Source: Falsiroseomonas frigidaquae (lineage in GTDB: Bacteria; Pseudomonadota; Alphaproteobacteria; Acetobacterales; Acetobacteraceae). From it: 64,000 bases of DNA. A model generated the notes under the pieces. It searched no databases. It had not been told where the DNA came from and was given only the letters and a program-made list of their open reading frames with translations. The stretch's first letter is position 1. Each line of letters starts with the position of its first letter. Both the position numbers and the translations under genes were made by a program. Location: positions 310,001 through 374,000 of the forward strand of contig NZ_JAAVTX010000004.1 in assembly GCF_012163145.1 (NCBI RefSeq), given 5' to 3'. This document shows positions 1-64,000 of the stretch, one piece after another.

Positions 1-1806
1 CGGGCCGAGATCCTCGTCCAGCGCATCGATCACGTCGCTGATCGTCAGCTCGCTGGTGGCGGAGATGGCCTTGGAGAATTCCTCCCAGAAGGCGCGCATC
101 ACCGCGCGCCAGTCGGCCCGGCCGCCGGAGATGTCGTCGAGCTTCTCCTCCAGCCCCGCAGTGAAGCCGGTATCCACGTAGCGTTCGAAGAAGGCCATCA
201 GGAAGGCCGTCACCAGCCGCCCGCGGTCCTCCGGCACGAAGCGCCGCTTCTCCAATTTCACATAGTCCCGGTCCTGCAGCACCTGCAGGATCGAGGCGTA
301 GGTGGAAGGCCGGCCGATGCCGAGTTCCTCCAGCCGCTTCACCAGGGTCGCCTCGGAGAATCGCGGCGGCGGCTGGGTGAAGTGCTGGTTGGCGGCGATG
401 GCGCCGGTCTTCACCGCATCCTTCTCCCGCATCGGCGGCAGCGTCTTGCTCTCGTCGTCGGGCTCGGGCCCGGCGGTGGCGATGCCGGCGCGCGCATCCG
501 CGGCGCGGTCGTCCTCATCCTCGCGGTAAAGCCGCAGGAACCCGTCGAAGGCGATGACGGAGCCGGTGGCGCGCAGCTTCGTGCGGCCGGATGGCTCCAC
601 CAGCTCCACCGCCGTCTGGTCGATCTCGGCCGACTGCATCTGGCTGGCGACGGCGCGCTTCCAGATCAGCTCATACAGCTTGCGCTGCCGGTCATCGAGG
701 AAGCGGGCCACCTGTTCGGGGGTGCGGGAGACGTCGGTCGGCCGGATCGCTTCGTGGGCTTCCTGCGCGTTCTTCGCCTTCGAGGAATATTCGCGCGGCG
801 CGCCCGGCACGTAGTCGGCGCCGAAGGCTTCCTTCACATGGTCGCGGATGGCGAACATCGCCTCGCGGGCCATCTGCACGCCATCGGTTCGCATATAGGT
901 GATGAGGCCGACGCTCTCGCCGCCGATATCGGTGCCTTCATAAAGCTGCTGCGCCACCCGCATCGCCGCCTGCGCGCCCATGCCAAGCTTGCGCGACGCC
1001 TCCATCTGGAGCGTCGAGGTGGTGAAGGGCGGCGGCGGGTTGCGCTTGGTCCGGCGCTTCTCGACCGAGGCAACGCTGAACTTGCCTGCCTCGACCGCCG
1101 CCTTGGCGGCCATCGCCGAGGCTTCGTTCGGCAGGTCGAACTGGTCGAGCTTCTTTCCCTCGTGATGCGTCAGGCGAGCCGAGAAGGGCGCGCCGGAGGG
1201 CGTCGCGAAGCGGCCCTCGACCGTCCAGTACTCACGGGCCCGGAACGCCTCGATCTCGGCTTCGCGCTCGCAGATCAGCCGCAGCGCGACGGATTGCACG
1301 CGGCCGGCGGACCGGCTGCCGGGCAGCTTGCGCCACAGCACCGGGGACAGGTTGAAGCCCACCAGGTAGTCCAGCGCGCGGCGCGCCAGGTAGGCGTCGA
1401 TCAGCGGCACATCCAGGTCGCGCGGATGCGCCACGGCATATTGCACGGCCCGCTTGGTGATCTCGTTGAAGGTGATGCGGTGCACCTCGACGCCCTTCAG
1501 GACGCCGCGGCGGGCCAGCATGTCCTTCACATGCCAGGAAATCGCCTCCCCTTCCCGATCCGGGTCGGTGGCGAGGAACAGGCGGCGGGCGCCCTTCAGC
1601 GACTTGGCGATGGCGGTGATCTGCCGGTCGCCCCGCTCATCCGCCTCCCAATCCATGGCGAAATCCTCGTCCGGCCGGACGCTGCCATCCTTGGCCGGCA
1701 GGTCGCGGACATGGCCGAAGGAGGCGAGGACCGTGAAGTCGCCACCGAGGTATTTGTTGATGGTCTTGGCCTTTGCGGGGCTTTCGACCACGACGACATC
1801 AGGCAT
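1..1806 (-). CDS. topA: DNA topoisomerase I, partial (C-terminus beyond window start)
   Basis: Type IA topoisomerase that relaxes negatively supercoiled DNA through a 5'-phosphotyrosine intermediate. The 602 visible codons start at ATG 1804-1806 (MPDVVVVESPAKAKTI), which is the Toprim start typical of TopA. The Toprim acidic motif DPDREGE follows, then the long toroid region containing the active-site motif GLITYMRTDG, whose Tyr is the catalytic residue. The reading frame is open to base 1, so the rest of the core and the C-terminal zinc/basic domains lie outside. It is the last gene of the minus-strand pyrC'-plsY-dprA-topA block, with 50 bases between the dprA stop and this start. dprA directly upstream of topA is a common bacterial arrangement. 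Identity is secure; only completeness is unknown. Confidence 0.97.
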   Translation of the reverse strand, partial: MPDVVVVESPAKAKTINKYLGGDFTVLASFGHVRDLPAKDGSVRPDEDFAMDWEADERGDRQITAIAKSLKGARRLFLATDPDREGEAISWHVKDMLARRGVLKGVEVHRITFNEITKRAVQYAVAHPRDLDVPLIDAYLARRALDYLVGFNLSPVLWRKLPGSRSAGRVQSVALRLICEREAEIEAFRAREYWTVEGRFATPSGAPFSARLTHHEGKKLDQFDLPNEASAMAAKAAVEAGKFSVASVEKRRTKRNPPPPFTTSTLQMEASRKLGMGAQAAMRVAQQLYEGTDIGGESVGLITYMRTDGVQMAREAMFAIRDHVKEAFGADYVPGAPREYSSKAKNAQEAHEAIRPTDVSRTPEQVARFLDDRQRKLYELIWKRAVASQMQSAEIDQTAVELVEPSGRTKLRATGSVIAFDGFLRLYREDEDDRAADARAGIATAGPEPDDESKTLPPMREKDAVKTGAIAANQHFTQPPPRFSEATLVKRLEELGIGRPSTYASILQVLQDRDYVKLEKRRFVPEDRGRLVTAFLMAFFERYVDTGFTAGLEEKLDDISGGRADWRAVMRAFWEEFSKAISATSELTISDVIDALDEDLGP

Positions 1807-1856
1807 TTTGATCTATTCGCCTTCGCGCGCTTGTCCCGCCTCGATCGCCCGAACGG

Positions 1857-2966
1857 TCAGGTCACTGACCGCACGACCCGGTTGCCAGGCAGGCACTCAA
1901 CCAGCCCTGACAACTCCAGGTCGAGCAGGATCGCCTGGACGGATGGCGCAGATAGCTGGCAGCGGCGAACCAGATCGTCAACGGCGACCGGTACCGATCC
2001 AATCAATTCAAGAATTTGCGCCGCCGATTCGGGGGGGTCCGAGGCGGAAACCGGGTCCGGGGAATGGTTAATTGACCTCGGAGCCCGGGAAAACAGCGGC
2101 AGTTCCAACGGCTGGGCCGGCAGGTTGGCCAGCACATCCTCGGCATTCTCGGTCAGGTGGGCGCCCTGGCGCAGCAGGTCGTTGCCGCCGCGGGCGCGCG
2201 GGTCCAGCGGGCTGCCGGGCACCGCGAACAGCTCCCGCCCCGCCTCCAGCGCCAGGCGGGCGGTGATCAGGCTGCCGGAACGCGGCGCCGCCTCCACGAC
2301 CACCAGCCCCAGCACCAGCCCGGCGACAATCCGGTTGCGGCGCGGGAAGTGCCGCGCCATCGGGGCGGTGCCGAGCGGCGCCTCCCCCACCACCACGCCA
2401 CCTTCCGCCGCGATGCGGGCCTGCAGCGCCGCATTCTCCGGCGGGTAAGGCTGGTCCAGCCCGCCGGCCACCACCGCGATGGTGCGGCCATGCGCGCCCA
2501 GCGCCCCCAGATGCGCCGCCGCATCAATTCCGCGCGCCAGGCCGGAGGTGACGGCGACACCGCCCATGCACAGCCCCGCCGCCAGCTCCTCCGCGATGCG
2601 CCGCCCGGCGGCGGAGGCGGAGCGCGCGCCGACCACGCCGACCTGGCGGCGCTTCAGCACGGACGGGTCGCCCAGCACCGCCAGCACCGGCGGCGGGTCC
2701 TCCAGCAGCGCCAGCAGCGGCGGGTAGGCGGGATCGTCGAGGAACAGGAAGGAGCCGCCCATCCGGGCGACCGCGACCATCTCACGCTCCACCTCGGCCA
2801 GCGGCGGCGGGGTGAAGGCGCGGCCGCTGCGGGCGGCATGCGCCGGCAGCGCGGCCAGTGCCGCGGCGCCGCTGCCATGGCGGGCGATCAGGCGACGGAA
2901 GGTGGCCGGGCCGATGCCCTCGGTGCGAGACAGGCGCAGCCGCGCCAGGGCCTCGGCCGGAATCAC
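1857..2966 (-). CDS. dprA: DNA-processing protein DprA
   Basis: Cytoplasmic single-strand DNA-binding protein that loads RecA on incoming DNA during transformation. The 369-aa product has an N-terminal helix-hairpin-helix-like stretch (about 1-60, with EGIGPATFRRL), a Rossmann-like DNA_processg_A domain (about 75-280, with VGARSAS, SGLARGIDAAAH and FPRRNRIVAGL), and a C-terminal winged-helix domain (about 305-365). The start is placed at GTG 2964-2966, which overlaps the plsY stop as GTGA. The frame stays open upstream inside plsY, but that part lacks family similarity. Translation is probably coupled to plsY. Natural competence is not proven, because dprA is also kept in non-competent bacteria. 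Confidence 0.95.
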   Translation of the reverse strand: MIPAEALARLRLSRTEGIGPATFRRLIARHGSGAAALAALPAHAARSGRAFTPPPLAEVEREMVAVARMGGSFLFLDDPAYPPLLALLEDPPPVLAVLGDPSVLKRRQVGVVGARSASAAGRRIAEELAAGLCMGGVAVTSGLARGIDAAAHLGALGAHGRTIAVVAGGLDQPYPPENAALQARIAAEGGVVVGEAPLGTAPMARHFPRRNRIVAGLVLGLVVVEAAPRSGSLITARLALEAGRELFAVPGSPLDPRARGGNDLLRQGAHLTENAEDVLANLPAQPLELPLFSRAPRSINHSPDPVSASDPPESAAQILELIGSVPVAVDDLVRRCQLSAPSVQAILLDLELSGLVECLPGNRVVRSVT

Positions 2967-3556
2967 CTGGTTTTCTTGCCGATGCGCGGCTCGGTGCCGG
3001 CCAGCAGGCGGCGGATATTGGCGTGGTGGCGGATGGCGATCAGCAGGGCCACGCCCAGGCAGAAGCCGGCCAGCCGCCAATCGCCGGACAGCGCCGCCAC
3101 CACCGGCGCCAGGGCGCAGACGGTGAGCGCGCTGAGCGAGGAAATCCGGGTCAGCGCCGCCATGGCGAGCCAGACGCCCAGCAGCAGCAGCCCGAGGCCC
3201 GGCTGCGCCGCCAGCAGCACGCCGGCCCCGGTGGCGACGCCCTTGCCGCCCTTGAAGCCGAGCCAGATGGGGAAAGTGTGCCCCAGCAGCGCGCAGAAGC
3301 CCGCGAGCAGCGCCGCATCCTCGCCCCAGATCCAGCGGGCCAGCAGCAGCGCCACCGCGCCCTTGGCCGCATCCAGCACCAGCGTTGCCGCGGCCAGCTT
3401 CCTGTTGCCGGTGCGCAACACATTGGTGGCGCCGATGCTGCCGGAGCCGATCGCCCGCACATCGCCCAGCCCGGCCGCCCTGGTCAGCAGCAGCCCGTAG
3501 GGCACGGAGCCGAGCAGGTAGCCCAGCAGCCCGGCGAGAATCAGCCCGATATTCAC
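2963..3556 (-). CDS. plsY: Acyl-phosphate:glycerol-3-phosphate acyltransferase PlsY
   Basis: Integral membrane enzyme that transfers the acyl group from acyl-phosphate to glycerol 3-phosphate, the first step of phospholipid synthesis. The 197-aa product has about five to six hydrophobic segments and the three PlsY glycine-rich motifs: GSIGATNVLR near residue 37, GHTFPIWLGFKGGKG near 90-105, and a third near the C-terminus. Translation begins at GTG 3554-3556, overlapping the stop of the upstream dihydroorotase-like gene as GTGA. It is also overlapped by dprA downstream, so all three are probably translated as a coupled unit. Length is normal for the family. Confidence 0.95.
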   Translation of the reverse strand: MNIGLILAGLLGYLLGSVPYGLLLTRAAGLGDVRAIGSGSIGATNVLRTGNRKLAAATLVLDAAKGAVALLLARWIWGEDAALLAGFCALLGHTFPIWLGFKGGKGVATGAGVLLAAQPGLGLLLLGVWLAMAALTRISSLSALTVCALAPVVAALSGDWRLAGFCLGVALLIAIRHHANIRRLLAGTEPRIGKKTR

Positions 3557-4821
3557 CCGAACACCCTCTGGCCCGCCTTCCAGGTGCCGAGCACCCGGCC
3601 TTCCAGCGCCCGCCCGTCGAACGGCGTGTTCTGCGCCTTGCCCGGCAGCTTGCCGGAATGCACCTGCCAGCCGCGCTCCAGGCTGAATGCCACCAGGTCG
3701 CCCGGCGCGCCCTTGCGGAGCCGCCCGGCCTCGATGCCCAGCAGCGCGGCGGGCCTGGCCGTCATCAGCCCGATCGCCTCCAGCAACGGCAGGCGGCCGC
3801 CATGCACCTGCGCCAGCGTCACCGCCAGCAGCGTGGCCAGGCCGGCACCGCCCGGTTCCGCCTGGGCGAAGGGCAGGCGCTTGTCATCCGCATCATGCGG
3901 CTGGTGGTCGGAGGCGACGGCATCGATGGTGCCATCGGCCAGCGCCGCCACCACCGCCAGCCGGTCCTGCTCGTCCCGCAGCGGCGGGGACAGCTTGGCA
4001 TAGGTGCGGTATTCGCCGATCGCCGTCTCGTTCAGGTCGAAATAGGGCGGCGCCGTATCGCAGGTGACGCGCAGTCCCTCCGCCCTGGCGCGCCGGATGG
4101 CCTCCAGCGCCGCAGCGGTGCTGAGATGGGCGAAGTGGACATGGCCGCCGGTCAGGCGGGCCAGGGCGATGTCCCGCTCCACCATCATCGATTCGGCGGC
4201 GGGCGGGATTCCGGGCAGGCCCATGCGCGTGGCACGCTCGCCCTCGGTCGCCGCGCCGCCGGCGGCCAGCGTCGGCTCCTCCGGATGCTGCACGATGAAG
4301 CTGCCGAAGGCGCGGGCATAGGACAGCGCCAGCCGCATCAGCCGGGCGGAGCCGATGGCCCGCCTGCCATCGGTGAAGGCCACCGCGCCGGCCTCCCGCA
4401 GCAGGCCGAACTCGGCGAGGTCCTTCCCGGCGCAGCCGCGCGTGGCGGCGCCATAGGGCAGGATGGTGAGGCTGGCGCCGGCCTGGCGGGCGAGGAAGGA
4501 GACCAGCGCCGGGTCGTCGATGGCGGGCTGTGTGTCCGGCAGGGCGCATAGCGTGGTGATGCCGCCCGCCGCCGCGGCCTGGGCGGCGGAGGCGATGGTC
4601 TCGCGGTGCTCCGCGCCCGGCTCGCCGAGCGCGGCGCGCAGATCGACCAGCCCGGGCGCGACGCAGGCGCCCTGCAGGTCCAGGGTTTCCGCGCCATCAG
4701 GCACGCCGAGATTGGTGCCGAAATCAGCGATCCGGCCCTCCCGCAGCAACAGCGATCCGGGCGCGTCGAGCCCCGTGGCGGGGTCGAGCAGGCGGGCATG
4801 AAGGAGGACAAGGTCGGGCAT
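3553..4821 (-). CDS. Dihydroorotase-like protein, probably non-catalytic (PyrC'/PyrX type)
   Basis: Amidohydrolase-fold protein of 422 aa, starting at ATG 4819-4821; a longer open frame upstream runs into the divergent gene and is not coding. It aligns in type with class I dihydroorotases: PGLVDL near 56-61, HRETIAS near 72, SDHQPHD and the C-terminal metal-independent barrel regions. The first zinc-binding motif HxH is missing: where active enzymes have DLHVHLREPG, this protein has DLRAALGEPG, with Arg62 and Ala64. The usual TPHH is APPY. Known proteins of this sort in Pseudomonas are structural partners of aspartate transcarbamoylase. Here pyrB is not adjacent; the next gene is a divergent Bug protein. 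Automated tools would label it pyrC. Loss of catalysis is inferred from the missing ligands. Confidence 0.85.
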   Translation of the reverse strand: MPDLVLLHARLLDPATGLDAPGSLLLREGRIADFGTNLGVPDGAETLDLQGACVAPGLVDLRAALGEPGAEHRETIASAAQAAAAGGITTLCALPDTQPAIDDPALVSFLARQAGASLTILPYGAATRGCAGKDLAEFGLLREAGAVAFTDGRRAIGSARLMRLALSYARAFGSFIVQHPEEPTLAAGGAATEGERATRMGLPGIPPAAESMMVERDIALARLTGGHVHFAHLSTAAALEAIRRARAEGLRVTCDTAPPYFDLNETAIGEYRTYAKLSPPLRDEQDRLAVVAALADGTIDAVASDHQPHDADDKRLPFAQAEPGGAGLATLLAVTLAQVHGGRLPLLEAIGLMTARPAALLGIEAGRLRKGAPGDLVAFSLERGWQVHSGKLPGKAQNTPFDGRALEGRVLGTWKAGQRVFG

Positions 4822-4917
4822 TGCTGCCGTTATAACCAACGCGGCGAGTCCCGCCATGCATGGTCGTGCGGCTTCGGTTGCGCCTATGCTCGCGGCTCCT
4901 CCCCTGGACAAGGCCAC

Positions 4918-5919
4918 ATGATGCTCCGACGCCGCGCCGCCCTCGCCCTTCCCGCCGCATTGCTGGCCGCTCCCATGGCCGCTTCCGTGGCCGGCCCGGC
5001 CCTGGCGCAGGCCGATTGGCCGACCCGCCCGGTGCGGATCGTGGTGCCCTTCGCGGCCGGAGGCAGCACCGATGTCTCCACCCGCCTGCTGGCCCCCCGC
5101 ATCCAGGAAATCCTGGGCCAGTCGGTCGTGATCGAGAATCGCGGCGGCGCGGGCGGCACCATCGGCTCCGATTCGGTCGCCCGGGCGCCGAAGGATGGCA
5201 GCGTGTTCCTGATGGGCACGATCTCCACCCATGTGCTGGCCGTCGGCCTGTATGGCGACCGCCTGCCCTACGACCCGGAACGCGACTTCATCGCCGTGGC
5301 GCCCACCGTGATGGTGCCGATCTGCATCACCGTGCATCCCGGCCTGGGCGTCACCGACCTGGCCGGGCTGATCGCGCTGCTGAAGGCCAATCCGGGCAAG
5401 TATGCCTACGGCACCGGCGGCGCCGGCGGGTCCGCGCATATTGGCGCTGTGGCCTTCCTCAATGCCATCGGGGCGGAGGCGACGCATGTGCCCTATCGCG
5501 GCAGCGCGCCGATGCTGACGGACATGCTGGCCGGCCAGGTGAACATCTGCTTCGACACGCCCGCCCTGATCGCGCCGCACCACGCCGCCGGCAAGCTGCG
5601 CTGCCTGGCGGTGGCGACGGATGCCCGTTCGCCGCTGATGCCGGATGTGCCGACCGCGGCGCAGGCCGGGCTGCCGGGCTACAAGGCCTATTCCTGGTTC
5701 GGCCTGTTCGCTCCGGCCGGCACGCCGGATGCGATCGTCACCCGGATGAACGCGGCGGTGCGCCAGGCGCTGCTGGAACCGGCCACCGCCACCCGCCTGC
5801 GCGAACAGGACCTGCCGCCGATCGCCGAGGGCAGCCCGGCCCAATTCGCCGCCTTCCTCAAGCGGGAACTGGCCGAATGGGTGCCGGTGGTGCGCGCCAG
5901 CGGCGCCACGGCCAACTGA
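4918..5919 (+). CDS. Bug-family tripartite tricarboxylate transporter substrate-binding protein
   Basis: Periplasmic solute-binding protein of the Bug/TctC family (about 333 aa) that captures a carboxylate or similar small molecule. The N-terminus has two arginines, a hydrophobic stretch and an Ala-rich cleavage region ending PALAQA, so it should be exported; the RR pair makes Tat possible but Sec is equally likely. After the signal come the typical Bug start DWPTRPVRIVVPFAAGG and motif VIENRGGAGGTIGSDSVARA. Two in-frame ATGs at 4918 and 4921 are possible starts. No TctA/TctB membrane components are adjacent, which is usual for orphan Bug proteins. The ligand cannot be inferred. Confidence 0.9.
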   Translation: MMLRRRAALALPAALLAAPMAASVAGPALAQADWPTRPVRIVVPFAAGGSTDVSTRLLAPRIQEILGQSVVIENRGGAGGTIGSDSVARAPKDGSVFLMGTISTHVLAVGLYGDRLPYDPERDFIAVAPTVMVPICITVHPGLGVTDLAGLIALLKANPGKYAYGTGGAGGSAHIGAVAFLNAIGAEATHVPYRGSAPMLTDMLAGQVNICFDTPALIAPHHAAGKLRCLAVATDARSPLMPDVPTAAQAGLPGYKAYSWFGLFAPAGTPDAIVTRMNAAVRQALLEPATATRLREQDLPPIAEGSPAQFAAFLKRELAEWVPVVRASGATAN

Positions 5920-5923
5920 AGCC

Positions 5924-5951
5924 TTGACCTGACGGGCGAGCGGTCTAGAAC
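5924..5951 (+). promoter_or_regulatory. Candidate sigma-70 promoter of rpmG
   Basis: TTGACC at 5924-5929 and TAGAAC at 5946-5951 are separated by 16 bases and lie 75 bases before the rpmG start, just after the stop of the Bug-protein gene. Confidence 0.5.
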
Positions 5952-6026
5952 ACGCTCCTTCGCCGGGTGGGCTGCAAGGCCCGCCCGCAAACCGTTTGAA
6001 CCGCTTCCTGTGCTGGAACCTGTACG

Positions 6027-6200
6027 ATGGCCAAGGCCAATACCATCCTGATCAAACTGGTGAGCACGGCCGAGCCGTCCACGGGCTATTTCTACGTCAC
6101 CAAGAAGAACACCCGGAACGCCACCGGCAAGCTCGAGATGAAGAAGTACGACCCGGTTGCCCGGAAGCACGTGCTGTTCCGCGAGTCGAAGATCAAGTAA
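6027..6200 (+). CDS. rpmG: 50S ribosomal protein L33
   Basis: Small basic ribosomal protein of the large subunit, 57 aa, beginning [15 protein letters not shown] and containing GYFYVTKKN and the C-terminal [12 protein letters not shown]. It has no cysteines, so it is the zinc-independent (C-minus) form. It stands alone with its own promoter-like sequence upstream and a GC-rich hairpin after the stop. Neighbouring rpmG and pleD genes are common in Alphaproteobacteria. Confidence 0.97.
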
Positions 6201-6205
6201 TCCGC

Positions 6206-6227
6206 CGGGGGGGGCTCGCTCCCCCCG
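6206..6227 (+). terminator. GC hairpin after rpmG
   Basis: Seven-base stem: C plus six G (6206-6212) pairs with six C plus G (6221-6227), around an eight-base loop. It sits six bases after the rpmG stop but lacks a T-run, so its strength as an intrinsic terminator is uncertain. Confidence 0.4.
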
Positions 6228-6399
6228 CGCCGCAGGGCCTACAGGCCGCGCTGGACCCCTGAGTCTGGCGCGAATTTCTGCGTTTTACGGTCGGCGGCCT
6301 TGGCGCCGCCTGATGCGCCGAAAGGCGTGGCGCCGCCTGGAGCATGATCCGCGAAGGCGGCATCGCCGTAGCGGTTAATCACCCTCTCAGCAAAGGCTG

Positions 6400-6429
6400 G
6401 ACCATGATCCATGGCTGCGGATCATGGTC
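6400..6429 (-). terminator. Perfect 11-bp inverted repeat at the end of the diguanylate cyclase gene
   Basis: GACCATGATCC (6400-6410) and GGATCATGGTC (6419-6429) form a perfect stem around an eight-base loop. The stem touches the last base of the PleD-like stop codon, between convergent genes. No T-run follows. A partial copy (CATGATCC) occurs about 60 bases upstream, so it may be a dispersed repeat rather than only a terminator. Confidence 0.45.
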
Positions 6430-7829
6430 TAGCGCGCGCTGCGGTCGGCGGCCTTGCCCTGGTCGGCGGAAGGCGCCCAATCCGTGCGGATGGCGGCTTC
6501 CACCTTGTTCCGGCCGCTGTTCTTGCCGCGGTACAGCGCCGCGTCAGCCGCACTGACCACGTCATCCGCCTGCGCGCCGATGCCGCCGGCGGCAACGCCG
6601 ATGCTCATGGTGATGTTGAGCGCGATGCCTTCCGCGACGATCGGGACATTGGCGATGGCGGCGCGCAGGCGCTCCGCCACCAGCATCCCGTCCTCGGTCG
6701 CGGCGCCGGACATCACCACCAGGAACTCCTCCCCGCCATAGCGGGCCACGACGTCGGCGGCGCGCAGATGGCCGCGCACACGCTCCGCCACCTCCCGCAG
6801 CACCACGTCGCCGGCGGCGTGGCCATGGGTGTCGTTCACCAGCTTGAAGCGGTCCACATCCATCAGCAGCACCGCCGCGCCGGAATTGCGCAGCACGCCT
6901 TCCAGATGGCGGCGGACATAGCGCCGGTTCCGCAGCCCCGTCAGCGGGTCCGTCACCGCCATCTCCAGGCTGCGATCCAGGTCGGCGCGCAGCCTTTCCT
7001 GGTAGCGCTTGCGGCGGATCTGGTTGCGCACGCGGGCGCGCAGCTCGTTCGGATCGACCGGGCGGATCACATGGTCGTTGGCGCCGAGGTCGAAGCCGCG
7101 CAGCACCAGGTTCTTCTGGCCGGGATCGGCCACCAGCAGCACCGGCACATCCCGCGTATTGGCATGCGCGCGCAGGCGTGAGGCCAGGCGCAGCGCATCG
7201 CCGCCATCGAGCGACAGGCTCAGCAGCACCACGTCATGCAGCCCGTCCTGCAGGATGTCCCAGGATTCGGCCGGGTCGGTGCAATGCGCCACCTCGATCC
7301 CATCGGCGCCGAGCACCACGCCCAGCGCCTCCGCCTCCGCCGCATCCTCGTTGACGATCAGGGCGCGGGCGCCGGCGACACTGGGGGATGGGCCGGGCGG
7401 TGGCTCGAAGCCCAAATCGCGGGCGGTCTCGGCACGCAGGCGCCAAGCGTCCAGCACCTGCTTCATCCGCAGCAGGGCACGCAGCCGGGCGAAGAGGGTG
7501 GCATCGTCCACCGGCTTGGAGAGGAAATCGTCCGCCCCCGCCTCCAGCCCCCGCACGCGCTCCGCCGGGTCGGTCAGGGCGGTGATCATGACGACGGGGA
7601 TATGGGCGGTGCCGGGCTGCGCCTTCAGCCGGCGGCAGACCTCGTAGCCGTCCATGCCGGGCATCATGACATCGAGAAGAACGACATCGGGCATCCAGCG
7701 TTGGACGGTCGTCAACGCCTCGGGCCCCGAGGCGGCGATCGCCACCTCGTAATATTCGTTCAGCAGCTTGATCTCGAGCAGACGGAGATTCGCGGCGATG
7801 TCATCGACGACGAGGATGCGGGCCGTCAT
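6429..7829 (-). CDS. pleD: PleD-like response regulator / diguanylate cyclase
   Basis: Two receiver domains followed by a GGDEF domain (466 aa), the PleD architecture; it makes cyclic di-GMP on phosphorylation. REC1 (about 3-125) has the acidic pair D9/D10, phospho-acceptor D53 (VVLLDVMMPG) and K near 105. REC2 (about 155-275) appears to be an adaptor copy without a clear phosphorylation Asp. The GGDEF domain (about 295-455) has the active motif GGEEF and, five residues before it, an RAAD inhibitory I-site, so product inhibition is expected. The start is the ATG at 7827-7829, directly before ARILVVDD and preceded by a GGGGCGG-type ribosome site; the upstream in-frame extension looks non-coding. 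Convergent with rpmG. No divK is adjacent. Confidence 0.93.
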   Translation of the reverse strand: MTARILVVDDIAANLRLLEIKLLNEYYEVAIAASGPEALTTVQRWMPDVVLLDVMMPGMDGYEVCRRLKAQPGTAHIPVVMITALTDPAERVRGLEAGADDFLSKPVDDATLFARLRALLRMKQVLDAWRLRAETARDLGFEPPPGPSPSVAGARALIVNEDAAEAEALGVVLGADGIEVAHCTDPAESWDILQDGLHDVVLLSLSLDGGDALRLASRLRAHANTRDVPVLLVADPGQKNLVLRGFDLGANDHVIRPVDPNELRARVRNQIRRKRYQERLRADLDRSLEMAVTDPLTGLRNRRYVRRHLEGVLRNSGAAVLLMDVDRFKLVNDTHGHAAGDVVLREVAERVRGHLRAADVVARYGGEEFLVVMSGAATEDGMLVAERLRAAIANVPIVAEGIALNITMSIGVAAGGIGAQADDVVSAADAALYRGKNSGRNKVEAAIRTDWAPSADQGKAADRSAR

Positions 7830-7951
7830 CGAACCACCGCCCCTTGCCGGCCACGGATCGTCACAGCCGTCTGGCGACGAGACTGCAATCCGGCTACACG
7901 CTGCGCTGCTGACCTGATGCACATGGTCACAAATCTGTCAAGGAGAAATCA

Positions 7952-8566
7952 GTGTCAGACATCACGCAAGGCGAATCCGCCGCGACCAGCTCGGCCCATC
8001 GAGAGGTCGCCAATGCCAGCCTGTTCTTCAAGCGGTGGTTGGCGAACCCGTTGCAGATGGGCTCCATCATCCCGTCCTCGGACACGCTGTGCCGCAAGAT
8101 CGCGGCCCTGGTGCGACGGGCGGAGGATGAGGTCGTGGTGGAGCTCGGCGCCGGAACGGGCGTGATCTCCCGCGCCCTGCTCGCCGCCGGCGTACCGCCG
8201 GAGAGGCTGGTGGTGGTCGAGATCGTGCGCGACATGGCCGACCACCTCCGGGCAGCCCTGCCCGGGGTGAACGTCATCTGCGGCGATGCCTTCGAGCTGC
8301 CAAAGGCACTGCCCGAAGCGATGCATGGGAAGGTCGGCACGGCGATCTGCGGTATTCCCCTGGTGCTGTTGCCGCGGGCGGACCAGCAGCGATTCGTCGA
8401 TGCGGTGGAGGCGGTGGCCCCTGGCAAAGGTTTCCTGCTGTACACCTACTGCATCACCTCGCCACTGCCCTACCGCGCCCTGGGTCTGGCAGCGAAGCGC
8501 GAGGTCTGGACCCCGATGAACTTCCCGCCGGCCAGCGTCTGGCACTACCAACCTGCCCGGTCGTGA
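7952..8566 (+). CDS. Class I SAM methyltransferase, PmtA-like (phospholipid N-methyltransferase)
   Basis: Soluble SAM-dependent methyltransferase of 204 aa. It carries the SAM-binding motif VVELGAGTG near 62-70, an acidic residue ending strand 2 (VVVEIV) and GDAFEL as motif III. The N-terminal FFKRWLANPLQMGSIIPSS closely resembles Rhodobacter-type PmtA, which methylates phosphatidylethanolamine towards phosphatidylcholine; annotation tools sometimes call such proteins rRNA dimethyltransferases. The start is GTG 7952 with AGGAG at 7941-7945. It is divergent from the PleD-like gene. The family is clear; the exact substrate is an inference. Confidence 0.85.
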   Translation: MSDITQGESAATSSAHREVANASLFFKRWLANPLQMGSIIPSSDTLCRKIAALVRRAEDEVVVELGAGTGVISRALLAAGVPPERLVVVEIVRDMADHLRAALPGVNVICGDAFELPKALPEAMHGKVGTAICGIPLVLLPRADQQRFVDAVEAVAPGKGFLLYTYCITSPLPYRALGLAAKREVWTPMNFPPASVWHYQPARS

Positions 8567-8635
8567 GACGCGCCGCAATGTCTGAGCAAGGAAGCTGTGC
8601 CAGGCGGATGCGGAACCTGCCAAGGTCGTGTGCCC

Positions 8636-9280
8636 TCAGCCGCTGCTGAGGGCCACTTCCGAACCGTCCGGCCGCGTAATCCGCGCCACCAGGCGCGGAT
8701 GCGGGCTGCGACGGACCTTCAGCGCCTCGTCCAGCCCACGCTGGCGCAGCGCCTCGCGCAATTGTTCGGCATCAGGGTGCTCGGCTTCCAGGGCCACCAG
8801 CTTGCAGCCGGATTTCTTCAGCCGCGGCGCCGCGCCCTTGCCGTCGTCCCACTGGATCAGCGGCGGGATCAGGTTGCGCATGTCCTGGCGCTGCGGCGGG
8901 AAGGCCATGCGCCAGGTCAGGTCGCCGCGCGACCAGGCCTTCACTTCCCCGGCCTGGCTGGTGCCAAGCCGGGTGACCACCGCATCCAGCACCGGGGTGC
9001 GGGCGACCCAGGCGAGCAGATGCGGCCCGGCCTCCAGCATCATCGCGACGGCCGGATCATCCAGGTCGAAGGGCCGCGCCTGCGTCGGCTGCGGCTGGTC
9101 CGGGTCCGCTGCGATCACTTCCAGGTAGCTCTGCGGCCCCAGGCTCAGCAGCATGTTGTGCGTGCCGATGCCGGGATGCGCACCACCCTGGGTGGGGCGC
9201 ACGCCAAGCTGCGCCTCGATGTAGTCGGCGCCTTCCTCGAGGGTGCGGGCGCCAATGACGATGTGGTCGATCTCGGCCAT
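8636..9280 (-). CDS. VOC-family glyoxalase-like protein
   Basis: A 214-aa protein of the vicinal-oxygen-chelate fold (Glyoxalase_3-like type). It opens with IDHIVIGARTLEEGADYIEAQLG, a classic VOC first module with a metal-ligand His, and carries the GGAHPGIGTHNMLLSLG motif and YLEVIA, whose Glu is a usual ligand. A second module occupies about 85-205. Substrate is unknown. It starts at ATG 9278-9280, one base after the stop of the glutathione S-transferase gene, so the two are likely co-transcribed; a role in electrophile or aldehyde handling would fit but is inference. Confidence 0.85.
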   Translation of the reverse strand: MAEIDHIVIGARTLEEGADYIEAQLGVRPTQGGAHPGIGTHNMLLSLGPQSYLEVIAADPDQPQPTQARPFDLDDPAVAMMLEAGPHLLAWVARTPVLDAVVTRLGTSQAGEVKAWSRGDLTWRMAFPPQRQDMRNLIPPLIQWDDGKGAAPRLKKSGCKLVALEAEHPDAEQLREALRQRGLDEALKVRRSPHPRLVARITRPDGSEVALSSG

Positions 9281-9281
9281 C

Positions 9282-9980
9282 TCAGCGGGCCTGGAACTGG
9301 GTATTGCCGAACAGCACTTCGCGCTCCTTGTCGGACATACCGCCGACTCGTTGATTCTCGGCCAGCACCGCCACGCCCCGCTGCACGGCGGGCCGTGCAG
9401 CGATGGCGTCGTGCCAGCGTTGCAGATTGGGGAATTCGGCCAGGTCGATGTTTCGCCGCGCCGGGTTGCGTATCCAGGGGAAGGTGGCGATGTCGGCGAT
9501 CGAATACACCTCCCCCGCCAGCCATTCTGCCTCCCCGAGCCGCTTATCCAGCACGCGGTGCAGGCGGCCGACCTCCTTCGCGTAGCGCGCCTGGGCGTAG
9601 GGGATCTGTTCCGGGGCATAGGTATGGAAATGACCGTACTGGCCGAACATCGGCCCGACGCCGCCCATCTGGAACATCAGCCATTCCAGCGCACGGTAGC
9701 GCCCGGCCGGGTCGGCGGGCAGCAGGCGGCCGGTCTTTTCGGCAAGGTAAATCAGGATCGCGCCCGATTCGAACAGCGTCAGGCGCTGCCCGCCCGGCCC
9801 GTCCGGATCGACGATCGCCGGGATGCGGTGGTTCGGCGTGATCGCCAGGAATTCCGGCTTGAACTGGTCCCCCGCGCCGATGTTCACCGGCACCACGGTG
9901 TAGGGCAGGCCCAGCTCCTCCAGGGCGATGTGGATCTTGTGGCCGTTCGGCGTCGGCCAGGTCCAGACCTCGATCGGCAT
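9282..9980 (-). CDS. Glutathione S-transferase, Nu class (YfcG/YghU-like)
   Basis: Cytosolic glutathione-dependent enzyme of 232 aa. The thioredoxin-like N-domain (about 1-85) has WTWPTPNGHKIHI, the TPNG motif typical of Nu-class disulfide-bond oxidoreductases, then the cis-Pro motif NHRIPAIVD and ESGAILIYLAE. The all-alpha C-domain (about 95-215) has the MFQMGGVGPMFGQ motif. The start is placed at ATG 9978-9980, preceded by a run of Gs ending GGA; a longer frame upstream is unlikely. It is followed after one base by the VOC gene. Confidence 0.93.
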   Translation of the reverse strand: MPIEVWTWPTPNGHKIHIALEELGLPYTVVPVNIGAGDQFKPEFLAITPNHRIPAIVDPDGPGGQRLTLFESGAILIYLAEKTGRLLPADPAGRYRALEWLMFQMGGVGPMFGQYGHFHTYAPEQIPYAQARYAKEVGRLHRVLDKRLGEAEWLAGEVYSIADIATFPWIRNPARRNIDLAEFPNLQRWHDAIAARPAVQRGVAVLAENQRVGGMSDKEREVLFGNTQFQAR

Positions 9981-10078
9981 GCGGCTGTCCCCCCCCCTGT
10001 GGTCGTCTTCATCATCCAGGGTGGGCCGGCCGCGGCGGGCTGGCAAGGCGCCGCCGCGAACCCTGACTCATTGGGAAG

Positions 10079-11158
10079 TCAGCAGAAATGCGCGCCGCGC
10101 GTCTCCACCGGCACCATGTAGAGCGACTGGCTGGCGCACATGAACAGCCGGTTCCGCCTGGTGCCGCCGAAGCAGATATTGGCGCAGATCTCGGGCAGGC
10201 GGATCTGGCCGATGCGCGCACCGTCGGGGGCGAAGACGTGCACGCCGTCATAGCCTTCGCCAACCCAGCCCATGGCGCCCCAGACATTGCCGGCCTCGTC
10301 GCAGCGGATGCCATCCACCATGCCGGTGCGGCCATCCAGCGTCATCTCGGCGAAGGTGCGCGGGTTGGTCAGCCGCGCGCCGTCCACGTCATAGGCCCAG
10401 ATGATGCTGCGGGCGTCCGGGTAATGGCTGCGGCCGGTATCCGCGACATACAGGGTGCGGTAGTCGGGCGAGAAGCACAGGCCGTTCGGCTTGAACACGT
10501 CATCCGCCACCTTCGCCACCTGGCCGGATTGTGCGTCGATCCGGTAGATCGCCTCCTTGATGAAGGGGCGCGGCGATTGCGCGGATTCGGGCACGCGATT
10601 GCCCTCGTAATCCATCAGCCCGCCATAGCCCGGGTCGGTGAACCACAGCGCGCCATCCTCGGGGTGCACCACGCCATCATTCGGCGCGTTGAAGGGACCG
10701 TCCGGGCCACGCGCGGCCAGCACCGTGACGCGGCCATCGGGTTCGTAGCGCACCACGTCGCGGTGAAAGTGGCGGAAGGCGATCTGCCGTCCCTCGCGGT
10801 CGAAGGTGTTGCCGTTGGAATAGCCGGAGGGGCTGCGGAAGCGGCGATGCGTCGTCAGGTCTTCCTCGACCAGGCGCAGGCATTCGTCATTGGGAATGTC
10901 CGACCAGATCAGGAACCTGCCGGTCGCGTGCCAGGCGGGACCCTCGGCCCAGCCCATGCCGGTATGCAGGCGGGTGATGGCGGAATTACCGAGCTTCGCG
11001 GTGAAGCGCTTCGGGTCGATCGCGATGATGTCGGGGTCAGGGTAGCGCTGCGGCTGGGCGTCCGGACCATAGCTGCGCTGCGCGGCAGCGGGCGTCGCAG
11101 CCAGGACCGCGGCCGCGCCAAGCAGGGCGCGGCGCGACGGGTCGGGGAGACGGTTCAT
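10079..11158 (-). CDS. SMP-30/gluconolactonase/LRE-family protein, exported
   Basis: Six-bladed beta-propeller lactonase-type hydrolase (359 aa) that probably opens sugar lactones in the periplasm. The N-terminus has a signal with a twin-arginine-like SRRALLGAAAV and AAA-Q cleavage region, so Tat export is plausible. The mature part has WAEGPAW, whose Glu is the usual first metal ligand, then FNAPNDGVV, FKPNGLCFSPD and DGIRCDEAGNVW, matching the propeller's Asn/Asp metal ligands. The start is ATG 11156-11158 with GGAGGAAAC just upstream. It is the last gene of its strand block; sgaA lies upstream beyond a hairpin. Confidence 0.9.
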   Translation of the reverse strand: MNRLPDPSRRALLGAAAVLAATPAAAQRSYGPDAQPQRYPDPDIIAIDPKRFTAKLGNSAITRLHTGMGWAEGPAWHATGRFLIWSDIPNDECLRLVEEDLTTHRRFRSPSGYSNGNTFDREGRQIAFRHFHRDVVRYEPDGRVTVLAARGPDGPFNAPNDGVVHPEDGALWFTDPGYGGLMDYEGNRVPESAQSPRPFIKEAIYRIDAQSGQVAKVADDVFKPNGLCFSPDYRTLYVADTGRSHYPDARSIIWAYDVDGARLTNPRTFAEMTLDGRTGMVDGIRCDEAGNVWGAMGWVGEGYDGVHVFAPDGARIGQIRLPEICANICFGGTRRNRLFMCASQSLYMVPVETRGAHFC

Positions 11159-11212
11159 GCTGTTTCCTCCATTGGCCCTGCACGGGCGGCCGGAGGATGG
11201 CATGGGGCCGAT

Positions 11213-11231
11213 GCGGGGGTGCAACCCCCGC
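11213..11231 (-). terminator. Hairpin between serine-glyoxylate aminotransferase and SMP-30 genes
   Basis: GCGGGGGT (11213-11220) pairs perfectly with ACCCCCGC (11224-11231) around a three-base loop, about 35 bases after the aminotransferase stop. No T-run. Confidence 0.4.
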
Positions 11232-11265
11232 GTGCATCATCCCGAAGGCGTGATGACCGGCTTCC

Positions 11266-12450
11266 TCAGGCGTTGCCGCCGAGATAGTCCATCGCCACCT
11301 GCACGCCGCCCGACTGGTGCGGCACGCCGGCCGCGCGCAGCCCCATCTCCACCCCACCGAGCGCACCCACCATCTGCAGGGGCGAAATGTCGCCCAGATG
11401 GCCGATGCGGAAGACGCGGTCGTTCAACTGGCCCAGGCCGTTGCCCAGGCTCATGTTGAACTTCTCCAGGATGGTCGCGCGCAGCGCATTGGCGCTGTGG
11501 CCCTCCGGCAGGCGCACGGCGGTCAGGACGGAGGAGTAGTGGCGCGGGTCCTGGCACTGCACCTCCAGCCCCCAATGGCGCACGGCGCGGCGGGTGGCTT
11601 CCGCCATGCGGTCGTGCCGGGCGAAGACGTTGTCGAGGCCTTCCTCCAGCAGCATGTCGCAGGCGGTGTCCAGCGCGTAGAGCATGTTGGTGGCCGGCGT
11701 ATAGGGAAAGTAGCCGGTGGCGTTGGCCGCCAGCATCGGCTTCCAGTCCCAGAAGCTGCGCGTCAGCCTGGCCTGCTCGCTGGCCTTGATGGCCCTGGCG
11801 CTGATCGCGTTGAAGGACAGGCCCGGCGGCAGCATCAGCCCCTTCTGGCTGCCGGAGACGGTGACATCGACGCCCCACTCGTCATGCCGGTAATCCATGG
11901 AGCCGAGGCCGGAGATGGTATCCACCAGCAGCAGCGCCGGGTGGCCGGCGGCGTCGATCGCCGCGCGGACCTCCGCGATGCGGGAGGTGGCGCCGGTGCT
12001 GGTCTCGTTGTGCACGACGCAGACGGCCTTGATGGCGTGGGACTTGTCGTCGCGCAGCTTCTGGCCGATGGCATCCACATCCGCGCCGCGGCGCCAGTCG
12101 GTCTTCACGAAATCGGCGACGATGCCGAGGCGCTCCGCCATCTCGTTCCAGAGATGCGCGAACCAGCCGGTCTCGCACATCACCACGCGGTCGCCGGGCG
12201 AGAGGGTGTTGACCAGCGCCGCCTCCCAAGCCCCGGTTCCGGAAGCGGGGTAGATCACCACATGGGACTCAGTCTTGAAGATGGCCTTCGCCTTCTCCAG
12301 CACCTGGGCGCCGAGCTTGCCGAAATCCGGCCCGCGATGATCCATGGTCGGGTGGTCCATGGCGCGCAGGATGCGGTCCGGCACGTTGGAGGGGCCGGGG
12401 ATCTGCAGGAAATGGCGGCCGGAATTGGGCTTGGACTGGAAATAGGCCAT
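11266..12450 (-). CDS. sgaA: Serine--glyoxylate aminotransferase-like class V aminotransferase
   Basis: PLP enzyme of fold type I, class V (394 aa), expected to transfer the amino group of serine (or alanine) to glyoxylate, giving hydroxypyruvate and glycine. Features: the start FLQIPGPSNVPDRIL, substrate-binding DHRGPDF, phosphate-loop PASGTGAWEAA, cofactor Asp in LLVDTISGLGSMDYR, and the Schiff-base lysine K203 in SGSQKGLMLPPGL. It is divergent from a giant FAD/Fe-S hydroxyacid dehydrogenase; glycolate oxidation by that enzyme would supply glyoxylate, so the pair may form a glycolate-serine pathway (inference). The 144-base region between them holds both promoters. Confidence 0.9.
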   Translation of the reverse strand: MAYFQSKPNSGRHFLQIPGPSNVPDRILRAMDHPTMDHRGPDFGKLGAQVLEKAKAIFKTESHVVIYPASGTGAWEAALVNTLSPGDRVVMCETGWFAHLWNEMAERLGIVADFVKTDWRRGADVDAIGQKLRDDKSHAIKAVCVVHNETSTGATSRIAEVRAAIDAAGHPALLLVDTISGLGSMDYRHDEWGVDVTVSGSQKGLMLPPGLSFNAISARAIKASEQARLTRSFWDWKPMLAANATGYFPYTPATNMLYALDTACDMLLEEGLDNVFARHDRMAEATRRAVRHWGLEVQCQDPRHYSSVLTAVRLPEGHSANALRATILEKFNMSLGNGLGQLNDRVFRIGHLGDISPLQMVGALGGVEMGLRAAGVPHQSGGVQVAMDYLGGNA

Positions 12451-12594
12451 CGGGTCTTGGCTCCCTCTCTGGCCCGATAGCTAGCCGCAGACCATGCCGA
12501 CTGCCAATGAGTAAGCCTTGTCGGATTGATGAGATTTATAGATGACCACCCGCCCGGGCGCCGCGGTAGAGAGTGGCCGGAGGAGAGCCCAAGC

Positions 12595-15522
12595 ATGAAT
12601 GCCAGTACCGGAATCGAAGCCAGGGTCGCAGATAGCCGCCTCGCCCGGCGCCTGCAGCGCGAGACGGAGGGGGAGGTGCTGTTCTCCGCCGGTGACCGCG
12701 GCCGCTATGCGACGGATGCCTCGATCTACCAGCAGATGCCGATCGGCGTGCTGGTGCCGCGCAGCACGGCGGATGTGGCGGCTGCCATGGCGATCTGCCG
12801 GGAGGAAGGCGTGCCAGTGCTGCCGCGCGGCGGCGGCACCAGCCAATGCGGCCAGACGGTGAACCGGGCGCTGGTGCTGGACTGCACGCCACATCTGCGC
12901 CGGGTGCTTTCCGTGAATGGCGACACCGCGACGGTGGAGCCCGGCATCACCCTCGGCGCGTTGAACGAGGCGCTGAAGGCGTCGAAGCAGTTTTATCCGG
13001 TCGATCCCTCCACCTGGCAGCGCTGCACCATCGGCGGCATGGCGGGCAATAATTCCTGCGGGTCGAAATCCATCCGCTACGGGCTGATGGCCGATAATGT
13101 CCGCGCCATCGATGCGATCCTGGCCGATGGTACGCGCTTCCGCTTCGGCGACATCCCCGAAAATCTCGGCCCGGACGTGCCCGGCTCCGTTGCTGACCTT
13201 GTGGCAAAACTGCGCGCCATCGGGGCACGGGAGGCGGAGGAGGTGGCGGCCCGCTTCCCCGACCAACTGCGCCGCGTCGGCGGCTACAACCTGGATGCGC
13301 TGACGCCGGCCGGCCGTGCCGCCGGCCGCGGCAGCCTGGCGCGGCTGCTGGTCGGCAGCGAGGGCACGCTGGCCTTCTCCGCCTCGCTCGACCTGAAGCT
13401 GTGGCCGATCAAGCCGCGCAAGGTGCTGGGCATCTGCCAGTTCCCGTCCTTCCGCCAGGCGATGGCCGCGTCCCAGCACCTGGTGACGCTGGACCCGGAG
13501 GCGGTGGAGCTGGTGGACCGCACCATGATCGACCTCGGCCGGTCGATCCCGATCTACCGCGACACCATCGACCAGATCCTGATCGGTGAGCCGGACAGCC
13601 TGCTGATCGTCGAATTCCACGGCCATGACGATGCGACCCTGCTGCAGGGGCTGGACCGGCTGGAGGAGATGATGGGCGACCTCGGCCTGCCCGGCCAGGT
13701 GGTGCGCATCACCGATGCCGGCTTCCAGGCGCGCGTTGCGGAAGTGCGCGAGGCCGGCCTCAACATCATGATGAGCATGAGGGGCGACGGAAAGCCGGTC
13801 TCCTTCATCGAGGATTGCGCCGTCCCGCTGGCCGACCTGGCGGATTATACCGAACGCCTGAACGACGTCTTCGCCCGCCACGGCACCAAGGGCACCTGGT
13901 ACGCCCATGCCAGCGTCGGCTGCCTGCATGTCCGGCCCGTGCTGAACATGAAGTCCGGCGAGGACGTGACGAAGATGCGCGCCATCGCGGAGGAGTGCTT
14001 CGCCCTGGTGCGCGAATACAAGGGTTCGCACTCGGGCGAGCATGGCGACGGCATCGTCCGCTCCGAATTCCACCAGCCGATGTTCGGCGCCCGCATCGTG
14101 AAGGCGTTCGAGGCAGTGAAGGACGCCTTCGACCCCGGCACGCCCGAACTGCCGCATGGCCTGCTGAATCCGAACCGCGTGGTGCATCCGCCGCGCATGG
14201 ATGACCGCCGGCTGTTCCGCTACGGCCCGGACTATGCGGCCGATCCGGCGGTGACGCCGGCGCTCGACTGGTCCGCCTGGCCAGGCCCGCAAGGCGGCCT
14301 GCTGGGCGCCGTCGAGATGTGCAACAACAACGGCACCTGCCGGAAATTCGACGCCGGTTCCATGTGCCCCTCCTATCGCGCCACGCGGCAGGAACAGCAC
14401 CTCACGCGCGGCCGCGCCAATACGCTGCGCCTCGCCCTGACCGGGCAGCTGGGTGCCGAGGGCCTAGCCTCCGACGAAGTCGCCGAGGCGATGGCGCTGT
14501 GCGTCGGCTGCAAGGCCTGCAAGCGCGAATGCCCGACCGGTGTCGACATGGCGAAGATGAAGATCGAGGCCGCTCATGCCCGCGGCCGCCGCCATGGCGT
14601 GGCCTTCCGCGACCGGCTGATCGCCGAGATGCCGCGCTGGGCGCCCTTCGCCGCCATCGCGCCCTTCGTCTTCAACGCCCGCGACCTGATCCCCGGGATG
14701 GCCAGGCTGAGCGAGCGCCTGACCGGCCTCGCCGCCGGCCGCACCCTGCCCCGCTTCCGCGGCGACGCCTTCCATGATGCGGAGCTGCGCGCCCCGGATG
14801 GCCGCGCCAACGAGGTCATCCTGCTGCCCGACCTCTTCAACCGCTACTTCGAGCCGGAGAATTTACAAGCTGCCGTCCGCGTCTTGCGCGCCGCCGGTGC
14901 CGATCCGGCCGTCGCCCGCCCCCCGCGCGGCAGCCGCCCGCTGGATGATGGCCGCACCTACCTCGCCGCCGGGATGGTCGAGCAGGCCCGCGCCGAGGCA
15001 CGGCGGACGCTGGAGGCGCTGTCCGCATGGGACAGCCCCGTGCTCGGCCTGGAACCCTCCTGCCTGCTGACGCTGCGCGACGAGTTCCTGTCACTTCTCC
15101 CCGGCGAGCCGGCCCGGAAGCTGGCGGCGCGCGCCATGCTCGTCTCCGAATGGCTGGCGAAGACCAAGGCGCCGCTGACGCTGAAGCCGATTGGGGCGGA
15201 GGCGCATATCCATGGCCATTGCCACCAGAAGGCGGTCGGCGACTTCCCGGCGGCGGTCGCGACGCTGACGCGCATCCCAGGGCTGAAGGTCACGCCCATC
15301 ACCTCCTCCTGCTGCGGCATGGCGGGCGCCTTCGGCTATGATGCGGAGAAGCTGCCGACCTCCATCGCCATGGCCGAACTCTCACTGCTGCCGCATATTC
15401 GCCGCACCGCGCCGACCGCGCTGATCGTCGCCGACGGCACCTCCTGCCGCCACCAGATCGGCGATCTGGCGAAGCGGCCGGCGCTGCATTCCATCCGACT
15501 GCTGGACATGGCCCTGACATGA
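12595..15522 (+). CDS. FAD-linked oxidase / Fe-S oxidoreductase fusion (glycolate or D-lactate dehydrogenase type)
   Basis: A 975-aa respiratory-type 2-hydroxyacid dehydrogenase that joins a GlcD-like flavoprotein to a GlcF-like iron-sulfur protein. The FAD_binding_4 domain (about 40-220) has LPRGGGTSQCGQ and GMAGNNSCGSKSIRYG. The FAD-oxidase C-domain (about 225-535) ends in HSGEHGDGIVRSEF. A ferredoxin-like segment (about 570-670) has CNNNGTCRKF...MCPSYRAT and CVGCKACKRECPTG, two [4Fe-4S] sites. A C-terminal CCG region (about 850-930) has HGHCHQKA and SSCCGMAGAFG. The start ATG 12595 follows AGGAGAG. The substrate (glycolate, D-lactate or D-2-hydroxyglutarate) is not decided by sequence. The stop overlaps the DUF924 start as ATGA. 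Confidence 0.88.
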   Translation: MNASTGIEARVADSRLARRLQRETEGEVLFSAGDRGRYATDASIYQQMPIGVLVPRSTADVAAAMAICREEGVPVLPRGGGTSQCGQTVNRALVLDCTPHLRRVLSVNGDTATVEPGITLGALNEALKASKQFYPVDPSTWQRCTIGGMAGNNSCGSKSIRYGLMADNVRAIDAILADGTRFRFGDIPENLGPDVPGSVADLVAKLRAIGAREAEEVAARFPDQLRRVGGYNLDALTPAGRAAGRGSLARLLVGSEGTLAFSASLDLKLWPIKPRKVLGICQFPSFRQAMAASQHLVTLDPEAVELVDRTMIDLGRSIPIYRDTIDQILIGEPDSLLIVEFHGHDDATLLQGLDRLEEMMGDLGLPGQVVRITDAGFQARVAEVREAGLNIMMSMRGDGKPVSFIEDCAVPLADLADYTERLNDVFARHGTKGTWYAHASVGCLHVRPVLNMKSGEDVTKMRAIAEECFALVREYKGSHSGEHGDGIVRSEFHQPMFGARIVKAFEAVKDAFDPGTPELPHGLLNPNRVVHPPRMDDRRLFRYGPDYAADPAVTPALDWSAWPGPQGGLLGAVEMCNNNGTCRKFDAGSMCPSYRATRQEQHLTRGRANTLRLALTGQLGAEGLASDEVAEAMALCVGCKACKRECPTGVDMAKMKIEAAHARGRRHGVAFRDRLIAEMPRWAPFAAIAPFVFNARDLIPGMARLSERLTGLAAGRTLPRFRGDAFHDAELRAPDGRANEVILLPDLFNRYFEPENLQAAVRVLRAAGADPAVARPPRGSRPLDDGRTYLAAGMVEQARAEARRTLEALSAWDSPVLGLEPSCLLTLRDEFLSLLPGEPARKLAARAMLVSEWLAKTKAPLTLKPIGAEAHIHGHCHQKAVGDFPAAVATLTRIPGLKVTPITSSCCGMAGAFGYDAEKLPTSIAMAELSLLPHIRRTAPTALIVADGTSCRHQIGDLAKRPALHSIRLLDMALT

Positions 15523-16091
15523 CGCAACCTGCCGACATCCTCGATTTCTGGTTCAGTGAAGGGCCTGGCACCTTCCGCAAGGCCTGGTTCACCAAGGATG
15601 ACGCCTTCGATGCCGGCATCCGCGCCCGCTTCGGCTCGCTGCTGGTGCCGGCGCGCGAGGGCGTGCTGGATGGCTGGGCCGCGACGCCGGACGGCGCGCT
15701 GGCACTGCTGATCCTGCTCGACCAGTTCCCACGCAACCTGCATCGCGGCAGCGCCGAGGCCTTCGCCTCCGATCCCCATGGCCGCGCCATCGCGCGGCAG
15801 GCGGTGCTGGAGCGCAAGCAGGACCTCGCCCTGCACCCGGTGCAGCGCAGCTTCCTGTACCTGCCCTTCGAGCACGGCGAGTCGATGGAAGACCAGGACC
15901 TGTCCGTCGCCTTGTTCGAGGGGCTGCGCGACTTCCCCGCGATCGCCGCGCCAGATGGCGTCATCGACTATGCCTGGCGGCACCGCGTGGTGATCCAGCG
16001 CTTCGGCCGCTTCCCGCACCGCAACGCGGCGCTCGGCCGCACCAGCACGCCCGCGGAGGAAGCCTGGCTCGCGGCTGGCGGCGGTTTCTGA
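15519..16091 (+). CDS. DUF924 family protein
   Basis: A 190-aa mostly alpha-helical, TPR-like protein of the DUF924 family, recognised from ILDFWF near the start, LLDQFPRNLHRG in the middle, and LYLPFEHGESMEDQ plus HRVVIQRFGRFPHRN toward the end. Biochemical role is unknown. It overlaps the preceding dehydrogenase by four bases (ATGA), so translation is probably coupled; no functional link has been established. Confidence 0.9.
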   Translation: MTQPADILDFWFSEGPGTFRKAWFTKDDAFDAGIRARFGSLLVPAREGVLDGWAATPDGALALLILLDQFPRNLHRGSAEAFASDPHGRAIARQAVLERKQDLALHPVQRSFLYLPFEHGESMEDQDLSVALFEGLRDFPAIAAPDGVIDYAWRHRVVIQRFGRFPHRNAALGRTSTPAEEAWLAAGGGF

Positions 16092-16154
16092 AAATCTATT
16101 CCGCTTGTCTCACGAATGGGCCATGTTGCGCCCCCTGAGCACACGGGGGCGGCG

Positions 16155-17327
16155 ATGATACGGAATGGTCGGGCGATGCTAGTGCGCCTCTCGGCGCTTG
16201 TCGCCCCGATGTTCCTTGTGCCGGGTACCGCCTCCGCCCAGCCCCGTCCTGCGCTGGCCCAGACACCGCCCGGCTTCTACGCGGCCGCCGGAATCGGCGT
16301 GAACCAGCCGCAATCGGCCGATGTCGAGACCAGCGGCACCATCCGCAACACGCTGCGCGGCAATGGCACCGTGCGGTTCGAGCCGATGGCGATGGGCGTG
16401 GTCGCGCTGGGCTACGGCTTCGGCAACGGCATCCGTGTGGAGCTGGAGGGCAGCCTGCGCGCCAATGCGGTGGACCGTGCCAGTGCCGGGCCGGGCCTCG
16501 CCCCGGTCACCAGCAGCCAGGGGCAGCTCTGGAACTGGGGGCTGATGGCCAATGCGCTGGTCGATGTCGATCTCGGCGCGGAGTGGATCCAGCCCTATTT
16601 CGGCGTCGGCCTCGGCTATGTCTGGTCGGAGGTGAAGGATTTCCGGGTGGCCAGTTCCGGCCAGCGCCTCGCGGTGGATGGCACGGAGGGCAACCTCGCC
16701 TACCAGGCCATCGCTGGCGCCGCCTTCCCGATCGCCGCCGTGCCGGGCCTTTCGGCCACCGCCGAATACCGTTTCATGGGCACCGTGGAGCAGGATTACG
16801 CCGCCAACCTGTTCACCACGACCCGCCGCCGCACCGCGCCCACCGCCGGCCGCGCCGAGATCAGCCCCTACCACCACGCGGTGCTGTTCGGCCTGCGCTA
16901 TTCGCTCGGCGGCGTGGCGGAACCCGCGCCCGCGACCCCTGTCGCCTTCACCCCGCCGCCGATCGCCGTGCAACCGCCGATCGCCGCGGCGCCGGCCGTC
17001 ACGCGCAGCTTCATCGTCTATTTCGGCCTGAACAGCGCCAGCCTGACCGTCCGCGCCCGCCAGATCGTCATCGAGGCCGCCCAGGCGGCGCGCAGCGGCA
17101 GCACCGTGATCGAGGTCGGCGGCCACACGGATGCGGCCGGCAGCCCCGCCGCCAACCAGCGCCTGTCGCGCCGTCGGGCGGAGGCGGTGGCAAGCGAGCT
17201 CCGCCGCCAGGGCATCGCCGGCGACAGCATCTCCATCACCGCGCATGGCGAGACCCAACCCGCCGTGCCGACCCGCAGCGGGGCGCGGGAGCCGCGCAAC
17301 CGACGGGTGGAGATCATCCTGCGGTAA
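16155..17327 (+). CDS. Outer membrane beta-barrel protein with OmpA peptidoglycan-binding domain
   Basis: An OmpA-type envelope protein of about 390 aa. A signal peptide (hydrophobic LVAPMFLVPGTASA) is followed by a barrel-like domain with alternating glycine-rich strands (GFYAAAGIGVNQ, YGFGNGIRVELEG, YFGVGLGYVW, ATAEYRFMG) over about 35-260. A Pro/Ala-rich linker then leads to the OmpA C-terminal domain (about 285-390), which has GHTDAAGSPAANQRLSRRRAEAV and ends NRRVEIILR, the peptidoglycan-binding signature. ATG 16155, preceded by GGGGGCGG, is chosen; in-frame ATGs at 16116 and 16176 are alternatives. It probably anchors the outer membrane to the wall. Confidence 0.9.
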   Translation: MIRNGRAMLVRLSALVAPMFLVPGTASAQPRPALAQTPPGFYAAAGIGVNQPQSADVETSGTIRNTLRGNGTVRFEPMAMGVVALGYGFGNGIRVELEGSLRANAVDRASAGPGLAPVTSSQGQLWNWGLMANALVDVDLGAEWIQPYFGVGLGYVWSEVKDFRVASSGQRLAVDGTEGNLAYQAIAGAAFPIAAVPGLSATAEYRFMGTVEQDYAANLFTTTRRRTAPTAGRAEISPYHHAVLFGLRYSLGGVAEPAPATPVAFTPPPIAVQPPIAAAPAVTRSFIVYFGLNSASLTVRARQIVIEAAQAARSGSTVIEVGGHTDAAGSPAANQRLSRRRAEAVASELRRQGIAGDSISITAHGETQPAVPTRSGAREPRNRRVEIILR

Positions 17328-17414
17328 CAGCATCCGGCGAACCAAAGCCGGTCTGCCGCGTCATCTGCCCGGACCCAGCCGGGCGCGACGCGCGCCGATC
17401 GATAGGATCGCCCC

Positions 17415-17933
17415 ATGCCAGACCCCGTTCCGCTCGACCTGTGCCTGCAGGTCAACGGCGCGCCGCGCCAGCTTTCGCTCGACCCGCGCACCACGCTGCT
17501 GGATGCGCTGCGCGACCACCTGCACCTGACCGGCAGCAAGAAGGGCTGCGACCACGGCCAGTGCGGCGCCTGCACGGTGCTGGTGAATGGCCGCCGCATC
17601 AATGCCTGCCTGTCGCTGGCCGTGATGCATGACGGCGACGCCATCACCACCATCGAGGGCCTCGGCACGCCGGATGCGCTGCACCCGATGCAGGCCGCCT
17701 TCATACGGCATGACGGCTACCAATGCGGCTATTGCACGCCGGGCCAGATCTGCTCCTCCGTCGCCGTGCTGGAGGAGATCGCCGCCGGCATACCGAGCCA
17801 CGTCACCGGGGACCTGACCGCGGAGGCGACCTTCACGGCCGAGGAGGTGCGGGAACGGATGAGCGGCAATATCTGCCGCTGCGGCGCCTATTCCAACATT
17901 CTCGACGCCATCACCGAGGTGGCGGGCGCATGA
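17415..17933 (+). CDS. Aldehyde oxidoreductase [2Fe-2S] subunit (PaoA/YagT-like)
   Basis: Small electron-transfer subunit (172 aa) of a heterotrimeric molybdenum hydroxylase of the xanthine oxidase family. The plant-type ferredoxin domain (about 5-85) has [12 protein letters not shown] and a later Cys in NACL, binding one [2Fe-2S]. The C-terminal helical domain (about 90-170) has [10 protein letters not shown] and GNICRCGAY for the second cluster. Unlike E. coli PaoA there is no obvious N-terminal Tat signal, so a cytoplasmic enzyme is likely. It is the first of three genes, overlapping the FAD subunit as ATGA. Confidence 0.92.
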
Positions 17934-18880
17934 GGGCCTTCACCTATGAGCGCGCCGCGACGCCGCAGGACGCGGCCGCGGCGCTGGCCGGCCACCCGCA
18001 GGCCCGCTTCATCGCCGGCGGCACCAACCTGCTGGACCTGATGAAGCTGCAGATCGAGGCGCCGACGCATCTGGTGGATGTGAACCACCTCGGCCTCGAC
18101 CGCATCGAGCCGACGCCGGAAGGCGGCCTGCGGATCGGCGCGCTGGTGCGGAATACGGACCTGGCGGCGGATGCGCGGGTGCGGCGGGATTATGCGGTGC
18201 TGTCCCGCGCGCTGCTAGCCGGCGCCTCCGGCCAGCTTCGCAACAAGGCGACCACGGCGGGCAATCTGCTGCAACGCACGCGCTGCCCGTATTTCTACGA
18301 CACCGACCAACCCTGCAACAAACGCCAGCCCGGCAGCGGCTGCGGCGCCCTGCAGGGCTATTCGCGCCAGCTTGCCGTGATCGGCGGCAGCGAATCCTGC
18401 ATCGCCACCCACCCCTCCGACATGGCGGTGGCGATGCGGGCGCTGGATGCGGTGGTGGAGACGATCCGCGCCGATGGCAGCGCACGCGCCATCCCGATCG
18501 CCGATTTTCACCTGCTGCCCGGCGACACGCCGCATCTGGAGACGGTGCTGGAGCAGGGCGAGCTGATCACCGCCGTCACCCTGCCGCCGCCGGTCGGCGG
18601 GCGGCAGGTGTATCGGAAGGTGCGCGACCGCGCCTCCTACGCCTTCGCGCTGATCTCGGTGGCCGCGGTGCTGCAGCCGGATGGCACGGGGCGCGTGGCG
18701 CTGGGCGGCGTGGCGCCGAAGCCCTGGCGGGTGGCGGCGGCTGACGCCGCGCTGCCGCAGGGCGCGCAGGCGGTGGCATCCGCGCTGCTACAAGGCGCGG
18801 CGCCGCGGCCGGACAATGCCTTCAAGCTATTGCTGGCGGAACGCACCCTTGCCGCGGTGCTGGCGGAAGGAAGGGCCTGA
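17930..18880 (+). CDS. Aldehyde oxidoreductase FAD subunit (PaoB/YagS-like)
   Basis: FAD-binding middle subunit (316 aa) of the molybdenum hydroxylase. The N-terminal FAD domain has [13 protein letters not shown] near 24-36, and [19 protein letters not shown] near 100. A cysteine cluster follows ([23 protein letters not shown]), as in PaoB, which carries an extra [4Fe-4S] cluster not present in xanthine dehydrogenases. The C-terminal CO-dehydrogenase-flavoprotein domain covers about 205-310. ATG 17930 overlaps the stop of the preceding gene. Confidence 0.92.
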
Positions 18881-18883
18881 GCC

Positions 18884-21070
18884 ATGAAGTTCGACACCGC
18901 CGCCACCACCAACCCGATCGACCGCCTGCGCATCATCGGCCAGCCGGCGGACCGCATCGATGGCAGGCTCAAGACCACCGGCACCGCGCCCTATGCATAC
19001 GAACGCCAGGACATCCCGGGCGACATGGCGCATGCCTATGTGGTCGTCGCCGGCATCGCCAAGGGCCGCATCGGCGCCATGACGCTGGAGGATGCGCAGG
19101 CCGCCCCCGGCGTGCTCGCCATCGTCACCGCCGCCAATGCGGGGGAGCTCGGCCAGGGCAAGATGAACACGGCCCGGCTGCTCGGCGGGCCGCATGTGGA
19201 GCACTACCACCAGGCCATCGCCGTGGTCGTGGCCGAGAGCTTCGAACAGGCGCGGGAGGCCGCGCAGGCGATCCGCGTAACCTGGCTGCCCGAGGAAGGT
19301 AATTACGACCTGGCCGCCGCCCGCACCGCCATGGGCGATGCGGGGCAGGAGGATGATACGCGCGTCGGCGATTTCGAAGCCGGCTTCGCCAGCGCACCGG
19401 TGCAGCTCGATGCCACCTACACCACGCCGGACCAGACCCATGCGATGATGGAGCCGCATGCGACCATCGCCGCCTGGGATGGCGGCAGCCTGACGGTCTG
19501 GTGCTCGAACCAGATGGTCGCCTGGACCCGTGGCGACCTGGCCCTCACGCTGGGGCTGGAGAAGGAGAAGGTGCGGCTGGTCTCGCCCTATGTCGGCGGC
19601 GGCTTCGGCGGCAAGCTGTTCCTGCGGGCCGATACCGTGCTGGCGGCCCTTGCTGCCCGCGCCACCGGGCGGCCCGTGAAGCTGGCCCTGCCTCGGCCAC
19701 TGATCGCCAACAACACGACCCACCGCCCCGCCACCATCCAGCGCATCCGCATCGGCGCGGGGCGTGACGGGCGGATCGCCGCGATTGCGCATGAAAGCTG
19801 GTCCGGCAACCTGAAGGGCGGTGACCCGGAAACCGCGGTGGACCAGACCAAGCTGCTCTATGCCGGCGCCCACCGCCTGACCGGCCTGCGGTTGGCCGAG
19901 CTGGACCTGCCGGAGGGCAATTCCATGCGCGCCCCCGGCGAGGCGCCCGGCATGATGGCGCTGGAGATCGCGATGGATGAGATGGCGGAGAAGCTGGGCA
20001 TGGACCCGGTGGAATTCCGCATCCTGAACGACACCCAGGTCGATCCCGCCGATCCGTCCCGCCCCTTCTCCCAGCGCCAGCTTGTCGAATGCCTGCGCCG
20101 GGGTGCCGAGCGTTTCGGCTGGTCGCGCCGCCAGGCGCGGCCCGGCCAGGTGCGGGAGGGTAGCTGGCTGGTCGGATTCGGCATGGCGGCCGGGTTCCGC
20201 AACAACCTGCAGACCAAATCCGCCGCGCGGGTGCGGCTGGATGGCGATGGCGGCGTGATCGTCGAGACCGACATGACCGATATCGGCACCGGCAGCTACA
20301 CCATCCTCGCCCAGACCGCGGCGGAGATGATGGGCGTTGCGCTGGACCGGGTGGCGGTGCGGCTGGGCGATTCGGATTTCCCGGCCTCGGCCGGATCAGG
20401 CGGCCAATGGGGCGCCAACAACTCCACCGCCGGCGTCTATGCCGCCTGCGTGAAGCTGCGGGAGGCGGTGGCCCAGGCGCTCGGCTTCAACGCCAGCGAT
20501 GCGGTGTTCGAGGATGGCGAGGTCCGCCTCGGCAACCGCGCCGTCCCCTTGGCGGAGGCCGGGGCACTGTCGGCGGAGGATCGCATCGAATACGGCGACC
20601 TCGCCAAGCGCTACCAGCAATCCACCTTCGCCGGCCATTTCGTGGAGGTCGCGGTGGATGCCGCGACCGGGGAGGTGCGGGTGCGGCGCATGCTGGCGGT
20701 GTGTGCCGCCGGGCGCATCCTCAACCCGAAGACCGCGCGCAGCCAGGTGATCGGCGCCATGACCATGGGCGTCGGCGCTGCGCTGATGGAGGAGCTGGCG
20801 GTGGACACAAGCCGCGGCTTCTTCGTGAACCACGATCTGGCGGGCTACGAGGTGCCGGTGCATGCCGACATCCCGCACCAGGAGGTGATCTTCCTGGACG
20901 AGACGGACCCCCTCTCCTCCCCCATGAAGGCGAAGGGGGTGGGGGAGCTGGGGCTGTGCGGCGTCGGCGCGGCGGTGGCGAATGCCGTCTACAACGCGAC
21001 GGGCGTGCGGGTGCGGGACTATCCGGTCACGCTGGACAAGCATCTGGCGAGGCTGCCGGCGGTGGCGTGA
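18884..21070 (+). CDS. Aldehyde/xanthine-type oxidoreductase molybdenum subunit (PaoC/YagR-like)
   Basis: Catalytic subunit (728 aa) carrying the molybdenum cofactor, expected to oxidise aromatic or other aldehydes to acids with water as oxygen donor. Features: a domain-1 start near residues 20-125, a MoCo-binding region with PYVGGGFGGKL (about 240-250), SMRAPGEAPGMMALE (about 345-360), GSGGQWGANNSTAG (about 500-515), and a C-terminal KAKGVGELGLCGVGAAVANA containing the catalytic Glu. It begins three bases after the FAD subunit stop. The usual maturation factor (PaoD/XdhC-like) is not in the next positions, so it must act from elsewhere. Confidence 0.92.
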   Translation: MKFDTAATTNPIDRLRIIGQPADRIDGRLKTTGTAPYAYERQDIPGDMAHAYVVVAGIAKGRIGAMTLEDAQAAPGVLAIVTAANAGELGQGKMNTARLLGGPHVEHYHQAIAVVVAESFEQAREAAQAIRVTWLPEEGNYDLAAARTAMGDAGQEDDTRVGDFEAGFASAPVQLDATYTTPDQTHAMMEPHATIAAWDGGSLTVWCSNQMVAWTRGDLALTLGLEKEKVRLVSPYVGGGFGGKLFLRADTVLAALAARATGRPVKLALPRPLIANNTTHRPATIQRIRIGAGRDGRIAAIAHESWSGNLKGGDPETAVDQTKLLYAGAHRLTGLRLAELDLPEGNSMRAPGEAPGMMALEIAMDEMAEKLGMDPVEFRILNDTQVDPADPSRPFSQRQLVECLRRGAERFGWSRRQARPGQVREGSWLVGFGMAAGFRNNLQTKSAARVRLDGDGGVIVETDMTDIGTGSYTILAQTAAEMMGVALDRVAVRLGDSDFPASAGSGGQWGANNSTAGVYAACVKLREAVAQALGFNASDAVFEDGEVRLGNRAVPLAEAGALSAEDRIEYGDLAKRYQQSTFAGHFVEVAVDAATGEVRVRRMLAVCAAGRILNPKTARSQVIGAMTMGVGAALMEELAVDTSRGFFVNHDLAGYEVPVHADIPHQEVIFLDETDPLSSPMKAKGVGELGLCGVGAAVANAVYNATGVRVRDYPVTLDKHLARLPAVA

Positions 21071-21108
21071 GAGGAGCGGGAGCGGGCGGGCGGTCCCCCC
21101 TCACCCAA

Positions 21109-21135
21109 CCCTCTCCCCCCTGTGGGTGGAGAGGG
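21109..21135. terminator. Bidirectional hairpin between convergent paoC-like and oxyR genes
   Basis: CCCTCTCC (21109-21116) pairs with GGAGAGGG (21128-21135). It lies between two convergent stops (21070 and 21151) in a C-rich segment resembling the dispersed CCCTCACCC...CCCTCTCC intergenic repeats of high-GC genomes. Confidence 0.5.
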
Positions 21136-21150
21136 CTTTCGGGCGGTTGG

Positions 21151-22062
21151 CTACGCCAGCGCCGCCGCCACCACGGGCGCAAGCCCGGCGAATTCGGCGG
21201 AGCGCGGGCTGCGTGGCCGCCAGGCCAACGCCAGCATCCGCCCCGGCGCGGCGGCGCCATCCAGCCGGCGGACCTCCACCGGGCTGTCGCCCAGCACACC
21301 GCCATCGATGGCAAGCTGCGGCAGCAGCGTGACGCCCAGATTGCCGGCCACCATCTGCACCAGCGTGTGCAGGCTGGTGGCGGCGAAGCCTTCATCGCCG
21401 GAATTGGCCAAGCCGCGCGGCAGGCCGCAGGCGGCCTCGGCATGGGCGCGCAGGCAGTGGCCATCCTCCAGCAGCAGCAGGCGTTCCCCGGCCAGGGCGG
21501 CCACCGGGACCGAATCGCGGTTGGCCAGATGGTGGCCGCGCGGCAGGGCGACGCGGAACGGGTCCTCCGCCAGCGGCAGAGTCTCCATGGTGCCGGCCGC
21601 CGGCAGCGCCAGCAGCAGCAGGTCCAGCCGCCCGGCCTCCAGCCCCGCCACCAGGCGTTCCGTCAGATCCTCCCGCAGCCACAGCCGCAGGCGCGGATAG
21701 GCGGCGCGCAAGGCGGGCATCAGGCGGGGCAGCAGGAAGGGGCCGATGGTGGGGATCACGCCGAGGCGTAGCGGACCCGAATGCGGGTCCCGCGCCATCG
21801 CCGCGGTTTCCGCCACCGCCTCCAGTGCGGCCAGCGCCGTACGGGCGCGGGCCACCAGTTCCAGGCCGAGCGGCGTGAAGACCGGCCGCTTCACCGCCGT
21901 GCCGCGTTCCAGCAGGGCGGCCGCCAATTGCCGTTCCAGCGCGATCAGCCCGGCCGAGAGGGTGGATTGCGTGACCGCGCAGGCCGCCGCCGCCCGGCCG
22001 AAATGGCCATGGTCGGCGAGCGCGACCAGGTAGCGGAGCTGTTGCGGGCTGGGCAGGAGCAT
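21151..22062 (-). CDS. oxyR: LysR-family peroxide sensor OxyR
   Basis: Redox-sensing transcription regulator of 303 aa. The N-terminal winged-helix LysR domain (about 1-62) has QQLRYLVALADHGHFGRAA and TQSTLSAGLIALE. The effector domain (about 95-300) contains C203 and C212 in EDGHCLRAHAEAAC, with the same nine-residue spacing as Cys199 and Cys208 of E. coli OxyR, which form the H2O2-induced disulfide. It is divergent from ahpC-ahpD across about 130 bases, the arrangement expected for direct control of the peroxidase genes. Confidence 0.95.
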   Translation of the reverse strand: MLLPSPQQLRYLVALADHGHFGRAAAACAVTQSTLSAGLIALERQLAAALLERGTAVKRPVFTPLGLELVARARTALAALEAVAETAAMARDPHSGPLRLGVIPTIGPFLLPRLMPALRAAYPRLRLWLREDLTERLVAGLEAGRLDLLLLALPAAGTMETLPLAEDPFRVALPRGHHLANRDSVPVAALAGERLLLLEDGHCLRAHAEAACGLPRGLANSGDEGFAATSLHTLVQMVAGNLGVTLLPQLAIDGGVLGDSPVEVRRLDGAAAPGRMLALAWRPRSPRSAEFAGLAPVVAAALA

Positions 22063-22067
22063 GATCG

Positions 22068-22097
22068 ATAGAACCGATTGAAACCTGGAAAACTATT
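22068..22097. promoter_or_regulatory. Candidate OxyR operator in the oxyR-ahpC divergent region
   Basis: ATAG at 22068 and CTAT at 22094-22097 bracket an AT-rich 30-base dyad just upstream of the oxyR start and about 95 bases before ahpC. These are the outer tetranucleotides of the ATAG-N7-CTAT OxyR element, but the spacing is not canonical, so this is a weak prediction. Confidence 0.3.
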
Positions 22098-22191
22098 CAT
22101 TGGCACGCTTTGCTGCACTGCGCCATATCACGGCTGTGGCGGCGCAAGCCGTGACGATATCCCGCGAAAATCCTCCCCAGGAGATCACCGC

Positions 22192-22767
22192 ATGCTGACC
22201 GTTGGCGACAAGTTCCCGGCCTTCAAGCTCACCGCCGTCAAGGGTGGCAAGGAAGGCCTGCTCGGCCCGGGCAAGTCCTTCACCGAGATCACGGAGACGA
22301 CGGATTCCGGCAAGTGGAAGGTCGTGTTCTTCTGGCCGAAGGACTTCACCTTCATCTGCCCGACCGAAATCGCCGCCTTCGGCAAGCTGAACGGCGAGTT
22401 CGCCGACCGTGACACCGTGCTGTACGGCGCCTCCACGGACAGCGAGTTCGTGCACCTGAACTGGCGCGTCTACAACGAGGACATCCGCAACCTCGAGATC
22501 CCGATGCTCGCCGACACCAAGCGCGAGCTGTCCGAGGCGCTCGGCATCCTCGACAAGAACGAGGGCGTGCCGCTGCGCGCGACCTTCATCGTCGATCCGG
22601 AGGGCACGATCCAGTGGGCCGCCGTGAACGGCCTGAACGTCGGCCGCAACCCGCAGGAAGTGCTGCGCGTGCTCGACGCCTTGCAGACGGATGAGCTGTG
22701 CCCCTGCAACTGGGAGAAGGGCAAGGATGTCCTGAAGCCGCAGGAACTGTTCGAAAAGGCGGCTTGA
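22192..22767 (+). CDS. ahpC: Alkyl hydroperoxide reductase AhpC (peroxiredoxin)
   Basis: Typical 2-Cys peroxiredoxin of 191 aa that reduces H2O2, organic peroxides and peroxynitrite. The peroxidatic cysteine C56 lies in DFTFICPTE; C170 and C172 near the C-terminus (ELCPCNW) match the two resolving cysteines of the mycobacterial AhpC type, which is reduced by AhpD rather than AhpF. The start is ATG 22192 with AGGAG at 22179-22183; the longer upstream frame crosses the promoter. ahpD follows 142 bases later, separated by two hairpins. OxyR control is expected from the divergent neighbour. Confidence 0.96.
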   Translation: MLTVGDKFPAFKLTAVKGGKEGLLGPGKSFTEITETTDSGKWKVVFFWPKDFTFICPTEIAAFGKLNGEFADRDTVLYGASTDSEFVHLNWRVYNEDIRNLEIPMLADTKRELSEALGILDKNEGVPLRATFIVDPEGTIQWAAVNGLNVGRNPQEVLRVLDALQTDELCPCNWEKGKDVLKPQELFEKAA

Positions 22768-22773
22768 TTTTGT

Positions 22774-22817
22774 CGTTCACGCAGCCAGCCGCCACACCAA
22801 CCCTGGCTGCATGAACG
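22774..22817 (+). terminator. Long imperfect hairpin downstream of ahpC
   Basis: A 15-base stem with a single C.A mismatch (22774-22788 against 22803-22817, core GCAGCCAG/CTGGCTGC) closes a 14-base loop, starting six bases after the ahpC stop. Four bases further on is a second hairpin. It could attenuate or process the ahpC-ahpD transcript, or protect the ahpC 3' end. Confidence 0.5.
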
Positions 22818-22820
22818 AAC

Positions 22821-22839
22821 GGGGGGCAATCAGCCCCCC
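22821..22839 (+). terminator. Second hairpin between ahpC and ahpD
   Basis: GGGGGGC (22821-22827) pairs perfectly with GCCCCCC (22833-22839) around the loop AATCA. No T-run follows, so it probably gives partial termination or transcript stabilisation rather than a hard stop. Confidence 0.45.
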
Positions 22840-22909
22840 GTAAGCCCCCCGATCTCCCTCGCCTGCGGCGCGGGAGATATTCGTCGCGCCAGATGCAAGG
22901 TTCCTTCCC

Positions 22910-23458
22910 ATGTCCCTCGAAGCCATCCGCGCCCGCCTGCCCGAATACGCCAAGGACCTGAAGCTGAACCTCGGTTCGCTGGCTTCCGAGCCGGTGCTGA
23001 ACCAGCAGCAGCGCGCCGGCACCTTCGTCGCCTCCGCCATCGCCAGCCGCAATGCGGAGCTGACCGCCGCGATGGTCGCCGAATTCGGCGCACAGCTTTC
23101 GCCTGAGGCGCTGACCGCCGCCAAGGCCGCGGCCGCCATCATGGGCATGAACAACGTCTACTATCGCTTCACCCACCTGGTCGGCGGCGACTACGCGAGC
23201 ATGCCGGCGAAGCTGCGCATGAACGTCATGGCCAAGCCGGGCGTGGACAAGGTGGATTTCGAGCTGTGGTCGCTCGCCGTCTCGGCCATCAATGGCTGCG
23301 GCATGTGCATGGAAAGCCATGAGAAGATCGTGCTGCATGGCGGGCTGACCAAGGAACAGGTGCAGGCCTCCGTCCGCATCGCCGCCGTGGTGCACGCCAC
23401 CGCCGCGACGCTGGACGCCGAGGATGCGGTGGCCGGCGAGATCCGCGCCGCCGCCTGA
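22910..23458 (+). CDS. ahpD: Alkylhydroperoxidase AhpD
   Basis: Thioredoxin-like all-helical protein (182 aa) of the carboxymuconolactone-decarboxylase/AhpD family; it reduces oxidised AhpC, using dihydrolipoamide in mycobacteria. The proton-relay and redox residues are present at E118, C130, C133 ([12 protein letters not shown]) and H137, the same numbers as in Mycobacterium tuberculosis AhpD. The start ATG 22910 follows a short AAGGTTCC region. It pairs with the upstream ahpC and the divergent oxyR as one peroxide-defence locus. Confidence 0.95.
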
Positions 23459-23535
23459 ACCCGGCATGCGGCGGCGCCCGAATTGGGCGCCGGCCGTATA
23501 CGGTTTCGCAATACCCGCGCCGCTAGGATGCGGCG

Positions 23536-25068
23536 ATGGCTCATCCCCGCTCCCTCGGCGATCGCGAGAGATTCGTCGCTTTCGCCTTCGCCGCGGCGGA
23601 TCTGCTGGTGGAAGTCGGCAGCGACGGCCGCATCGGCTTCGCGGCCGGCGCCTTCCGCGCGCGGCTCGGCCAGACGCCCGAGAGCTTCATCGGCACCGAC
23701 CCGATCCGCCTGATCGCGCCGGAAGACCGCGCCGCCTTCGCCACCGCACTCGCACTGCTGCCCGGCCGGGGGCGCCTGGCGCCCACCGCCTTCCGGCTGG
23801 CGGATGTCGAGCACACGCCCTTCTCCGTCTCCGGCCTGCACATGCTGTCGGCCGAGACCCAGGCGCGGCTCTGCCTGTGCTTCTCCCCCCTGCCCGCGCC
23901 GCCCGACCTGCGCCCCGCCGATGGCCCCGCTTTGCTGCGGGAAGCCGAGCAGCGCCTGCGCGCCGGCCATGCGGATCGGCTGGCCTTGATCGACCTGGGC
24001 ACCGCCCGCGCCTCCGCCACCGAGATGCTGGAGCGGGCGCTGCGGGAGGAGGCGGGTCCGGAAGCCCTGGCCGCCGAACTCGCCCCCGGCCGCTACGGCC
24101 TGCTGCCCGGGGAAGGCCAGTCGCTGCCTGAGCTCGGCCCGCTGGCCCGGCGGCTGGAGGATCTGCTGGGCACCGAGGCCGGCAGCGTCGCCATCACCAC
24201 CATCTCCCTGGCCGGTGGCGGGCTGACACCGGCCCAGGCCGCCCGCGCCCTGCGCTACGGGCTGGGCACTTTCGTCCGCCTCGGCGCGGCGGGGCTGCGA
24301 AATGCCGGCTTCGAGGATGGGCTGTCCGGCGTGGTGGCGAAGGTGACGGAACGCGCCGGCGTGCTGCGGCGGATCATCGCCGCGCGCCAGTTCCGCCTGG
24401 ATTTCCAGCCGATCGTCCACCTCGCCACCCGCCGCCTGCATCACCATGAGGCGCTGCTGCGGCTGGAGCCGGGAGTGCTGGCGCCTGGCGAGGGGCCGCA
24501 GGAGTTCGTCTCCCTCGCCGAGACGATCGGGCTGACGGAGGAGCTGGACCTGGCGGTCGCCACCATGGCGATCGCCGCCGCCAATGCGGTGCCGGATGGG
24601 CAGCACCTCGCCTTCAACATCTCCGGCCTCTCGGCGCAGTCGGTCGGCTTCCGGCGGCGCCTGCATGCGCTGCTGAACCGGGACCCGCGCGGCGCAAGGC
24701 GGGTGATGGTGGAGCTGACCGAATCGGCCGAGATCGAGGATGAGGATGCCGCCGCCCTCACGCTGCGCGGCCTCCGCGCCCGCGGCGTGCCGATCTGCAT
24801 CGATGATTTCGGCGCCGGCGCGGCCGCCTTCCGCTACCTCAAATCCTTCCCCGCCGACTACGTGAAGGTCGATGGCAGCTACGTGCAGGCGGCGCTGACC
24901 AGCGACCGCGACCGGAGCTTCGTCGCCGCCATGGTGGACCTGTCCCTCGCGGTCGGCGCGCAGGTGGTCGCGGAGCGGATCGAGACGGAGGAAGCGGCCC
25001 TGGCGATGCAGGAACTCGGCGTGCATTACGGCCAGGGCTGGCTGTTCGGGAAGCCGGGGCCGCTATAG
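23536..25068 (+). CDS. EAL-domain cyclic di-GMP phosphodiesterase with N-terminal PAS-like region
   Basis: A 510-aa cytoplasmic protein. Residues about 10-110 look like a PAS fold (FIGTDPIRLIAPEDRAAF). A middle region (about 130-275) is not recognised. The EAL domain (about 280-508) has LDFQPIVHL, the EAL signature in HEALLRL, FNISG, ELTESAEIED, CIDDFGAG, YVKVDG, VAERIE and GQGWLFGKP. All metal and catalytic positions that can be checked (E, N, E, D/D, K, E, Q) are kept, so it should hydrolyse c-di-GMP. No GGDEF domain is present. The start ATG 23536 follows AGGATG. It could oppose the PleD-like cyclase encoded at 6.4-7.8 kb, but that is inference. Confidence 0.9.
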   Translation: MAHPRSLGDRERFVAFAFAAADLLVEVGSDGRIGFAAGAFRARLGQTPESFIGTDPIRLIAPEDRAAFATALALLPGRGRLAPTAFRLADVEHTPFSVSGLHMLSAETQARLCLCFSPLPAPPDLRPADGPALLREAEQRLRAGHADRLALIDLGTARASATEMLERALREEAGPEALAAELAPGRYGLLPGEGQSLPELGPLARRLEDLLGTEAGSVAITTISLAGGGLTPAQAARALRYGLGTFVRLGAAGLRNAGFEDGLSGVVAKVTERAGVLRRIIAARQFRLDFQPIVHLATRRLHHHEALLRLEPGVLAPGEGPQEFVSLAETIGLTEELDLAVATMAIAAANAVPDGQHLAFNISGLSAQSVGFRRRLHALLNRDPRGARRVMVELTESAEIEDEDAAALTLRGLRARGVPICIDDFGAGAAAFRYLKSFPADYVKVDGSYVQAALTSDRDRSFVAAMVDLSLAVGAQVVAERIETEEAALAMQELGVHYGQGWLFGKPGPL

Positions 25069-25196
25069 GCGGGCGGCCAGCCAAGGCGGGCGAGCGGCCC
25101 GTGGCGCATCGTTTCCCATGACCCGCGCGCTTGGCGCTGCCATCATCGGCCCATGCGGGCCGGAGCGCCCTGCCCGCGCTGCACGGAAGGACGCGC

Positions 25197-25604
25197 ATGA
25201 CCCCGGACCAGAACAAGCAGCTCATTCGCGGATTCATCGACCAGGTCATCAACCAGGGGCACCTGGACGCAGCGGGCGACTATATGGCGGAGGATGTGGT
25301 TGAGCTGGAGCCCTTCCCGGGACAGCAACCCGGCCTTGCCGGCGTGAAGGAGGTGGTGCAGGGCATGCGAAGCGCATTCCGGGACATGCACTGGACCGTG
25401 GAGGAGCAGATCGCCGAGGGCGACAAGGTGCTCACACGCTTCACCTGGACCGGCACGCACGAAGCTTCGTTCTTCGGGGTGCCGGCGACGCACCGCAAGG
25501 TCTCGGTGGGCGGCATGGTGATCGACCGGATCGAGGCGGGGAAGGTGCAGGACACGCGCATCCAGATGGACGTCTTCGGGTTGATGCGGCAACTCGGCGC
25601 CTGA
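25197..25604 (+). CDS. SnoaL-like ester cyclase family protein
   Basis: A 135-aa NTF2-fold protein of the SnoaL-like/ester-cyclase family: IRGFIDQVINQGHLDAA, a GLAGVKEVVQGMRSAF segment, WTVEEQIAEGDKVLTRFTWTGTH and the C-terminal IDRIEAGKVQDTRIQMD are all typical. Such proteins lack a fixed function; many are isomerases, cyclases or hydrolases of unknown substrate. ATG 25197 after GGAAGG is chosen over an upstream ATG at 25131, whose extension looks like promoter sequence. It stands alone between the EAL gene and the convergent lipoprotein gene. Confidence 0.85.
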   Translation: MTPDQNKQLIRGFIDQVINQGHLDAAGDYMAEDVVELEPFPGQQPGLAGVKEVVQGMRSAFRDMHWTVEEQIAEGDKVLTRFTWTGTHEASFFGVPATHRKVSVGGMVIDRIEAGKVQDTRIQMDVFGLMRQLGA

Positions 25605-25631
25605 ACGGCCGGCCGGCCCGGCCCCGCCGGA

Positions 25632-25769
25632 TCATTCGTTGTTGGTGTAGCCGGGCGCCAGGCGGTTCGCATCCGGCACCCCGGCCGGCGGGCCGCTCGG
25701 CGCGGCGCCACAGGCGGTGAGGCCGAGCGCGAGGCTGAGACAGGCGGCAAGGCAGGCGGCACGGATCAT
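25632..25769 (-). CDS. Small lipoprotein
   Basis: A 45-aa peptide with a short basic start (MIRAACLA), a hydrophobic segment and the lipobox LTAC, so the mature lipoprotein would begin at Cys20 and be only about 26 residues, rich in Pro and Gly. ATG 25767-25769 is preceded by AGGAG; an upstream in-frame start at 25853 would bury the signal peptide. It follows the TRAP permease gene by about 50 bases on the same strand. No function is recognised; small entericidin-like or attachment lipoproteins of this size are common. Confidence 0.7.
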   Translation of the reverse strand: MIRAACLAACLSLALGLTACGAAPSGPPAGVPDANRLAPGYTNNE

Positions 25770-25819
25770 GCGGGCATCTCCTGGATGCCCTTCAAACCGC
25801 CCGGAAGCATCGGAGTTCG

Positions 25820-27100
25820 TTACCCGCCGTAGCCGGCCACGCGCGGCAGCCACAGCGCGATATCCGGAAAGGCGATCAGCATGGCCGTGCCGAAGGCCAG
25901 CATCAGCATGTAGGGCAGGATGGAGCGGTTCACCTCGGCCAGCGGCGCCCCGGTGATCGCCTTGATGACCACCAGGTTCAGCGCGACGGGCGGCGAGATC
26001 AGCGCCATCTCCAGGCTCAGCGTCAGCAGGATGCCGTACCAGACCTTGTCGATGTCCAGCACGCCGAGCAGCGGCAGGATCGCCGGCATGGTCAGCAGGA
26101 TGATGGAGAAACTCTCCAGCACCAGGCCCAGCAGGAACAGCAGCACCATCATCGCGATCAGGAAGCCGGTACGCGACAGGCCGAAATCGGCGACAAGCTG
26201 CGTCAGCTCCTGCGGCACCCGCAGCTTGGTCAGCATGTAGCCGTAGATGGCGGCGCCCGCGATGATCAGCAGCAGCATGGCGGAGGTCCGCGTCGCCTCC
26301 TGCACCCCATGCACCATGTCCCGCCAGGTCAGCGTGCGGTAGATCAGCGCCGCGATCAGCAGGGCATAGATGGTGCCGGTGCCGGCCGCCTCGGTCGCGG
26401 TGAAGATGCCGAGATAGATGCCGCCGAGCACGAAGATCGGCAGCGAAAGCGACCAGCCGGCGCGGGCGAGCGCCAGGTGCACCGCCTCCGGCACCGGCTC
26501 ATCCTTCGGCACCACGGCGCGGCCTTCCGTGATGAAGCAATAGGCTGCGAACATCAGCGCCATCAGCAGCCCGGGGATCAGCCCCGCCAGGAACAGCGCG
26601 GCGACGGAGGTTTCCGTCACATAGGCATAGAGCACCATGGGTGCGGAGGGCGGGATCAGGATGCCGAGCGTGCCGCCACCCGCCACCACGCCGAAGGCAC
26701 CGCGGCGGGACATGCCGTAGCGCAGCATCTGCGGGATCGCGATCTTGCCGATGGTCAGCGCGGTGGCGACGGAGCTGCCGCTGATCGCGGCGAAGATGGT
26801 GCAGGCCGCGACGGTCGCGATGCCGACGCCGCCACGCACCCGCCGCAGCAGGGCGAAGGCGGCGTTGTAGAGGTCGTCCACCACCTTCCCGCGCACCATG
26901 ATGTGCGCCATCAGCATGAACAGCGGGATCGCCACCAGCAGGTAGCCGTCCAGCTTGCCGATCACCATTTCGCCCAGCGCCGGGACGGCGCCCTCGACGT
27001 AGAACAGCACCGCCAGCGGCAGCAGGAACAGCGCCGCGAACATCGGCATGCCAAGCCAGAGAAGGGCGATCAGCGCGCCCAGCAGCAGGAAGAAGGTCAC
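25820..27100 (-). CDS. dctM: TRAP transporter large permease DctM
   Basis: Large integral membrane subunit (426 aa, about 12 hydrophobic segments) of a tripartite ATP-independent periplasmic transporter, which uses the sodium gradient to import a bound solute. Recognised by LFMLMAHIMV, the GTLGILIPPSAPMVLYAYVTETSVAALFLAG-type loop and the C-terminal SPPVALNLVVI segment. Translation starts at GTG 27098-27100, with GGAG upstream, seven bases after the dctQ stop. Transcribed in the order dctP, dctQ, dctM. Confidence 0.94.
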   Translation of the reverse strand: MTFFLLLGALIALLWLGMPMFAALFLLPLAVLFYVEGAVPALGEMVIGKLDGYLLVAIPLFMLMAHIMVRGKVVDDLYNAAFALLRRVRGGVGIATVAACTIFAAISGSSVATALTIGKIAIPQMLRYGMSRRGAFGVVAGGGTLGILIPPSAPMVLYAYVTETSVAALFLAGLIPGLLMALMFAAYCFITEGRAVVPKDEPVPEAVHLALARAGWSLSLPIFVLGGIYLGIFTATEAAGTGTIYALLIAALIYRTLTWRDMVHGVQEATRTSAMLLLIIAGAAIYGYMLTKLRVPQELTQLVADFGLSRTGFLIAMMVLLFLLGLVLESFSIILLTMPAILPLLGVLDIDKVWYGILLTLSLEMALISPPVALNLVVIKAITGAPLAEVNRSILPYMLMLAFGTAMLIAFPDIALWLPRVAGYGG

Positions 27101-27107
27101 GCGCGCT

Positions 27108-27653
27108 CTACTCCGCCCGGGCGAGCGGGTCGCGCGGCATTTCGTCGCCGGTCTCGGCCGGCAGGTATTCGGGCTCCACGCCCAGCAGCAGCAGCAGGGA
27201 CTGGCAGGCGGCGACCAGCAGCAGCAGGGCGGCGCCTACCGGCAGCATGGCCTGGATCCACCAGGCGGGCACGCCTTCGAGGTCGGTCATCATCCCGACC
27301 ATCCGGCTGAACTCCACCATCTCGATCCCGGCATCCAGCAGCAGCGCCGCCACCACGGCGACGGAGAGCGTGCCGACCAGGTGCACCACGCGGACCAGCC
27401 GCGGGCCGAGCTTCTCGCGGGCGATATCGACGCCGATATGCTCGAAGCGGCGCTGCGCCTCGGCCGAGGCCAGCATCACCACGCCCACCACCAGCCAGCC
27501 GGCCACCTTGTCGGTCCATGGCTCCGGCTGGCCGAGCAGGTAGCGCATGCCGACGGCGTAGCCGACCAGTGCCACGCAGCACAGGGTCAGCACGCCGCCC
27601 AGCGCGCCGGCGAAGCGCGCCACATAGCCGACGGCGCGCTCCAGCCCCCGCAT
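27108..27653 (-). CDS. dctQ: TRAP transporter small permease DctQ
   Basis: Small membrane subunit (181 aa) with four hydrophobic segments (about 14-35, 48-66, 90-110, 130-155). It has the family motif RYLLGQPEPWTDKVAGWL and a charged loop FEHIGVDIAREKL. One base separates it from the dctP stop and seven bases from dctM, so the three are a single translational unit. The C-terminal tail (about 160-181) is hydrophilic. Confidence 0.92.
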   Translation of the reverse strand: MRGLERAVGYVARFAGALGGVLTLCCVALVGYAVGMRYLLGQPEPWTDKVAGWLVVGVVMLASAEAQRRFEHIGVDIAREKLGPRLVRVVHLVGTLSVAVVAALLLDAGIEMVEFSRMVGMMTDLEGVPAWWIQAMLPVGAALLLLVAACQSLLLLLGVEPEYLPAETGDEMPRDPLARAE

Positions 27654-27654
27654 C

Positions 27655-28656
27655 TCAGGCGGTCGGGATGGTGCGGAGGAGTTCGACGGCGCGCGGGCCG
27701 CCCTCCGGCGCCAGGCGGTTGAAGGCGGTGATCACGGGCGGCTGCATGGCGGCCTGCCAGGTGGCCGTCTCCGCCGCGGTCTGCTCATGGATGGTCATGC
27801 CGCGCTCGCGCAGCGTGGTGACGGCGGAAGCGGCGGTCGCCTCCGTCACATCCATCTGGTCCTGCTCCGCCTTGCGCGCCGCGGCCTCGATCGCCGTGCG
27901 ATGCGCCGGCGCCAGGCCGTTGAACCAGCGCGGGTTCACATAGACATGGCTGATGACAGAGAAATACGGCGCCACGGTGCCGAACTTCTGGATCTCGTAG
28001 TAGCGGCGCGACACGGCGGCGGAGACGTCCGTCAGCCCCGCATCCAGCACGCCCGACTGCAGCGCCTGGGACACTTCCGGCCCCGGCATGGCAGACGGCG
28101 CGGCGCCGACGGCGGACAGCGCGTGGTCGGTCAGCGCGTTCAGGCCGCGGATCTTCATGCCCTGGAAATCGGCCAGGTTGATGATCGGCTTGCGGTTGGA
28201 GGTGAAGATGCTCTGCCGGGTGGTGTAGAGCCACATCAGGTTGACCACGGCGCGGCGCGCCAGCAGGCCCTCCAGGAACTTCGCGGCCTCGCTGCCGGGG
28301 AAGCGGCGGATGCGGGCGATATCGGTGAACAGGTAGGGGATGGTCGGCGCGTTCATCTCCGGGATGGTCGTGCCCCATTGGAAATTCACCGCCGCCGCCG
28401 CCTCGAAGGCGCCGCGGGCGACGCCGGGGAAGTTTTCGCCGGCCTTGGCGAGCTGTTCCGCCGGGAAGACCTGCACCTCGACCTGGCCGTTGCTGCGCGC
28501 CTTCACATCCTCGGCGAAGGCCGCGATAACACGGGCATTGTGGTGCGACGGCGGAAACTGGTGCGACAGGCGCATGGTGGTGGCGGCCTGCGCCGAGGCC
28601 AGGCGCGGCAGGGCCGGCATGGCGAGGGCGGCGGCGAGCAGGTGGCGGCGGCGCAT
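27655..28656 (-). CDS. dctP: TRAP transporter solute-binding protein DctP
   Basis: Periplasmic binding protein (333 aa) of the DctP family. The N-terminus MRRRHLLAAALAMPALPRLASAQA is a signal peptide with cleavage after ASA. The mature protein has LSHQFPPSHHNARVIAAFAEDV, VFPAEQLAKAG, the hinge FQGMKIRG with the carboxylate-binding Arg, and GPEVSQALQSGVLDAGL. The ligand is probably a carboxylate but cannot be named. The start ATG 28654-28656 is preceded by GGGGATT; a longer frame extends into the intergenic region and is not used. Confidence 0.93.
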   Translation of the reverse strand: MRRRHLLAAALAMPALPRLASAQAATTMRLSHQFPPSHHNARVIAAFAEDVKARSNGQVEVQVFPAEQLAKAGENFPGVARGAFEAAAAVNFQWGTTIPEMNAPTIPYLFTDIARIRRFPGSEAAKFLEGLLARRAVVNLMWLYTTRQSIFTSNRKPIINLADFQGMKIRGLNALTDHALSAVGAAPSAMPGPEVSQALQSGVLDAGLTDVSAAVSRRYYEIQKFGTVAPYFSVISHVYVNPRWFNGLAPAHRTAIEAAARKAEQDQMDVTEATAASAVTTLRERGMTIHEQTAAETATWQAAMQPPVITAFNRLAPEGGPRAVELLRTIPTA

Positions 28657-28810
28657 GGCGATGGAATCCCCCGATGATTTGGCCGTGTGGCGATGGGCGG
28701 CGGACCATGGCCGCAGAGCGTTGCACGGGTCAACCATCCACGCTCACGGATCTGCAATGCAGGGGAATTGCGAGGCAGGTGACGTTGCTGGGCCGGTCTT
28801 CCGGCGCCGG

Positions 28811-28848
28811 CTTCATCGACGCGGACGCCCGAAAGCGTGGCGATGAAG
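28811..28848 (-). terminator. Hairpin downstream of tRNA-Val
   Basis: CTTCATCG (28811-28818) pairs with CGATGAAG (28841-28848), extended by ACGC/GCGT inside a two-base bulge. It begins 10 bases 3' of the encoded CCA of the tRNA on the minus strand. No strong T-run. Confidence 0.4.
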
Positions 28849-28858
28849 GGAGGCTGGA

Positions 28859-28933
28859 TGGTGGGCGCGACAGGGATTGAACCTGTGACCCCCGCCGTGT
28901 CAAGGCGATGCTCTCCCGCTGAGCTACGCGCCC
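28859..28933 (-). tRNA. tRNA-Val(GAC)
   Basis: Complete cloverleaf read on the minus strand: acceptor GGGCGCG/CGCGCCC, D-arm GCTC...GAGC, anticodon loop TTGACAC with anticodon GAC, T-arm ACAGG-TTCAATC-CCTGT, discriminator A, and encoded CCA (28859-28861). It reads valine codons GTC/GTT. It stands between dctP and the N-formylglutamate amidohydrolase gene, alone, with no integrase or flanking direct repeat seen nearby. Confidence 0.97.
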
Positions 28934-28948
28934 ATCCAGCGAGCGCTG

Positions 28949-28977
28949 CAGATAGCCAAGCGCGGCCCCGGGCGCAA
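28949..28977 (-). promoter_or_regulatory. Candidate promoter of tRNA-Val
   Basis: On the minus strand, TTGCGC (28972-28977) and TATCTG (28949-28954) are separated by 17 bases; the predicted transcription start is about 10 bases before the tRNA 5' end. The -10 match is modest. Confidence 0.4.
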
Positions 28978-29053
28978 CCCCGCTGCACGCGGTTCGGCGA
29001 AGATGATGTGGGGATGACAATGCGCCCCTCGCTGTGGCTTGATCACGCCACCG

Positions 29054-29929
29054 ATGGACCTGCCTCTTCCCGCCACCACCCTGCCGCCGGAGCTGCCCCC
29101 CTTCGAGGTGGCGCGGCCGGAACGGCAGAGCGTGCCCCTCGTCTTCGCCTCGCCGCATAGCGGCGCGCATTACAGCGCCGCCTTCCTGGCGGAGGCGCGG
29201 CTGGATTCCACTGCGCTGCGGCGCAGCGAGGACAGCTTCGTCGATGAATTGTTCGCCGCCGCCCCCGCCCATGGCGCGCCACTGCTGCGGGCAACCTTCC
29301 CGCGGGTTTTCTGCGATGCGAACCGGGAGCCCTGGGAACTGGACCCCGGCATGTTCGACGGCCCGCTGCCGGCCTGGGTGAACAGCGCCAGCCCGCGAGT
29401 CGGCGCGGGGCTTGGCACCATCGCCCGCGTGGTCGCCAGCGGCGAGCCGGTCTATCGCCATAAGCTGCCCTTCGCCGAAGCCGAGCTGCGGGTGCGGCGC
29501 TACTGGCAGCCCTATCATGAGGCACTCGCCGGGCTGATCGCGGAGACGCGCGCGACCTTCGGCTACTGCCTGCTGATCGACTGCCATTCCATGCCGGCGC
29601 ATCCGGCGCATGGCGCTAACCCGGCCGATTTCGTGTTGGGGGACGCGCATGGCACCGCCTGCGCCCCGCGCGCGACGCGGCTGGTGGAGGAGACGCTGAG
29701 CGGCATGGGCTACCGCACCCGGCGCAACGATCCCTATGCCGGCGGCTACATCACGCGCCATTACGGCCGGCCGCGGGACGGCGTGCATGCGCTGCAGATC
29801 GAGATTGCGCGCAGCCTGTACATGAACGAGGCGCGGGTGGAACGGGCACCGGGGATGCAGCCACTGACCCGCGATATCAGCCGGCTGATCGCGGTACTGG
29901 CACGGGCGGATTGGAGCAGCCTGCGCTAA
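29054..29929 (+). CDS. N-formylglutamate amidohydrolase family protein
   Basis: Zinc-dependent hydrolase (291 aa) of the HutG2-type family that releases formate from N-formylglutamate at the end of some histidine degradation routes. The motifs VFASPHSGAHY near 29-39, DSFVDELF, FCDANREPWELDP, LLIDCHSMP and GGYITRHYG, then the closing QIEIARSLYMNE, are characteristic. No hut genes are in the window, so a general N-formyl amino acid role is possible. ATG 29054 is preferred over an in-frame TTG at 29039. Confidence 0.92.
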   Translation: MDLPLPATTLPPELPPFEVARPERQSVPLVFASPHSGAHYSAAFLAEARLDSTALRRSEDSFVDELFAAAPAHGAPLLRATFPRVFCDANREPWELDPGMFDGPLPAWVNSASPRVGAGLGTIARVVASGEPVYRHKLPFAEAELRVRRYWQPYHEALAGLIAETRATFGYCLLIDCHSMPAHPAHGANPADFVLGDAHGTACAPRATRLVEETLSGMGYRTRRNDPYAGGYITRHYGRPRDGVHALQIEIARSLYMNEARVERAPGMQPLTRDISRLIAVLARADWSSLR

Positions 29930-30006
29930 CCTCGCCCGCCGGACGCAACGCGGGGCTGCCCGCCGGGCAGAAGGCGGGCCGGAACCTGGACGCGCAGCCT
30001 CCGGAC

Positions 30007-30036
30007 AAAAAAAAGGCGGTCCCTTGCGGGACCGCC
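30007..30036 (-). terminator. Strong intrinsic terminator
   Basis: GGCGGTCCC (30015-30023) and GGGACCGCC (30028-30036) form a perfect 9-bp stem with loop TTGC; on the minus strand it is followed directly by eight Ts. This is the best intrinsic terminator in the window. It ends either the candidate sRNA or read-through from the chemoreceptor gene. Confidence 0.85.
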
Positions 30037-30095
30037 GAGTTTAGGGAGGAAACGTCCAAGAAAGACAGACAACCCGGCAACGCCGTGTTGCTGCG
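30007..30095 (-). ncRNA. Candidate trans-acting small RNA with CCTCCC (anti-Shine-Dalgarno) motif
   Basis: An 89-base unit on the minus strand has all the parts of a stand-alone sRNA gene. A sigma-70-like promoter lies at 30102-30130. A 5' hairpin follows (GCAAC/GTTGC). Next is a pyrimidine-rich single-stranded stretch that includes TTTCCTCCCTAAA. It ends in a perfect 9-bp terminator hairpin (30015-30036) and eight Ts. It has no plausible reading frame. Unpaired CCTCCC loops are the ribosome-site-targeting elements of known alphaproteobacterial sRNA families; membership in any of them is not claimed. It lies downstream of the chemoreceptor gene. Confidence 0.45.
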
Positions 30096-30101
30096 ATGCA
30101 C

Positions 30102-30130
30102 AATCTAGCGTCCGGCCCACCCGCTCGCAA
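30102..30130 (-). promoter_or_regulatory. Candidate sigma-70 promoter of the small RNA
   Basis: Minus-strand TTGCGA (30125-30130) and TAGATT (30102-30107), each 4/6 to consensus, are separated by exactly 17 bases. Confidence 0.45.
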
Positions 30131-30212
30131 GGGGTTTTTTGCAGCGCAGCATGGTCGGAATGTTGCGGTGCAGCTATGCAGAAAACGCATGATTTCGGGC
30201 GCCTCCCCTCGC

Positions 30213-32180
30213 TCAGGCGGCGCGGACGGTGGCCAGGAATTCCGCCACCTGCCCGCGCAGTCGCACCGCCTGGCCGGACAGGCCGCTCGCCTCATCCAGC
30301 AGCCCATGCGCGGAACGTCCCGCCTCATCCGCCGCACCCGCCACGCCGCCGATATGCCCCACCACCTCCGTGGTGCCCTGCGCCGCCCGCTGCACGTTGC
30401 GGGCGATGTCGCGGGTCGCGTTGCCCTGTTCCTCCACGGCCGCGGCGATGCTCGTGGCGATCTCCGCCATCTCGCCGATCACCTGGCCGATGCCGCGGAT
30501 CGCGGCCACCGAATCCGCCGTGGCGGACTGGATCTCGGTGACCTTGGCGCCAATCTCCCCGGTGGCGCGCGCGGTCTGCGCGGCCAGGTTCTTCACCTCC
30601 GCCGCCACCACCGCGAAGCCCTTGCCCGCCTCGCCGGCCCGCGCCGCCTCGATCGTCGCGTTCAGCGCCAGCAAGTTGGTGCGGGCGGCGATGTCGGAGA
30701 TCAGCCGCACCACGTCGCCGATCTGGTTGGCCGCGGATGAAAGCCCCTGCACCCGCCCATCCGTCGCCTGCGCCTCCGCCACCGCGCGGCTGGCAATGGC
30801 GGAGGAATTGACCACCTGCCGGGATATCTCGTTGACGCTGGCGGCGAGTTCCTCGGTCGCCGCGGCGACGGTCTGGACGTTCGCGCTGGCATCCTGGGTG
30901 GCGCTGCTGGCCGCGCCGGCCTTGGCGCTGGACCGCTCGGCGAAGCTCGACAGGCCCTCGGCCGAATTCTCCATGCGCGCGGCAGCGGCGGCGACTTCCT
31001 CGATGATGCTGCCGATCTCGGCCTGGAAGTCATTCGCCAGCTTCTGCCGGGCGGCGTGGCGCGCGGCTTCGGCCGCTTCCTCCGCCTGCCGCTGCTCCGC
31101 CTCAAGCCGCCGCACGGCGATGGCGTTGTCCTTGAACACCTGCACCGCGCGGGCCATCGCGCCAATCTCGCCGCCCCGGTCACGGCCGGGAATCTCGGTG
31201 TCCAGCCTTCCATCGGCCAGGTCGGACATGGCGCGGGTCATCCGGTCGATCGGCCCGGCGATGGCGCGGCCAAGCAGGGTCGCCAGCACCAGCACCAGCG
31301 CCAGCACGCCCAGCGCCAGCCCGGCGAGCCAGGTGCCTTCGCGCGTCGTCTCCGCTTCCGCGGCGCTGAGGTCCAGCAGGATTTCCGCCACCGCGACGGT
31401 GGCGCCCATCGAGCTGCGGAGCGGCTTGAGCAGCACCATCACCGGCCGCCCATCCAGCCGGGCTTCCCGCGCGGCGGGCGCTTCGGTCAGCGCGGCACGC
31501 AGCGCGGCATCCTCCGCCATGCGCTGGAAGCCTTGCGTGGCACCCAGGGTGACGATGGCATCCGGCCGCACCGAATGCACGGCGATGCCCAGGCCCGTCG
31601 CCTCCCGGATGCGGTTCAGCTGGGTGGCGTTGAAGACCGTGGCCACGTTCAGCACACCCACGACCCGCCCCGCCTGCAGCACGGGCACGATGGCGGCGAC
31701 GCCGGTGCCGCTCGGAAGCTGCTCGATTCCGCCACCCTCCCGATTGCCTTCCATGGCGGCGATGATGTCGCGGCGACGGGTGGAGACATCGTCGTTGAAG
31801 CTGTTCGGCGAATGGGCCCTCGCCAGCGCCACGCCCGGCGGCACGATGACCGAGATGTTGGTGGCGTCGCCGTTCAGGCGCAGCGCTTCGAAGGGCGGGG
31901 CGAAGGCGGCGAGCATGGCCTGCCGATCCTTCGCCGCGGCCGCTGCCTGCACCTGGGGCAGCGCCGCCAGGGCACGCGCCAGGCTGAGCTGGCGCTGCTG
32001 CTCATCCGCCAGCGCCCGATCCAACGTACCCTCACCTTCCGCCAGCGCCTCCGCCACCGCAGCGGCGTGCCGGTCCTGCATGGCCCACCAGGACCAGCCG
32101 GACAGGGTCAGGCAGGCGAACAGCGCGGCCGCGGCGAAGCTGGCGGCGAGTTGCAGGCGGATACTGTCGAAACGTTTCAT
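30213..32180 (-). CDS. Methyl-accepting chemotaxis protein with Cache-type sensor
   Basis: Inner-membrane chemoreceptor of 655 aa. TM1 is about 10-33 and a periplasmic Cache-like ligand domain is about 34-283. TM2 is about 284-304 and HAMP about 305-357. The cytoplasmic signalling domain (about 400-655) has the hairpin-tip sequence IADIAARTNLLALNATIEAARAGE-type motif (DIAARTNLLALNA) and KGFAVVAAEVKNLA. It signals through CheA/CheW, which are not in this window. The start ATG 32178-32180 follows GGAAGG. An array of short tandem repeats lies about 90-160 bases upstream of the start and might affect expression. Confidence 0.95.
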   Translation of the reverse strand: MKRFDSIRLQLAASFAAAALFACLTLSGWSWWAMQDRHAAAVAEALAEGEGTLDRALADEQQRQLSLARALAALPQVQAAAAAKDRQAMLAAFAPPFEALRLNGDATNISVIVPPGVALARAHSPNSFNDDVSTRRRDIIAAMEGNREGGGIEQLPSGTGVAAIVPVLQAGRVVGVLNVATVFNATQLNRIREATGLGIAVHSVRPDAIVTLGATQGFQRMAEDAALRAALTEAPAAREARLDGRPVMVLLKPLRSSMGATVAVAEILLDLSAAEAETTREGTWLAGLALGVLALVLVLATLLGRAIAGPIDRMTRAMSDLADGRLDTEIPGRDRGGEIGAMARAVQVFKDNAIAVRRLEAEQRQAEEAAEAARHAARQKLANDFQAEIGSIIEEVAAAAARMENSAEGLSSFAERSSAKAGAASSATQDASANVQTVAAATEELAASVNEISRQVVNSSAIASRAVAEAQATDGRVQGLSSAANQIGDVVRLISDIAARTNLLALNATIEAARAGEAGKGFAVVAAEVKNLAAQTARATGEIGAKVTEIQSATADSVAAIRGIGQVIGEMAEIATSIAAAVEEQGNATRDIARNVQRAAQGTTEVVGHIGGVAGAADEAGRSAHGLLDEASGLSGQAVRLRGQVAEFLATVRAA

Positions 32181-32267
32181 GAGGCGGCCTTCCGGGAGCT
32201 TTCCCGGGAGACTACAGGCGAAGGACTGACGGCCTGTGAATCGCGGCCCGGTCCCGGGCCGGATCAC

Positions 32268-32339
32268 AGGCCCGGTCCCCTAGGCCCGGTCCCCAGGCCC
32301 GGTCCCCCAGGCCCGGTCCCCAGGCCCGGTCCCCAGGCC
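32268..32339. repeat. Minisatellite: five 13-14-base tandem repeats
   Basis: Five units of AGGCCCGGTCCCC (13 bases, two units with one extra base) run head to tail, followed by a partial sixth. A related palindrome GGCCCGGTCCCGGGCC lies just before it at 32245-32260. The array fills the gap between the CoA-transferase stop and the chemoreceptor start. Confidence 0.9.
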
Positions 32340-32344
32340 ATGCC

Positions 32345-33469
32345 CTATGCCGGCCCGAACTCCGCCCGGATCGCCGCGCTGTGTTCGCCCAGCGCCGGCA
32401 CCGGGCCATAGCTGCGCGGCGGGCCGGCCAGGCGCGCCGCCGGCGCCGCCACCGGAACCGGCCCACCGGGCGTCTCCACCACCAGGCGCCGCAGCGCCGG
32501 ATGGCTTGCCAGTTCCGCCACGCCATTGACGAAGCCATAGGCGATGCCCGCCAGGTTCAGCCGCGCGGCGGCCTCGTCCCGGGTCATCGTGGCGAAGGTC
32601 CGGCCGACATGGGCATCGACCGCGGGGCGGTTGGCCACGCGTTCATTATTGCTGCGCCAGCCTGGCTCCGCCGGCAGTCCGGGCTGGTTCAGGAAGCCGC
32701 CGCAGAAGGCGGCCCATTCGCGCTCGTTCTGGATCGAGATGAGCACCAGCGCGCCATCGGAAGTGGCAAAGGCGCCGTAGGGGCAGATCGAGGGATGCGC
32801 CAGGCCAACCCGCGCCGGCGCCTTCCCGGTGCCCTCGTAGTACAGCAGTGGCACGTTCATCCAATCCGCCATGCCGTCGAACAGCGACACGGCGATGCCG
32901 GTGCCCTGGCCGGTGATGGACCGCGCGATCAGCGCCTCCAGCACCGCCGCATGGGCGTTCATGCCGCAGGCGATATCCACCACGGAAACGCCGACCCGCC
33001 CTGGCCCGGCCGGATGCCCGGTGATGGAGGCCAGCCCCGATTCCGCCTGCACCAGCAGGTCGTAGGCCTTCATCGCGGCGTAGTCGCCTTCCTCGCCGTA
33101 GCCGGAGATATCGACGGTGATCAGCCGCGGATGCCTCGCCCGCAGCTCGGCGCTGCCGAAGCCGGCACGACCCATGGCGCCGGGGGCGAGGTTCTGGATG
33201 AACACATCCGCCTTCGCCAGGATGCGCGCCAGCAGCGCCTTGTCCTCGGCCTGCTTGATGTCCAGCACCAGGGATTCCTTGCCCCGGTTCAGCCAGACGA
33301 AATAGCTGGACTGGCCGGCGGCGGCGGTGTCGTAGCCACGCGCGAAATCGCCCTCGGCGCGTTCGATCTTGATGACGCGCGCGCCGGCATCGGCGAGCTT
33401 CACGGAACAGGTGGGCGCGGCCACCGCCTGTTCCATGGCGACGACGAGAAGGCCTTCGAGCGGGCGCAT
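32345..33469 (-). CDS. CaiB/BaiF family III CoA-transferase
   Basis: Cytoplasmic CoA-transferase (374 aa) that moves CoA between carboxylic acids through an aspartyl-CoA anhydride. The start RPLEGLLVV, VIKIERAEGDFAR, FVWLNRGKESLVLDIK and DVFIQNLAPGAM match the family; D137 in KAYDLLVQAESG is the expected catalytic aspartate. Translation starts at ATG 33467-33469, which shares a base with the stop of the upstream acyl-CoA dehydrogenase (TGATG); a TTG directly before is not needed. The pair probably activates and dehydrogenates one acid substrate. Tandem repeats begin five bases after its stop. Confidence 0.93.
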   Translation of the reverse strand: MRPLEGLLVVAMEQAVAAPTCSVKLADAGARVIKIERAEGDFARGYDTAAAGQSSYFVWLNRGKESLVLDIKQAEDKALLARILAKADVFIQNLAPGAMGRAGFGSAELRARHPRLITVDISGYGEEGDYAAMKAYDLLVQAESGLASITGHPAGPGRVGVSVVDIACGMNAHAAVLEALIARSITGQGTGIAVSLFDGMADWMNVPLLYYEGTGKAPARVGLAHPSICPYGAFATSDGALVLISIQNEREWAAFCGGFLNQPGLPAEPGWRSNNERVANRPAVDAHVGRTFATMTRDEAAARLNLAGIAYGFVNGVAELASHPALRRLVVETPGGPVPVAAPAARLAGPPRSYGPVPALGEHSAAIRAEFGPA

Positions 33470-34632
33470 CAATAGCTCCGTGGCATGCCCAGCACGTGTT
33501 CGCCGATATAGCTCAGGATCAGGTTCGTGCTGATCGGCGCCACCTGGTACAGCCGCGTCTCGCGGAATTTCCGCTCGATGTCGTATTCCTCGGCGAAGCC
33601 GAAGCCGCCATGGGTGTTGATGCAGGCCTCGCCGGCGGCCCAGGACGCCTCGGCGGCGAGCATCTTACCCATGTTCGCCTCCTCGCCGCAGTTCTCGCCG
33701 CGCTCGAACTTGGCCAGGCCCTTCTGCACGATGGCCTCCGCCGCGCGCATCTGGGCATAGGCCTTGGCGATCGGGAATTGCACGCCCTGGTTCTGGCCGA
33801 TCGGCCGGCCGAACAGCACGCGTTCCTTGGCATAGGCGGCGGAGCGCGCGGTGAACCACTTGGCGTCGCCGATGCATTCGGCGGCGATCAGCAGGCGCTC
33901 GGCATTCATGCCGTCCAGGATGTAGCGGAAGCCCTTGCCCTCGGTGCCGAGCAGGTTCTCCGCCGGGACTTCCATGTTGTCGAAGAAGACCTCGCAGGAA
34001 TTGTGGTTCATCATCGTACGGATCGGGCGAATGGTCAGGCCCTTGGCGGTCCGCATGTCGACGATGAAGGTGGACAGGCCCTCGGTCTTCTTCGCCACCT
34101 GGTCGCGCGGCGTGGTGCGGGCCAGCAGCAGCATCAGGTCGGAATGCTCGGCCCGGCTGGTCCAGATCTTCTGGCCGTTGATGATGTACTTGTCGCCCTC
34201 GCGCCGGGCGGTGGTGCGCAGCGCGGTGGTGTCCGTGCCGCTGGTCGGCTCCGTCACGCCGAAGGCCTGCAGGCGCAGCTTCCCGGCCGCGATCTCGGGC
34301 AGGTACTGCGCCTTCTGCGCCGGGCTGCCATGCCGCAGGATGGTGCCCATGATGTACATCTGCGCGTGGCAGGCGGCGCCGTTGCAGCCGCTGGCCTGGA
34401 TCTCCTCCAGGATCGCCGCCGCACCGGACAAGGGCAGGCCGGCGCCGCCGAATTCCTCGGGGATCAGCGCGGCCAGGTAGCCGCTTTCCGTCAGCGCCTG
34501 GACGAATTCCGTGGGGTAGCCGCGGCGCGCATCCATCTCGCGCCAGTATTCGCCGGGGAAGCGGGCGCAGAGCTTCCGCACTTCCTCACGGATCTCGGCA
34601 TGCGGATCGGCGGCGGGCTGGTGCATGTCCAT
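33469..34632 (-). CDS. Acyl-CoA dehydrogenase family protein
   Basis: FAD-dependent acyl-CoA dehydrogenase-fold protein (387 aa). It has the N-terminal helical domain, the beta-domain motifs FGVTEPTSGTDT and IINGQKIWTSRAEHSD, and the C-terminal helical domain with RVLFGRPIGQNQGVQFPIA and THGGFGFAEEYDIERKFRETRLYQVAPIS. The region that in medium- and short-chain enzymes reads IYEGT with the catalytic Glu reads LYQVAPIS here, so the base must be elsewhere or the reaction atypical. It is co-transcribed with, and overlaps, the CaiB-type CoA-transferase. Confidence 0.92.
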   Translation of the reverse strand: MDMHQPAADPHAEIREEVRKLCARFPGEYWREMDARRGYPTEFVQALTESGYLAALIPEEFGGAGLPLSGAAAILEEIQASGCNGAACHAQMYIMGTILRHGSPAQKAQYLPEIAAGKLRLQAFGVTEPTSGTDTTALRTTARREGDKYIINGQKIWTSRAEHSDLMLLLARTTPRDQVAKKTEGLSTFIVDMRTAKGLTIRPIRTMMNHNSCEVFFDNMEVPAENLLGTEGKGFRYILDGMNAERLLIAAECIGDAKWFTARSAAYAKERVLFGRPIGQNQGVQFPIAKAYAQMRAAEAIVQKGLAKFERGENCGEEANMGKMLAAEASWAAGEACINTHGGFGFAEEYDIERKFRETRLYQVAPISTNLILSYIGEHVLGMPRSY

Positions 34633-34686
34633 CGGATGGTTTCTCCCGGAGTTGCCCCCGGGATTACGGCGCAGAACCAGCCAAGT

Positions 34687-35271
34687 CTACCTGAGCATCG
34701 GCACCAGGCTCGCCACCAGCAGCAGCGCCATGGTGACGTTGAAGGCGCGAAGCCGGCCCGGGCTGTACAGCAGCCGGCCGGCGGAGACGCCGATGCCGGC
34801 CCAGACCAGCAGGCAGGGCATGGTGATGGCCAGGAAGACCAGGGAGATGGCCAGCACCTGCGGCAGCATCGGCTCCCCCGGCCGGGTGAAGGCGGGCACC
34901 ACGGCGGCGGCGATCATCCAGGCCTTGGGGTTCACCCATTGGAACAGCGCGCCGCCGACGAAGCCCAGCGGCGGCCGGGCCGGGCCGGCCTGCGGCGGGG
35001 GCGCGGTGGCGATCTTCCAGGCGAGCCACAGCAGCCAGGCCGCGCCGGCCCAGCGCAGCACCTCATGCAGCATGCGGCTGGCCAGCAGCGGCCCCGCCAG
35101 GCCCAGCCCGACCAGCAGGATCATGCCGCCGAAGCCCACAGTGATTCCCAGCATGTGCGGCAGCACGCGCCGCAGCCCATGGCCGGCGGCGGCGGCGGCC
35201 ACCATCAGCACATTCGGCCCCGGCGTGACCGAGGAAGCGATGGCGAAACCAAGGAGCGGCAACCAGTCCAT
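34687..35271 (-). CDS. LysE/RhtB family amino acid exporter
   Basis: Membrane exporter of 194 aa with about six hydrophobic segments. The N-terminal FAIASSVTPGPNVLMV is the RhtB/LysE signature and GALFQWVNPKAWM the conserved loop. It is likely to export an amino acid or homoserine-like compound; substrate cannot be told. The start ATG 35269-35271 is chosen because the signature begins immediately after it. Confidence 0.92.
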   Translation of the reverse strand: MDWLPLLGFAIASSVTPGPNVLMVAAAAAGHGLRRVLPHMLGITVGFGGMILLVGLGLAGPLLASRMLHEVLRWAGAAWLLWLAWKIATAPPPQAGPARPPLGFVGGALFQWVNPKAWMIAAAVVPAFTRPGEPMLPQVLAISLVFLAITMPCLLVWAGIGVSAGRLLYSPGRLRAFNVTMALLLVASLVPMLR

Positions 35272-35308
35272 GTGCGGATCGTGACAGCAATGCTGACCTG
35301 GTAAAAGC

Positions 35309-35653
35309 TCAGTTGGCGGAGAGTGCCATGCCGATGGCGATGCCCTGCACCTCCAGCCCATCATGCCGCAGTTCCGCCGTCGCGGTCAGCACCTGGTCAT
35401 CGCCGCGGCGGGCGCGGAAGCGACAGGTTTCCACCGCCCCCGCCTCGGTCTGGCCGCCGCAGGTGAAGCCCATGCGCTGCAATTGCGCGTAGAGCGGCCC
35501 GAGGCTGCTGCCCGGCGCATGGGCCGCCAGCAGGTCCCGCTCCAGTTGCTGCGCCCCGACCCGGGGGCCGGCCTTGATGTAGGGGGTCATCTCGAAGGGC
35601 GCGGTCCAGCCGCCGGCGAAGAACTGCGCGCCGACAACCAGCGCGCCCAGCAT
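35309..35653 (-). CDS. Hypothetical single-pass membrane protein
   Basis: A 114-aa product from ATG 35651-35653. It has one hydrophobic segment at its very start (LGALVVGAQFFAGG) and a soluble domain with two Cys (about 65 and 77) that could pair. Not recognised. The same frame is open for about 50 further codons upstream, reading a Pro-rich cytoplasmic tail (WYQPAPANDPAP...) and completing the membrane segment with NALITAGLM, but contains no ATG, GTG or TTG before a stop at the end of the D-aminoacylase gene. A non-standard start (an ATT or CTG) may be used, making a longer protein. Confidence 0.55.
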   Translation of the reverse strand: MLGALVVGAQFFAGGWTAPFEMTPYIKAGPRVGAQQLERDLLAAHAPGSSLGPLYAQLQRMGFTCGGQTEAGAVETCRFRARRGDDQVLTATAELRHDGLEVQGIAIGMALSAN

Positions 35654-35783
35654 CAGCCCCGCCGTGATCAGCGCATTGCGCGCGGTGCGCGACTTCGGCG
35701 CGGGCTGCTGGCCCGGGCCGGGCGGCGCCGGATCGTTGGCCGGCGCCGGCTGGTACCAGGCGCGCGGCCGAATGATGACCGGT

Positions 35784-37250
35784 TCAGGCGCGATGGCGCG
35801 TCACCAGCCGGCCCGGCTTTTCGCCGGTGGCCCCGCCCTGTTCGCCGAACCCGGCGCGGAAGGTGGGCACGCCATTGGCCCAGACTTCCTCGATGCCGAT
35901 GGAGGGCAAGGTCGGCGTCTCGAAGGTCGCGGCGTCGATCACCGTGGCGGGGTCGAACAGCACGAGATCGGCATAGGCGCCTTCCACCAGCGTGCCGCGA
36001 TCGACGATGCCATAGGCCTCCGCGCAGCGCCCGGTCATCTTGTGCACGGCCGTCTCCAGCGAGAACAGGCCGACATCGCGCACGTAATGCCCCAGCACGC
36101 GCGGGAAGGTGCCCCACAGGCGGGGATGCGGGTGGGCGTCATGCGGGATGCCGTCGCTGCCGATCATGGACAGCGGATGCGCCATGATCCGGCGCACATC
36201 CTCCTCATCCATCTGGAAGCTGATCTGGCCGGCCGGCGTCAGGCGCTCCGCCGCCGCCTTGATGTCGCTGTTCCAGCCGCGGGCGATGTCGTGCAGGTAC
36301 TTGCCGGCCATCTCCGGATGCGGGACGGACCAGGTGATCATCACCTTCACGTCGTCCCGCAGGCGATCCGGCATCAGCACGGTGGAGCCGGCCGGATAGG
36401 GATAGACGTCGTAGGCCACCTCCTGCGTCCGGGCATATTCGGCGATCAGCGGCAGGGTCTGGGTGGAGCGGCCGAAATTCTCCGGCAGCGAGCATTTGTG
36501 GTGGCTGATCTGCACCGCGACGCCGGCATTCTTGCCGATCTTCATCGTCTCCTCGATCGAGGCGAGGATGCGGTCCGCCTCGTCGCGCATATGGGTGGAA
36601 TAGAGGCCGCCGGTGGTGCGCAGCGCCTCCGCCACCGCGATGACTTCCTCCGTCGTCGCATGCTTGTTGGGGTCGTAGTACAGGCCGGTGGAGAAGCCGG
36701 AGGCGCCTTCCGCCAGCGCCTGCTTCAGGCGCTGGTGCATGTGGTGGATCTCGCGGTCATTCGCCGGGCGGGACACATCCCCATCCATGGCTTCCACGCG
36801 CATCGTCTGGTGGCCGACCAGGGCGTAGGTGTTGACCTCGCTGCCCTGCTTGCGCAGCGCCTCGGCGTAATCGCCGAAATCGCCGAAGCGCCACCAGCCC
36901 TCGGCGCCGATCAGGTCCAGCGGCGGCGGCGGCATGCGCTTGAAGCGGGCCGGCGACAGGCTGACGCCGCAGCAGCCGACCACCACCGTGGTGACGCCCT
37001 GGCTGGTCTTGCAGGTGGTGCATTGCGGGCCGCAGAGCACTGCGCGGTCGTCATGGGTATGGGCGTCGATGAAACCGGGGGCCACAACCCGGCCCTTGGC
37101 CATCACCTCCCGATCCGCGCTGGCGCCGCCGAGGTCGCCGATGGCGGCGATGCGGTCGCCCTTCACGCCGATGTCACCGGTGCGCCGCGGGCCGCCGGTG
37201 CCGTCGATCAGGGTGGCATCGCGGATGATGAGGTCGCAGCGGAGCGCCAT
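35784..37250 (-). CDS. N-acyl-D-amino-acid deacylase (D-aminoacylase)
   Basis: Amidohydrolase-superfamily zinc enzyme (488 aa) that hydrolyses N-acyl-D-amino acids. Start CDLIIRDATLIDGTGGPRRTGDIGV, metal motif PGFIDAHTHDD, the metal-ligand cysteine region TTVVVGCCGVS, STGLYYDP, GGLYSTHMRDEAD, QISHHKC and IGSDGIPH near the C-terminus match D-aminoacylases. The C-terminal beta domain (about 420-488) has GTLVEGAYADLVLFDP. It may work on N-carbamoyl or N-acyl D-amino acids and so relates functionally to the hydantoinase genes 1.5-9 kb away; this is inference. Confidence 0.93.
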   Translation of the reverse strand: MALRCDLIIRDATLIDGTGGPRRTGDIGVKGDRIAAIGDLGGASADREVMAKGRVVAPGFIDAHTHDDRAVLCGPQCTTCKTSQGVTTVVVGCCGVSLSPARFKRMPPPPLDLIGAEGWWRFGDFGDYAEALRKQGSEVNTYALVGHQTMRVEAMDGDVSRPANDREIHHMHQRLKQALAEGASGFSTGLYYDPNKHATTEEVIAVAEALRTTGGLYSTHMRDEADRILASIEETMKIGKNAGVAVQISHHKCSLPENFGRSTQTLPLIAEYARTQEVAYDVYPYPAGSTVLMPDRLRDDVKVMITWSVPHPEMAGKYLHDIARGWNSDIKAAAERLTPAGQISFQMDEEDVRRIMAHPLSMIGSDGIPHDAHPHPRLWGTFPRVLGHYVRDVGLFSLETAVHKMTGRCAEAYGIVDRGTLVEGAYADLVLFDPATVIDAATFETPTLPSIGIEEVWANGVPTFRAGFGEQGGATGEKPGRLVTRHRA

Positions 37251-37379
37251 GCGCGGGTTCCTTCAGGTCTCTGGGCGGTCTCAGGCAGGCTTCAATCGGA
37301 CTTCAGGCCTGGGCCGATCATGCCAAGCCGTGCGGCTGCGCGAAAGGGAGCCAGGGCGGTCGCGAGGCGTTCCTACCGC

Positions 37380-37568
37380 ATGACCCAGAAAAAGCTTCCC
37401 ACCGGCGCCGGCGAACGCATGAACAGCGCCGACCCATCCAGCAAGGACACCGCCGCCAAGGTCCAGCGGGGCGGCACGACCCGGAACCCGGACGCGAAGG
37501 TGCCCTCGGACCTTTATCCCGACCCGCCAGGGGTGACGGACCAGACCAAGGGCGCGCCGGACGACTAA
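37380..37568 (+). CDS. Small hydrophilic conserved-type protein
   Basis: A 62-aa, highly charged, Pro/Lys/Asp-rich peptide starting at ATG 37380 (MTQKKLPTGAGERMNSAD) and ending QTKGAPDD. It has no hydrophobic segment or cysteine and looks intrinsically disordered. Ribosome site is weak (GGCGAGGCG). Not recognised as a named family. It lies between two minus-strand genes. Confidence 0.55.
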   Translation: MTQKKLPTGAGERMNSADPSSKDTAAKVQRGGTTRNPDAKVPSDLYPDPPGVTDQTKGAPDD

Positions 37569-37570
37569 GG

Positions 37571-37590
37571 AAAAATCCGTCCGGACGGAT
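37571..37590 (-). terminator. Intrinsic terminator downstream of serine hydrolase
   Basis: The perfect palindrome ATCCGTCCGGACGGAT (37575-37590) is followed on the minus strand by a run of five Ts (37571-37575 complement). It sits 16 bases after the serine hydrolase stop and next to the end of the convergent small gene. Confidence 0.7.
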
Positions 37591-37605
37591 CGTGCGATCG
37601 ACCAG

Positions 37606-38625
37606 CTAGGCTTCGAGGAAGGCCGGCAGGATCTCCTCCACCAGCAGGGCATGGCGCGTCTGCACCTGGCCGCTGCGGCGCGGCACGTCCGGGTCCGAGA
37701 TCATCACCACGGTCAGCCCAAGCTCCGGCAGGATGTAGAGCATCTGGCCGCCATAGCCCCAGGCATAGAGCACCTGCTGGCCCCGCGCCTCCGCGATCCA
37801 CCAGCCCAGGCCATAGGATTGGCCGGACCAGGGAGATCGCGCCTGAGGAACCCAGGCCTCGCGCAGGAAGGCCTCGGGGATGATCTGGCGGCCCTCATGC
37901 CGGCCGCCCTGGCGGCAGCATTCGCCGAAGGCCAGCAAAGCGCGGGGCGAGAGCGCCATCTGGTTGCCGCCGAAATGCAGCCCCTGCGGGTCCCGCGCCC
38001 AATCGCCCACGCGATGGCCGAGCGGCTCGAACAGCCAATCCTGCGCCAGGTCGCGCAGGCTGCGGCCGCTGGCCCGCGCCAGGGCGGCGCCGAGGATGTG
38101 GGAGGTGCCGGTGGAATACAGCATCGCCCCGCCCGGCCGGTCCACCATCGGCCGGCCCAGCGCATCCCGCACCCAGTCGCGGCTGGCGACCCAGGCGCCG
38201 TAATTGGCGCCGGAGGTGCGCTCCAGCCCCGCCCGCATGGATAGCAGGTGGCGCAGCGTGATCTGCCGCACCGCCGGATCCGCATCCGGCGGGATGCGCC
38301 CGGCGAGCAGCGGCGCGACGGTCTGGTCCAGGTCGCGCAACACGCCACGCTCCAGCGCGATGCCGGCCAGCATGGCCAGGATGGTCTTGGAGGCCGATTT
38401 GATATTGGCCGGCCGATCCAGCCCGCCGCCGGCGAAGGCGCGTTCCGCCAGCGGCGTGCCGTTCTGCGCCACGATCAGGCTGCGCAGGCCGGGGGTGGTG
38501 GCGGCGCGGGCGAGGCCCTGGGCCAGGCGCGTGGCCTGGGCGCGCGCCGGCGTCGGGCTGGCCAGCAGCGGGGCGGTCAGCAGCAAAGCGGCGCCGAGCG
38601 CGGCGCGACGTCGGATCAGGATCAT
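37606..38625 (-). CDS. Serine hydrolase, beta-lactamase class C family, exported
   Basis: Periplasmic penicillin-recognising-fold hydrolase (339 aa). Signal peptide IRRRAALGAALLLTAPLLASPTPARA (cleavage near 29). The catalytic SxxK tetrad is S77-A-S-K80 in IKSASKTILAM, then LRHLLSMRAGLE, the YST motif for YxN, and a C-terminal WGYGGQMLYILPE in place of KTG/HxG. Probably an esterase or D-aminopeptidase rather than a true beta-lactamase. The start is ATG 38623-38625. An intrinsic terminator follows. Confidence 0.9.
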   Translation of the reverse strand: MILIRRRAALGAALLLTAPLLASPTPARAQATRLAQGLARAATTPGLRSLIVAQNGTPLAERAFAGGGLDRPANIKSASKTILAMLAGIALERGVLRDLDQTVAPLLAGRIPPDADPAVRQITLRHLLSMRAGLERTSGANYGAWVASRDWVRDALGRPMVDRPGGAMLYSTGTSHILGAALARASGRSLRDLAQDWLFEPLGHRVGDWARDPQGLHFGGNQMALSPRALLAFGECCRQGGRHEGRQIIPEAFLREAWVPQARSPWSGQSYGLGWWIAEARGQQVLYAWGYGGQMLYILPELGLTVVMISDPDVPRRSGQVQTRHALLVEEILPAFLEA

Positions 38626-38754
38626 CCCGCTGATCTGGGCCGCGAGGCGCCGGCCCCAAGGCCCGGGCGGCGGCCGGTTACACCTTGAAAAGGCTACGGA
38701 ACCGCAACGGGCTCCGCGGATGCGACACCCCGCCCGGGATGTCGCGCCCCTCGG

Positions 38755-40416
38755 TCAATCCGCGCCGTAGAGCGTCTTCGCCTCCGCCGCGCTGACCAGC
38801 CCATCCGCCACGTCCCGCTCCACCAGCGCCCGGTCGCGCTGCTTCGGGTCGCCCATGCCGCCGCCGCCGGGCAGCTTCAGCAGCAGCCGCTTGCCCTTGG
38901 GGACCACCTGGAAGCCCTTGGTGCGAATGGTGCTGCCATCGGTATGGCCGGCCCAGCCTGCCGCGCCATCACCGCCGCCATCGCGACCCTTCGGCGCATT
39001 GGCCACGCGGTCGAAGATGGCGTTCACGGCGAATTCGGCCTCGCCCTTGGTGCCGATCTCCATGATCTTGCCGAAGCCGCCACGGGTGCGGCCGGCACCG
39101 GCCGAACCCTCCCGCAGCTGGTTCTGCCAGAAGATCACGGGCGCGACATTTTCCGTCGCCTCCACCGGCATGGTGCGCACGCCGGAGGGGAAGGCGGTGC
39201 CGTCCAGCCCGTCCTTGGTCGGGCGCGCGCCGGTGCCGCCCGAATTGAAGGTGATGATCTCGAAATCCGGCAGTTCCGCCGCCGCGCCGGAGACCTGCGC
39301 GCCGCCGCGCAATGGCGGATTCCACAGCGCCGAGGAGCCTTCCGCATTCACCCGATCCGGCACCGCATGGTGCAGGCAGCCCATCATCAGGTCCGGCAGC
39401 AACTGGCCCACGATGTGCCGCACGGAGACCGGGTAGGGCCGCGGCGCATTCAGGATGCAGCCTTCCGGGATCTCCATGCGGAAGGGCGCGAGCGAGGCCC
39501 AGTTGTTGGGGATCTCGGGCGCCACCACCACCTTGATGCCGAAGCAGGAATAGGCGCGGCAATAGGCGGCGGGCACGTTGATGCCGCGGCCGGACAGACC
39601 GGAAGTGCCGGCGTAGTCCACCACGATCTCATCCGCCTTCACCGTCATCGCCGCCTTCAGCGTGACCGGTGCCTCATAGCCATCGGAGGTGATCTGGCTG
39701 CTGTAGGTGCCCTGCGGCAGCTTCGCGATTTCCTCCAGCGTTGCCTTCAGCGAGCTGTCGAAGATGTAGGCGGCCAGCGGGTCCAGGCTGTCCATGCCGA
39801 ACTCGTCCAGCATCTCGACCAGCCGCTTGGCGCCGGCATCGTTGCAGGCACAGAGCGAGTAGATATCGCCCTCCAGCTCCACCGGCGTGCGGGTGCCGAC
39901 GCGGACGAAGTCGAACAGCGTCTCGTTCGGCTGGCCCTGGTCGAAGCATTTGACGATCGGGATATACAGCCCTTCCTCGAAGACGCTGCGGCCCTCGGGG
40001 CCCATGCCGAGGCCGCCGACATCGATGACATGCGCGGTATTGGCGAAGAGCCCCACGATCTTCCCGCGCTGGAAGGCGGGCGTCACGACGGTGAGGTCGT
40101 GCAGGTGGCCGGTGCCGAGCCAGGGGTCGTTGGTGATGTAGTGGTCGCCCGGCTTCATCGTCTCGGCCGGGAATTTCGCCAGGAAATGGCCGACCGATTC
40201 CATCATGGAGTTCACATGGCCCGGCGTGCCGGTGACGGCCTGCGCCAGCATGCGGCCCTGCAGGTCGAAGACGCCGGCAGACAGGTCACCGGCTTCCCGC
40301 ACCGTGGTGGAGAAGGCGGTGCGGATCATGATTTGCGCCTGTTCCTCCACCACCGCGATCAGGCGGTTCCACTGGATCTGCTGCTGGATTTTTGTCAATG
40401 CGTCAAAGGTGGTCAT
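38755..40416 (-). CDS. hyuB: Hydantoinase B / oxoprolinase subunit B
   Basis: Second subunit (553 aa) of an ATP-dependent hydantoinase/N-methylhydantoinase/5-oxoprolinase-type complex that opens cyclic amides. The start LTKIQQQIQWNRLIAVVEEQA, then FSTTVREAGDLSAGVFD, HYITNDPWLGTGHLHD and the C-terminal GGGGMGDPKQRD are typical of HyuB. Its partner HyuA is encoded 1 kb upstream rather than adjacent: a GIY-YIG nuclease gene has come between. The ATG 40414-40416 overlaps that gene's stop as ATGA. A GCGACA/TGTCGC hairpin lies at 38722-38745 after the stop. Confidence 0.94.
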   Translation of the reverse strand: MTTFDALTKIQQQIQWNRLIAVVEEQAQIMIRTAFSTTVREAGDLSAGVFDLQGRMLAQAVTGTPGHVNSMMESVGHFLAKFPAETMKPGDHYITNDPWLGTGHLHDLTVVTPAFQRGKIVGLFANTAHVIDVGGLGMGPEGRSVFEEGLYIPIVKCFDQGQPNETLFDFVRVGTRTPVELEGDIYSLCACNDAGAKRLVEMLDEFGMDSLDPLAAYIFDSSLKATLEEIAKLPQGTYSSQITSDGYEAPVTLKAAMTVKADEIVVDYAGTSGLSGRGINVPAAYCRAYSCFGIKVVVAPEIPNNWASLAPFRMEIPEGCILNAPRPYPVSVRHIVGQLLPDLMMGCLHHAVPDRVNAEGSSALWNPPLRGGAQVSGAAAELPDFEIITFNSGGTGARPTKDGLDGTAFPSGVRTMPVEATENVAPVIFWQNQLREGSAGAGRTRGGFGKIMEIGTKGEAEFAVNAIFDRVANAPKGRDGGGDGAAGWAGHTDGSTIRTKGFQVVPKGKRLLLKLPGGGGMGDPKQRDRALVERDVADGLVSAAEAKTLYGAD

Positions 40417-41414
40417 GTTGGAGTTGTTGTCCTCTGAAGCGCGTCAATCCACTTGTCATACCGTTGCCCGGTCGCTTCGTGTTCCCACACGTGCGGGCCG
40501 CGAAGCGACGTACAGGTCAAAACGGCGGCGGCGGCCGATGTACTTCCAACCGGGAAATCCGATCTAAGTCTTAAGAAGGCTGGCTTCTGGGGGTGCTGCT
40601 CAAGAAGATCTGATTGGTGTAATTTTGTCCGCAGCGCCAGAGATGATGTTGGGCAGGCACCGCCGACGGATTTCCTAAGCTCCGACCCAGCCAGCAGGAT
40701 GAAACCAGTACCATCGGCCATCATCTGAGCACTCACATCACGTGCGCCGATAAAACGAAAAATTTCTGCATTCAGGCTCTCGTGGCCTGGATTGATTGCG
40801 GCGAAGGGCTGCGCAGGATTTTCCCGTTTCGCGATTTCAGCCGACAATGTCGCATTATTTTTTTCGTTCAATTTTCCTTCCGCAATCATAGGGGATGGTC
40901 GGCCACGGAACACGCGAACCCCCAAAATTTCGGCAAGCAAGGCAACATCATCAGCAAAATCGCGCGCAAACGCCGCGTCACCATCGCTCAGCTTGCCCGC
41001 AGATGTTTGATCAGTGAATACCTTCGTCCTCCGCAACGACCGCGCGACCTCGACGAGCAAATGTTCTGCTCGTCGAGCATGAGCCTTGTTGAAGGTTTCA
41101 TCAGTTGTCGAGGCTACCGCGATCTGCTGCCAGTCGGCCTTTTCTAAGGCATGATGCTTGCCTCGAAACCGGTCGGACAGTGAGTCGCATTCGCCAATGT
41201 AGATGGCGTCGACACCGTCGCTCTCGCCCGACAAAAAATAGACCGCCGGACGGCTGCCTTCCTCGCGCTCCTTCATGGCCGCAAGACGGCTAAGTGGGCA
41301 GCTGGTGACGACGGTTGTGCTGCCAGCAATGGTTGCAGTTCTGAGGCCGTCCGGGTCTCCCTCGTGCAGGGTTAAGCGTATCAGCCGTGTGCGGGAACTA
41401 CGGATACTTGTCAC
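40413..41414 (-). CDS. GIY-YIG nuclease with DUF4357, inserted between hyuA and hyuB
   Basis: A 333-aa protein. Residues about 54-130 form a GIY-YIG endonuclease domain (AVYFLSG...AIYIGECDSLSDRFRGKHH, with the catalytic Arg and a Glu in RRAEHLLVEVARSL). About 240-330 match DUF4357 (TGFILLAGS..., SDFPVGSTSAAAAVLTC). Such pairs occur in predicted defence and restriction contexts. The start is GTG 41412-41414, inside the hyuA end, preceded by GGAG; its stop overlaps hyuB's ATG. Base composition is unlike its neighbours (31 of 60 bases G+C in the lines from 40801 and 40861, versus 42 of 60 in a hyuA line), which suggests recent acquisition. Nothing indicates a role in hydantoin metabolism. Confidence 0.8.
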   Translation of the reverse strand: MTSIRSSRTRLIRLTLHEGDPDGLRTATIAGSTTVVTSCPLSRLAAMKEREEGSRPAVYFLSGESDGVDAIYIGECDSLSDRFRGKHHALEKADWQQIAVASTTDETFNKAHARRAEHLLVEVARSLRRTKVFTDQTSAGKLSDGDAAFARDFADDVALLAEILGVRVFRGRPSPMIAEGKLNEKNNATLSAEIAKRENPAQPFAAINPGHESLNAEIFRFIGARDVSAQMMADGTGFILLAGSELRKSVGGACPTSSLALRTKLHQSDLLEQHPQKPAFLRLRSDFPVGSTSAAAAVLTCTSLRGPHVWEHEATGQRYDKWIDALQRTTTPT

Positions 41415-43479
41415 GGGACAGCTCCAGGTAACCTAGCCCATCGACCCGGCAGCGCCAGCCCGGCCCCACCAGCGTGCTGGTCTCGGCTTCCGCGACGATG
41501 CACGGCCCCGGCACGGTGGCGCCAGCCGGCATTTCGGCGCGGTCATAGACCTTCCATTCCGCCACCTGCCCCGTCGCCGTGTCGCGCACCTGCTGCACGC
41601 GGATCGGCGCGGGGGCCTGCGCATCGGCCACTGGTGCGACAGGCTCCACCGCATCCGCCACCGTCGCGACGGTCACGGCGAAGGACAGGATCTCCACGTC
41701 GCTGCCCGGCACCGGCCGGTCGTAGAAGCGGGTGTACTCGGCATCATAGGCCGCGCGGATTTCGGCGATGTCCTGCACGGTCAACGGCCGCGCAGGCAGC
41801 GCCACGTTGATCTCGTGGCCCTGGCCGACATAGCGCATGAAGGCGATGCGGTGTTCCTCGGTCGGCGCGCCGAAGGATCCCTCGGCCACAACGCGCGAAG
41901 CCTCCGCCGACATCTCGGCCAGCAGCGCATTCACCGCATTCACGTCGAAGGTCCGGAACCGCTGGTACAGCGACTTCACCACCTCGTACCCGACCGGCGC
42001 GCGCAGGAATCCGATGGCGGAGCCGACGCCGGCGCCGGACGGCACCAGCACGCGATCCACGCCGATCTTCTCCGCCACGCGATAGCCATGCACCGGCCCG
42101 CCACCACCAAAGGCGATGATGCCGCGGCCGCCATAGCCTTTTCCTGATTCGATGGCATGGACACGCGCCGCATTGGCCATGTTCTCATCCACCATCTCGA
42201 CCACGCCGAGCCCCGCCATTTCCGGCGCCAGCCCCAGCCCGCGGCCAACATGCGCATCCAGCGCATCCAGCGCCGGCTGCACATGCAGCTTCAGCGCGCC
42301 GCCGGCAAACAGGTCGGGCTCGTAGCGGCCGAGCGCCAGGTTCGCATCCGTCACCGCCGGCTTGTCGCCGCCGCGGCCATAGCAGGCCGGCCCCGGATCC
42401 GCACCGGCGCTTTCCGGCCCGACCTGGATGCGGCCCAGCGCATCGAGATGCGCGATCGAGCCACCACCGGCGCCGATCTCCACCATCTCGATCACCGGAA
42501 TCCGCAGCGGCAGCCCGGAGCCCTTCTTGAAGCGGCCGACGCGCGCCACCTCGAAGGTGCGGCTGGCCTGCGGCGCGAAATTGTCGATCAGGCACACCTT
42601 CGCCGTCGTGCCGCCCATGTCGAAGGACAGCACCTTGGACCAGCCGCGCTGCTTCGCGACATGCGCCGAGAAGATCGCGCCACCGGCCGGGCCGGATTCC
42701 ACCAGGCGGATCGGGAATCGCGCCGCGGTGTCCAGCGTGGTGAGGCCGCCGCCCGACAGCATCATGAACAGCGGGCAGGTGAAGCCGCCTTCCTTGAGGC
42801 CCGTCTCCAGCCGCCGCAGGTAGCTCGCCATCAGCGGCTGCACATAGGCATTGGCGGCGGTGGTGGAGAAGCGCTCCCACTCCCGCATCTCCGGCGAGAC
42901 TTCGGAAGACAACGAGATCGGCAGTTCCGGCCACATGTCATGCACGATCGCGGCGGCGCGCTTCTCATGCGCCGGATTCACGAAGGCATGCAGGAAGCCG
43001 ATCGCCAGGCTCTCGATGCCCTCGGCGCGCATGATTTCCACCTGCGCCCGCACTGCGGACTCATTCAGCGCCAGCAGGATGCGGCCCTCATTGTCCAGCC
43101 GCTCCGGCACGGTCAGGCGCCAGCGGCGCGGGATCAGCGGCTGCGGCAGGTCGATGTTGAGGTCGTACTGGTCATAGCGGGACTCATTGCCCAGCGCGAG
43201 CACGTCGCGAAAACCATCGGTGGTCAGCAGCGCGGTCTTGGCGCCCTTGCGCTCGATGATCGCATTGGTGGCGAGCGTGGTTCCGTGGATGACCAGCGCG
43301 ATGTCGGCGGGCGTCAGGCCAGCGCGGTCCATCACCAGCTTCACGCCGTTCAGCACGCCAAGTTCCGGCGCATGCGGCGTGGTCAGGACCTTGCCGGTCC
43401 AGCGCTCACCGTCACGCTCGACGGCCACATCAGTAAAGGTGCCGCCGATATCGACAGCTAGGCGCGCCTGGAAGCTCAA
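41398..43479 (-). CDS. hyuA: Hydantoinase A / oxoprolinase subunit A
   Basis: ATP-binding subunit (693 aa) of the hydantoinase/oxoprolinase complex, with an actin-like ATPase fold. Features: ARLAVDIGGTFTDVAVE at the start, IHGTTLATNAIIERKGAKTALLTTDGF, SSEVSPEMREWERFSTTAANAYV, FDMGGTTAKVCLI and GRGIIAFGGGGPVHGY. It begins with an unusual TTG (43477-43479), preceded by GGAG, seven to nine bases upstream. Two lower-GC genes flank it on either side within the same transcriptional direction. Normally hyuA and hyuB are adjacent. Confidence 0.94.
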   Translation of the reverse strand: MSFQARLAVDIGGTFTDVAVERDGERWTGKVLTTPHAPELGVLNGVKLVMDRAGLTPADIALVIHGTTLATNAIIERKGAKTALLTTDGFRDVLALGNESRYDQYDLNIDLPQPLIPRRWRLTVPERLDNEGRILLALNESAVRAQVEIMRAEGIESLAIGFLHAFVNPAHEKRAAAIVHDMWPELPISLSSEVSPEMREWERFSTTAANAYVQPLMASYLRRLETGLKEGGFTCPLFMMLSGGGLTTLDTAARFPIRLVESGPAGGAIFSAHVAKQRGWSKVLSFDMGGTTAKVCLIDNFAPQASRTFEVARVGRFKKGSGLPLRIPVIEMVEIGAGGGSIAHLDALGRIQVGPESAGADPGPACYGRGGDKPAVTDANLALGRYEPDLFAGGALKLHVQPALDALDAHVGRGLGLAPEMAGLGVVEMVDENMANAARVHAIESGKGYGGRGIIAFGGGGPVHGYRVAEKIGVDRVLVPSGAGVGSAIGFLRAPVGYEVVKSLYQRFRTFDVNAVNALLAEMSAEASRVVAEGSFGAPTEEHRIAFMRYVGQGHEINVALPARPLTVQDIAEIRAAYDAEYTRFYDRPVPGSDVEILSFAVTVATVADAVEPVAPVADAQAPAPIRVQQVRDTATGQVAEWKVYDRAEMPAGATVPGPCIVAEAETSTLVGPGWRCRVDGLGYLELSRDKYP

Positions 43480-43492
43480 TTATTTCTCCATC

Positions 43493-44803
43493 TCAATCTG
43501 GTTTAAAAAGACGAAGGAGGCCTGCTACCCAGCCGAAGGTTCCTGGAAGCTCGTTTGCAAGCTCACCAAGCTGATCTTGCTGCCTCTCGATAAACGCTTG
43601 CGCTTCGCCATAAAGTTTTTCGCTACGCAGCCCGTCGCTTACTTCGCGCTTAATTGCGTCCTTCACCCCTTCCTTGGCAGCATCCAAAGCAAAGCTACCC
43701 ACGGCGGCGAGTGAACCACGAGAAACCGCTGCCGCCGTAGCCTGAACCGCTGCACCTCCCGAAGCTAGTTCTGCCTGGACTTCCTGCGCAAGAAGGCGCG
43801 ATGGCTCATCGAAAACATTCGGTGAATCTTCAACAGCCTTCACGGTCGGCAAAAAAAGACCTAAATTTCCAATCTCAAGTCTGGCGATTTTCTCGTATTG
43901 CTCAGCAACCGCCAGAACCTCAGCCGAAGCGCCAATCAGCATACTATGTCTAATTAAAAATTGATCAACTAGCTCAACAACATCCCGATCAACAAATTCA
44001 AGTAGCTGCCCCGACTTCTGTCTGCGAGCAATATAGGACTGGATATCGCCACCAAACATAAAAATTCTTAAGGGTGACGGGGAACTCTTGTTGATTTCTT
44101 TGCGATATTTTCGGATGGCGTCATAAAGTCTGGGATGTGAATTCGCCAGCGACGACTCGACATAACTTAGTTCTCCCAGGAGCTCCTTCAGCAGCCCAAC
44201 CAGTTCATCACTGGCGTCCGGAAGACCCTGGGCGGTGATGCCGAACCGACCGTTATTGACTTTGAATCTAACCCCCTCGGATGCAGCCAGACGAATCTGC
44301 TCTGGCACGTCGGGCGCAGGGACGCTTGCAGCTACTGCCTGCCGAAGTAGGTCTCGCACGACATCACGATATGCCTCGATCACCGCCTCAGCCGCTATCG
44401 CCGTTACGTTCGGCGCATCTCCTCGATAACCCGATAACAATGGCGACATCTGAAAATTTCGCGACATTATCGCGCTTAGCTGGAATCGAATCTGAGGTTC
44501 AAGAAATGCAGAATTTCCGAATCCAATCAATTTTTTAGCAAGCAGCATTTCGTGCGCTTTAAGATTTTCAATTGTGAAGGCCTCATTCAGCGTGTGCCTA
44601 AGGTACTCCGAGACCTCGTTGATCAAGCGTGAGCGAACAAGCTGCCCCCGATATTCTTGATCCGCAATCTTTCGCAGAATGCCGCGCTCGTACTTAAAGA
44701 ACGAGTTCGGATTTCTTTCGAGTAATGCGGCGGCGGACCTTTGGACGGCCGTCGACGCGAGCGGTCTGAACGAAGAAAGGGTCTGAGCCAACAGTTGGTT
44801 CAT
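43493..44803 (-). CDS. Unrecognised low-GC protein inserted between hyuC and hyuA
   Basis: A 436-aa protein (444 if the GTG at 44825-44827 is used; ATG 44801-44803, with AAGAAGA upstream, is preferred). It is mostly alpha-helical and charged, with no signal peptide. A C-terminal part (about 335-430) is Ala/Gly-rich then amphipathic (SRGSLAAVGSFALDAAKEGVKDAIKREV) and could contact membrane. A central segment LRIFMFGGDIQSYIARRQKSG is notable. I do not recognise a family. G+C is only 24, 21 and 27 of 60 bases in the lines from 44041, 44521 and 43861, the lowest in the window, so it is almost certainly foreign. It fits between hyuC (28 bases upstream) and hyuA (13 bases downstream) without disrupting either. 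Confidence 0.75.
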   Translation of the reverse strand: MNQLLAQTLSSFRPLASTAVQRSAAALLERNPNSFFKYERGILRKIADQEYRGQLVRSRLINEVSEYLRHTLNEAFTIENLKAHEMLLAKKLIGFGNSAFLEPQIRFQLSAIMSRNFQMSPLLSGYRGDAPNVTAIAAEAVIEAYRDVVRDLLRQAVAASVPAPDVPEQIRLAASEGVRFKVNNGRFGITAQGLPDASDELVGLLKELLGELSYVESSLANSHPRLYDAIRKYRKEINKSSPSPLRIFMFGGDIQSYIARRQKSGQLLEFVDRDVVELVDQFLIRHSMLIGASAEVLAVAEQYEKIARLEIGNLGLFLPTVKAVEDSPNVFDEPSRLLAQEVQAELASGGAAVQATAAAVSRGSLAAVGSFALDAAKEGVKDAIKREVSDGLRSEKLYGEAQAFIERQQDQLGELANELPGTFGWVAGLLRLFKPD

Positions 44804-44831
44804 TAATAAATCTTCTTTCGCGCTCACACTG

Positions 44832-46094
44832 CTAACGCATCTGTATCGCCCAACGTGTCACCACGGCGCACGCATCCGCAAAATCGTCCATCCGCATCGC
44901 TTCCTTCGGATTGTGGCTGCCATTCTGGTTGCGGACGAAGATCATCCCGCTCGGGATGCCCGCCATAGCAAAGGCCGCCGCATCATGGCCGGCGCCGCTC
45001 GCCATCGCCAGATGCCTGATGCCCAGCGCATCGGCCGCGCGCGCCAGGCCATCGCGTATCGCCTCATCCATCGGCGCCGCGCGGCTGGTGGTCTCGGCGC
45101 CGAGTTCGAACCGCACGCCGCGGCGCGCCTCGATCTCCGGCACCGCCTCGTACAGTGTTTCCATCAACAGGTCGCAGCTGCGCGGGTTCACGCTGCGGAC
45201 GTCGAGCTGGAAACGCGCCTCGCCGGCGATCTTGGTGAAGCCGGCCTCTTCCGTCGTGCCCATGACGCAGAAGGTGACGACCATCGCATGGCCGCGCGCC
45301 TCCAGCTCCACCCAGCGGTCATCGACGCGATGCGCCAGCTCCGCCAGCGCGATCGCGGCATCACGGCGATACTTGCGGGGCGTGGCGCCCGAATGATTGT
45401 ACTCGCCCAGCACGCGCGCCGCGCGCAGCCGGCGCGTGCCGGGGATTCCGGTGACGATGCCGACCGGCACGCCCTGCCCTTCCAGCACCGGCCCCTGCTC
45501 GATATGCAGTTCGAGGAAAGCCGCGGTGTCATCAGGCGAGAATGTCTTGCCGCCGCGCTCGACGAAGCCGGGATCGAAACCCTCGTCGCGCATATGGTCG
45601 GCCAGCGAGCGGCCGTTATCCTGCCGCTTCACGGCCAGTTCTTCCGGCTTCAGCAGGCCGAGCGCGCCGCGCGAGCCGGGGTAGGAGATCGGGAACCAGC
45701 TTCCCGCCTCCTCCGCCCGCACCGCCACCACCGTCACGTCCCGCCCCGGCACGAAGCCGGCGCGCTTCATGCCGGCCACGGCGGCCAGGCCGCACAGCAC
45801 GCCGGCGGCGCCGTCGAAATTGCCGCCCTCCGCCACGCTGTCCAGATGGCTGCCGAGCAGCACGCGCTTCGCCGCACGGTCGCTGCCCGGCAGCGTCATC
45901 AGCAGGTTGCCGACGGGGTCGGTGCGGCATTCCAGCCCGATCCCCTCCGCCGCCGCGCGCACCTGCTCATGCGCGCGGCGTTCGCCCGCGCCATAGGCAT
46001 CGCGCGTGATGCCGACGCCATCGAAGCTGGCGTCGCGCAACTCATCGAACAGCCGCGTGGCGAGTTCGATGTCGGGGGAGAGGTTCGGGATCAC
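44832..46094 (-). CDS. M20 family Zn-dependent amidohydrolase (N-carbamoyl-L-amino acid hydrolase / allantoate amidohydrolase type)
   Basis: Binuclear metal amidase (420 aa). The catalytic domain has LLGSHLDSVAEGGNFDGAAGVL (metal His and Asp), the acidic RAEEAGSW, ELHIEQGPVLE and the closing SGAGHDAAAFA and GSHNPKEAM. A dimerisation domain occupies about 210-330. In a hydantoin pathway this enzyme would hydrolyse the N-carbamoyl amino acid made by HyuAB, which fits its position upstream of hyuA; allantoate is an alternative substrate. It starts at GTG 46092-46094, with AAGGA upstream, 44 bases after the SDR gene. Confidence 0.9.
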   Translation of the reverse strand: MIPNLSPDIELATRLFDELRDASFDGVGITRDAYGAGERRAHEQVRAAAEGIGLECRTDPVGNLLMTLPGSDRAAKRVLLGSHLDSVAEGGNFDGAAGVLCGLAAVAGMKRAGFVPGRDVTVVAVRAEEAGSWFPISYPGSRGALGLLKPEELAVKRQDNGRSLADHMRDEGFDPGFVERGGKTFSPDDTAAFLELHIEQGPVLEGQGVPVGIVTGIPGTRRLRAARVLGEYNHSGATPRKYRRDAAIALAELAHRVDDRWVELEARGHAMVVTFCVMGTTEEAGFTKIAGEARFQLDVRSVNPRSCDLLMETLYEAVPEIEARRGVRFELGAETTSRAAPMDEAIRDGLARAADALGIRHLAMASGAGHDAAAFAMAGIPSGMIFVRNQNGSHNPKEAMRMDDFADACAVVTRWAIQMR

Positions 46095-46138
46095 GGAAGC
46101 TGTGTCCTTACAAAGTGCTGCAGATGCGGATCACAGGA

Positions 46139-46930
46139 TCACAGCATGCTCCGAACGCGGCCGCCATCGACGCGGATCATGCTGCCGGTGATGTAGCCGC
46201 CGCGCTCGCTGGCGAGGAAGGCGCCCATCGGGCCGAATTCCTCCGGCAGGCCGATGCGCCCGGCCGGAATCTCCTGGCCAACCTTCTTCAGGTCCTCCTC
46301 CAGCGAAACCCCGGTCTTCTCGGCGCGCGCCTTGGCCATCTGCATGATGCGGTCGGTCATGATGCTGCCGGGCGCGATGACGTTCATCGTCACGCCATCC
46401 TTGGCCACCTCGCCCGAATAGGTCTTCAGCCAGCCCCAGATCGCCGAGCGCAGCGTGTTGGACAGCGCCAGGTTCGGAATCGGGTGCTGCATGCCGGTGC
46501 TGCCCACCACCAACACCCGGCCCCAGCCACGCTCGCGCATCGCCGGCATCAGCCGGTTGGCGATGCGGATCGGCGAGGCGACCATCTGCTCGAACCAGGT
46601 GTGCAGCGAGGCATCCGTGATCTCGGAGGCGACGCAGGGCGGCGGGCCGCCATGGTTCAGCACCAGGATATCGACGCCGCCCATCAGGCGCACCGCCTCA
46701 TCGGCCAGCTTGTCCATGTCCGCGCCATTGGCGACATTCGCCGGCACGCCGAAGGCATCGGCGGCGCCGGCGGCCTTCAGCTCGCCCGCCACCACATCCA
46801 GCTTCGCCTGTTCGCGCCCGCTCACCACCACGGTCGCACCTTCGGCCGCCAGGCTGTCCGCGATCGAGCGGCCGAGGCCCTTGGAGGCGCCCATCACCAA
46901 AGCCCGCTTGCCCTTGAGTCCGAGATCCAT
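46139..46930 (-). CDS. SDR family oxidoreductase lacking the catalytic Tyr/Lys
   Basis: Rossmann-fold short-chain dehydrogenase (263 aa) with an intact cofactor site: LVMGASKGLGRSIA near 11-24 and LVLNHGGPP near 89-97 (an altered NNAG). The active-site block is degenerate: Ser144 is present (VVGSTGMQHP), but the positions of the catalytic Tyr and Lys, 157 and 161, read S157 and R161 in NLALSNTLRSA. A subfamily of SDRs of this kind is known and not all are inactive. C-terminal EFGPMGAFLASERGGYITGSMIRVDGG is normal. It is the first gene of the operon that continues into hyuC. Confidence 0.9.
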   Translation of the reverse strand: MDLGLKGKRALVMGASKGLGRSIADSLAAEGATVVVSGREQAKLDVVAGELKAAGAADAFGVPANVANGADMDKLADEAVRLMGGVDILVLNHGGPPPCVASEITDASLHTWFEQMVASPIRIANRLMPAMRERGWGRVLVVGSTGMQHPIPNLALSNTLRSAIWGWLKTYSGEVAKDGVTMNVIAPGSIMTDRIMQMAKARAEKTGVSLEEDLKKVGQEIPAGRIGLPEEFGPMGAFLASERGGYITGSMIRVDGGRVRSML

Positions 46931-47041
46931 CGTTGCTGTTCCCTATCCGTCGCTTGGCCGGAACCTGCTACCTGGAGCCCCCGCTGGCAAGCCGCCCCCG
47001 CTCTGCTACCAAGGCGGAAACCTGCCCGGGAGACGATCCAC

Positions 47042-48019
47042 ATGCCGAAGCCCGTCCTGCTGCTGACCCGCCGCCTGCCGGAGGCCATCGAGGTGCGCGC
47101 CGCGCATGACTACGACGCCCGCCTGAACAGCGGCGACGAGCCCTGGTACCAGGACGGCGCCGAGATCGCCCGCCGCGCGGCGGAAGTGGGCGCCACCGGC
47201 ATCCTCTGCGCGGCCGGGGACCCGATGGGGGCCGCCACCATCAAGGCGCTGCCGGACAGCGTGAAGATCATCGCCACCTTCTCCGTCGGCACCGACCACA
47301 TCGATATCGCCAGCGCGAAGGCGCGCGGCATCACGGTGGCGAACACGCCGGAGGTGCTGTCCTTCGCCACCGCCGAATGCGCCTTCACCCTGATGCTGAT
47401 GGCCGCCCGTCGCGCCGGTGAGGGTGAACGCATGGTCCGCGCCGGCAAGTGGGAAGGCTGGGCGCCGACCCAGCTGATGGGCGTGACGCTGGAGGGCAAG
47501 CGCCTGGGCATCGCCGGCTTCGGCCGGATCGGCCGTGAACTGGCCGCCATGGCGCGCGGCTTCCGCATGGAAATCCACTACCGCGACCTGCGGCGCGTTC
47601 CCGCCGAGCTGGAGCAGGGCGCCACCTTCCACGATGACGACCGCGGCTTCCTGTCCTCCATCGATATCCTGTCGATGCACATGCCGGGCGGCGATGCGAC
47701 GCGGAAATGGCTGAATGCGGAACGCCTGTCCTGGATGCGCAAGGGCGCGCTGGTGATCAACACCGGACGCGGCGGGTCGGTGGACGATGCGGCGCTGGTG
47801 GAGGCGCTGATCTCCGGCCATATCCGCGCCGCCGGCCTTGACGTCTACGATGGCGAACCAAAGGTCTTCCCGGGATATCTGGGGCTGGAGAACGTGGCCC
47901 TGCTGCCGCATCTCGGCAGCGCTACCATCGAGACGCGAGATGCGATGGGTCAGCGCGCGCTGGGCAATGTGGACGCGGTCCTGCTGCGCGGGATGGCAGC
48001 ACCGGATGGGGTTGGATGA
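47042..48019 (+). CDS. D-2-hydroxyacid dehydrogenase (glyoxylate/hydroxypyruvate reductase type)
   Basis: NAD(P)H-dependent reductase (325 aa) of the D-isomer 2-hydroxyacid family, similar to glyoxylate reductase/D-glycerate dehydrogenase. Features: ATFSVGTDHIDI, NTPEVLSFATAECAFTLML, the cofactor motif GIAGFGRIGRELA near 158-170, catalytic Arg in NTGRGGSVDDAAL, Glu in DVYDGEP, and His in LLPHLGSAT. It could reduce the hydroxypyruvate produced by the serine-glyoxylate aminotransferase encoded 35 kb away; that is inference. The start ATG 47042 follows GGGAG. Confidence 0.93.
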   Translation: MPKPVLLLTRRLPEAIEVRAAHDYDARLNSGDEPWYQDGAEIARRAAEVGATGILCAAGDPMGAATIKALPDSVKIIATFSVGTDHIDIASAKARGITVANTPEVLSFATAECAFTLMLMAARRAGEGERMVRAGKWEGWAPTQLMGVTLEGKRLGIAGFGRIGRELAAMARGFRMEIHYRDLRRVPAELEQGATFHDDDRGFLSSIDILSMHMPGGDATRKWLNAERLSWMRKGALVINTGRGGSVDDAALVEALISGHIRAAGLDVYDGEPKVFPGYLGLENVALLPHLGSATIETRDAMGQRALGNVDAVLLRGMAAPDGVG

Positions 48020-48041
48020 ACCTGATTAAAATAGGTTTCGC

Positions 48042-48060
48042 CTTGACATTCAACCTCAAG
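48042..48060 (+). promoter_or_regulatory. Imperfect dyad overlapping a TTGACA -35 element
   Basis: CTTGACATT-CAA-CCTCAAG (48042-48060) is a 19-base near-palindrome (CTTGA...TCAAG). It includes TTGACA at 48043-48048 and lies about 85 bases before the small gene at 48145. It resembles the dyads in MerR-family promoters, but the -10 is unclear. Confidence 0.3.
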
Positions 48061-48144
48061 TAGTTTCGTTAGGAGAAGGTTGCATTTCCGCTGATGGCTG
48101 GCGCCAAGCGCCATCCACAGCTGACCAGACGATCACGGAGAACC

Positions 48145-48501
48145 ATGAACCAGGTCGCCCGGATCACCCTGTTCGTCCATGATCGCGCAGGGCGTCTCGA
48201 AACCCTGCCCGATCCGGAATTGCTGCGCGCGCTGCTGCAGGAAACGCCGCTGGTCACGCGGCACGACGATGGCAGCCGCACCTTCGTCTTCGACATGGTG
48301 GAGCCGGAACACCGGCTCTCCTCACCGCATCCACGCGCCCAGGTCAGCACGCTGGAATCCCTGCGGCTGTGCGGCGCCGCCCTGGCCAGCGCCGCCCGCT
48401 CGCTCGGCCTGCCGCTGACCGCCGCCCTGGCCGAATCGGCGGAACTGGTGGCGCAGGAGGAACTGCGCGCGATGCAGGTGCCGAAGCGCCGCCAATGCTG
48501 A
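48145..48501 (+). CDS. Hypothetical protein
   Basis: A 118-aa soluble protein starting at ATG 48145 (MNQVARITLFVHDRAGRLE), preceded by GGAG. It has a beta-rich first half (RTFVFDMVEPEH) and an Ala/Leu-rich helical second half (GAALASAARSLGLPLTAALAESAELVAQEEL). No signal peptide or known motif. It follows the hydroxyacid dehydrogenase by 125 bases with its own promoter-like sequence. Confidence 0.7.
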   Translation: MNQVARITLFVHDRAGRLETLPDPELLRALLQETPLVTRHDDGSRTFVFDMVEPEHRLSSPHPRAQVSTLESLRLCGAALASAARSLGLPLTAALAESAELVAQEELRAMQVPKRRQC

Positions 48502-48584
48502 ACCGCCCATCCCGGGGGGCTGGCCCACTCGACAGCAGCGGCGGCGGGCGGCACTAGACGGGGCTCACTGTCGGAGCCTCGTTG

Positions 48585-49217
48585 ATGCTGTTCGACCTCG
48601 ATGCGCTGCCGGCCGCCAGCCGCTACAAGCTGCTCACCTCCACGGTGGTGCCCCGGCCGATCGCCTGGGTGGTGACGCAGGATGCGGAAGGCCGGCTGAA
48701 TGCCGCGCCCTATTCCTTCTTCAACGTCTTCGGCTCCGACCCGCCGGTGGTGGCGCTCGGCGTTGGCAACCGGCCGAGCGGCGCGGCCAAGGACACCCTG
48801 GCCAATATCACCGCGACCGGCGAGTTCACCATCTGCCTGGTCACCGAGGCCACCCTGCAGGCCATGAACATCACCGCGGCGGATTTCGACGCCGGGGTGG
48901 ATGAGGTGTCGCAGGCGGGCCTCGCCACCCTGCCCTCCACCAAGGTCGCGCCGCCGCGACTGGCGGACAGCCCGGTGGCGCTGGAATGCACGCTGTTCCA
49001 GACCATCCCGATCGGCGCGCACAGCATGGTGCTCGGCCAGGTCCGCGCCATGCATATCCGCGACGCCGCGGTGATGGACCCCGTGAAGTGCTACATCGAC
49101 AGCCCGGCCCTCGGCCTGGTCGGCCGCATGCATGGCGCCGGCTGGTACACCCGCCTGGATGACCGGCTGGAGGTGAAGCGCGTCACCGCAGCCCAGCTGG
49201 CGGAGCGGAAGGCCTGA
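48585..49217 (+). CDS. Flavin reductase-like (FMN-binding split-barrel) family protein
   Basis: A 210-aa FMN-binding split-barrel protein of the DIM6/NTAB/flavin reductase group: TSTVVPRPIAWVVTQDAEGRLNAAPYSFFNVFGSDPPVVALG is the family opening, and KDTLANITATGEFTICLV the following block. It probably binds FMN and uses NAD(P)H; substrate unknown. ATG 48585 follows GGAG; a TTG just before is an alternative. The stop TGA overlaps the probable CTG start of the iron permease. Confidence 0.9.
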   Translation: MLFDLDALPAASRYKLLTSTVVPRPIAWVVTQDAEGRLNAAPYSFFNVFGSDPPVVALGVGNRPSGAAKDTLANITATGEFTICLVTEATLQAMNITAADFDAGVDEVSQAGLATLPSTKVAPPRLADSPVALECTLFQTIPIGAHSMVLGQVRAMHIRDAAVMDPVKCYIDSPALGLVGRMHGAGWYTRLDDRLEVKRVTAAQLAERKA

Positions 49218-50899
49218 GCGAGCCGCTTTCCCTCGAAGGCTTCCCGGCGGAGCGGCAGCGCCCCGGCCCGCCACGCAGCCGGCGCCTCGCCCCTGCCTGG
49301 GCCTGGGCGTCGCTGCTCGCGGCCGGGCTGATCGCGGCGCCGCTTGCCGCCGTGCTGGTCACGGCGGTGGCGCCGCTCGGCGCGGACCAGGCGCATATCG
49401 TCCAGACCCTGCTGCCGGACCTGCTGGTGAATTCCGTCCTGCTGGCCGTGCTGGTCGGCGTGATGGCCGCCGGGATGGGGGCAGTGACGGCCTGGCTGGT
49501 GGCGAGCTGCGCCTTCCGCGGCCGCGGGCTGATCGAGATTGCGCTGCTGCTGCCGCTCGCCATGCCGGCCTATGTCTGCGGCTATGCCTATGTCTGGCTG
49601 CTGGATGTAGCGGGGCCGGTGCAGACCACGCTGCGGGAGGTGACCGGCCTGCGCTGGGGCGAGTACTGGTTTCCCGAGATCCGCAGCCTGCCCGGCGCGG
49701 CGCTGATGCTGGCCGCGGTGCTGTACCCTTATGTCTACCTGCTGTGCCGTAATGCCTTCCTGCAGCAGAGCGTCTGCCTGCTGGAGGCGAGCCGCACGCT
49801 GGGCCACGGCCTGCCGCGCACCTTCCTGCATGTGGCGCTGCCGATGGCCCGCCCGGCGCTGGCCGGTGGCGTGGCGCTGGTGCTGATGGAGACGCTGGCG
49901 GATTTCGGCACGGTGCAGCATTTCGCCGTCCGCACCTTTACCACCGGCATCTACGATGCCTGGTTCGGCTTGGCGGACCGGCCGGCGGCGGCGCAGCTTG
50001 CCACGGCGCTGATGGGCCTCGTCGCCATGCTGCTGCTGGCGGAACGTGCCTCCCGCGGCGGCCGGCGCTTCCACCCAACCACCACGCGCAGCCCGCCGCT
50101 GCGGCCGGTGGTGCTGCATGGCTGGAAGGAAGCGGCGGCGATCCTGGCCTGCGCCCTGCCGGTCTGCCTCGGCTTCGTCATCCCCGCCGCGGTACTGTTC
50201 GGCCTGATGCTGGAGGGCGGCGACCCGCTGGACCCGCGCCGCACCGTGCCCTACGCGCTGAATTCCGTGACGCTGGCCGGAATCACAGCCGGGCTGGCGG
50301 TGGCGCTGGCGGCGCTGCTGGCCTGGGGGCAGCGGCTGCACCCGTCCCGCCTGCGGGCCTCGGCCAACCGGGTGGCGGCGCTGGGCTATGCGCTGCCGGG
50401 CTCGGTCATCGCGGTGGGCGCGCTGGTGCCCTTCGCGATCTTCGACAATGCGCTGGATGCCTGGATGCGGGCGCGCTTCGGCATCTCCACAGGGCTGCTG
50501 CTGTCGGGCAGCATCGCGGCGCTGGTCTTCGCCTATCTGGTGCGCTTCCTGGGCGTGGCGCTCTCCGCCGTGGAATCCGGTCTGGCGCGGATCCGTCCGA
50601 GCCTGTTCGGCGCCGCCCGCGTGCTCGGCCGTACGCCAGGCCAGGCGGTGCGGTCCGTGGAACTGCCGCTGGCGCGCGGGGCGCTGATGACGGCGGGCGT
50701 GCTGGTATTCGTCGACACCATGAAGGAATTGCCCGCGACCCTCATCGTGCGGCCCTTCGACTTCGACACGCTGGCGGTCCGCGTTCATAATCTGGCCTCC
50801 GATGAAAGGCTGGCGGAAGCCTCCACCGCCGCGCTGCTCATCGTGCTGGTCGGGCTGCTGCCGGTGGCGGCGCTGGTGCGGGGGATGCGACGGGGATGA
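49214..50899 (+). CDS. Iron(III) ABC transporter permease, FbpB type
   Basis: Inner-membrane permease of about 561 aa with two fused binding-protein-dependent transport domains and about 12 hydrophobic segments. The EAA loops are LEASRTLGHGLPRTFLHVALPMARPALAGG (first) and GAARVLGRTPGQAVRSVELPLARGALM (second). Ordinary starts first appear at GTG 49352, but that would cut off the first membrane segment (WAWASLLAAGLIAAPLAAVL) and the basic N-terminus. The frame is open back to a CTG at 49214 that overlaps the flavin reductase stop (CTGA) and has GGAAGG just before it, so CTG is the likely start. The matching binding protein is encoded at 54.2-55.2 kb; no ATPase gene is in the window. Confidence 0.85.
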   Translation: MSEPLSLEGFPAERQRPGPPRSRRLAPAWAWASLLAAGLIAAPLAAVLVTAVAPLGADQAHIVQTLLPDLLVNSVLLAVLVGVMAAGMGAVTAWLVASCAFRGRGLIEIALLLPLAMPAYVCGYAYVWLLDVAGPVQTTLREVTGLRWGEYWFPEIRSLPGAALMLAAVLYPYVYLLCRNAFLQQSVCLLEASRTLGHGLPRTFLHVALPMARPALAGGVALVLMETLADFGTVQHFAVRTFTTGIYDAWFGLADRPAAAQLATALMGLVAMLLLAERASRGGRRFHPTTTRSPPLRPVVLHGWKEAAAILACALPVCLGFVIPAAVLFGLMLEGGDPLDPRRTVPYALNSVTLAGITAGLAVALAALLAWGQRLHPSRLRASANRVAALGYALPGSVIAVGALVPFAIFDNALDAWMRARFGISTGLLLSGSIAALVFAYLVRFLGVALSAVESGLARIRPSLFGAARVLGRTPGQAVRSVELPLARGALMTAGVLVFVDTMKELPATLIVRPFDFDTLAVRVHNLASDERLAEASTAALLIVLVGLLPVAALVRGMRRG

Positions 50900-51135
50900 C
50901 GAAAGCCAAGCCGCTGCTGCGCGCCATCCGCCTTGCCCTGGATGGGGATTGGGAGGCGGCGCACCAGATCGCCCAGGCCGATCCGGGCGCTGACGCCGCC
51001 TGGGTGCATGCCTGGCTGCACCGGATCGAGGGTGACGACGCCAATGCCGGCTACTGGTATCGCCGCGCCGGCCGCAGCCCTGCCCAGGGCAGCACGGCCG
51101 AGGAAGGTGCCGCGATCGCGCGCGCCCTGGGCTAG
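50896..51135 (+). CDS. Small conserved-type hypothetical protein
   Basis: A 79-aa helical protein overlapping the permease stop as ATGA. WEAAHQIAQADPGADAAWVHAWLHRIEGDDANAGYWYRRAG resembles a single helical hairpin repeat with many aromatic residues. No known function; coupling suggests co-expression with the iron permease. Its stop shares a CTAG palindrome with the convergent TauE gene. Confidence 0.75.
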   Translation: MTKAKPLLRAIRLALDGDWEAAHQIAQADPGADAAWVHAWLHRIEGDDANAGYWYRRAGRSPAQGSTAEEGAAIARALG

Positions 51136-51875
51136 ATAAGCCGCGCCAGCCCGTCCCAGACGATCAGTTTGAGCGCCAGCGCCGCCAGCACCAGCCGGAA
51201 GATCGGCAGGAAGTGGCGTTCATCCATCCGGCTCAGCGCCACCTGCCCCACCGTGGTGCCGGCCAACGCGGCTGGGATCATCCAGAATATCGTGCTGGCA
51301 TAGGCCGCGAAGCTGAAGCCGACCAGGGTGAAGCCCGCCACCTTCAGCAGGTTGCCGACCACGCCGAAGACGCCGAGCGTGCCCACCACCTGTTCCTTCG
51401 ACAGGTCGCGCCGGATCACCAGCACGCCGAGGATCGGCGCAATCACGCCGACCACCATGTTAAGCGCGCCGGTGACGAAGCCGACCGGCACGAAGGCCCA
51501 GAGCGGCAGGTCCCGGTCGTGGAAGCGCTTCATCTGCCGGGTGAACAGCGACAGCAGCACGAAGCAGCCGATCAGCATCTGCACCGCCTCGGTCGGCAGG
51601 CCCTGGAACAGCACCAGGCCCAGCGCGACACCGGCCGGCATCAGCAGGGCGAAGCGCCAGATGATCGGCCAGACCAGGCGGTCCCGCAGCAGGATCACCC
51701 GCCAGATATTGGAGGCCAGTTGCACCGCGCCATGCACCGGAATGGCGGCAACCGGCGGCAGCACCTGCAGCATGATGGCGATCAGCGCGGTGCCGCCGCC
51801 TGCCCCCACCACCGCGGTCAGCGCCGAGGTGAAGAAGGCGGCGCCGGCGAGGAAGGCGATGTCGGCGGGGTTCAT
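51132..51875 (-). CDS. TauE/SafE (TSUP) family sulfite/sulfonate-type exporter
   Basis: Integral membrane protein of 247 aa with about eight hydrophobic segments, of the DUF81/TauE/SafE family: AFFTSALTAVVGAGGGTALIAIM near the N-terminus and a repeated VGVIAPILGVLVIRRD/VVGTLGVFGVVGNLLK half. These proteins move organosulfur or carboxylate anions; substrate unknown. ATG 51873-51875. Its TAG stop and that of the convergent gene are read from the same CTAG. Confidence 0.88.
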   Translation of the reverse strand: MNPADIAFLAGAAFFTSALTAVVGAGGGTALIAIMLQVLPPVAAIPVHGAVQLASNIWRVILLRDRLVWPIIWRFALLMPAGVALGLVLFQGLPTEAVQMLIGCFVLLSLFTRQMKRFHDRDLPLWAFVPVGFVTGALNMVVGVIAPILGVLVIRRDLSKEQVVGTLGVFGVVGNLLKVAGFTLVGFSFAAYASTIFWMIPAALAGTTVGQVALSRMDERHFLPIFRLVLAALALKLIVWDGLARLI

Positions 51876-51969
51876 GCGGGCAGTCCGGCTTGTGGCGATG
51901 ACCCCGACATCCTAACCAGCCGGCGCCGGCCCGCATTCGCGTGCAGGTCAGGAATGATCGGGGGTGGGC

Positions 51970-52746
51970 ATGGTGCGACATGCGCGGGCGGCGGAGCATG
52001 AGGCGACGCCCCGGCCCTTGATCGCCGTGGGCAACGACTATCCCGACGGCCATCTGCATCCGGCCCATGCGCATCGCCGCGGCCAGTTCCTGCATGCCGA
52101 GCGCGGCATCATGATGGTCGCCACGGAAACCGGCGGCTGGGTGGTGCCGCCCCAGGCTGGCGTCTGGATCCCGGGCGGCATCGTCCATTCCATCCGCATG
52201 CTCGGCGCCGTCGCGACGCGCAGCGTCTATCTGGAGCCGGAGGCGGCGGCGCGCCTGCCGGGGACCTGCCAGGTGCTCGGCGTCGCGCCCCTGCTGCGGC
52301 AATTGCTGATCGCCGCGGTGGACCTGCCGCTGGAGTATCCGTCCGAGGGCCGCGCCGCGCATCTGGTCGGGCTGCTGCTGGCGGAATTGGCGCAGGCGCC
52401 GCCCTTGCCCTTCTGCCTGCCCGCCCCCGCCGAGCCACGCCTCGCCGCCGCCTGCCGGCGCTTCTGCGCCCGCCCCGATATCGGCGAGGAGACTGAGGAT
52501 TGGTGCGGCGCCCTGGGGATGAGCCGGCGCGGCTTCACCCGGCTGTTCCGCGCCGAGACCGGGCTGAGCTTTCGCGAATGGCAACGCCGCGCCTGTCTCC
52601 AGGCCGCCCTGCCACGGCTGGCGGCTGGGGAAAGGGTGACGGCCGTGGCGCTCGACCTCGGCTATGCCAGCCCGGCCGCCTTCACCGCCATGTTCAGCCA
52701 GTTGGTCGGCATGTCGCCGCAGAGCTGGGCGCGGCTCGCCGGATGA
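51970..52746 (+). CDS. AraC-family regulator with N-terminal cupin domain
   Basis: Transcription regulator of 258 aa. A cupin ligand-binding domain (about 10-110) has DGHLHPAHAHRRGQFLHAERG and PPQAGVWIPGGIVHSIRM. The C-terminal double helix-turn-helix (about 160-258) has MSRRGFTRLFRAETGLSFREWQRRACLQAAL and VTAVALDLGYASPAAFTAMFSQLVGMSPQSW. Divergent from TauE, which it may control. GTG 51964 is an alternative start two codons upstream. Confidence 0.92.
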   Translation: MVRHARAAEHEATPRPLIAVGNDYPDGHLHPAHAHRRGQFLHAERGIMMVATETGGWVVPPQAGVWIPGGIVHSIRMLGAVATRSVYLEPEAAARLPGTCQVLGVAPLLRQLLIAAVDLPLEYPSEGRAAHLVGLLLAELAQAPPLPFCLPAPAEPRLAAACRRFCARPDIGEETEDWCGALGMSRRGFTRLFRAETGLSFREWQRRACLQAALPRLAAGERVTAVALDLGYASPAAFTAMFSQLVGMSPQSWARLAG

Positions 52747-52826
52747 CGCGCGGCGGGATGGATCCCGGGACTTGCCTTGCCGCGGCGATTCCGCATTTTG
52801 GAGGCGATCAACAGGAGACCGGCCCC

Positions 52827-53321
52827 ATGGTCGACCGCCCCGTGCCCCTCGACGACGCAGCACTGGCTGGCGTCACAGGTGGCGTGACCATGGACGACTA
52901 CGCCGCGCTCCTTGCCGGCGTGAACGCCTTCGCGAAGGAATTCATGGAGGACAAGGCACTGATGGCTGATTTCGGCCGGGTGCTGGAAAGCCTGACCCAG
53001 GCCAATCCCGGCGATCAGGGCGAGGCTCCGCTTGGCAGCTTCGTCGATGGCCAGGGGCGGCAGCTGGATGTCCAGGAATGGCTGACCGCGCAGGGCATCG
53101 CGCCGGATCAGGAGGCCGATGGCACCTGGTCCGCCAGCCAGTTCGGAACGCTGATGGAATCGGTGCAGGAGCGGCTGGAGCTGATGACGACGGAAGCCGC
53201 GGCCGACTGGCAGCGGCTTACGGCCATGTCATTGGAACTCGCCCAGATGGACATGCAGCTGAGCAATGCCTCGGCGAAGTTCTACAACACCGGCAGCGGC
53301 ATCATCACCAATATCCGCTGA
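52827..53321 (+). CDS. Hypothetical protein with double-glycine-leader-like N-terminus
   Basis: A 164-aa acidic, helical protein from ATG 52827, preceded by CAGGAG. Residues 1-19 read MVDRPVPLDDAALAGVTGG: a hydrophobic/acidic helix followed by Gly-Gly, the form of a leader peptide cut by PCAT/C39 peptidase-ABC exporters or of nif11/bacteriocin precursors. The rest (MDDYAALLAGVNAF...) is a soluble helical domain ending STFYNTG-like (KFYNTGSGIITNIR). No exporter or modification gene is adjacent, so the leader reading is tentative. A strong hairpin follows. Confidence 0.65.
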   Translation: MVDRPVPLDDAALAGVTGGVTMDDYAALLAGVNAFAKEFMEDKALMADFGRVLESLTQANPGDQGEAPLGSFVDGQGRQLDVQEWLTAQGIAPDQEADGTWSASQFGTLMESVQERLELMTTEAAADWQRLTAMSLELAQMDMQLSNASAKFYNTGSGIITNIR

Positions 53322-53329
53322 AGACCGAG

Positions 53330-53354
53330 GGGGGCCGCCGGGGCAGGCCCCCCG
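53330..53354. terminator. Bidirectional hairpin between the leader-like gene and bfr
   Basis: GGGGGGCC (53330-53337) pairs with GGCCCCCC (53347-53354) around a nine-base loop, between convergent stops at 53321 and 53361. Confidence 0.55.
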
Positions 53355-53360
53355 CCAGCC

Positions 53361-53843
53361 CTATTCCTGGTCGGGCGCCGCGTCGCTGTTCAGCAGGATG
53401 TAGCGCTCGATGCCGATCTGGCGGATCAGGTCGAACTGGCGGTCGAGGAAATCCTCGTGCTCCTCCTCATTCGCCAGGATCTTCAGCATGAGGTCGCGGG
53501 AGACGTAGTCGCGCACGGATTCGCTGTGGGCGATGCCGTCACGCAGGTCGACCAGCGCCTTCTCCTCGAGCTTCAGGTCGCATTCGAGGATTTCCTGCAC
53601 GTTCTGGCCGACCAGCACCTGGTTCAGCCGCTGCACATTGGGCAGGCCGCCGAGGAACAGGATGCGCTCGATCAGCCAGTCCGCGTGCTTCATCTCCTCG
53701 ATCGATTCCTCGTATTCCTTGCGTGCCAGCTTGGTCACGCCCCAGTGCCGCAGCGTCCGGGAATGCAGGAAATACTGGTTGATCGCAGTCAGCTCGTTGG
53801 TGAGCTGCAGGTTGAGGTACTCGATGACCTTGGCGTCGCGCAA
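53361..53843 (-). CDS. bfr: Bacterioferritin
   Basis: Iron-storage protein subunit (160 aa) forming a 24-mer shell. Ferroxidase ligands are E17, E50 and H53, plus later Glu/His in ILANEEEHEDFL; M51 in EEMKHAD is the heme-ligand position. All are shifted by one from E. coli numbering. Start is TTG 53841-53843 with a perfect AGGAGG eight bases upstream, and gives the expected MRDAKVIEYLN; an ATG within that spacer is out of frame. It follows bfd by 48 bases. Confidence 0.95.
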   Translation of the reverse strand: MRDAKVIEYLNLQLTNELTAINQYFLHSRTLRHWGVTKLARKEYEESIEEMKHADWLIERILFLGGLPNVQRLNQVLVGQNVQEILECDLKLEEKALVDLRDGIAHSESVRDYVSRDLMLKILANEEEHEDFLDRQFDLIRQIGIERYILLNSDAAPDQE

Positions 53844-53891
53844 ATCCGCATCCTCCTGACCGGTGGTCCGGCCGGAACGCGGAAGGGGCGT

Positions 53892-54068
53892 CTACTTTCC
53901 GCCGCCGCCGCACCCCGCGCGGACCATCGAAAGGATGGTCCCCGTGCAGCCGCCGCATTGGGCGCGGCAGCCGCAAGCCGCGTAGACATCATGCGGACGG
54001 TCGGCACCCGACGCCAGGGCGGCGGCGATCTGCTTGTCCGTCAGCGCATTGCAGATGCAGATATACAT
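53892..54068 (-). CDS. bfd: Bacterioferritin-associated ferredoxin Bfd
   Basis: A 58-aa [2Fe-2S] protein that docks on bacterioferritin and delivers electrons to release stored iron. It begins MYICICNALTDKQIAAAL and has the four cluster cysteines C4, C6, C38 and C41 (CxC...CGCRAQCGGC), the BFD-like arrangement; additional Cys occur at 32, 34 and 53. Start ATG 54066-54068. TTTCGCA repeats upstream suggest iron control. It heads a bfd-bfr operon. Confidence 0.93.
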   Translation of the reverse strand: MYICICNALTDKQIAAALASGADRPHDVYAACGCRAQCGGCTGTILSMVRAGCGGGGK

Positions 54069-54080
54069 GCAGCCCGCCCT

Positions 54081-54101
54081 TTTCGCAGCCTGAGTTTCGC
54101 A
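54081..54101 (-). promoter_or_regulatory. Direct repeat TTTCGCA upstream of bfd
   Basis: TTTCGCA occurs at 54081-54087 and 54095-54101, 14 bases apart, just before the bfd start. On the coding strand the distal copy reads TTGCGAAA, sharing the TTGCGA half-site found in the dyad at 55235-55251. Confidence 0.35.
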
Positions 54102-54117
54102 ACTGAATGGGTGTCAT

Positions 54118-54140
54118 GGGGCGGGATTTCATCCCGCCCC
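54118..54140 (-). terminator. Perfect 10-bp hairpin after fbpA-like gene
   Basis: GGGGCGGGAT (54118-54127) pairs with ATCCCGCCCC (54131-54140) around loop TTC, 14 bases after the stop of the iron-binding protein gene. No T-run. Confidence 0.5.
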
Positions 54141-54153
54141 GGTTGTGGCCGGC

Positions 54154-55188
54154 TTACCGCCAGCCGGCCCGCTGCATGATCCGCAGGGCTTCGGCCGCAT
54201 TGGCGCCGTAGGTTCCGGCATTGAGCCGGTCCTCGCGGAATTCACCGAAGGCGGCCAGCACCGGGTGCACCGGCGCATCGGCGACCACCGGATATTCCAT
54301 GTTGCCCACCGCGAAGATCTCCTGCGCCCGCGGGCTGGTCAGGTACTCGATGAAGCGCCGCGCCGCGGCGGCATTCGGCGCGGTACGCACCACGCCGGCG
54401 CCGGAGATGTTCACATGCGCGCCGCGGTCGCCCTCGCCCTGGTTCGGGAAGATCACGCCGATGCGCTCCGCGATGGCACGGTCCTCGGCGCGGGCGGAGG
54501 TCATCATGTTGCCGAGGTAGTAGGTGTTGGCGATCGCCAGCTTGCACTGGCCGGACGGGATGGCGCGGAACTGGTCGCGGTCGCCGCCCTGCGGCGGGCG
54601 GGCCATGTTGGCGACCAGGCCGCGCGCCCAGGCTTCCGTCGCCTCCGGCCCATTGGCCGCCAGCACGGATCCGGTGAGCGAGGTGTTGTAGGGGTTGGAG
54701 GAGGACCGGATGCAGATCTGGCCGCGGAAGCGCGGGTCGGCCAGGTCCTCGAAGCGGTTGAGACCCTCCGGCCGGCCGGCCTGGCGGTCATACATGATGA
54801 CGCGGGCCCGCTTGGAGACGCCGAACCAGTGGCCCTCCGGGTCGCGCAGATTGGCCGGGATGCGGCTTTCCAGCACTTCGCTGCGGGTCGGCTGCAGGAT
54901 GCCGGCTTCCTTTGCGCGCGCCAGGCGGGCGGCGTCCACCGTGATCAGCACATCGGCGGGGCTGTTCGCGCCCTCGGTCCGGATGCGCTGGATGAGCTGG
55001 TCCGCATCGCCTTCGATCAGCCGCACCCGGATGCCGGTCTCGCGCGTGAAGGCGTCGTACAGCTCCCGGTCCGTGTCGTAGTGGCGGGAGGAGTACAGGT
55101 TCAGTTCCTGCCCCTGGGCCAGCACGGCAGGAGAGAAGACGGCGAGCCCGAGCACGGGGAGCATCGAGAGCAGATGGCGGCGGCGCAT
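54154..55188 (-). CDS. Iron(III) ABC transporter substrate-binding protein, FbpA/FutA type
   Basis: Periplasmic ferric-iron-binding protein (344 aa). Signal peptide MRRRHLLSMLPVLGLAVFSPAVLAQG; mature start ELNLYSSRHYDTDRELYDAF is the FbpA/FutA opening. The C-lobe motif IANTYYLGNMM holds the paired tyrosines that bind iron. Start ATG 55186-55188. Its permease lies 3.3 kb away (49.2-50.9 kb) across bfr/bfd and others, an unusual separation. A TTGCGA...TCGCAA dyad about 47-63 bases upstream is a candidate iron-regulator site. Confidence 0.93.
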   Translation of the reverse strand: MRRRHLLSMLPVLGLAVFSPAVLAQGQELNLYSSRHYDTDRELYDAFTRETGIRVRLIEGDADQLIQRIRTEGANSPADVLITVDAARLARAKEAGILQPTRSEVLESRIPANLRDPEGHWFGVSKRARVIMYDRQAGRPEGLNRFEDLADPRFRGQICIRSSSNPYNTSLTGSVLAANGPEATEAWARGLVANMARPPQGGDRDQFRAIPSGQCKLAIANTYYLGNMMTSARAEDRAIAERIGVIFPNQGEGDRGAHVNISGAGVVRTAPNAAAARRFIEYLTSPRAQEIFAVGNMEYPVVADAPVHPVLAAFGEFREDRLNAGTYGANAAEALRIMQRAGWR

Positions 55189-55234
55189 TGCTGAGGAGCC
55201 TCTTGTACGTTGCGTGGCGGGAGACCTACCGCAA

Positions 55235-55251
55235 TTGCGAGGCGTTCGCAA
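55235..55251. promoter_or_regulatory. TTGCGA-N5-TCGCAA dyad between fbpA-like and glutaminase genes
   Basis: A perfect inverted repeat in the divergent region, 47 bases from the fbpA start. TTGCGA/TCGCAA pairs resemble alphaproteobacterial Fur-type sites; the assignment is inference. Confidence 0.4.
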
Positions 55252-55347
55252 GCGCAACTGGAGCGCCTTGCGCCCGTCCCGTGCAGCCCTATTGTCCACC
55301 CGGGAAACGCGCACGGCCTGCTGACCCACAGCCAGGACCGGACGCCA

Positions 55348-56331
55348 ATGACGAGGACGAAGTTGCGCATGCCGCTGCACCACGCGATGCAGGCGGTGCA
55401 TGCGCGCCTGCTGCCGCGCCACGAGGGCCAGGTCGCCAGCTACATTCCGGCGCTTGCCGCCATGCCGCCGGACCTGTTCGGCCTGGCTGCGCTGAGCAGC
55501 ACGGGAAAGTTGATGGAGGTGGGCGATTCACGCCACCCCTTCACCATCCAATCCGTCAGCAAGCCCTTCGCCTATGCCCTTGCGCTAGACCTGCTGGGCC
55601 GCCGCGCGGTGCGGGATGCGGTCGGCGTGCAGCCGGTGGGCGACCCCTTCAACACCATCGAGCTGGACCCGCGTACCCGTCGCCCCTTCAACCCGATGGT
55701 CAATGCCGGCGCGATCGCGGTGGCCGGGCTACTGACCGATGCGCTGGGCGACCGCGCCTTCCCGACGCTGCAGGCGCGCCTGTCGCTGGCCGCGGGGGCG
55801 ACGCTGGAGCTGGATTCGGCGGTGCATGACTCGGAGGCCGCGACCGGCGACCGCAACCGCGCCATCGCCTATCTGCTGCGCGCCGCCGGCGTGTTCCGCG
55901 CCGATCCTGTCCGGGTGGTGGATGTGTATTTTCGCCAATGCGCGCTGCGCGTCACCGCCCGCGACCTGGCGGTGATGGCCGGCACACTGGCCGCCATCGG
56001 CAGCAACCCGCTGACCGGCGCCGAGGTGTTCGGCGTGGAGGCGGTGCGGGACACGCTCTCCGTCATGTTCACCTGCGGCTTCTACGATGGCGCGGGGGAC
56101 TGGGCCTGCCGGGTCGGCCTGCCGGCCAAAAGCGGCGTCGGCGGTGGCGTGGTTGCGGTGGTGAACCGCCAGCTCGGCCTCGGCGTCTTCTCCCCACGGC
56201 TGGATGCGGAGGGCAATCCCTTGCGCGGCCTGCTGGCCTGCGAGGCGCTGTCCGAGGAACTCGGCCTGCACGCCTTCGACGCGACCAATGCTGGCTCGCG
56301 GCTGCTGGAGGCGCTGACGCCCGGCGGGTGA
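55348..56331 (+). CDS. glsA: Glutaminase
   Basis: Serine-dependent beta-lactamase-fold glutaminase (327 aa) converting glutamine to glutamate and ammonia. FTIQSVSKPFAYALAL carries the SxxK catalytic pair, followed by PFNPMVNAGAIAV, DSEAATGDRNRAIAYLL, MFTCGFYDGAG and VGLPAKSGVGGGVVAV. ATG 55348, with AGGA upstream, is chosen over an earlier start inside the promoter region shared with fbpA. Confidence 0.95.
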   Translation: MTRTKLRMPLHHAMQAVHARLLPRHEGQVASYIPALAAMPPDLFGLAALSSTGKLMEVGDSRHPFTIQSVSKPFAYALALDLLGRRAVRDAVGVQPVGDPFNTIELDPRTRRPFNPMVNAGAIAVAGLLTDALGDRAFPTLQARLSLAAGATLELDSAVHDSEAATGDRNRAIAYLLRAAGVFRADPVRVVDVYFRQCALRVTARDLAVMAGTLAAIGSNPLTGAEVFGVEAVRDTLSVMFTCGFYDGAGDWACRVGLPAKSGVGGGVVAVVNRQLGLGVFSPRLDAEGNPLRGLLACEALSEELGLHAFDATNAGSRLLEALTPGG

Positions 56332-56356
56332 AACCATCCGCCGGGCGCGTGACCGT

Positions 56357-57139
56357 TCAGCCAAGCCCGCGCAGGAAAGCCGCCCGCTGCGCCGCGCCGG
56401 CCATGACGAAGGAGTGGTCGTTGCCGCCGAGGATGAAGCGCGCGCCGAGCGCGATGTAGTCCGGCGCCACCTTCTCGTCATAGACGCCGCCCATGCCCAT
56501 CACCTTGCCCTGCGCGGCGCAGGCGGCGCCGACCCGGGCATAGGCGGCGCGCACATCCGGGTGGCCGATCTGGCCGGGGATGCCCATCGTCGCCGTCAGG
56601 TCGCTGGTGCCGAACATCAGCACATCCACCCCCGGCACCGCCGCGATCGCCTCCGCATTCGCCACCGCCTGCGGCGTCTCGATCATCACCGCCACCAGGA
56701 TTTCCGCATTCAGCTCCGCCTGCGCCGCGGCGGCATTCACCGGGCCGAGGCCATAGGCGAAGGGCGGCCCGCCCCAGCTCCGCTCGCCGGTGGGCGGGAA
56801 GCGATAGGCGCGGACCACCGCCTGCGCCTCCTCCGCCGTGTCCACATGCGGCACCACCACCCCCATGGCGCCATTGTCGAGGCAGCGCGTGCCCTCATGC
56901 AGCGCGTCCTTGCAGACCCGCACGATCGGCGTGATGCCCTGGCCGAGCGCGGCGACGGCGATGCGCGAGGCATCGTCCACGCTCATCGCGCCATGCTCCA
57001 TGTCGATGAACAGCCAGTCGAAGCCGGTCGCCTGCGCGATCATGCCGATGGCGCTGCCGCGCAGATGATGCACCCCGAAGCCGAGGGCGAGGCCGCCTTC
57101 GGCCAGGCGGCGGCGGACATGGTTCTGGACGAGCGGCAT
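56357..57139 (-). CDS. HpcH/HpaI family aldolase
   Basis: Class II pyruvate-dependent aldolase (260 aa), TIM-barrel. GFDWLFIDMEHGAMSVDDASR holds the metal Glu/His region; VVPHVDTAEEAQAVV, VMIETPQAVANAEAIAAVPGVDVLMFGTSDLTATMG and the Gly-rich end are characteristic. Cleaves 2-keto-3-hydroxy acids to pyruvate and an aldehyde; exact substrate unknown. Start ATG 57137-57139 after GGAAGGAAAAAG. Confidence 0.92.
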   Translation of the reverse strand: MPLVQNHVRRRLAEGGLALGFGVHHLRGSAIGMIAQATGFDWLFIDMEHGAMSVDDASRIAVAALGQGITPIVRVCKDALHEGTRCLDNGAMGVVVPHVDTAEEAQAVVRAYRFPPTGERSWGGPPFAYGLGPVNAAAAQAELNAEILVAVMIETPQAVANAEAIAAVPGVDVLMFGTSDLTATMGIPGQIGHPDVRAAYARVGAACAAQGKVMGMGGVYDEKVAPDYIALGARFILGGNDHSFVMAGAAQRAAFLRGLG

Positions 57140-57192
57140 GGTGCTTTTTCCTTCCCGAGCGGCGGCAGGCCACCATGCCACCCCGCGCCGGG

Positions 57193-58803
57193 TCAATCCG
57201 CCGCCGCTTCCTCCCCCACGATCATCGCCTCCAGCGTCGCCAGCCGGTCCGCTTCCTCCGCCGGCTTGTCGGTGCGCAGCCGGGCGATGCGGGGGAAGCG
57301 CAGGGCGACGCCGGATTTATGCCGGCCGCTGCGCTGCGCGGCGTCGAAGATCACCTCGATGACCAGGGATTTCTCCACCTCCCGCACCGGGCCGAAGCGG
57401 GCGGTGGTGTTGTTGCGGATCCAGCGGTCGATCCACAGCAATTCCTGGTCGGTATAGCCGGAATAGGCCTTGCCCACCGGCACCAGCTCCTGCCCGCCCT
57501 GCCCGTCCGGGCGCCACAGGCCGAAGGTGAAGTCGGAATAGAAGCTGCTGCGCTTGCCGTGGCCGCGCTGGGCATACATCAACACCGCATCGACCCCGAG
57601 CGGCGCGCGCTTCCACTTCCACCATTTCCCCTTCTGCCGCCCGGCGGCGTATTCGCTATCCGCGCGCTTCAGCATCAGCCCCTCGATCGCCGCTTCGCGG
57701 GCGCCGGCGCGGATCGCCTCCAGCTCCGCCATGCTGGCGAAGGGGATCAGCTCGGACAGGTCCATGCGACCGGGGCGGGTGCGGGCGAACCAGCCCTCCA
57801 GCCGGGCGCGGCGTGCGTCGAAGGGCAGCGCGCGCAGATCCTCATCGCCGTCGAACAGGATGTCGTACAGCCGCACGCCGACGGGGTGCGTCGCCTGCAT
57901 CTTCTGGCTGACCACCTTGCGGTTCAGGCGCTGCTGCAGATCGGCGAAGGGCGCGACCTCGCCGTCCCGCATCACCAGCAATTCGCCGTCCAGCACGGCC
58001 CGAAAGTCCATCGCGGCGAGGATCTCGGGGAAGCCGCCCGAGATGTCCTCCGCGCCGCGCGACCACAGGGCGCGGCCGCCGGGCGTTGCCGAGAGCTGCA
58101 CGCGGATGCCGTCCCATTTCCATTCGGCGCGGTGCGTCTCCGGCCCGATGGAGGGGAAATCCGGCTCCTCCAGCGGATGCGCCAGCATCAGCGGGCGGAA
58201 CACCGGGCGATCCTCGGAGGAGGGACGCGGCCCCTGGCCGGTGAGCCAGGCGAACAGGTCGAGATAGGGGGGCGTCAGGCCGTGCCAGACCTCCTCCACC
58301 TCCGCCACATCCTGCCCGGCCCATTCGGCCAGCGCGGTCTTCGCCAGCCGCGCGGAGACGCCGACGCGAAGCCCGCCGGTGACCAGCTTGATCAGCGCCA
58401 ACCGCCCATTGGCATCCAGCGCATCCAGCCAGCCGGCCAGCAGCTCCGGCAGCGCCGCCTTCGGCGTGATCTCGATCGCCTCCACCACCTCCGCCAAGCC
58501 GGGTGGCGGCGCATTGACGCCGGCCCGCGGCGGCCAGATCAGCGCCACGGTTTCCGCAAGGTCGCCGACATAGTCATAGGACAGGTCGAACAGCACCGGG
58601 TCGGTGCGCGCCGCCACCAATTCCCGCACCAGGCCGGGTTTTGCGGCGCGGAACACCAGCTCCCCTGTCAGGGCGGCCAGCCCGATGCCCCGGTCCGGGT
58701 CCGGCTGCGTCGCGAACCACTGCCGCAGCAGCGCCAGCTTTGCGAGCCGCCCCGGCGTGAAGGCGAGGCGTTCAAGGAGATAGGCAAACGCTGGGAGAGT
58801 CAC
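57193..58803 (-). CDS. Cisplatin-damage-response ATP-dependent DNA ligase
   Basis: ATP-dependent ligase (536 aa) of the LigC-like/cisplatin-response family. An N-terminal helical domain (about 1-200) precedes the adenylation domain with lysine motif AEWKWDGIRVQ (KxDG), then FDGELLV-type ALDGELLV and EGLMLKRADSEYAAGRQKGKWWKWK. The OB-fold C-domain ends near 520. Starts at GTG 58801-58803 after GAGG. The upstream gene is its usual exonuclease partner; the helicase and endonuclease that complete the locus in other species are absent here. Confidence 0.92.
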   Translation of the reverse strand: MTLPAFAYLLERLAFTPGRLAKLALLRQWFATQPDPDRGIGLAALTGELVFRAAKPGLVRELVAARTDPVLFDLSYDYVGDLAETVALIWPPRAGVNAPPPGLAEVVEAIEITPKAALPELLAGWLDALDANGRLALIKLVTGGLRVGVSARLAKTALAEWAGQDVAEVEEVWHGLTPPYLDLFAWLTGQGPRPSSEDRPVFRPLMLAHPLEEPDFPSIGPETHRAEWKWDGIRVQLSATPGGRALWSRGAEDISGGFPEILAAMDFRAVLDGELLVMRDGEVAPFADLQQRLNRKVVSQKMQATHPVGVRLYDILFDGDEDLRALPFDARRARLEGWFARTRPGRMDLSELIPFASMAELEAIRAGAREAAIEGLMLKRADSEYAAGRQKGKWWKWKRAPLGVDAVLMYAQRGHGKRSSFYSDFTFGLWRPDGQGGQELVPVGKAYSGYTDQELLWIDRWIRNNTTARFGPVREVEKSLVIEVIFDAAQRSGRHKSGVALRFPRIARLRTDKPAEEADRLATLEAMIVGEEAAAD

Positions 58804-58915
58804 GGCGTGCCCTCAAGCGCCGGGCGCCGGCTCTGCCGGCTTGGCTCGCCGCACTTGCGGCGGGCGCCGTCCGGCGCCTCGGCGGCCGGTGGCCGCCGCA
58901 GGTCGCGATGCGACG

Positions 58916-59992
58916 TCACGCGATCTGCTCCGTCGCTGTCTCGGCCGGTGCCGTTTCGGGCGGGACCGGGTCCTCATCCTCCTCGCCGCGGCCGAGCAGG
59001 TGCAGCGCCCGGCCGCGCAGGCCGCGCAGCGCCATGGCATGCACCAGCGCGTCGTCGCGGCCATGCGTCACCCAGATCTCGGGCGCCTGCACCTCATCGA
59101 TGGTGGCCAGCAGCTCGTCCCAATCGGCATGGTCGGAGATGATCAGCGGCAGTTCCACGCCGCGCGCCTTGGCCCGCTGGCGCACCCGCATCCAGCCGGA
59201 GGCGGCGCAGACCAGCGGCTCCGCCAGGCGGCGTATCCAGGCGGTGGCCTCCGCGCTCGGCGGCGCCAGCACCACCTCCCCCGCCAGCAACCCGCCCGCG
59301 CCGCGCTTCGCAGGTGCCGGCACCGGCGCCAGCGGGCCGAGCTTCACGCCGAACGCCTCGTACAATTCGCACAGCTTCAGCAGCGCGCCATGCAGGTAGA
59401 TGGTGCGGTCCCAGCCGGCCTCCCGCAGCAGCGCGATCAGCCGCTGCGCCTTGCCCAGCGCATAGACGCCGACCAGATGCGCCCGGTCCGGGAACAGCCG
59501 CAGGCTTTCCAGCAGCCGCGCCACCTCCGCCGCCGCATCGGGGTGGCGGAACACCGGCAGGCCGAAGGTCGCCTCGGTCACGAAGACATCGCAGGTCACC
59601 GGCTCGAACGGCGCGCAGGTCGGGTCGCGGCGGCGCTTGTAGTCGCCGGAGATGACGATGCGGCTGCCCTGCCAGTCCAGCACAACCTGGCAGGATCCGA
59701 GCACATGCCCCGCCGGCACCAGGCGGATCTCGACATCCCTGTGCCGCACCACCTCGCCAGGCACCGCCACCTGGCGCTGCCGCCCGGCCCGGCCCTCGCC
59801 CATCCGCGCCTGCATGATGCCGAGGGTCTCGGCGCTCGCCAGCACATGGTCGTGGTCGGGGCGGGCGTGGTCTGCGTGGCCGTGGGTGATGATGGCGCGA
59901 GGCACGGCGCGGCCGGGGTCGATGAAGAAGTCGCCGGGCACGCAGTACAGGCCCTGCGGGGTCACGCGCATCCAGCTTTCAGGGTGGGGCAT
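58916..59992 (-). CDS. Ligase-associated DNA damage response exonuclease (beta-CASP MBL fold)
   Basis: Metallo-beta-lactamase/beta-CASP nuclease (358 aa). ITHGHADHARPDH gives the first metal histidines, AGHVLGSCQVV and ISGDYKRRRDPT the next, with a beta-CASP insert (about 165-290) and a final ISDHADW motif. Named for its constant association with the ATP ligase found downstream. Start ATG 59990-59992. The 112-base gap to the ligase is GC-rich with inverted repeats. Confidence 0.93.
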   Translation of the reverse strand: MPHPESWMRVTPQGLYCVPGDFFIDPGRAVPRAIITHGHADHARPDHDHVLASAETLGIMQARMGEGRAGRQRQVAVPGEVVRHRDVEIRLVPAGHVLGSCQVVLDWQGSRIVISGDYKRRRDPTCAPFEPVTCDVFVTEATFGLPVFRHPDAAAEVARLLESLRLFPDRAHLVGVYALGKAQRLIALLREAGWDRTIYLHGALLKLCELYEAFGVKLGPLAPVPAPAKRGAGGLLAGEVVLAPPSAEATAWIRRLAEPLVCAASGWMRVRQRAKARGVELPLIISDHADWDELLATIDEVQAPEIWVTHGRDDALVHAMALRGLRGRALHLLGRGEEDEDPVPPETAPAETATEQIA

Positions 59993-60115
59993 GGACCATG
60001 ACTTCGGCGTTCACCGAGGACAATCAAGAGCTTCCGGCGATACCGCCTGCAGCGCGCCGGGTCGTGATCTACCCCGAACGGGACGTCCTGGCCGGCGGGT
60101 GGCTCATCATGGTCA

Positions 60116-60144
60116 TTGCAACCAGAGCGAGCATCATATTAATA
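60116..60144 (+). promoter_or_regulatory. AT-rich candidate promoter of receiver gene
   Basis: TTGCAA at 60116-60121 and an AT-rich stretch CATATTAATATTTACT (60135-60150) offer -10 candidates 15-17 bases away. It is one of the few AT-rich intergenic spots in the window. Confidence 0.35.
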
Positions 60145-60258
60145 TTTACTCATTGCTGCTTTGCGATCCCTTTTTGGCCAGGCTTCACCATGCAGGTTGG
60201 CACCACCCTGGCGCCACCCTGCAGCCGTGCCCAGCCTGTCGCCCCAGCGGAGCTGGCC

Positions 60259-60675
60259 GTGACACCTCGGGTCCTCGTTGTTGAGGATGATCAAATGCTT
60301 CGCGGGCTTCTGGTCGATTCGCTGCGGGGAAGCGGCTGGTTCACGGCCGATGGCGCGGGCTGCGTCGCGGAGGCGGAGGATCTCCTGCGCCGGATCGGGT
60401 CGGGATTCGACGGCATCCTGCTCGATGCCACCCTGCCCGATGGCGACGGCAATGAATGGTGCCTCGCCCTGCGCCAGGCGGGCTTCCGCAAGCCCATCGT
60501 CATGCTGACCGGCGTCGCCCATGCCGAGGCGGTCCAGCGGAGCATCGATCACGGCGCGACCGACCACATCATCAAGCCGGTCCGGGTGGCGGACCTGCTG
60601 AGCCGCTTGGCCGTCACACTTGCCGGCGCCGCGGGCGCGTGCCGGATGAGCGCCCAGGGCGTCGGCGGAACCTAG
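60259..60675 (+). CDS. Stand-alone response regulator receiver protein
   Basis: A 138-aa single REC domain. VLVVEDDQMLR supplies the acidic pair, ILLDATLPDGDG the phosphorylated Asp near residue 55, LTGVA the Thr/Ala switch and HIIKPVR the Lys. No output domain. GTG 60259, with GGAG seven bases upstream, is taken as the start; a frame open back to 59998 would add an unlikely 87 residues across the AT-rich promoter. No histidine kinase is adjacent. Confidence 0.85.
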   Translation: MTPRVLVVEDDQMLRGLLVDSLRGSGWFTADGAGCVAEAEDLLRRIGSGFDGILLDATLPDGDGNEWCLALRQAGFRKPIVMLTGVAHAEAVQRSIDHGATDHIIKPVRVADLLSRLAVTLAGAAGACRMSAQGVGGT

Positions 60676-60893
60676 CCGGTTGCCGCGACCCTGCGCCGCA
60701 CCCAGGCCGGGCATCCCTTCAAGGTGGAGCGTGTTTTCCGTCCGCGTGATCGACGCGCGGCAAGGTGCCGCTCGCGCAACACTTCCATCGGATTGGCCCG
60801 GCTGTTAGCGTTAATGCTGGTCCATGTCTCCGCCATGCCGCCCGTCCGAAGGCGCAGCCGGTGCCGGGCTTTCCCCTGCATGAGCGAGGCGCA

Positions 60894-62765
60894 ATGACGA
60901 AGCAGAGCCTGGGCCGCCTCGCCGAGCCCGCGCCGGCCACCGCGCCGGGGCTCGATTGGGGCCAGGGCGCCGCGGCGCCGCGGGTATTCGAGAAGCTGTT
61001 CGCCCCGGCCGGCGCCGATGGCTGGCAGGAGGTGATCGAGATCGCCGGCGGCGGCCATTTCGCGGAAGGCGTGCTGCGCGCCAGCCCCACCGCGCGCTGC
61101 TGGAGCTTCGAGGCCACGGCCGCCGCACGCGACGCCACGGCGCAGCGCCTGGCGGAGCTCACGGCAGCCGGCCGGCTGCTGCCCCAGGCGCTGGACCCGG
61201 CCCGGCCGGATGCGATGCTCGCGACCGTGACGGAGGCCGGCCGGGCGCGGCAGGTGGATGCGGTGTTCAGCATCGATGCGATGCACCAGGCCGGGCTGCC
61301 GGTGCTCGCCACGCATTGGCTGAACGCGGCACTGTTGCTGCGCCCCGGCGGGCGGCTGCTGATGACGCTGGCCGACCCGACCACCACCTCCGGCTTCCAG
61401 AAACTGCTGCGCGACATCCGCCGCACGCATCGCTTCCAGGGCCGGCCCTGCGACAAATTCGCCTGGACCTCGGCCGAGATCGTGCGCGCCGTGCTCGGCC
61501 GCCTCGGCTTCGTGGTGGAATTGCTGGAGCCCTGGTCGAACCATGAGGGCCGGCCGCCGCGCGACCTGTACCTTTCGGCGCGGCTGTTCCACCCGGAGCG
61601 GGCGGAGGCGCTGCGGCCCATGCTGGAGAAGCCCGGACGGCAGGAAGCGGCGCTCGGCTACGCCGAGTGGTGGGACCGGCATGCCCCGCGCGCCATCGCC
61701 GCCCGCCCGGACCGCCCGCCGGCCAGCGCCGTGCTCGACCGGCTGCTGCGGCTCGCCGAGATCGGCACCTGGCGGCGCGCCATCGAGATCGGGCCGGGCG
61801 ATGGCCGCTACACGGCGGAGGTGCTGCGCGCCAACCCGGCGGTGAAGCTGACCGTGTTCGACGTGAGCGACCGCATCATGCAGGCGGCCGCGGCCAGGCT
61901 GCCGGAGGCGGTGGCGGCCGGCCGGCTCGGCTTCCTGCCGATCGACCCGCTGCACCCGGACGGCATGCTGGCAGCCTTCGAGCGGGAGCATCTGGCGGGG
62001 GAGATCGATGCGGTGTTCAGCATCGACGCGCTGCTGCATGTCGATCTACAATACCTGGTGGCCTATTGGCTGAACGCCGCGCTGCTGCTGCGCCCGGGCG
62101 GCTGGCTGGTGTTCGGCGTGGCCGATGCGACGACGGAAGGCGGCTTCGCCCGGCTGATGGCGGATCTGCCGCAGGGCTACGCGAATCCCGGCCAGGCCAG
62201 CGACAGGCTGGAGTTCCTCAGCTTCGGCCTGGTCCGCCCGCTGCTGGAGCGCTTCGGCTTCGAGGTGACCTATGCCGGCCACGGCGCCTGGACCCAGGCT
62301 GCCGGGCAGGCCGGAGCGCTGGCCGATTCCGGCAGCCGCGACCTGCATGTGGTGGCGCAGCTCGTGCGGCCGGAGGCGGCGGAGGCACTGCGCGGCCACC
62401 TCTCGACCGGCCTCGCCGCCCCGCGCTTTGCCGCGCCGGAGGAGGACCGCGACGCCGGCCTGGCCCCGCCGGCGGAGCCCGAGGACGAGCCGCTGGCGGA
62501 GGACAGCGTGGAACTGGCGCGCGTGCTCGGCCAGGCCATCTGGCGCCAGATGCGGCTGCACGCCTCCGCCGGCCACCAGCAAGGCGGCCCGGCTCGTGAG
62601 GGCGGGGGGCGGGAGGGATGGGCGGAAAACCGGCGCGACTTCCAGCGGATCGGCCAGTTCGTGCTGCGCGACCTTGCCGAGACGGGGATTACCCTGCACA
62701 AATCCGCCATCCGGTCCAAGGCGTTACCGGCCGCCCCGGGGGCATTGCCGCCCGAAGGTGCATGA
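60894..62765 (+). CDS. Tandem-duplicated SAM-dependent methyltransferase-like protein
   Basis: A 623-aa protein with two copies of a methyltransferase-like fold. Copy 1 (about 30-265) has VIEIAGGGHFAEGVLRASP and VDAVFSIDAMHQAGLPVLATHWLNAALLLRPGG; copy 2 (about 280-510) has AIEIGPGDGRYTAEVLRANP and IDAVFSIDALLHVDLQYLVAYWLNAALLLRPGG. The copy 2 motif I (EIGPGDGRY) looks competent for SAM; copy 1 has a degraded glycine loop. The C-terminal tail (about 520-623) is acidic then basic. Start ATG 60894; substrate unknown. Followed by a DUF1796 gene. Confidence 0.8.
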   Translation: MTKQSLGRLAEPAPATAPGLDWGQGAAAPRVFEKLFAPAGADGWQEVIEIAGGGHFAEGVLRASPTARCWSFEATAAARDATAQRLAELTAAGRLLPQALDPARPDAMLATVTEAGRARQVDAVFSIDAMHQAGLPVLATHWLNAALLLRPGGRLLMTLADPTTTSGFQKLLRDIRRTHRFQGRPCDKFAWTSAEIVRAVLGRLGFVVELLEPWSNHEGRPPRDLYLSARLFHPERAEALRPMLEKPGRQEAALGYAEWWDRHAPRAIAARPDRPPASAVLDRLLRLAEIGTWRRAIEIGPGDGRYTAEVLRANPAVKLTVFDVSDRIMQAAAARLPEAVAAGRLGFLPIDPLHPDGMLAAFEREHLAGEIDAVFSIDALLHVDLQYLVAYWLNAALLLRPGGWLVFGVADATTEGGFARLMADLPQGYANPGQASDRLEFLSFGLVRPLLERFGFEVTYAGHGAWTQAAGQAGALADSGSRDLHVVAQLVRPEAAEALRGHLSTGLAAPRFAAPEEDRDAGLAPPAEPEDEPLAEDSVELARVLGQAIWRQMRLHASAGHQQGGPAREGGGREGWAENRRDFQRIGQFVLRDLAETGITLHKSAIRSKALPAAPGALPPEGA

Positions 62766-62801
62766 AACAGGCGGCGGAGCGCGGGCGCCTCGCCAGGACA
62801 C

Positions 62802-63917
62802 ATGGCAGGCATGAGCACTCCCGACGCCTCCTCCCTGCGCCACGCGGCGCGGCTTCGCGAAGCCGGCGACCTGCCGGCCGCCGTGCAGGCGCTGGACGGC
62901 ATCGATGCCGCGACGGACCCGCAGGCCGGCTTCGTACAGCTCCGCTACCTGTTCGAGTTGCAGGACTATGCCGGCCTGCAGCAGGTGACGCGCCGGCAGC
63001 TTGCCACGCTGTCCGGCGGTGTGCCGCGCGATGCCGTGCAATGGCTCGCCACGCTGCTGCGCTTCGCCGAACGCTGCTGCCTGCCGCCGGTGGAGATCGC
63101 CGCGGCGCTGGATGCTACCCGCCTCGCCGCCCTGGCGGAGCCGGAACTGCTGCTGGCTTGGCGCGCCGTGCGCCGCCGGCAGAATTACCGGGAGGCGCTG
63201 CCCGGGCGTTTCAGCGGCGGCGTCTCGCTGATCTCGCTCGGCACCAACTGCCTGCCCTGGCACCTGCCCGGCCGCTGGGGGCTGCGGCGGATGGCGGATT
63301 TCACCGCGCTGTTCGGTCCCTTCTCGCTCGCCGGGCACAGCATCCCCGGCATGGTCGCGGCGCTGGAGGATGATTTCGCCAGCTACTGCACGCCGGAGAC
63401 GACGCGCATCGTCACCACCCCGCGCGGCCACGCCCTGGCGATGCGGAAGGACCGCGGCGCGCATTGGAACCACAATCGCGGCCCCTATTGGCTGGGCCAG
63501 GATTCCGCGCCGCTGCGCGCCAACCTGGCCGGCAAGGTGGATCTGTTCCGTGCCGCCTGCCGCCGGCCGGATGCGGTGTTCCTGCTGGCCGGCTGCCAGG
63601 TGGAATATCCCGAGGAACCGCTCGATTTCCTGCCGCGCCTCGATGCGGCGCTGGCGCGCTTCACCGGCCGGACCGGCAACCGCATCCACATCACCAACCA
63701 GACCGCCCGGCGGCGGGAGGCTGCAAGCCACCGGGTGGATGAGAGCACCACCTTCGCCTACTGCCCCTTCCCGGGCGCCGAATATGTCTGGCACGACGAT
63801 GCCGCCGCCGACAGCCCGGCGGGGCAGGAGTTCGAGCGGACCTACATGCTGGCGCTGATCCGCAGCCTGCTGCGCTGGCGCGTGCTGCAGCGCATGGCGG
63901 TCCCGGCTGAAGCATGA
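62802..63917 (+). CDS. DUF1796 family putative papain-like cysteine peptidase
   Basis: A 371-aa protein. The N-terminal third (about 1-130) is helical, TPR-like (ARLREAGDLPAAVQALDGID). From about 145 it matches DUF1796: LISLGTNCLPWHLPGRWGLRRMADFTALFGPFSLAGHSIPGMV, whose Cys is the proposed nucleophile, with later His residues in HWNHNRGPYW. Members are often found near glycosyl- or methyltransferase genes in surface-glycan loci. Start ATG 62802 after AGGACAC; 62811 is an alternative. The stop overlaps the next gene's ATG. Confidence 0.7.
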   Translation: MAGMSTPDASSLRHAARLREAGDLPAAVQALDGIDAATDPQAGFVQLRYLFELQDYAGLQQVTRRQLATLSGGVPRDAVQWLATLLRFAERCCLPPVEIAAALDATRLAALAEPELLLAWRAVRRRQNYREALPGRFSGGVSLISLGTNCLPWHLPGRWGLRRMADFTALFGPFSLAGHSIPGMVAALEDDFASYCTPETTRIVTTPRGHALAMRKDRGAHWNHNRGPYWLGQDSAPLRANLAGKVDLFRAACRRPDAVFLLAGCQVEYPEEPLDFLPRLDAALARFTGRTGNRIHITNQTARRREAASHRVDESTTFAYCPFPGAEYVWHDDAAADSPAGQEFERTYMLALIRSLLRWRVLQRMAVPAEA

Positions 63918-64000
63918 TGGCTGCAACATCAGCGCCGCCCACGACGCTGGATATCGACCTGGCGCAGGAGGCACCGCTCGGCGCCCGGCTGCGGCGGCTG
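63914..64000 (+). CDS. Start of an unidentified gene, cut by the window end
   Basis: Twenty-nine codons from ATG 63914 (or 63917), overlapping the DUF1796 stop as ATGA: MMAATSAPPTTLDIDL..., then an Ala/Arg/Leu-rich stretch. Too short to identify; the overlap suggests it continues the same operon. Confidence 0.5.
   Translation, partial: MMAATSAPPTTLDIDLAQEAPLGARLRRL

What the first reader, a model, noticed from the sequence alone, without database searches (positions are those of the whole stretch)
43493..44803. Foreign low-GC gene slotted between hyuC and hyuA
Lines of this gene contain only 21-27 G+C per 60 bases while hyuA beside it has about 42. The 436-aa product belongs to no family I recognise. 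It fits the gap between two metabolic genes without breaking either, with no transposase or terminal repeat seen. It may be a passenger (defence, toxin-like or regulatory) gene using an existing operon for expression.
Basis: partly seen in the sequence, partly recalled or inferred. Interest (0 to 1): 0.72.

Follow-up and report, generated by a model that had tools for sequence, protein, structure and literature searches.

The report
Orphan passenger gene inside hydantoinase operon
A foreign gene of unknown fold sits cleanly between two enzyme genes of one operon, a second foreign gene that is probably a nuclease sits at the next junction, and related bacteria carry other genes at these same junctions, so the operon seems to serve as a parking place for single genes.

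Summary
ORF X (43493-44803, minus strand, 436 aa) has GC3 0.50 against 0.86-0.92 in ten other genes of the window. It fills the hyuC/hyuA junction, which is closed in 14 of 15 same-genus relatives. X and Y hold the only sub-60% GC stretches of the window. Six of 16 same-genus genomes carry a passenger at one or both junctions. Y-family genes sit at hyuA/hyuB in five genomes of four genera; G000 and G002 share 39% in Y but 96% in HyuA, so arrivals were separate. X matches no curated family. One probable distant relative was found (G494, 24% over 257 aa, AT-rich, near toxin-antitoxin pieces).
Against hyu being special: the glcD/glcE junction is filled as often (5 of 29; 5 of 16 in the genus, as for hyuA/hyuB), though by GC-matched genes shared among species. 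Best reading: a horizontally acquired accessory gene, perhaps conflict/defence-type, carried by the operon. No structure was obtained.

The parts
43493..44803 (-). ORF X, 436 aa, orphan passenger between hyuC and hyuA
   Evidence: no family match above cut-off; distant relative
44804..44827 (-). possible upstream extension of X (GTG at 44827, 4 nt after the hyuC stop, 24 nt before the ATG)
43480..43492 (-). 13-nt gap between X stop and hyuA TTG start; contains a GGAG that could serve as ribosome site (sequence reading)
44832..46094 (-). hyuC, M20-family hydantoinase/carbamoylase-type amidase
41398..43479 (-). hyuA, Hydantoinase_A, TTG start
40413..41414 (-). ORF Y, 333 aa, GIY-YIG/DUF4357-type, PADLOC PDC-S14; second low-GC passenger, overlaps hyuA by 17 nt and the hyuB start by 4 nt (ATGA)
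38755..40416 (-). hyuB, Hydantoinase_B
46139..46930 (-). short-chain dehydrogenase, first gene of the run that is conserved with hyuC, hyuA and hyuB in the genus

Best explanation
X is a horizontally acquired single gene that entered the hyuC/hyuA junction of an established hydantoinase operon and is carried as an operon passenger. Shown: foreign composition, coding frame, clean boundaries, operon orientation, no copy found in 15 same-genus genomes, a second foreign gene (Y) at the next junction, and turnover of different genes at both junctions in relatives. Inferred: (1) entry needs no recombinase of its own; a cassette arrives by exchange through hyu flanks or by short illegitimate joining, and is kept where it packs tightly and leaves its neighbours translated; (2) X is made from the operon promoter by read-through; (3) X is an accessory conflict-type protein (anti-phage, anti-plasmid or toxin-like), because both known members of its family are AT-rich stand-alone genes in the company of a candidate defence gene or toxin-antitoxin pieces. 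I hold the passenger part at about 0.9, flank exchange at about 0.4 and the conflict-type function at about 0.4.
For: GC3; X and Y are the only stretches under 60% GC in 64 kb. Junction states in 16 same-genus genomes: hyuA/hyuB filled in 5, hyuC/hyuA in 2; all contents differ, the nearest being two Ys at 39%. Among five close species (HyuA 95-100%) hyuA/hyuB holds Y, a 172-aa gene without Pfam or PADLOC match, a 39%-identical Y, and nothing twice. In 16 of 17 filled hyuA/hyuB junctions a passenger frame runs with the operon; the 17th (L067) shows no such gene. Several passengers start on the hyuA stop and end on the hyuB start. Flanking genes keep mostly 85-98% identity to the four closest relatives until the last few dozen bases. 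Relative of X: E 6.2e-4 in its genome, BLASTP E 1e-9 for the pair alone, 21.0 bits against 6.3 for the best of 2000 shuffles; its GC is 0.48 in a 0.62 region and it lies near BrnA and a partial HicA. Y: PDC-S14 E 1.9e-55.
Against: No functional motif in X and no structure. Neither X nor its relative matches a PADLOC model. The relative is one hit: its E-value means 0.09 expected in the 143 genomes of that search and about 0.4 over the 675 (overlapping) genomes. Passengers are not all conflict-like: glycosyltransferase, ABM-like, DUF3574 and DUF3616 proteins also occur. In the same genus the glcD/glcE junction is filled in 5 of 16, exactly as hyuA/hyuB, so hyu may be ordinary. No transcript data.
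Confidence: 0.6

Rival explanations
1. There is nothing special about the hyu operon: in this bacterial group single genes often land in operon junctions, and X is one ordinary example.
For: glcD/glcE-type junction filled in 5 of 29 measurable loci (one of 30 loci could not be measured) against 17 of 108 for hyuA/hyuB, p = 0.78; all five are in the window's genus, 5 of 16 there, the same as hyuA/hyuB.
Against: The glc fillings are GC-matched and shared: EthD in G007, G009 and G011 (85% identical) and a PhyH-like gene in G001 and G008 (69%), so about two events. The seven hyu fillings of the genus all differ and five have GC 0.51-0.60. A coxM/coxL-type junction, sampled mostly in other genera, is filled in 0 of 30, p = 0.023 unadjusted. 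One Y family returns to one hyu junction in five genomes.
Confidence: 0.4
2. Y is a selfish homing-endonuclease-like gene aimed at the hyuA/hyuB junction; X came in as a by-product of repair at the neighbouring junction.
For: GIY-YIG-type gene, free-standing, at the same junction in five genomes, with separate arrivals.
Against: The copies compared are only 37-46% identical, not the near-identical copies that recent homing gives; no cut site known; two copies travel with VapBC; one clade member (G486) is elsewhere and one (G074) is behind hyuC without hyuA; the family matches PDC-S14.
Confidence: 0.1
3. X is a new functional part of hydantoin/lactam metabolism or its regulator.
For: Operon orientation and tight packing.
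Against: Not found in the 15 same-genus hyu operons or by any search of the other loci; no match to metabolic or regulatory families; foreign composition.
Confidence: 0.06
4. X is a decaying or spurious frame, or an assembly artefact.
For: Codon use unlike the host; only one distant relative known.
Against: 436 open codons at 51% GC, codon-position GC bias 0.63/0.41/0.50, position inside a 749-kb contig, relative of similar length.
Confidence: 0.03

Closest known systems
Core defense hotspots of Pseudomonas aeruginosa (cDHS1 and cDHS2; PMC10250203, passages seen)
   Same: Fixed address between conserved genes, diverse contents, many genes of unknown function, cDHS1 not obviously tied to one mobile element.
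   Different: cDHS1 spans 1-224 kb (median 26 kb) between core genes; here the site is inside a tightly packed metabolic operon and holds one to three genes, and the contents are not shown to be defence.
Mosaic operons formed by horizontal transfer (term seen only in a search listing; concept recalled)
   Same: A foreign gene becomes part of a pre-existing operon.
   Different: Here the same junctions of one operon are entered repeatedly by different genes, several of them seen in one species only.
PADLOC PDC-S14, GIY-YIG/DUF4357-type single-gene defence candidate (for Y)
   Same: Near full-length profile match, E 1.9e-55.
   Different: A candidate only; I read of no test of its activity and made none.
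Free-standing GIY-YIG homing endonucleases of phages (recalled)
   Same: Intergenic nuclease-type gene that returns to one site (Y).
   Different: High divergence between copies, no known target, company with VapBC.

Membership tests
Any curated family for X (Pfam, NCBIfam, PADLOC, PHROGs) | profile match above cut-off | tested here: not met
   best were PF08376 at E 0.19 (12.5 of 24.9 bits) and NF046114 (17.9 of 200 bits)
X family (X plus the G494 protein) | sequence similarity above shuffled controls | tested here: met
   covers residues 178-434 of X; the N-terminal part has no local match
PDC-S14 (Y) | near full-length profile match | tested here: met
   residues 8-325 of 333; three relatives; the split Y of G535 was not tested with PADLOC
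PDC-S14 (Y) | anti-phage activity | not testable with these tools
   no experiment
DUF4357 (Pfam PF14267, Y) | score above gathering cut-off | tested here: not met
   19.9 of 38.4 bits for Y; relatives 36.7, 32.4, 40.6 and 35.1, so one of four passes
GIY-YIG nuclease (Y) | GIY and YIG tyrosines, active-site Arg and Glu (motif recalled) | tested here: inconclusive
   Y59, Y72, G74, R82, E117 invariant in five sequences, but no Pfam GIY-YIG match; distant plasmid homologues (24-29%) are annotated as GIY-YIG
Core defence hotspot | conserved flanks with diverse contents across genomes | tested here: met
Core defence hotspot | contents mainly defence systems, above background | tested here: inconclusive
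   5 of 17 hyuA/hyuB fillings are Y-type, 2 of these with VapBC; glcD/glcE is filled as often by other genes
Transposon, integron or integrative element | recombinase gene, terminal repeats or attachment duplication | tested here: not met
   no recombinase frame recognised between hyuC and hyuB; repeats under 12 nt were not looked for
Homing endonuclease (Y) | cuts the unoccupied allele | not testable with these tools
   no experiment

The most novel reading that the evidence does not exclude
The hyuC/hyuA and hyuA/hyuB junctions of Acetobacteraceae are a fixed exchange address for single-gene conflict cassettes that need no integrase: cassettes swap by recombination in the hyu flanks, are expressed by translational coupling, and include X as founder of a new two-member defence or toxin family.
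Probability: 0.2. Interest if true: 0.75.

Novelty: new variant of a known kind. Interest (0 to 1): 0.5.

Why it matters
If the address is real, scanning the junctions of tightly packed metabolic operons becomes a way to find single-gene defence or toxin candidates that island-based searches can miss. It also offers a natural test of how lone genes enter operons without a recombinase of their own.

Tried and rejected
Hyu as a unique hotspot: dropped. My second control (glcD/glcE) turned out to be filled too. One search printed a Fisher line with a hard-coded 0 of 16 for glcD/glcE in the genus, which is wrong (it is 5 of 16); replace it. The glcD-type hits are all below the TIGR00387 cut-off, so I call them glcD-type. 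A third control from flanking gene pairs was thin and partly picked antisense frames; I do not use it. All p values are unadjusted and treat related loci as independent.

Vertical descent of Y: rejected for G000 and G002 (Y 39%, HyuA 96%; the tree pairs G000 with G050 at 96/87). The tree gives six hyu-associated Ys plus G486 as one 100/100 clade; the six by themselves have weak support (69/34). Other Y-type genes (35 of 299 family genomes; 28 of 249 in the phylum; both counts include the window's genome) lie outside that clade as far as placed in the tree; I looked at the neighbours of none but G486 and G074.

Import tract around the junctions: none seen against six relatives. Exchange between close relatives would leave no mark, so this is not decisive.

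X homologues: none outside the window's genome in 147 relatives and 385 class genomes at E 1e-3, nor in plasmids, phages, viral or genome contigs; one below 1e-3 in 143 order genomes. Four weaker hits did not match the two-sequence profile at E 0.1 (frames of 100 aa or more). Viral scans with the two-sequence alignment, with the G494 protein and with the Y alignment found nothing. Contig scans use short peptide patterns and find close relatives only.

Six hyuC/hyuA gaps over 200 bp (L131, L149, L152, L162, L168, L174) lie in operons with more distant hyuC (46-71%); I recognised no clear passenger and do not count them as such.

Structure: 25 calls of structure prediction (33, 40, 47, 52, 59, 62, 68, 72, 77, 80, 82, 84, 87, 92, 95, 97, 102, 106, 110, 113 with X; 121, 127, 129, 132, 134 with alignment A2) answered that the machine was busy; no model, so no fold search.

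Literature: searches. Abstract and outline of PMC2259305 seen; passages of PMC4619093 and PMC10250203; all else seen as listings. One operon paper was not held. These searches showed no report of passengers at hyu junctions, which is weak evidence of absence.

Full report
1. The observation. On the minus strand the gene order is short-chain dehydrogenase, hyuC, X, hyuA, Y, hyuB. X is a real-looking coding frame: 436 open codons at 51% GC with a codon-position pattern, but GC3 is 0.50 against 0.86-0.92 in ten other genes of the window (the CAI-like score of the same call, 0.21 against 0.71-0.84, uses those ten as reference). X and Y contain the only 500-base windows below 60% GC in the 64 kb. 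No recombinase or end repeat marks them.

2. The empty site. HyuA orthologues (83-97% identical) occur in 15 of 15 same-genus genomes searched. I measured junctions in 111 loci with hyuA: 30 of the 31 non-window loci (L071 has no hyuA), the 80, and the window. The 80 were taken roughly by match score from the 164 of 299 family genomes with a strong hit, some contig-end hits left out. hyuA/hyuB could be measured in 108 and hyuC/hyuA in 68. The usual state is an overlap or a gap of at most 60 bp (90 of 108; 55 of 68).

3. Passengers. 17 of 108 hyuA/hyuB gaps exceed 200 bp. Contents: Y family in five (window, G002, G050, G552, G535); in G050 and G535 it follows VapB and VapC (VapB by Pfam in both, PIN by Pfam in G535, 72% identical in G050); glycosyltransferase-type in two (L053 just at or below Pfam cut-offs, L099 similar); DUF3574 in three (L100 by Pfam, L111 and L122 48-52% identical); an ABM-like protein in three (L109 below the Pfam cut-off, L056 and L139 75% identical); DUF3616 in one (L129); two without Pfam or PADLOC match (L042, L123); and one with no gene (L067). 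At hyuC/hyuA the clean passengers are X and a 221-aa gene in G014 (L046; seen only in G014 of 60 genomes). In the genus 6 of 16 genomes hold at least one passenger, seven in all; no two are the same, the nearest being the Ys of G000 and G002.

4. Separate arrivals. Identity among five Y proteins (four at hyuA/hyuB plus that of G074; the split one of G535 left out) is 37-46% whatever the host distance; G000 and G002 are 39% in Y but 96% in HyuA. In a tree of 31 Y-type proteins the six hyu-associated ones and G486 form a 100/100 clade, with G000 next to G050 rather than its close relative G002. Of the six, G074 lies behind hyuC with hyuA elsewhere; G486 lies outside the operon. The first search with the window's Y alone already gave G074, G050 and G002 as its three best foreign hits, so their place was not selected for; G552 and G535 were first seen by scanning junctions. 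Its strict patterns find only close kin.

5. Is hyu special? The controls disagree. A coxM/coxL-type junction is filled in 0 of 30 loci (p = 0.023), but only one of these loci, the window's own, is from the genus. The glcD/glcE-type junction is filled in 5 of 29 (p = 0.78) and, within the genus, in 5 of 16, the same as hyuA/hyuB. The glc fillings are GC-matched (0.72-0.76) and shared among species, about two events; the hyu fillings of the genus all differ and five of seven are AT-rich. I therefore claim recurrent occupation of hyu junctions and the repeated return of the Y family, but not that hyu is filled more often than other operons.

6. What X is. No curated family or solved structure matches at a meaningful level. 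The one relative found is a 486-aa protein of G494 (same bacterial family), aligned over residues 178-434 of X at 24% identity, 21.0 bits against a best of 6.3 in 2000 shuffles. It is AT-rich too (0.48 in a 0.62 region) and stands near a BrnA antitoxin, a HicA match below cut-off and a DUF6338 protein. X has no strong membrane segment (highest 19-residue hydropathy 1.45). This company makes a conflict role the best guess, not a finding.

7. Mechanism. Most likely a lone gene arrives with short flanks, joins at the ends of the neighbouring genes (the last codons of hyuC and hyuA differ from relatives), and survives because tight packing keeps the operon genes translated. Exchange through homologous hyu flanks would explain why Y returns to one place; the data neither show nor exclude it. 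X and Y then ride the hyu transcript (inferred).

8. Verdict. Added here: the second passenger, turnover at both junctions, separate arrivals of one nuclease-like family at one junction, a probable distant relative of X, and a control showing that such fillings also occur in another operon.

Noticed in passing
   Followed up: yes
L147:6134-7418 and L072:8411-10015: VapB-VapC-Y three-gene cassette at hyuA/hyuB in two different genera; the Y of L147 is split by a frame break.
   Followed up: partly
L280, L290 (PhyH-like by reading) and L282, L291, L299 (EthD): The glcD/glcE-type junction also holds extra genes, GC-matched and shared by several species of the genus.
   Followed up: partly
L123:6013-6945: 310-aa low-GC (0.50) gene at hyuA/hyuB of G484, no Pfam or PADLOC match.
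   Followed up: partly
L046:7466-8131: 221-aa low-GC gene at hyuC/hyuA of G014 that overlaps both neighbours; hydrophobic N-terminal stretch by reading.
   Followed up: partly
L183:1280-2308: Nearest non-hyu relative of Y (G486), downstream of what reads like the end of a UvrD-type helicase gene.
   Followed up: partly
L071 (G074, Roseomonas acroporae): Y lies behind hyuC although hyuA and hyuB are on another contig, as if the junction gene stayed when the operon was split.
   Followed up: no
hyuA matches of G018, G516, G579, G687 and others: The search reports one TGA inside the HyuA match in several genomes; it may be the terminal stop or a true internal stop.
   Followed up: no
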